NCBI RefSeq assembly: GCF_000003605.2
Contig: NW_003128865.1
Span: forward strand, 285,919 to 307,204
Length of the DNA: 21,286 nt
Direction of reading: 5' to 3'
Source: Saccoglossus kowalevskii
Taxonomy: Eukaryota > Hemichordata > Enteropneusta > Harrimaniidae
Positions 1-21,286 of this stretch are shown in pieces. Each line of letters opens with the position of its first letter. The stretch's first letter is position 1. The translations under genes were made by a program, and so were the position numbers. Below the pieces are notes generated by a model. The model was not told where the DNA came from, searched no databases, and saw only the letters and a list, made by a program, of their open reading frames with translations.

Positions 1-322
1 GTCATTCAGTGATGATACAAAATTCTGTGCCCTCCACGTATTTACATTGGAATTCACTCGACCATTTCTGAGTGCCCTTGCTTTGTGAATGACTACAGTC
101 CTGGATAGACGCGACTCCATGTTTGCGTGTACGAATTCCGTGTTATTTGACTGTTTGCTTGTTATTATTCAAAGTGGAATAAAATTATTACGTTCAATAC
201 CATGTCTAATAAACACGTCGTACATACAATTTGATTATGATATGATATGTTGAATTTTATACTTTATGTTTACAATTACTTTTATTTTCATGAAAGTATT
301 GTTTACATGTTTCATAAATCAG
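1..322. other. Intron or upstream sequence, no gene seen
   Basis: No exon of the downstream gene can be supported here. All frames close quickly. The stretch ends in an acceptor (AG at 321-322) in front of the first recognised exon, so it is most likely the 3' end of an intron whose upstream exons lie before the window. A short open stretch near bases 2-88 has no recognisable domain. Confidence 0.5.
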
Positions 323-508
323 CATTACACTTACACGAAATGGATGATGCGGTGACGATTCAAATTCCCGACGGAATGGCTGATGGTGATGTCATATATA
401 GTCCAATCGAGGGTAGAGGGGGAGGAAAAGAGGCAATATATTGGTACAGCTTTGGCGCTATAGTTCCAGATTTGTCACCAGACCCATACCCTTTCAAGCT
501 TATACAGG
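323..508 (+). CDS. Exon 1 in window: start of EC repeat a
   Basis: The acceptor AG is at 321-322 and the donor GTAAGA starts at 509. Both ends are phase 1, and the exon is 62 codons. The peptide has the A/B-strand pattern of an EC repeat (VTIQIPDGMADGDVIYS) and a later PYPFKLIQG, the usual F-x-I/L segment in mid-repeat. The upstream phase-1 acceptor means more exons lie before the window. The exact acceptor is less certain than for the other exons, because the polypyrimidine tract is weak. Confidence 0.6.
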
Positions 509-3500
509 GTAAGATAAGTGTTATGAGTTGTTCACTGTACGTTAAATAATCATATGTATACAACATGTTGTTTTATTTTCATTATATATTGTTTGCATTA
601 TTAAAGATCCAACCCCTTCTAAAGAAAACGAAGCTCAACTTGTGGCAGTGGTTCCCCCAGGATTTGACACTATTCACGAATACGTTGTTGATCTAGTGTT
701 AGAAGATTTGAATGACAATAAATATTTCACTTGCACTCTGACACTTCAAGTAACACTTTCTTTATATGTTGATGCCCCATACAACGCCACAATTGGAGAA
801 CATGCAACAGTGCCCCAGACAATTGCCAATATAACAGCTACAGATGCTGACGGACAAGCGAATGATGTAACGTTCATCATTATTGATTCGAATCCTAAAG
901 ATGCCCCGTTTCAAATTGGTCCAGTTACAGCTTATCAGGATACATCAGTTGCAGGTTAGTATTTTTCATAGACTACGTATTGACTAAATTCGTTCCTTCA
1001 AATGGGTATTCGACTTGTCACCCCTGACTTTATTTTTACCGTGCATACAGTAATGTAATGTTCTATCCTGTTGTATAACAGTTGCACACGAGCTCACGTT
1101 TCAAAACTCATTACACCTCATTACGGATCTTTTATATTTCAACACAACTGCAGACCCTATTTAACTCAATACACCTATTGCTCTGTACAAATTAAAACAA
1201 CTGTAGACCATATATTATCTACAGATTATTATGTAACTCATCATTTTTCAATCCAGTCGAAGTTACGCTATTGATAATCGATCTTGTCACTAAACCCAGT
1301 TCTGTTTCATTCCAAACTACCATCTGCAGAACTTCAGAATGTGAATTTACCCGGATTTGACTACGAAACAGGGACAAATGTTTACGAGTTATTCATCACA
1401 GTTTCGGATACATCAGGAGGAGATGTGGTGAAAACTGCTACAGTGACTGTCTACATTTTAGACGAACTGGAACCTATGATAATAACCAATTTGCCAGACT
1501 CGATCACTATATCCGAATCTGTACTTGGGAGTGTGTTTATAGTTGAGTGGGATCCACCTCGCGAGCCGATATGGATGTTATCTACATCGCCGGTCAATGG
1601 CCCATTTAGTATCAATGCAACAGGTAAACATATGACAGTATACAAATGTTATCTCAAGCAGAGGTGGACATACAGTTTTAGCGACGATTCAAAGAACTCT
1701 GAGAGGTCTCTTTAAAACTGTCTGTCTACCTCTGTTAGGGCAAGTATTTGTATTGTATCATAGCGAATAAATCTCGTCTTTACATGATAGATATTTTAGT
1801 AGCCTTAGGCATAATTGTAACCATCGCATAAAACGCATCAGAGAAACAAATAAATAATATTATTGTTCACACTCAGTTTGCTAGTTAGTATCATACTACG
1901 CTAATACATGTACATTTTCAGTATTCTCTTCACATGACTGTAAAATTTCAAAAGACGTGGTTGGGGGAATGGACTATTGTTTTTACTAATTCCAACAACC
2001 TACCACGGCCCACGTCATGACGTGAATGTTTGTTAAGCAGGCTTCCATTAATCTGTTTGAATCACAGTTATTTTTAATTCCCACTTTACTAATGCCTCAC
2101 TATTTTGGGACTGGTCACCGACACACCCGCATCGAGTACAGAAAGCTGCTAGCTCAAAGCAGGAACATATTGTTATTCTTCCATTTTCCATCCATACCCA
2201 TTTGGGGATGGTAGTTTAGGATTTGTCACTTTATCATTATTCCATATGATTCCGCTTTAGCAATAACTACCTTCAAAGTGTGTGTGTATGCGTTAGAAAT
2301 GTAGAGGAAACATGAATCTATCAGCGGCAAACATTGACCTTGCAACAAAAGATAATTCATGTTTGCCAATTGCATCTGTTTAGATTACCCTTGACTTGCA
2401 TACTACAAGTAAACAGGCAAACAGAGACCAATCTTCTTTTAGTTCACAGATGAATTCTTCCAAGTAGCCAGGTTAAGTTGTTTCACTGGAGGCCACAGAT
2501 TGGTATTTCCCCCTTTGAATCTGCTCTGATACAAAATTTGCAAATAACCTGTAACCAATTTCGCGTTGTATATATAGATCTTCTTCAGCTTTCACTGGCA
2601 TAAAGAATTCGTTACTTGATTAAATAACTCATCACTCTTTACTGCACAAGGATTTGTACAGGTTTTAAAAGTTGCCATAACGTTGGGATACAGCAGAATA
2701 GGGACAATGGTGTTGTGTTCAGCCAGGAGAATCCATTCCTTCCATCTGTCATCATTGAGCTTATGTAGTTCGTCTTGCAACTCTGGAGAGACCAAGACAA
2801 ACTTGGTTCATGCAGAGAGGGGTTATGAGTTATGCCCACTAACCCACCAGATACTTTCATGGACCTGTTAATTTGATCAAGAGCATGGTCAGCACCAAGA
2901 GTAAAACACGCTACTTGTACATTCATTTTCTTCGCTCACTTTCCTTTAAGAAATTCTCCATAAATTTCAGGGTCAGACTTTTTGATGAACTTCATTTTTG
3001 CAAGATATAATGGAATTATTCGGGATAGTTGAAGCGACAATGTACGTGGTGAACATTTCAAGAGCACGTAAATGCAGCTCCCAGTCCAAGTACGCACTGT
3101 ACAGACAAACAGCATTATTTACCAAACCATCTGAATATACTGACACTAACATGGAACAAAGGCTTGCTTCCTAAGAATTGGTCAAACTCACTCATCTTCT
3201 CCATCACTTCCGGTGATTTGTTGACATATGATTTATATCTTCAACACTTATATCTTTGAATGCTTGTTTAAGATTATTTTTAAGGTCTTTAAAGTTAGTT
3301 TGTAGCTGTGTATGTTTTACGAAAAATGCCTTCTTATACAATTTACATAAATCTTAGAGTGTCACAATATGTGCTGTTTGATCTTTTGCAACATGGTTTC
3401 CATCTATGATCTGTTTCACGGTAGCAGGTCCATATAGATCAGTTTCAATCCAACACAAGTCAATTATTCTCAACGATAGGCACCAATGAGTCATAATTCT

Positions 3501-6500
3501 GCCGTCACAATATGAAGCTCTCTGGGGAGAAAAATGAATATAATATCATGTTGAAATATTCGAGGTCGCTTTGCAGGCTTGTAAAGTCCCATATGAAGTG
3601 ATATGACCCGTTTTATGGACCTTGTGCCTGCATTAGGATTTTTAGCAAGGTCTGCCATTAATTTGGTGGGTGGGTAAATAATGGTGGCAAAAAAAAACGA
3701 TGTCGTTTGGAAAATGACGTCCATCTTAAATTTATCAACTCATGTTATATAAATATTTTTAACAATTCTGGATAGGTTGGCATCTCACGGGATTTTTTTA
3801 ATGACCTTTGACCCACACTATGTTCGGTATAAAGTTATTACATGGTATCCTTTACCAAAGCTCAAATTGAATAGTGGTGTATCACGTTTGCCTACTTTGA
3901 AGCCGGGGTTGGATTTGCTCAATTTAGAATGATAATCGGATTTTACAGAGGGATTGTGACTTACGAGGAGGAAACAAAGACTTACGCCATCCCTCTATTT
4001 TATTTTAGAAAGTTTAGGCTCGGAACTGACAATGTCATGTAGATTGTACAAAGAGGATTACATTTACATTTATCACCTCTAGTTGCGCTGAATTTCGCAT
4101 TGGCTGTATGACAACATCTGACCACATATCTTTATAGAATTGTGCTTAAAATCTAAACATTGAACTTAAATCGATCATTGAGGAAAACATTCATATTCGA
4201 TGCTCGGTAAACGAAAACAAGTTTTTTTTTGTAAGCACGGAACGATGAGGTCTTTGATGACAACATCGATTTAATTGCATTTGGAAATGACAATTTGAAT
4301 ATTGATCTTGCTATTCAGTATTTTACAATTTATACACAGCTAAGCAACAACATGTGAACCGAAATTACACTGCAATGGCTGGTTCAACAAACAAGCTTAT
4401 AAATATATAAATGACAATAATAAAACCTTTTGGGGTTCTTTTAATTATTATTATCTTATTATCATTATTTAATCCAAATGTAGATATGTTACTATACACA
4501 GTAATGGAATGATATGAGTCATAATTTCAAGATTTCTTTACCTTTAAAAAAATGTGATTATACCGTTGTATCATTCTTCATTGAAACTAATAAATAATAT
4601 TTTAATTTCTAATTTAGTTATTTAAGAGTAACGGTAAACATACTCTGTTCCTTCGCTTATTAGGGTCGGTGAATGTAGTCTCGCCGGGATTGAACTACAA
4701 ACAGCACACCTCTTATGATGTAACAATATTTATTGGCGATGAAGAAGGTTTTACAGACAATAAGGTGTTACACGTCACGTTGTTACCTAACCTAGGACCT
4801 GAAATCACCAATCTCAATGATACTATACAGATTAGTGAAATGAGTGCAGGAGGAACAGATATTTTTGTTGTACAAGCTGTGGATAATGAAGGAGACGACT
4901 TTTACTGTGTCATGTTTGCCAATCCAAATGATGGTAACTTTGGGTATAACTCGTCCAGTAAGTATATAATTTGATCTTTTGATCTATTGGGGTTACAAAC
5001 ACTAATTCGCTTTATTCGTTCTTTTTGAAATATACTGTTTCAGAATTGTTACATGGACGCATTTAGCCGAGCAGTATACGTAACGAATAGTTGCCACCAT
5101 ATAGGAACCGTTCGTGACATATCACGTGACATGCTACCCTTTTGAAAGTGTTGATGCTCAACAATCACGTATGCTAAATATATACAGTTCTAGATATTCT
5201 ATAGGGAGTGATTGTATAAGGAGTGACCATTAGAAACTTGAGGAAATTAGAGGAAATGATATAAACAAATCCCAACAACCACCAAATTGAAACTGAAGTA
5301 AAAATGTTCTGCTCAGTTTTGCTACTATTTTTCCTTTCAAAATTTCTAATAGTCGCCTCCATTGATCATGATTGGCTTGTATGCAATTTATCCTGTCACG
5401 TCATATCAACCATTACAAAATACAACAACCTACTGTTTTTTTGTGTCTCGCTTTCCGACTTCATCATCGTTTTGTCATGTTCTATGCGGGTCCAATTCGC
5501 CCTATACAGCTGCTGTAAAATATATTGATTGTTGAGTTTGTTTATTGGGGTTTGAATATGTGCTACCTTAGCTTATTTGTTTTATTTGCGGGATGCACTC
5601 AACTTTATGAGACGATGAACCAGACACATCTTGAATATATGCGAATACACGTTAGAAAATCAGTTATAGTTCCGCGGCTAATGACGGCCAAGTGAATGTT
5701 CAATATTTACTGGAATCTAATATTTTGATTGTTGACGTAATTTCAATTGATGAATTGGCGGTATGATTCTCGAAGCTGGTCATGTTGTGGTGGCATTTAG
5801 TTTTCAACATTAAGGTTTTGAAATAGATGACACAAATCAAAACTCTGTTTTAATTTTCGAACGTTTCATTTTATTGAATTGCTAGGGAACCTTTTCCGTT
5901 ATTTGTATATTTTCAGTCGACGGCGAGCCCAAGAACATAACATAATAACCAAAAACAAGCGCAAACTACAATGTTACCAGTCAGTTCTGTTTTGACGCCC
6001 AGTGTTTAATATTCATATAGATTAACACGTGCTCCTTTCGTACAGCCACGCTATCTGATTCGTGGCTTAATTAAATTGGAGATTGAAAACAAGGTCAACG
6101 CTGAGTAAGTCAGCGTCCTTGTGAAACAAGGAACTACTCACGACGAGATCAACAGTCGATTGGCCACTCAACATCCGAGCACTAGTGGAATTTCTGAAAG
6201 AAGCTTGCGACATTTTGTACTCATCGTGGTATACACACTCTAATAAATGTGAATCGCATTGTAAGTTGGGTGTCTGTGAACAAAATTAAGAGGACTAAAA
6301 CATTGCAACCCGCCCCAAATCACCCTTTCTGGCAACGGAGTATAATTTTCAAAAGTGAAGTATGACGACCAAGCGACTGGCGACTGGTTCATTAATGAGC
6401 GAATGATAAGCCGCGTTGGGGAATGACCATCATTAACCATTGACCGTTGTAGCAAAAGTTAAAAAGTTAACAATTTCTAATCTAACAATTATCCTTTCCT

Positions 6501-9500
6501 TAAACACAGCTAATTCTATCTACGTCATCAACTCGCCTATTCTGAATTTTGAAACTGTGGATGAATACACCTTGAGTGTAACGTGTCATGATTTAGGTGT
6601 CACTAACACTAAGCCTGGCACACCTAAAGTACTGACTGTTCAGATCACTGACGAGAATGAAGCACCGATACTTACTAACCTACCAGCAACAGTCAAAGTA
6701 CCTGAAGACGCACTCAATTCGGTATCGATATTCCAAGCTGACGGTTATGATGTGGACGGCAATTCTCTCAGTTTTTCTCTCACAATAGTCTCACCTGTCT
6801 CCGGGCAAGGGAAGTTCGCTGTAGCCGACTCAAGTAAGCGATAGTTATTTGTGTCATTTTTTTAAACCAAATACAGGGATTCATATCAAGTAAATCAATG
6901 ATGTAATGTTTAAATTATCGGATCGATGGAACAATGCATATAAGTTGTCTAAAGGTGAATATAGCTGCAAATAGCTGCAAGCACCGATAGTGGAAGTACT
7001 TGAGGTTAAGTATTTAATTTAAAGAATTGAGGAAAGTAAATTGCTAGCATCAACATGTATTTTAATTTCATAGTGTGTATGTGTGTGTAGCATCATTCAC
7101 CACAAATACGGCGGAAGACGGCCGCCCTTGACGCCACGTGCAAGTGAAAATTGTACCTGGCCGGTTCGGTTCTCACAGGACTGCTTTCACGTGCATGCAT
7201 TTTGCCAATTATTTAAAATAACTCATACTCACAGGTTAATACTGTGACATTATTGTTATCAGGCAAATATTGGTTTTATAAAACGTGATTCTTACCGATT
7301 TCGAGGTGGGAATCATCAGTGGATTGTTCCTCACAAACAAGCTTGTGACAAGTTTCTCACAATATTCTGTTTTATTGGGGTGTTACATTTTTACAAACAG
7401 ATGGGAACGATGGTACTGTTTCTATATCTAACAATCCTGCTTTCGACTTTGAGGATGTGCAGCAATATTCATTGGTGTTGGAAGCAACTGACGGAGAATT
7501 CACTGCAACTGGTACTCTGACTGTTGATATTATGGATGTAGCCGAACCACCAGTATTTGTGAATGATAACCAAGATGTATATATCGATGAAGAACAGGTG
7601 AGAAATATGTACTCCTTTTTCATGCTTGTTTTGTAATTGATATTCGCCATTGATCAATTTAATTTATGCATGGCTAATTTATCAAACATATCTTTACAGA
7701 TTGTTGGGACATTAATATCTCTTGACTGGACTGTAACTGACGTGGATGATGTATTAACTGATTTAACATATAATATGATTGCTGGAACTTATTCTCCATA
7801 CTTCAGTTTAACTGATGGAACCAATCCAGAATTACGTATTGCACAAGTCATGGATTATGAAGCATCCTTCCCAGTCCCATTTCCCATAATGTTTACTGTC
7901 ACAGACCCAGCTGGAAAGAAAGATTATCTAACAGTTAATGTATACCTTCAGAATATTTATGACAATGCACCAATTTTCACCCAGATAGTATATTCCGCAG
8001 ATGTGTTTGATGGAGAATCGCAAGGTAGTCCTGTACTGCAGGGTCTAGCAACAGATGTAGATCTATTTGACATCATTACGTACTCCATAGAGCCAGCAAA
8101 TACATATTTTGTTATTGACTCACAATTAGGAGAAGTAACTGTAAATCAACCCATTAACTCTTCAATCAGTGGGGATATCATTAACTTTACACTGGTTGCT
8201 ACTGATCTGGGATCGAATCAAGACACAGCTTTTGTTCAGGTTACTGTTGCAAGTGTCAATAAAATTCATGTGATTATTGATAGCAACGAACGTCCATATT
8301 GGAATTGGGAGGTGCCTTACGATTTGACCAACGATACATATGTTAACAACGTCGTCACAAATAACCAGATCTTCGGTAGGATGGTATTCTTATAAATGAA
8401 TATAAAATTACATACATATATATCAACTCACGCATGAACGAACACACAAATTATTATTGAGTTATGTTTGTGAGATATTGAGTTATGTTTAGTTTATATA
8501 TGTTGCTTTATTGTCTATTTTGATGGTCACGTAATTATGTCACTCTCACACTGATCTTGTTTTGTATGTATTAAGCCAGACCTTCGTTTTCACAAATTCG
8601 ATCACATTTGTAAATTATATTTCAGAAAAGAGTGGTTCGATCATTTATAAGTTATATATGCCAAACACACGATTTAGAATTACAACAGATGGTCAAGTTT
8701 TCGTAGCAGGCAAACTCATGGCAGAAGAAGAATACATATTAATGTACTATGTAGAAGACGATCGCATACCTCCAATCAAGGCAGGGTGAGTGTACTCTAT
8801 TCATATATATCCACACAAAAATCATGTTAGTAATGAAGTAGATGTGAAATCCACTGATATTGAAATTATAACACAAAAAATATACAGAATATATTATGTA
8901 CAAAGTACATTTTTTATCATTATGTCGATACTTTTTGTTTAAAGCTGTTTTTATGTTTTCAATGTTAATAATAGACCACTGTAAAACCACGTGGCTGATA
9001 ACGTTTCTTAGAAAATATCTTAACGTAGATTGTGCAACGATCAACTGAAGTGTGCTGAATCGTGACGCACAGTCAACTGGCATGTTTATCGCTGTTATCA
9101 TTTGAAATGATTGTAGTTATATTCATTATTACTGTCATTTACGTTTCCATATGTTCTGCAAAACTGTTGTTTTCTATGTAGCTGCTCTCAACATTTCATT
9201 GACATGTTATATGTCAAATTCAAACAATCCAAACATTAGCGCATTAGTGTGTACAATACATCAATCATATCAAAATATTGTAATGATGATAACTGAAGTC
9301 ATCATGTCACCTAAATCATATCACATGATTTGTACGTAATCATGTAACATAACTATTAAATCATCAAATGAAGATTTTCTTTGATCATGATGAATTATAA
9401 ATTGTGTATATTATTATACACATGTCACTGCAACGCCATAAGTTACAGCATACCTTTATTTTACGTTATTGCACGGGGTATTTGCAAATTCCAAATTGTG

Positions 9501-12500
9501 GAACGAGTTCGCGCGTAAGTGTCCTTTAATAATAAAAATAAACATGACAGCCCCGGCAAACCCTCTACTGTATTCGTGCATATTTGTTGATATCCTCATA
9601 ATAACCTCATGATATTAATACTTGTATAAATTGGTCTCAGAGAAACAAATATGCCAATATGCCAGTATTTCCCATTGAGATTTGAACAGTAACACCACTC
9701 AATAGGTTACACCAGGTATGACCATATCGATCACTCTTGGTCTGGATACTGGTGGTGGATAATGTGCAGGTCCCAGATACAAGTACATCCAAATGCGGTA
9801 ATTGTAAACGACGTAAGACACCAGGAGTGCTAATCACGGAGGCATGGCAGACCCACCATTTATTTATCTTCTTCACAAATGTTCGTTAAATCGGAATATT
9901 TCAGCATGACTCTCATTGCTTAGAATTAAATTGTTAATTAATTCATATATTGATCTTCTATATATCATCTACAGTGTTTCAATGATTCGTATTGACACCT
10001 ACATACCACAGATGGTTCTTGTGAACATACATCTGGGCATTTCAGTTGCTGATTTCACGTCCTCCAGACAGACTGCTTTTATTTCTGCTTTGAATAAACG
10101 TTATAAACCGTGGAAATACAGAATATCCTCCATTCGCAGTGATACAACGGTGTCTACAAGAAAACTTCTTCAAAAGTGAGTAGTATAGCAGTAACAACTA
10201 CAAATGGCAATATGAAAACATATAAATGTACAAATATCTGGAAATAATCCCGACAATGTGTACAACAGAACTGGTGATGGTTGTGAACCATGACTGCCTC
10301 AGACTGCAAGAATATTGTGTAATGGAAGGGAATGTAAAGGGAAATGTATTGTACTGTAACCTCTCAATATATCTGCATTAACTTTCACCGTGAATGACAA
10401 TGTGGGAGTTGACTTAAATGACGGGTAGAAGCAAGGCTGGTCACATTTTGCGAAATAGTAATTAGTTAGAATTACCAGACAAGCAATAGAGACATTGAGA
10501 TATAGTTGGAATTGAAGCAAAGGAGTTATTAGTCCATGAAACAAGAATTGTGTGTGGGGAAAGTTGTCATGTATACAATCATAATAAATTGAAATGGTTT
10601 TAGAACGGAAAAACTGTTTTATGACTGTAAATAATTATTAACAATAAAAACTGAAATTTAGAAACTATGAACAATAAATAATAAAACTTGGAAACTATGA
10701 ACATTTTATAATGAATAAAAATGCTGTCCATTCTATTTATTGTATTATGCTCAATGACGTACCTTCACTCTTGAACACTTAAAAAACATTGTCTCTTCTA
10801 GTGTTGTATGAACCTGAATGAAAGGTCCGGAGTCACGGCGAATACTTCTAGCGAGTCCCGCTCTAAAAACCTCTACCAGCCTAGGTCTTGTACATAAAGC
10901 AAATGATGTATTTACTTTTTATTGCTTATTTTGTTATTTTTGTTACAATCATTAATGTGCAGGGTAATTACTCTGGCCAATGATATTGAACTTAGCTCTT
11001 CGATGAAGCAGTGGTTTTCTTCTTCAAATAATTTAAAATACCCTTAATACCCTTAATAGAAGTATGTCCATTGTTTCACAAGAACGACTGTCCCAGGGGA
11101 TTTTCGTCTTCTCAATTTCTCAAGCTAAAGTTTTTTTTTACTAGAACTAGAACGAAATGTCTTTTGGCAGCACTTCTTGCATTAATTTTCAGTGCCCCAA
11201 CAAAAACAGAAAATACTGTTCCTGAAGCACAGAATTTACATGTATTTTTTTTCCAAGGCCATTCACGCAAATCAAAGCTATTACCGCCTCCATAGTTGTT
11301 AACACTTTGCAGCCCCCATGATGGATGTATTGTGACGTATTTTGACCCCCGGATTCTGACCTTGCATTTTGGCTACATTTACTGACCTTTCATACCAGTT
11401 CAATTTTCTTTAAATATTTCATCCTGATTTCATGATAGTTAATATTTAAAACTAACCTATTTTACTGGTCAAAAGACTTATCACTCCCATCATGCAATCC
11501 TCAACAGTACTTCCACAGATACAGCGACGATAACTAATATAAATACAAAAAACCCTCGCTCTCGGAATAATGAATCCAACAGTATTTTCCTATTCATTTA
11601 ATATACTGCATCAAAGCCATTCTAAAGTGTCGTTTATCACTGTTTTATTTTCAGCACAGCAATTGTAGTAGTCTATGCGTTAAAAAACGATCTTACCAAT
11701 TCCCAGGACAGCGTTGACTCTACTAAGGAATTTGTATACTTTGTGGATCTTGCAGAGGCAATGCAAATTGATTCAGATGGTACACCTGTGGCTCTTTTAA
11801 CTGGAACAGATTTTGACGAATTCCCTGTAGAAAGTGTGAAACCAACATATGAACTCATTAATACACATAATAGCTATAGCTGGTGGCTTGACACACCTGA
11901 AGGAAATGTTACAATTGCCATCTTGATATTATTGGTGATAATTGTCATTGTCTCCATATGCTGTTGCTGCTGGTTCATCATTCGCAAAAAAGCCCGAAGT
12001 GATAAACAAGAAATTACTTCAAGAGCCGATGTTGACAAGAGTGGTGAGAATAATCTAAATAAGTAAGTTCACGTGATGTTATCGTCACATATAATTAGAC
12101 ATTATGAACAGCAAACGAGGGCTACGCTCGTTTATCATCTCCCGCTAAATATGCTAATATCCCCCAGAGAGGTCTTTATCTGCTAACATAACATACTCAC
12201 ACAAGAAATGCGCTACAGCATAGTTTCATAGTTGCAAATTTTCAATTATTCCAACGTCGTTTCTTGGACTATACTACTGTCGTAAATTTGGTGGATGTGG
12301 GTTTCTATTTGCGTGACAAATGTTTTAATTTTTTTCTTTTCAACATTTATTTTATTTTATTTTATTATTCACTGGCTGACATTTTATTCAACGTTTGTTT
12401 TGGTAATCGAAAAGCCTCACATGTGGCGATATGTAAAGTAATACAAAATAAGATGTAATGAAAATAATATTATATAGTAAAAATAAAATAAAATAAAAGA

Positions 12501-15500
12501 AAATATAAAATTAAATTAAATTCACGCTGCAAATTACATCAGATTTTTTACATGAGATTGATACTAATTAACATTAACAAATATATTGGTGACGAACTAT
12601 GGAATACATCATCAAAAATCCATCAGGAAATATACATATATGTTAATGCCAGTATCCGTAATTAGCCAACTAAATGTCAATTCTTCTCATAGTCAATGAA
12701 TTCTGATCCAAACTAACCAAGTTTAACTCCATATGATGTGCATTCCATTTATATTACATATTTATAATAAAGTGATATATTGAGCGTAGATCCACTTAGC
12801 CCAATTAAATACATAAACTCGGCACAAAATAAAACCAATACACACCTGAATTTCAAAAGAATAATTCTCCAAATAATTGCATGCACCTACCACTTTCCAC
12901 CATCAAAGATAACTATAGACTCAGCCGAATCACTAAACCATGACCTTTGACCTTTACTGACTCTAAATATTATAATTTTTAATCTAACCTGAATTCCACT
13001 CACCCAAACAAACAAACAAACAAACAAGTACTGGCGTAAAACCCTTGTGCAATTTTCCAGTATTTTGTCTATGTGGCCCAGCTGAGCTGTCACTCTACGG
13101 GTAATGTGTGAGTCCACCATTAAGAATCAGGTTATTTCTGATAAAAAATCAACTACGATTTTAAGGCTTGGTTATTCTGCTGGCATGTTTATTTGGAAAA
13201 TTCCTGCTTGACATTGCTTCTAGTTAAACATAAATACCATGTTACATAATAGTTTACTATGTAAGCGTCTTGTGTCTATTTAATTCTAGCTCATCCATTG
13301 TACATATATTAGAAGATAAGAAACTCATTGAAAAGGATGGGATGATTACTGATCAGTCAGAATTACAGAAAAACGTGGGCGACAGTTTAGATGAAAAAGA
13401 TGCTGACAATAATGGTATTAAGAAGGACCTGGTCGAAAGCGAGTGAGTTTATGTGATTGTATCAGCACACGTAATTCAAATTGTTTCTATAACATTCTAG
13501 GTTGTTACCATTTGTATTCGTATTACATTTGTATATTCTCATGTATATTTACTTCAAGCGTGCCAGTCGTTGAGAAGGCAGGTGTTAAGAAACTCATTGA
13601 AAAGGATAAGCTGTCGAGGGATCAGTCGAAATTAAAAAGCGGCGTTGGGGACAATTTAGATGAGAAGAACGTCGACAAGAATGGTATTAAGAAGGACTCG
13701 AACGAGTGAGTTTAATTATATCAAAACACATAATACAAATAATTTCTAGAAAACTCGAATATGTTGTTTCCTTTTGTAATGTGAACTTGCAATGCATATG
13801 GTCCATTCTCTTCAAGTGCTTCCGTTACCAAGAAAGCAGGTGTTACGAAGCAAAATAAGAAGCTAAAGGACAAAGATAATCTATCTAGTGATCAGTCAAA
13901 ACTAAAAAACGGCGTTGGGGACAATTTAGATGTCAAGAATGTCGACAAGAATGGTATTAAGAAGGACTCGAACAAGTGAGTGTATGTAATGTTATAAGCT
14001 CATACAAAATGGTTTCCAAGAAATTAAAGATTAATAATGAGAAAAATGGGAAAAAGAAGCCAAAATATAGTGATCAGTCAAAATTAAAGGGAGACCTTTT
14101 AAAAAAATTTGATGAGAAAGATGGTAGTAAAGAGTTGATTTTTTTAAAATTGGATGAGCTCAATTTAGAATATAAGTCGTTTCTCGTGTTCAAGATTAGT
14201 TTATAATACATATGTCTGTTTTCGTACATATTCTCTCAAGGTCATCCGTCGTTCATAAAGCAGGGGATACGAATCTGAATGAAAAGAAGAAGCTGTCTAG
14301 TGATCAGTCTAAATTAAAGCAAAGTTCAGGCGTAAAAGATGACACTCGGACGTCAGACAGTGCGTCGAAGAAAGAGTTCACTTCATTGTCGCAGATGAAA
14401 TATACCAATCAGAAAACTGGGAAGGATGCCACGGTAGAGCATAATTCACTAGCGATTGAGAAAGATGGTACACTAGTGAATACTCTATCTGCACCTGAAA
14501 ATAATAACAGGAAAGACAGTGTAATAGGTCCTCTTCCGGATATGTCCAAGCAGAATGAAACAAAACCAAGGAAATTGAAAAAGGGTCAGTCAATGTCTTA
14601 ACACATTGGTTGTAGAAAAGTCATTATTAGGTCAATAAGCGACGAAACAGACAAAAAGGTTCAAGCATTTGACTGAAAGAAAATGAACAAAGTGAGATTA
14701 TGATATCGGAGATTGTACTAAGTCAGTTCCATTTGTTTCTCAATGCAGGATTGTCGACAAGAAGTCTTGTTTCAAACAAGAACTTGACTAGCAAAGGTGA
14801 GTACATAATACTTTATTAAGATCTAATAGAATCAGTCATTGCTGCTGCACTCTGCATCAACTTCATTCAATCCTGGCAAAAAATTCCATTTAGTAGTGGT
14901 CTTCCTATTTTCAAAATTTAATTCAGTATCCTACAAATATAGATATGGAGACTAGTTAATTTAAGAAATTAAAAAGTACAGAGCTATTAATCATGTAAGA
15001 ATTATAATGTCGTTTTATGAACCTTAGCATTAAAACTACTGTGTTATTACGACAATTTGGATGGAAAATATGTTTTATAACATGCTTTGGAGTGCGGTTG
15101 TCTATATTCAGAACATAAACTAATATCAAACTAATATCGATTCTCTCGTATTCAGAAATGTCACAATCAAGAACCAGTCTCCAACAAAGTCGCTCGGGTA
15201 AGTACACATTGATAAAACATATCAAATTGCGCATTTTAGATTTAAAAGATAATAATGGCAACAAGGAGGTAACTGCACAAATAATAATATTATAATATAG
15301 TATAGCAATCATTGATATTTAAATTATCATTCAATAATAATGTCAGAAATCCACGAACTCTTCATGCACTGACAAAAAATCCGCAAATATTCGATAACAA
15401 TCTTATAATTGAGGTGAACAACGTCTACTTGTAGCTGCATGGTAGAACTAGATTGATGTTCTTATTTTATATCTTTTATTTTATATTTGTAAAATATTTT

Positions 15501-16611
15501 TCGAACTGCCGTTTTTTTTAGCTATTGTCAAAATGTTTTTGTTTCTGGAGTGACCTTCTGAATTTAGGTTCTTCTCAAGTCTGTCATAAATATATATCTA
15601 ATCTGCTGTACGAAATTATTGATGTTTTTGGGCTCGGAAGCGCAGTGGTATTTTTTTAGTTCACTGTACATATAGAGCCATTAAATCGTTAGGACAGTTT
15701 CCATAACCATTTATATGCAAAATTGTAAATCTAAATAAAGTCCAATAAACGTATATCCAATGTCACGTCTCAGTTATCCACAGTGTTATCACTATCTACC
15801 ACGGCTTGTGACATATGTGACGATTTAGATGAAAATCATGGTGTCTGTATAACATGCTTTAGAGTGCGACTGTCTTTATTTAGGACATATACTAACAATT
15901 CAATTCTCTACATGTATAAACCCTCAAGTATAATGTTTAAATATGAAATACTCACGGTGTATTTTGAAACCCACACCAATACATATATTTTCATTGCAGA
16001 AAACAGAGCACGAAAATATATGGGTACTAAAGCCGGTTACAAATCACATACGTGTGTTTACTCTTTACAACTAGACATACTAACCAAACTTTCTGTACAC
16101 AATACATTCAAAGTTTACATAACAATGTAACGTCCGCCTATTAGTGTCATTGACCTCCCACACAATGCATAACCATTTACAAGAAAATTCAAATAGAGTC
16201 TAATAAACATGTGTGTGACGTATATACAATGTCACGCCATTCTACAAACAATACGAGTGATGTAGTTTTTTGAACATAGTATTGGAATTCCAACGAGAAC
16301 AATCTGTGATGTACACCATCATTGTGATTTGAATTTACATGCAATTTACACGTCACAAAGGTAATTTTACGTTTTGCACTTATTTGCCTAGCTGTATATT
16401 TTCAGGTCAATATTGTATCTATTATACTATTTTTTTCACTTGCTGAATATTTGTCAGTCGTTTGTTTGTTTTTGTGGTTGTTTTATTTTTACTACATAAT
16501 TTTAATTGATTATATTTTACAGTTAGAAGACCCAGAGATGACAAGGACAATTTTAGTATTTCCAGCAGAGTAACCGAAAAATTCAAACCTGAAGGGCTGA
16601 AATGGTTTTAA
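323..16611 (+). CDS. Cadherin-like single-pass transmembrane receptor, 3' part (17 exons, partial gene)
   Basis: This is the gene-level entry. Joining exons 323-508, 607-954, 1330-1623, 4664-4957, 6510-6833, 7401-7597, 7700-8375, 8626-8785, 9975-10175, 11655-12062, 13290-13442, 13559-13705, 13817-13975, 14241-14584, 14749-14796, 15156-15197 and 16523-16611 gives one uninterrupted frame of about 1355 residues. All introns are GT-AG and the phases match at every junction. In order it encodes about eight EC repeats (residues 1 to about 830), a membrane-adjacent domain (about 830-975), a transmembrane helix (about 977-1001) and a Lys/Asp/Ser-rich cytoplasmic tail (about 1002-1355). By family knowledge EC repeats mediate calcium-dependent adhesion at the cell surface. 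The partner and exact role are inference. The N-terminus, signal peptide and promoter are outside the window. No classical cadherin tail (catenin-binding region) or laminin-G/EGF modules are seen, so it is not a classical or Fat/CELSR-type 3' end; CDH23/PCDH15-like proteins are the nearest architectural comparison. Confidence 0.85.
607..954 (+). CDS. Exon 2: end of EC repeat a and first half of EC repeat b
   Basis: The acceptor TTAAAG ends at 606 and the donor is GTTAGT from 955. The exon is phase 1 to phase 1, 116 codons. It reads PGFDTIHEYVVDLVLEDLND, the G-strand side of repeat a, and then starts repeat b with DAPYNATIGEH and ITATDADGQANDVTF. ATDADG is a good DxD calcium motif. The linker between the repeats has only DAP where a canonical cadherin has DxNDNxP. 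Confidence 0.85.
955..1329 (+). other. Intron 2, nothing further recognised
   Basis: This 375-base GT-AG intron ends in a good acceptor (CCATCTGCAG). An open stretch at 1071-1274 has no domain and no coding character. Confidence 0.6.
1330..1623 (+). CDS. Exon 3: end of EC repeat b and first half of EC repeat c
   Basis: The acceptor CTGCAG ends at 1329 and the donor GTAAAC starts at 1624. Phase 1 to 1, 98 codons. GFDYETGTNVYELFITVSDT is the typical LDYE...Y.L.V.v.D pattern that closes repeat b. LDELEPMI stands in for the DxNDNxP linker. Repeat c opens with LPDSITISESVLGSVFIVEW and stops at GPFSINATG. It has exactly the same length and break point as exon 4. Confidence 0.88.
2011..2024. repeat. 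Perfect 14-base palindrome CACGTCATGACGTG
   Basis: The bases equal their own reverse complement. Two CGTCA/TGACG half sites, the core recognised by many bZIP factors, meet head to head. It lies in intron 3, just beyond the 3' end of the antisense element. A regulatory role is inference. Confidence 0.4.
2130..3730 (-). mobile_element. Decayed multicopy invertebrate ORF (transposon-like), antisense in intron 3
   Basis: Read on the minus strand, one ancestral protein can be followed through several frames broken by stops and frameshifts. In order the pieces are NPNAGTRSIKRVISLHMGLY and AKRPRIFQHDI (about 3680-3545), IDLCWIETDLYGPATVKQII (about 3470-3410), EKMSEFDQFLGSKPLF (about 3215-3150), YLDWELHLRALEMFTTY (about 3090-3045), KSDPEIYGEFLKG (about 2983-2945), GADHALDQINRSMKVSGGLV (about 2900-2840), VSPELQDELHKLND (about 2795-2750), KGGNTNLWPPVKQLN (about 2518-2470), KEDWSLFACLLVVCKS (about 2440-2390) and LPSPNGYGWKMEE (about 2215-2175). 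From memory this matches a large uncharacterised protein family present in many copies in cnidarian and mollusc genomes, which I cannot name. Fragments are missing between about 2390 and 2215. The piece is an intronic insertion and cannot make a protein. Confidence 0.7.
3802..3814 (-). promoter_or_regulatory. DR1-type nuclear-receptor motif GGGTCAAAGGTCA
   Basis: The plus strand reads TGACCTTTGACCC. Its complement is two AGGTCA-like half sites spaced by one base, the consensus bound by RXR, HNF4 and COUP-type receptors. A near-identical copy lies at 12941-12953. There is no other evidence of function. Confidence 0.3.
4664..4957 (+). CDS. Exon 4: end of EC repeat c and first half of EC repeat d
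   Basis: The acceptor CTTATTAG ends at 4663 and the donor GTAAGT starts at 4958. Phase 1 to 1, 98 codons. Joined to exon 3 it reads INATGSVNVVSPGLNYK, an intact mid-repeat junction, so nothing is missing across the 3 kb intron. The LDYE position has become LNYK and the linker is LPNLGPEI, so the calcium ligands of this junction look lost. Repeat d opens with TIQISEMSAGGTDIFVVQAV and stops at GNFGYNSS. Confidence 0.88.
5220..5360. repeat. Imperfect foldback, arms 5220-5239 and 5341-5360
   Basis: GGAGTGACCATTAGAAACTT pairs with the reverse complement of AATTTCTAATAGTCGCCTCC, with one shared ATTAGAAA core plus GGAG and GAC matches and two one-base gaps. The arms enclose about 100 bases. It may be a remnant of a small inverted-repeat element, but no target-site duplication was recognised. 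Confidence 0.3.
6010..6237 (+). mobile_element. Integrase/transposase N-terminal-like fragment with one in-frame stop
   Basis: One frame runs from about 6010 to a stop at 6235-6237, broken only by TAA at 6106-6108. It reads RGLIKLEIENKVNAE, stop, VSVLVKQGTTHDEINSRLAT and GISERSLRHF. The order of a G-x-THxxI segment followed by a SERSxRxF segment resembles the helix-turn-helix start of integrase-like multicopy ORFs of aquatic animals, as I recall them. The downstream catalytic domain is not visible. It is a short intronic fossil and the family assignment is tentative. Confidence 0.4.
6510..6833 (+). CDS. Exon 5: end of EC repeat d and first half of EC repeat e
   Basis: The acceptor AAACACAG ends at 6509 and the donor GTAAGC starts at 6834. 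Phase 1 to 1, 108 codons. ILNFETVDEYTLSVTCHDLG closes repeat d. ITDENEAPIL is close to a canonical DxNDNxP linker. Repeat e opens with TVKVPEDALNSVSIFQADGY and keeps DVDGNSLSFSL, a good DxD site. The exon stops before the turn that exon 6 completes. Confidence 0.9.
6834..7400 (+). other. Intron 5, with a small inverted repeat
   Basis: This 567-base intron contains TGCAAGTGAAA (7139-7149) and TTTCACGTGCA (7185-7195), which pair at 10 of 11 positions around a GC-richer loop, and a GTGTGTGT stretch near 7075-7090. A 10-base tandem ATAGCTGCAA lies at 6961-6980. No gene is seen. Confidence 0.55.
7401..7597 (+). CDS. Exon 6: end of EC repeat e and start of EC repeat f
   Basis: The acceptor TTACAAACAG ends at 7400 and the donor GTGAGA starts at 7598. 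Phase 1 to 0. The peptide NGNDGTVSISNNPAFDFEDV continues repeat e, with FDFE at the LDRE position, then EATDGEFTATGTLTV and the linker DVAEPPVF. It ends at VYIDEEQ, the opening strand of repeat f. It breaks the run of phase-1 introns seen in exons 1 to 5. Confidence 0.9.
7700..8375 (+). CDS. Exon 7: EC repeats f and g and start of h (longest exon)
   Basis: The acceptor ATCTTTACAG ends at 7699 and the donor GTAGGA starts at 8376. Phase 0 to 1, 676 bases, about twice the neighbouring exons. Repeat f has VTDVDDVLTDLTY and MDYEASF. The linker YDNAPIF is near canonical. Repeat g runs from YSADVFDGESQGSPVLQGLA through ATDVDLFDIITYSIEP to FTLVATDLGSNQDTAFVQV, with QPINSS where LDRE is expected. After SNERPYW begins a weak eighth repeat, h. 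NSS, NFT and NDT sequons are possible N-glycosylation sites. Confidence 0.92.
8626..8785 (+). CDS. Exon 8: degenerate last EC repeat h
   Basis: The acceptor TTATATTTCAG ends at 8625 and the donor GTGAGT starts at 8786. Phase 1 to 2. SIIYKLYMPNTRFRITTDGQ then VFVAGKLMAEEEYILMYYVE follows the EC order (Y-x-L, F-x-I, G-x-V, Y-x-L, D), but there is no LDRE and no DxNDN. The repeat therefore probably binds little or no calcium at its lower end, as is common for the membrane-proximal EC repeat. Confidence 0.82.
8786..9974 (+). other. Intron 8 (1.2 kb), no gene seen
   Basis: AT-rich sequence with short inverted repeats, for example TGTGTATA (9403-9410) facing TATACACA (9415-9422). An open minus-strand stretch at 9637-9876 is less AT-rich than its surroundings but has no recognisable domain. 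Confidence 0.5.
9975..10175 (+). CDS. Exon 9: first half of membrane-adjacent domain
   Basis: The acceptor ATCATCTACAG ends at 9974 and the donor GTGAGT starts at 10176. Phase 2 to 2, 67 codons. MVLVNIHLGISVADFTSSRQ, then FISALNKRYKPWKYRI and TVSTRKLLQ. This is not an EC repeat. A strand, a helix with regularly spaced residues (TAFISALNKRY) and another strand (YRISSIRS) suggest a small alpha/beta fold of the ferredoxin-like SEA or membrane-adjacent (MAD) type, as known before the membrane in CDH23 and PCDH15. That link is inference from position and pattern. Confidence 0.8.
10176..11654 (+). other. Intron 9 (1.5 kb), short direct repeats only
   Basis: GAAACTATGAACA occurs at 10661-10673 and 10691-10703 inside similar AT-rich sequence, and ATACCCTTA is repeated in tandem near 11039-11056. 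No gene or element was recognised. Confidence 0.55.
11655..12062 (+). CDS. Exon 10: rest of membrane-adjacent domain, transmembrane helix, start of tail
   Basis: The acceptor TTTTATTTTCAG ends at 11654 and the donor GTAAGT starts at 12063. Phase 2 to 2, 136 codons. NTAIVVYALKNDL and KEFVYFVDLAEAM complete the membrane-adjacent domain. An acidic, Thr/Ser-containing juxtamembrane stretch follows. VTIAILILLVIIVIVSI (from 11908) is a clear transmembrane helix that runs through CCCCWFII to about 11982 and is followed by RKKAR, the positive cytoplasmic stop. The four adjacent cysteines at the inner leaflet are likely palmitoylation sites by analogy. The tail begins SDKQEITSRADVDKSGENNL. Confidence 0.92.
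12063..13289 (+). other. Intron 10 (1.2 kb) with low-complexity repeats
   Basis: (TTTAT)n at 12346-12367 and (AAAAT)n at 12478-12499 are complementary and could fold together across about 110 bases. A (CAAA)n microsatellite lies at about 13005-13027. A DR1 motif at 12941-12953 is listed separately. No gene is seen. Confidence 0.65.
12941..12953 (-). promoter_or_regulatory. Perfect DR1 nuclear-receptor motif AGGTCAAAGGTCA
   Basis: The plus strand reads TGACCTTTGACCT, whose complement is two perfect AGGTCA half sites one base apart. It is the second DR1 in this gene, both in the same orientation and both intronic (the other is at 3802). Function is not shown. Confidence 0.35.
13290..13442 (+). 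CDS. Exon 11: tail repeat unit 1
   Basis: The acceptor TTAATTCTAG ends at 13289 and the donor GTGAGT starts at 13443. Phase 2 to 2, 51 codons. KKLIEKDGMITDQSELQKNV followed by GDSLDEKDADNNGIKKDL is the most diverged member of the tandem exon set. Its LIEKD and DQS-L segments and the GDxLDEK...NGIKKD end match exon 12. It is highly charged and without hydrophobic segments, so it is probably disordered. Confidence 0.85.
13559..13705 (+). CDS. Exon 12: tail repeat unit 2
   Basis: The acceptor TATTTACTTCAAG ends at 13558 and the donor GTGAGT starts at 13706. Phase 2 to 2, 49 codons. VKKLIEKDKLSRDQSKLK, then VGDNLDEKNVDKNGIKKDSN. Nearly the whole second half is shared with exon 13, including synonymous positions. 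The flanking introns (116 and 111 bases) also start alike, which points to duplication of exon plus intron. Confidence 0.87.
13817..13975 (+). CDS. Exon 13: tail repeat unit 3
   Basis: The acceptor TTCTCTTCAAG ends at 13816 and the donor GTGAGT starts at 13976. Phase 2 to 2, 53 codons. KKLKDKDNLSSDQSKLK, then VGDNLDVKNVDKNGIKKDSN. It is closest to exon 12, from which it differs by a few substitutions and an added Lys-rich stretch at the start. It is the most recent-looking duplicate of the series. Confidence 0.87.
14018..14206 (+). pseudogene. Decayed tail-repeat exon inside intron 13
   Basis: The frame beginning KKLKINNEKNGKKK continues into YSDQSKLKGDLLKKFDEKDG and SKEL, a fourth match to the exon 12/13 unit. 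It has no usable acceptor. The preceding bases from 13976 still look like the start of the neighbouring introns (GTGAGTGTATGT), and AG dinucleotides at 13997 or 14020 would leave a far too short intron. It also lacks the NGIKKDSN end and donor, and ends in TAA at 14204-14206. It is best read as a copy broken by a deletion that fused intron to exon. Splicing from 13976 to 14240 removes it. Confidence 0.65.
14241..14584 (+). CDS. Exon 14: tail repeat unit plus unique Ser/Lys/Asn-rich region
   Basis: The acceptor TATTCTCTCAAG ends at 14240 and the donor GTCAGT starts at 14585. Phase 2 to 1. It opens with SSVVHKAGDTNLNEKKKLSS and DQSKLK, the repeat unit, and then becomes unique: SASKKEFTSLSQMKYTNQKT and later NETKPRKLKKG. 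GTCAGT is a less common donor with C at +3. If it is not used, the frame stops at TAA 14599-14601 after GQSMS. I prefer splicing because the next three exons then join in frame. Confidence 0.8.
14749..14796 (+). CDS. Exon 15: 48-base small exon of the tail
   Basis: The acceptor TTTCTCAATGCAG ends at 14748 and the donor GTGAGT starts at 14797. Phase 1 to 1, 16 codons: LSTRSLVSNKNLTSK plus the split glycine codon. Both splice sites are strong, and the length keeps the frame whether it is included or skipped. It is Ser/Thr rich with basic residues, so it could be phosphorylated. Confidence 0.7.
15040..15765. repeat. Imperfect tandem duplication, first unit (A1...B1)
   Basis: Block A1 (about 15040-15148) matches block A2 (about 15806-15909), with a core TATAACATGCTTT then GAGTGCG and TGTCT at 15076-15103 and 15848-15875. 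Block B1 (about 15701-15765) matches B2 (about 16167-16236), sharing CATAACCATTTA, AATAAAC and ACAATGTCACG-like pieces. The order A1, B1, A2, B2 shows an old tandem duplication with large indels. Exon 16 lies inside the first unit. Confidence 0.6.
15156..15197 (+). CDS. Exon 16: 42-base small exon of the tail
   Basis: The acceptor CTCTCGTATTCAG ends at 15155 and the donor GTAAGT starts at 15198. Phase 1 to 1, 14 codons, read as EMSQSRTSLQQSRS. Like exon 15 it is Ser/Arg rich and could be an in-frame cassette exon. It sits directly after the first copy of an intronic duplication. Confidence 0.7.
15806..16236. repeat. Imperfect tandem duplication, second unit (A2...B2)
   Basis: This is the downstream partner of the unit at 15040-15765, shorter by about 300 bases. 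A possible small exon lies within it at 16000-16035. The open frame at 15783-16130 crosses the unit but has no domain and is not taken as a gene. Confidence 0.6.
16000..16035 (+). CDS. Possible extra small cassette exon (duplicate of the small-exon type)
   Basis: A good acceptor (TATTTTCATTGCAG, ending 15999) is followed by 36 open bases in phase 1, ENRARKYMGTKA, ending at a weak donor GTTACA. Its phase and size fit the neighbouring 48- and 42-base exons. The peptide is not clearly similar to exon 16 and the donor is poor, so it may be unused. Confidence 0.25.
16523..16611 (+). CDS. Exon 17: last coding exon, C-terminus EGLKWF
   Basis: The acceptor TATATTTTACAG ends at 16522. Phase 1 in, stop TAA at 16609-16611. 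After a split Val codon it reads RRPRDDKDNFSISSRVTEKF and KPEGLKWF. It is the only short exon downstream that continues the frame of exons 14 to 16. The hydrophobic C-terminus resembles a short binding motif but does not fit a standard class I PDZ ligand. Confidence 0.7.
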
Positions 16612-17562
16612 ACATCAAATAGTAAAATCGCGCTCATTTACGCTTCTAGTGATATAAGTAAATATTCACAACTGGTGAATCATATACAATGCCTTTAGTC
16701 TATAACATGCTGTTGACAGAACAAGTATCAACCTCATATCTTCATTCCTCACTTTGGGGCATCCATGAATAAAACACATTTGACCATGTTATATACACCA
16801 TGTAATTGACATTTGCACGTTAAATTTATTTTGTTCAAACTCACAATTTACGTGTATAAACTGATTTGGCCAATGTTGTCCCTTGTCATAATAAATTTTG
16901 AATTGGCATGTTTCTGACACCAGAATAGGATTTGTTTTGGTTCCTAGAACTGAACAAACCATGTTGTTATTGAACTTGTGTTGGCATTGCATGTGTCCGC
17001 TTAAATTGATGTTATAGAATGTTACGTAATCATAGATAAGTAATTCGAAAATTATTCATTGCAGGATTTTCATTTCTTCAAATCACGAACGCGCATTACG
17101 TTTGAATTTTGTTTATTATATACACCAGATGGAGTGAATAGTGTCACTCATTATCTTAGCAGTACTCATCCAATATTATATAATGACAGATGATACCTGT
17201 CAAATTGTGAAACTATTGATTCATTACCCGCCATATATACATAACACTGATCGAGTATATCGAGTAGTATACACCTGTCAGTTGATTTTCCAAACTTTTT
17301 AAACAATTAGCAAAATGTAATTCATGTACATGTTTGTACCAGAGCACATGTCACAATTATGTTAAGTTAACAATATAAACTTTATAAACTTTTTTTAGTG
17401 TTATGTTGTTGTCACAAAAATAGCTGGAGTGTCTTCTTTGTTCGCATTTAATATCGTATCTTACATTTTATTTTCTTGTTTAGAAATGAGGTTTGTCTGT
17501 ATATCATATTTTAAATATATCATCTTCTATATTCATACTCATCTATTTATTTCTGTGATTTT
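16612..17562. other. 3' untranslated region and flank, no further gene
   Basis: Apart from the two AATAAA signals this is AT-rich sequence without coding signal. The plus-strand open stretch at 17429-17740 runs opposite the LINE remnant and is spurious. Confidence 0.6.
16768..16773 (+). terminator. Probable polyadenylation signal AATAAA
   Basis: This is the first AATAAA after the stop codon, giving a 3' untranslated region of roughly 180 bases. A second AATAAA at 16890-16895 is an alternative. Confidence 0.5.
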
Positions 17563-18420
17563 TTATGACAAATACAATGGTACAATATTATGCATGCATT
17601 TAAACATCATTATAGCAGACTGCATTTTCCATTGCTGGTTAATGGGGTGCCAGTTTAGTATCGTCAGTGTTTCAGATGTCGATGTAAACTTTTCCCTACC
17701 AAGGACTAATAACTTGGCAGCTCTGTTATGTAAACGTTGAGTTTGATATTACTACCACAGGTCATCCATACGACAGCACAGTATGTGATTAGGGGAAATA
17801 CTAGTAGTGCCTTAACCATTAACTCGCATGTTTTTTTATCAAGAAATTTACAAATTCTTCAAATAGCTCCAAGTCTTCCTGAAACAGATTGGGTTATCAT
17901 AATGCCATGATCATTAAAATTCAAATACTGGTCTAAAATGACGCCTAAATATTTAAAATTATCAACTACATCAATTTTAAAATTAATATTTTGAATATTA
18001 AAATATTCACGTTAGTGTGTTCCAAACCCTGTGGTACTCTAATTTGTACATGGGAAGTGCTGGACAAACTTCCATTAACATTTGTACACTGAGTACGTTC
18101 TGTCAAATAACTTGTCATCCAATCATGCTCAAGGCCTAATACTAAACTTCAACAATTTGTCAAGCAATAAAACATAATTGACAGTATAAAAGGCCTTTGA
18201 CAGGTCAATATAAATTGCGCCTGTCATTTTCCCACTATCCATATTGGAAATAATATAATCGGATACATCGAGAAGTGTGGTTTCAGTAGAGTGGGATAAC
18301 CTAAAACCAGACTGATTATTTGAAATTATACAGCTGTGTATAAACAGCATGTTCTAAGATCTTAGGAGCAATAGGTAGATAGATTGGTAGGGGTTCTCGA
18401 GTTTCTAATATAGCTGAAAA
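17563..18420 (-). mobile_element. Truncated non-LTR retrotransposon (LINE) reverse transcriptase remnant
   Basis: Minus-strand pieces follow the order of a CR1/Jockey-like reverse transcriptase: LPIYLPIAPKILEHAVYTQL (about 18390-18320), NNQSGFRLSHSTETTLLDVS (about 18320-18265), GAIYIDLSKAFYTVN (motif A, about 18220-18180), WMTSYLTERTQCTNVNGSL (about 18120-18065), VPQG (18037-18026), KYLGVILDQYLNFNDH (about 17954-17905), then ALLVFPLITYCAVVWM and LNWHPINQQWKMQSAIMMFK, ending PLYLS with stop at 17563-17565. Between VPQG and KYLG only about 70 bases remain, so the segment with the YxDD catalytic box is deleted. The D of AFD is Tyr. Several frameshifts are present. It is dead, and antisense to the cadherin-like gene. 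Confidence 0.85.
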
Positions 18421-21029
18421 ACTGGTTGAAACAAAGGAATGCTTGTGAGGTCATCGCTATGCATGCCATGCTTGTGCAAAATGAAATCAACATCATTAAA
18501 CAATACGCATATTTCATGTTTATTCAGTACGAGTGTTCAGCGTCAAACAGTGATATCACATTACATCTAAAGTCTTCCACTGTCCAATGAACATATCAAC
18601 AACCGGGTGGTATTTGTTCATATTGCACATACGATTACAGTATTAACTAATCACGGTTGCATATCTACTCATATGCCACATATCTTCCAAGATGCGTTTA
18701 ATGGTGTCTCGCCCATAATTGACCTGTTGTGTCAACTGCGAATACCTGGCGCGTCTTCAATGCGTGAGTGTAAGCCGGTGTATTGTACAATTAGTCTCGC
18801 ATGGGTGCGCACGTATGCACAATCACCATTACCCCTTCAAGTCACTTGAAAGTGAACACGAATGAATACTGACCGTCGAACCATTGTTTATTATATTTGT
18901 CCCTTTTATGGCGTAGGAAACCTCGCTCATAACAACCACACTCGATAATCTAAACACGTGGGTATGACAATTTCACATATACGACTGAGAAGGCGAAATG
19001 CCTATACATATACATATATCGTATGCATGAACAACATTTACCAATCTACAACCGTGCCAGGCGCACGCCACTGTGCTGGGTATGACGTTGCTAATCTAAT
19101 TATATATTTTTTCTGAGCAGGTACACACAAACGTGAAACAAACTGAAAAGCGGGTATATTTTAAACGTAGAGCGTTGGAAGGGGTGGTTTCTTTAGTTAC
19201 TAAGTATGTGAATAATAAACGATAAAAAAATTGGACCAAGACTGATATAGTACTAGTGATGATGCTAACCAGCTTGGCCCGGCCGTGTCCCCGCTGTAGA
19301 TGTGTTAGCTTACCCTTTCGAAATCAGTCGCCGTGTTCGATATGGATATCATTGGTAATCACGTATATGATGTGACGCATGGATATATATTAATATATTA
19401 ATTGTTTGGGTATTGGAGAGTTCAAGTGAGACGATGACCCAACAGATCATGCGGGAATTTCGGTTCAGTTATGTTATTTATTTAATTACACATTGTGCAA
19501 TGACAAACTGTTTCATGCGTTATCATACCAAAATGTGGACCAGGTATGTACTAGTAGCAAATATTGGTTGTCAAAATAAGGCGATACTTTATGAAACAGG
19601 GTTAAAATGTGTGAAATAGTGTCCATTTTAAGTACAGGTAGTTTGATGATGACCTTAACTACATCAGATTGGGAACGTTAAGCAGGTTAATACTATTTGA
19701 ATTGTTCTATCAACGTCAATTTACAGCTGGGCTTTCCTTTGAAGATTTTCAACTATTGTACTTAGATAATAGAACAGAATATTGTGTAGTAGTGTGAGAC
19801 GAGTACTACATCAACTGGGGTTAACGATAATGTTTGTTTAGTTAAATTTTCGTAGCCATAGATACTGATCGCGGTATATTGTGCGTGGTGGCACCATTAG
19901 TAATTAATGTTAAGAATAATTCATCACAATGAGTACTTTTTACTGCGATGTATAGGGTAAAAATGTTTATACGGAATATAAAAAGTCTTTCAATAAATAA
20001 CCCACAATTGTCTGCATCATATACGCACGATATTAAAGGTTATGTCTTTATGAACCAATGAATTATTCACAATAGTAAGTTCACTCTGTGTTCATTGCCA
20101 GGCAATCAACTAATAGTAAACATACGCACCTGCACTGGTGGCCATGTTGAAAATAGTATATATTGTATATGAATGAGCAACACCAGTTTGTATCTCTCCA
20201 TAATTCACTGGTCAAAACTAAAGGCTTAATCTACAGAAATAATGAAATAACAGGTAGACACACTACACAGATGGATGAGTTAAAACAATTCAATACTGTT
20301 GAACACTGTAGCAATTGTTTATTTGTCCTCAGCCCCTCCAAGCCAGCAACTAATAAACTTGCCCTGCAATATCTTGCTTCGTACATATCAGAATATGCAC
20401 AGTAGTCAAAATATGAAAATAAAATAATAAAAGAATATCAAAGCAAATTCAGAAAGTGCACATTGCAGAAGTAGCAAATATAATAGTAAATATTCCAATG
20501 GAGTTTTGGGCGCTTAACCCGTGCTAAGCGTTTACGCACACTTCGATAGCCCGTGCTAAGGCTCTGGACTGGATCTTAAAAACGGGCCAGATTTAATCTG
20601 TACAAAAACAAAAACAAGCAAGCTATATAATGATAAATAAACGATCATTAAATATTCAACAATATAGTTTGATAGAGCATGTAATCACAATGCAAATAAA
20701 CAATATTAGATAAAGTCACTGATAGTTTGGTTCCCGACCAAGCTGTGCATGTACTGGTCTGTTAATTTTTAACTATACGAGTTGTTTTTACCTTGTTTTG
20801 AATTGTGTGCCATTATATACAACTATGATTCCTGAGTGAGTACGTAACCAACCAAATAACGAATGTGACGTTATGATTGTCTCTAAGTTTATGTATTCAA
20901 AGCGACCAGACAGCTGAATATTTTTATCGAATCAATTTTAAAATTACGGTACGTTAGGGTACATATATGTCGTTATATTGTCATGAACACTATCGTTGTG
21001 TTCAGGGACCATGGAACTTTGTCTCGCTT
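18421..21029. other. Intergenic sequence, no convincing gene
   Basis: Open stretches at 18607-18849, 19413-19619 and 20163-20405 are short, unspliced and carry no domain. A hairpin CGCTTA (20511-20516) with TAAGCG (20525-20530) overlaps an 11-base direct repeat CCCGTGCTAAG (20518-20528 and 20550-20560) in a locally GC-richer patch. Confidence 0.5.
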
Positions 21030-21069
21030 GGCTGATGTCACTTACACGTAGAGGTAACAGATTCGACCC
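21030..21069 (+). repeat. Possible degenerate tRNA-like SINE head
   Basis: GGCTGATGTCA resembles a polymerase III A box. About 30 bases later AGATTCGACCC resembles the B box (GGTTCGANTCC), preceded by TAGAGGTAAC, as in many tRNA-derived SINE heads. No clover-leaf tRNA can be folded and no tail or flanking duplication was identified. Confidence 0.3.
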
Positions 21070-21286
21070 AAATGAATACACATAAGTTCATTACAGATAG
21101 TCCAGCTTTATTCTCCCAAGCAATCAACCGAGGCAACCCCTCGCTGCACCGTTCCCTCCGTTCTTTCTATTCTTTACAAACTCTATATTAAAAGTGAAAT
21201 CTCTAAGCGTGGCAGAGTAACCATGGGACCAGTCAAGTTGCCACTACTAAATACATAAGTAAACATATATGTATCAAATTCCTCTA

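Follow-up and report, generated by a model that had tools for sequence, protein, structure and literature searches.

The cadherin gene in the 21,286-nt stretch of Saccoglossus kowalevskii DNA analysed here (hereafter designated the window) raises the question of how its cytoplasmic tail came to contain several variants of one unit, and of what those units might do. Cadherin tails decide the intracellular outcome of an adhesion contact, and a tail formed by copying one exon would show that scaffold valence can be changed without touching the adhesive ectodomain.

The gene was modelled with 17 exons on the + strand (323–16611), counted from the first one that lies in the window; all 16 modelled introns are GT-AG, and a single frame stays open from exon 4 as far as the stop codon in exon 17. 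Exons 1–3 are of phase 1-1 by hand reading (exon 3 ends at 1623); exon 1 opens at an acceptor-like site, and the true start of the gene probably lies upstream of the window. PF00028 matched five stretches in the translation of spliced exons 1–10 (E 6.2e-35; 119.9 bits against a cut-off of 28.8), and a comparison of exons 4–7 with the PDB returned 31 sequences at E ≤ 1e-8, with CELSR1 as the best (5.5e-33) and protocadherins and cadherin-23 also present. Tandem extracellular cadherin domains, the mark of the cadherin superfamily, are thus encoded. The presumed membrane passage and the two ends of the tail are located as follows.

11655..12062, + strand: exon 10, with the membrane-proximal region, a hydrophobic (presumed transmembrane) segment and the start of the tail, placed by frame and splice context.
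14749–14796, 15156–15197 and 16523–16611, + strand: exons 15–17, the end of the tail and the stop codon, from the gene model.

Read by eye, the translation of exon 10 contains a hydrophobic stretch followed by basic residues (CCCCWFIIRKK). In Pfam, exon 10 on its own had twelve weak matches, all below their own cut-offs (best E 0.0045); Cadherin_C_2 reached E 0.072 and 14.2 bits (cut-off 31.5) over the membrane stretch, and was absent from the Pfam result for the longer spliced protein. The tail after the presumed membrane segment comprises 353 residues, of which 328 are encoded from exon 11 on. Exon 9 and the first part of exon 10 (9975–11900) encode the membrane-proximal extracellular region, in which a divergent extra domain is possible; this region had no Pfam match at cut-off and no meaningful PDB match (best E 0.17).

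The repeated part of the tail lies in the four exons that follow.

13290..13442, + strand: exon 11, repeat unit 1 (K), 153 nt, phase 2-2, from the gene model and homology.
13559..13705, + strand: exon 12, repeat unit 2 (L), 147 nt, phase 2-2, from the gene model and homology.
13817..13975, + strand: exon 13, repeat unit 3 (M), 159 nt, phase 2-2, with 12 nt inside the unit that the other units lack.
14241..14376, + strand: the first 136 nt of exon 14, the last repeat unit (N5), fused to other tail sequence.
14377..14584, + strand: the rest of exon 14, tail sequence without a detected unit, profile and intron comparisons being at chance.

For an interval (13290..14584) that coincides exactly with the start of exon 11 and the end of exon 14, the initial annotation had proposed that exons 11–13 and the beginning of exon 14 encode variants of one charged unit of about 50 residues, each full unit being its own exon with phase 2 at both ends. 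Both proposals hold. K, L, M and N5 are homologous, each of ~50 residues and centred on DQSKLK; in local protein alignment, none of 2000 residue shuffles reached the observed score for any of the six pairs, and a profile built from these same four units recovered each of them from the six-frame translation of the window at 72.5–85.3 bits. Over aligned codons, amino-acid identity is 83% for L–M, 68% for K–L and 56% for K–M, and 36, 49 and 49% for the three pairs with N5. The DNA shows direct repeats, namely three copies of 129 nt at a spacing of 269/270. Exons 11–13 are therefore adjacent homologous exons of the same strand and phase with their own splice sites, as expected of tandem exon duplication, and exon 14 (14241–14584) runs from phase 2 to phase 1. 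Phase 2-2 is not confined to the repeated exons, because exons 9 and 10 share it and an in-frame tandem duplication requires a symmetric exon; phase symmetry alone thus supports none of the readings weighed below.

The introns between the units carry a further record of the duplication.

13443..13558, + strand: intron 11, 116 nt, homologous to intron 12 (z 11.5 and a blastn self match).
13706..13816, + strand: intron 12, 111 nt, homologous to intron 11.

The z value was obtained against 300 base shuffles, and the blastn self match runs from 13268–13752 to 13537–14023. The homology of these two introns indicates that the duplicated segment comprised an exon and its intron, at least in the case of exons 11 and 12. 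The annotated 'similar short introns' are borne out by introns 11 and 12 and not by intron 13, which is 265 nt long because it contains a further, degenerate unit. Whole-intron similarity of intron 13 to introns 11 and 12 is weaker (z 3.1 and 3.0). The similarity of its start to intron 11 was reached by 0/500 shuffles and that to intron 12 by 57/500, while the scores of its 3' part against introns 11 and 12 were reached by 32 and 34 of 500; for the end of intron 10 against intron 11, the count was 14/500. An exonised intron as the source of the remainder of exon 14 was rejected, the comparisons with introns 11 and 12 being at chance level (241/500 and 388/500 shuffles), as were those of the remainder with exons 11, 12 and 13 (138, 431 and 424 of 500). 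An IEKDG resemblance suggested one more unit downstream in exon 14 or in exons 15–17; this too was rejected, as the tail scored 0.9 bits and shuffled tails up to 8.7.

The unit inside intron 13 had been overlooked in the initial annotation.

~14012..14140, + strand: degenerate repeat unit within intron 13, significant as DNA and not as protein, with no usable splice sites.

At the DNA level, its local score against each of the four exons was reached by 0/1000 dinucleotide shuffles of the intron, and an nhmmer profile of the DNA of the four exons gave it 12.8 bits; the best score from 100 shuffled windows, 96 with any hit, was 9.6. At the protein level, the similarity to the four units is not significant (62, 82, 130 and 196 of 2000 shuffles reached the scores), and the protein profile returned −0.4 bits with an iE of 0.38. 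In the alignment, the copy is without the usual acceptor stretch and has GATGAG at the donor position, where the others have GTGAGT. The scored part of intron 13 (13985–14235) contains no donor above 2 bits, and the phase of its acceptors above 2 bits (14029, 14089 and 14194) would not allow the unit to be read after exon 13. Right-phase acceptors occur at 13980 (inside the exon 13 donor and outside the scored stretch), 13998 and 14070, and six right-phase donors occur from 14134 to 14224; with no right-phase site above 2 bits in the scored stretch, the copy was rejected as a working exon. Its frame is open: a 150-nt stretch at 14021–14170 was open in 10/5000 base shuffles and 13961–14203 in 1/5000, one frame being tested in each case and the counts being uncorrected for three frames. 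We read the copy as a fairly recently lost exon, and it may be in unrecognised use. The remnant records the loss of a unit as well as gain. Two small observations concern this part of the gene. All five copies, the unspliced one among them, share the octamer GATCAGTC (14072–14079 in the intron 13 copy) without a single change, even at the synonymous positions of GAT CAG; it may serve as an exonic splicing signal. Over 17 nt, the acceptor region of exon 11 (13281–13297) is 82% complementary to 14151–14167, beside the degenerate copy, probably by chance.

The divergence of the copies dates the array in relative terms. Pairwise values among exons 11–13 are 0.60–0.81 for dS and 0.10–0.28 for dN (0.60 and 0.10, respectively, for exons 12 and 13). 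Since a dS of ~0.6 is high, the array is not young. Copy number had been expected to be free to change without breaking the frame; the frame is indeed kept when units are removed (see below), whereas present-day variation in copy number is not suggested by copies so diverged. Judged from divergence, the array would not seem to be changing fast in number now, despite an identical tract of 33 nt shared by L and M.

Collectively, these observations lead us to propose the following course of events. A phase-2-2 exon for a charged, aromatic-free segment of the cadherin tail would have been duplicated in tandem along with its intron, ~270 bp at a time, until five or more copies existed: exons 11–13, the unit fused to other tail sequence at the beginning of exon 14, and a copy in intron 13, the last of which would then have lost its splice sites. 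Constitutive splicing of exons 10–17 would yield a tail of ~350 residues with four successive, probably disordered units, which may act as repeated docking or modification sites, such that the valence of the tail, and secondarily its reach, would scale with unit number. To this reading as a whole, tandem duplication together with a disordered four-unit tail in a docking role, we assign a probability of roughly 0.55; from the sequence we infer the joint inclusion of all units, the disorder and the binding role. The other readings considered below overlap with it and with one another, and the confidences do not sum to one.

The composition of the tail bears on whether the sequence of the units matters at all. 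All four units consist of 39–45% charged residues, contain no aromatic residue and no cysteine, and are of low hydropathy; unit 1 is net acidic (+7, −13) and the other three are net basic. FoldIndex was negative for all four units and for the whole tail. AlphaFold2, run on the four units as an alignment of four rows only, returned a mean pLDDT of 58.9 and a pTM of 0.17, with one helix at residues 3–31 of this low-confidence model, so that a unit may not be wholly disordered. The tail is thus predicted to be flexible or disordered, probably with repeated sites. These properties are also what would be expected if the units only made a disordered tail longer and their exact sequence were of little consequence, a reading that is favoured by the low hydropathy, the abundance of charge without aromatic residues, the lack of a confident fold, the variable ends of the units and the four-residue difference in length among them. 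It is opposed by ten columns that are invariant across the four units, including the DQS core, and by the pattern of substitutions between exons 12 and 13. Their differences fall at codon positions 1, 2 and 3 in 3, 4 and 15 cases, and this third-position excess (15/22, p 0.0009) indicates that the protein sequence has been kept, at least between these two exons. An excess at p < 0.05 was found in four of the ten pairs, the others being L–N5 (p 0.013), M–N5 (p 0.017) and L–degenerate copy (p 0.021); p was 0.10 to 0.56 in the remaining six, and the excess survives correction for ten tests in exons 12–13 only. Of the 'disordered linker' suggested by the initial annotation, the disorder is therefore probable, whereas a linker of pure bulk is weakened, and we regard the latter as a tenable, rather doubtful account of the tail.

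If, as we prefer, the units are docking or modification sites, the known motifs give little indication of the partner. A scan of the tail with 15 motif patterns returned no match for 11 of them (WIRS, PxxP, two PDZ classes, NPxY, YxxPhi, SxIP, EB, 14-3-3, p120 core and EVH1) and one dileucine-like match in unit 1; the CK2-, PKC- and PKA-like patterns, with 6, 12 and 4 matches, are too frequent to be informative. The units perhaps form a multivalent docking segment.

The proposal that all units are spliced in together has to be weighed against one in which exons 11–13 form an alternative cassette, mutually exclusive or variably included, with isoforms that differ in the identity or number of units. 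Because these exons are symmetric, skipping in frame is possible, and the removal of any subset of them retains the frame to the same stop (8/8 subsets). Within 12063–14240, 22 inverted-repeat pairs were found; two of them could be taken to favour such a cassette, one between the exon 11 acceptor region and intron 13 (17 nt, 82%), and one between intron 10 and the sequence immediately preceding the exon 12 acceptor (13 nt, 92%). The stretch is AT-rich, however, and the pairs are weak and likely mostly chance. Moreover, the two acceptor regions pair with different partners and no pair among the 22 involves the acceptor of exon 13, which gives no sign of a common partner for which the exons would compete. 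Nor was a bar to double inclusion found, either of frame, the exon lengths (153, 147 and 159 nt) being multiples of three without a frameshift penalty, or of space, the introns of 116 and 111 nt being near the other short introns of the gene (98 and 102 nt) and thus not suggestive of steric exclusion. The donors of exons 11–13 score 12.3–12.8 on the gene's own site model, which was trained on the same sites, and are among its best. We therefore consider a cassette unlikely.

Less likely again is a relaxed, decaying region, in which the duplicated exons would be tolerated although functionless. Three observations agree with decay: the splice sites of one copy are gone, dN/dS is higher in comparisons with the exon 14 unit (0.26 to 0.64), and the third-position excess is not significant for exons 11–12, 11–13 and 11–14 (p 0.12, 0.10 and 0.40); on the other side, three full exons retain their frame and splice sites, and exons 12 and 13 retain their protein sequence at a dS of 0.6. 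The most improbable elaboration is that regulated splicing includes exons 11–13 independently, so that cells would set the number of DQSKLK docking sites on one cadherin, with the open-frame copy in intron 13 as a fifth unit that has recently fallen out of use or is used only on rare occasions.

The proposed duplicated, disordered docking segment can be compared with known systems. Classical cadherins likewise have a cytoplasmic tail, and are distinguished by a catenin-binding domain (Pfam Cadherin_C); here, no cadherin cytoplasmic model was obtained at E ≤ 1 for the tail from exon 11 on, for which the best Pfam result was SurA_N_3 (E 0.36). The whole tail of 353 residues had no PDB match better than E 0.37. 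In titin, the PEVK region is a disordered segment with one exon per repeat. It resembles the present tail in having charged units in in-frame exons that form an extended segment of variable length, and differs in that the present units are only four in coding form and belong to the tail of a membrane protein.

Repeats in a cadherin tail are themselves familiar from desmogleins, in which the repeats of the repeat unit domain (RUD) are ~29 residues long and vary in number between family members. A sixth RUD repeat in Dsg2 is named in PMC2905707, and Table 3 of PMC3268089 assigns the domain to the final exons of the gene. The present tail is similar in that a cadherin cytoplasmic tail bears a repeated unit, and is set apart from the RUD descriptions by units of ~50 residues, one per exon in three of the four; no desmoglein was named by Pfam or PDB for the tail. 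Tandem exon duplications are linked to mutually exclusive choice in PMC9013439, with Drosophila CadN named. CadN and SNAP-25 exon 5 share with the present gene the adjacency of homologous exons and differ in that one exon of the group is chosen, whereas the symmetric exons 11–13, as multiples of three, can all be joined. Tandem exon duplication and repeat-bearing cadherin tails are thus of known kinds, and what differs here is the length of the unit and its placement one per exon. The annotated absence of any described cadherin tail with this repeat stands accordingly, within the literature covered, for the unit and its one-unit-per-exon layout, and has to be qualified for repeat-bearing tails in general by the desmogleins. 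No description of this unit was found in the literature searched, which consisted mostly of papers outside subscription journals. Relatives of the unit were sought in two collections with few or no animal genes, where none of 232 candidate stretches in viral_contigs and none of 83 in genome_contigs was confirmed, and tblastn of exons 12 and 13 against phages, likewise with few or no animal genes, found no relative. The one match to exon 10 (L001, in one of eight stretches) was dismissed as a chance Cys-rich one, consisting of SICCCCWFI (9 residues) and a 14-residue piece at 43%. The repeat is so far an orphan of one genome.

Other elements in the window lie apart from the tail exons. On the − strand within intron 3 (2595–3545), several overlapping open frames of 60–98 codons resemble a decayed coding element, and all five submitted to Pfam were without a match at E 0.1. 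Downstream of the cadherin gene, the − strand at 18132–18353 carries a piece of a reverse transcriptase (RVT_1, E 1.4e-6; 28.6 bits, cut-off 29.6), and the adjoining − strand frames at 17862–18011 and 17566–17748, themselves without a Pfam match, look like parts of such an element.
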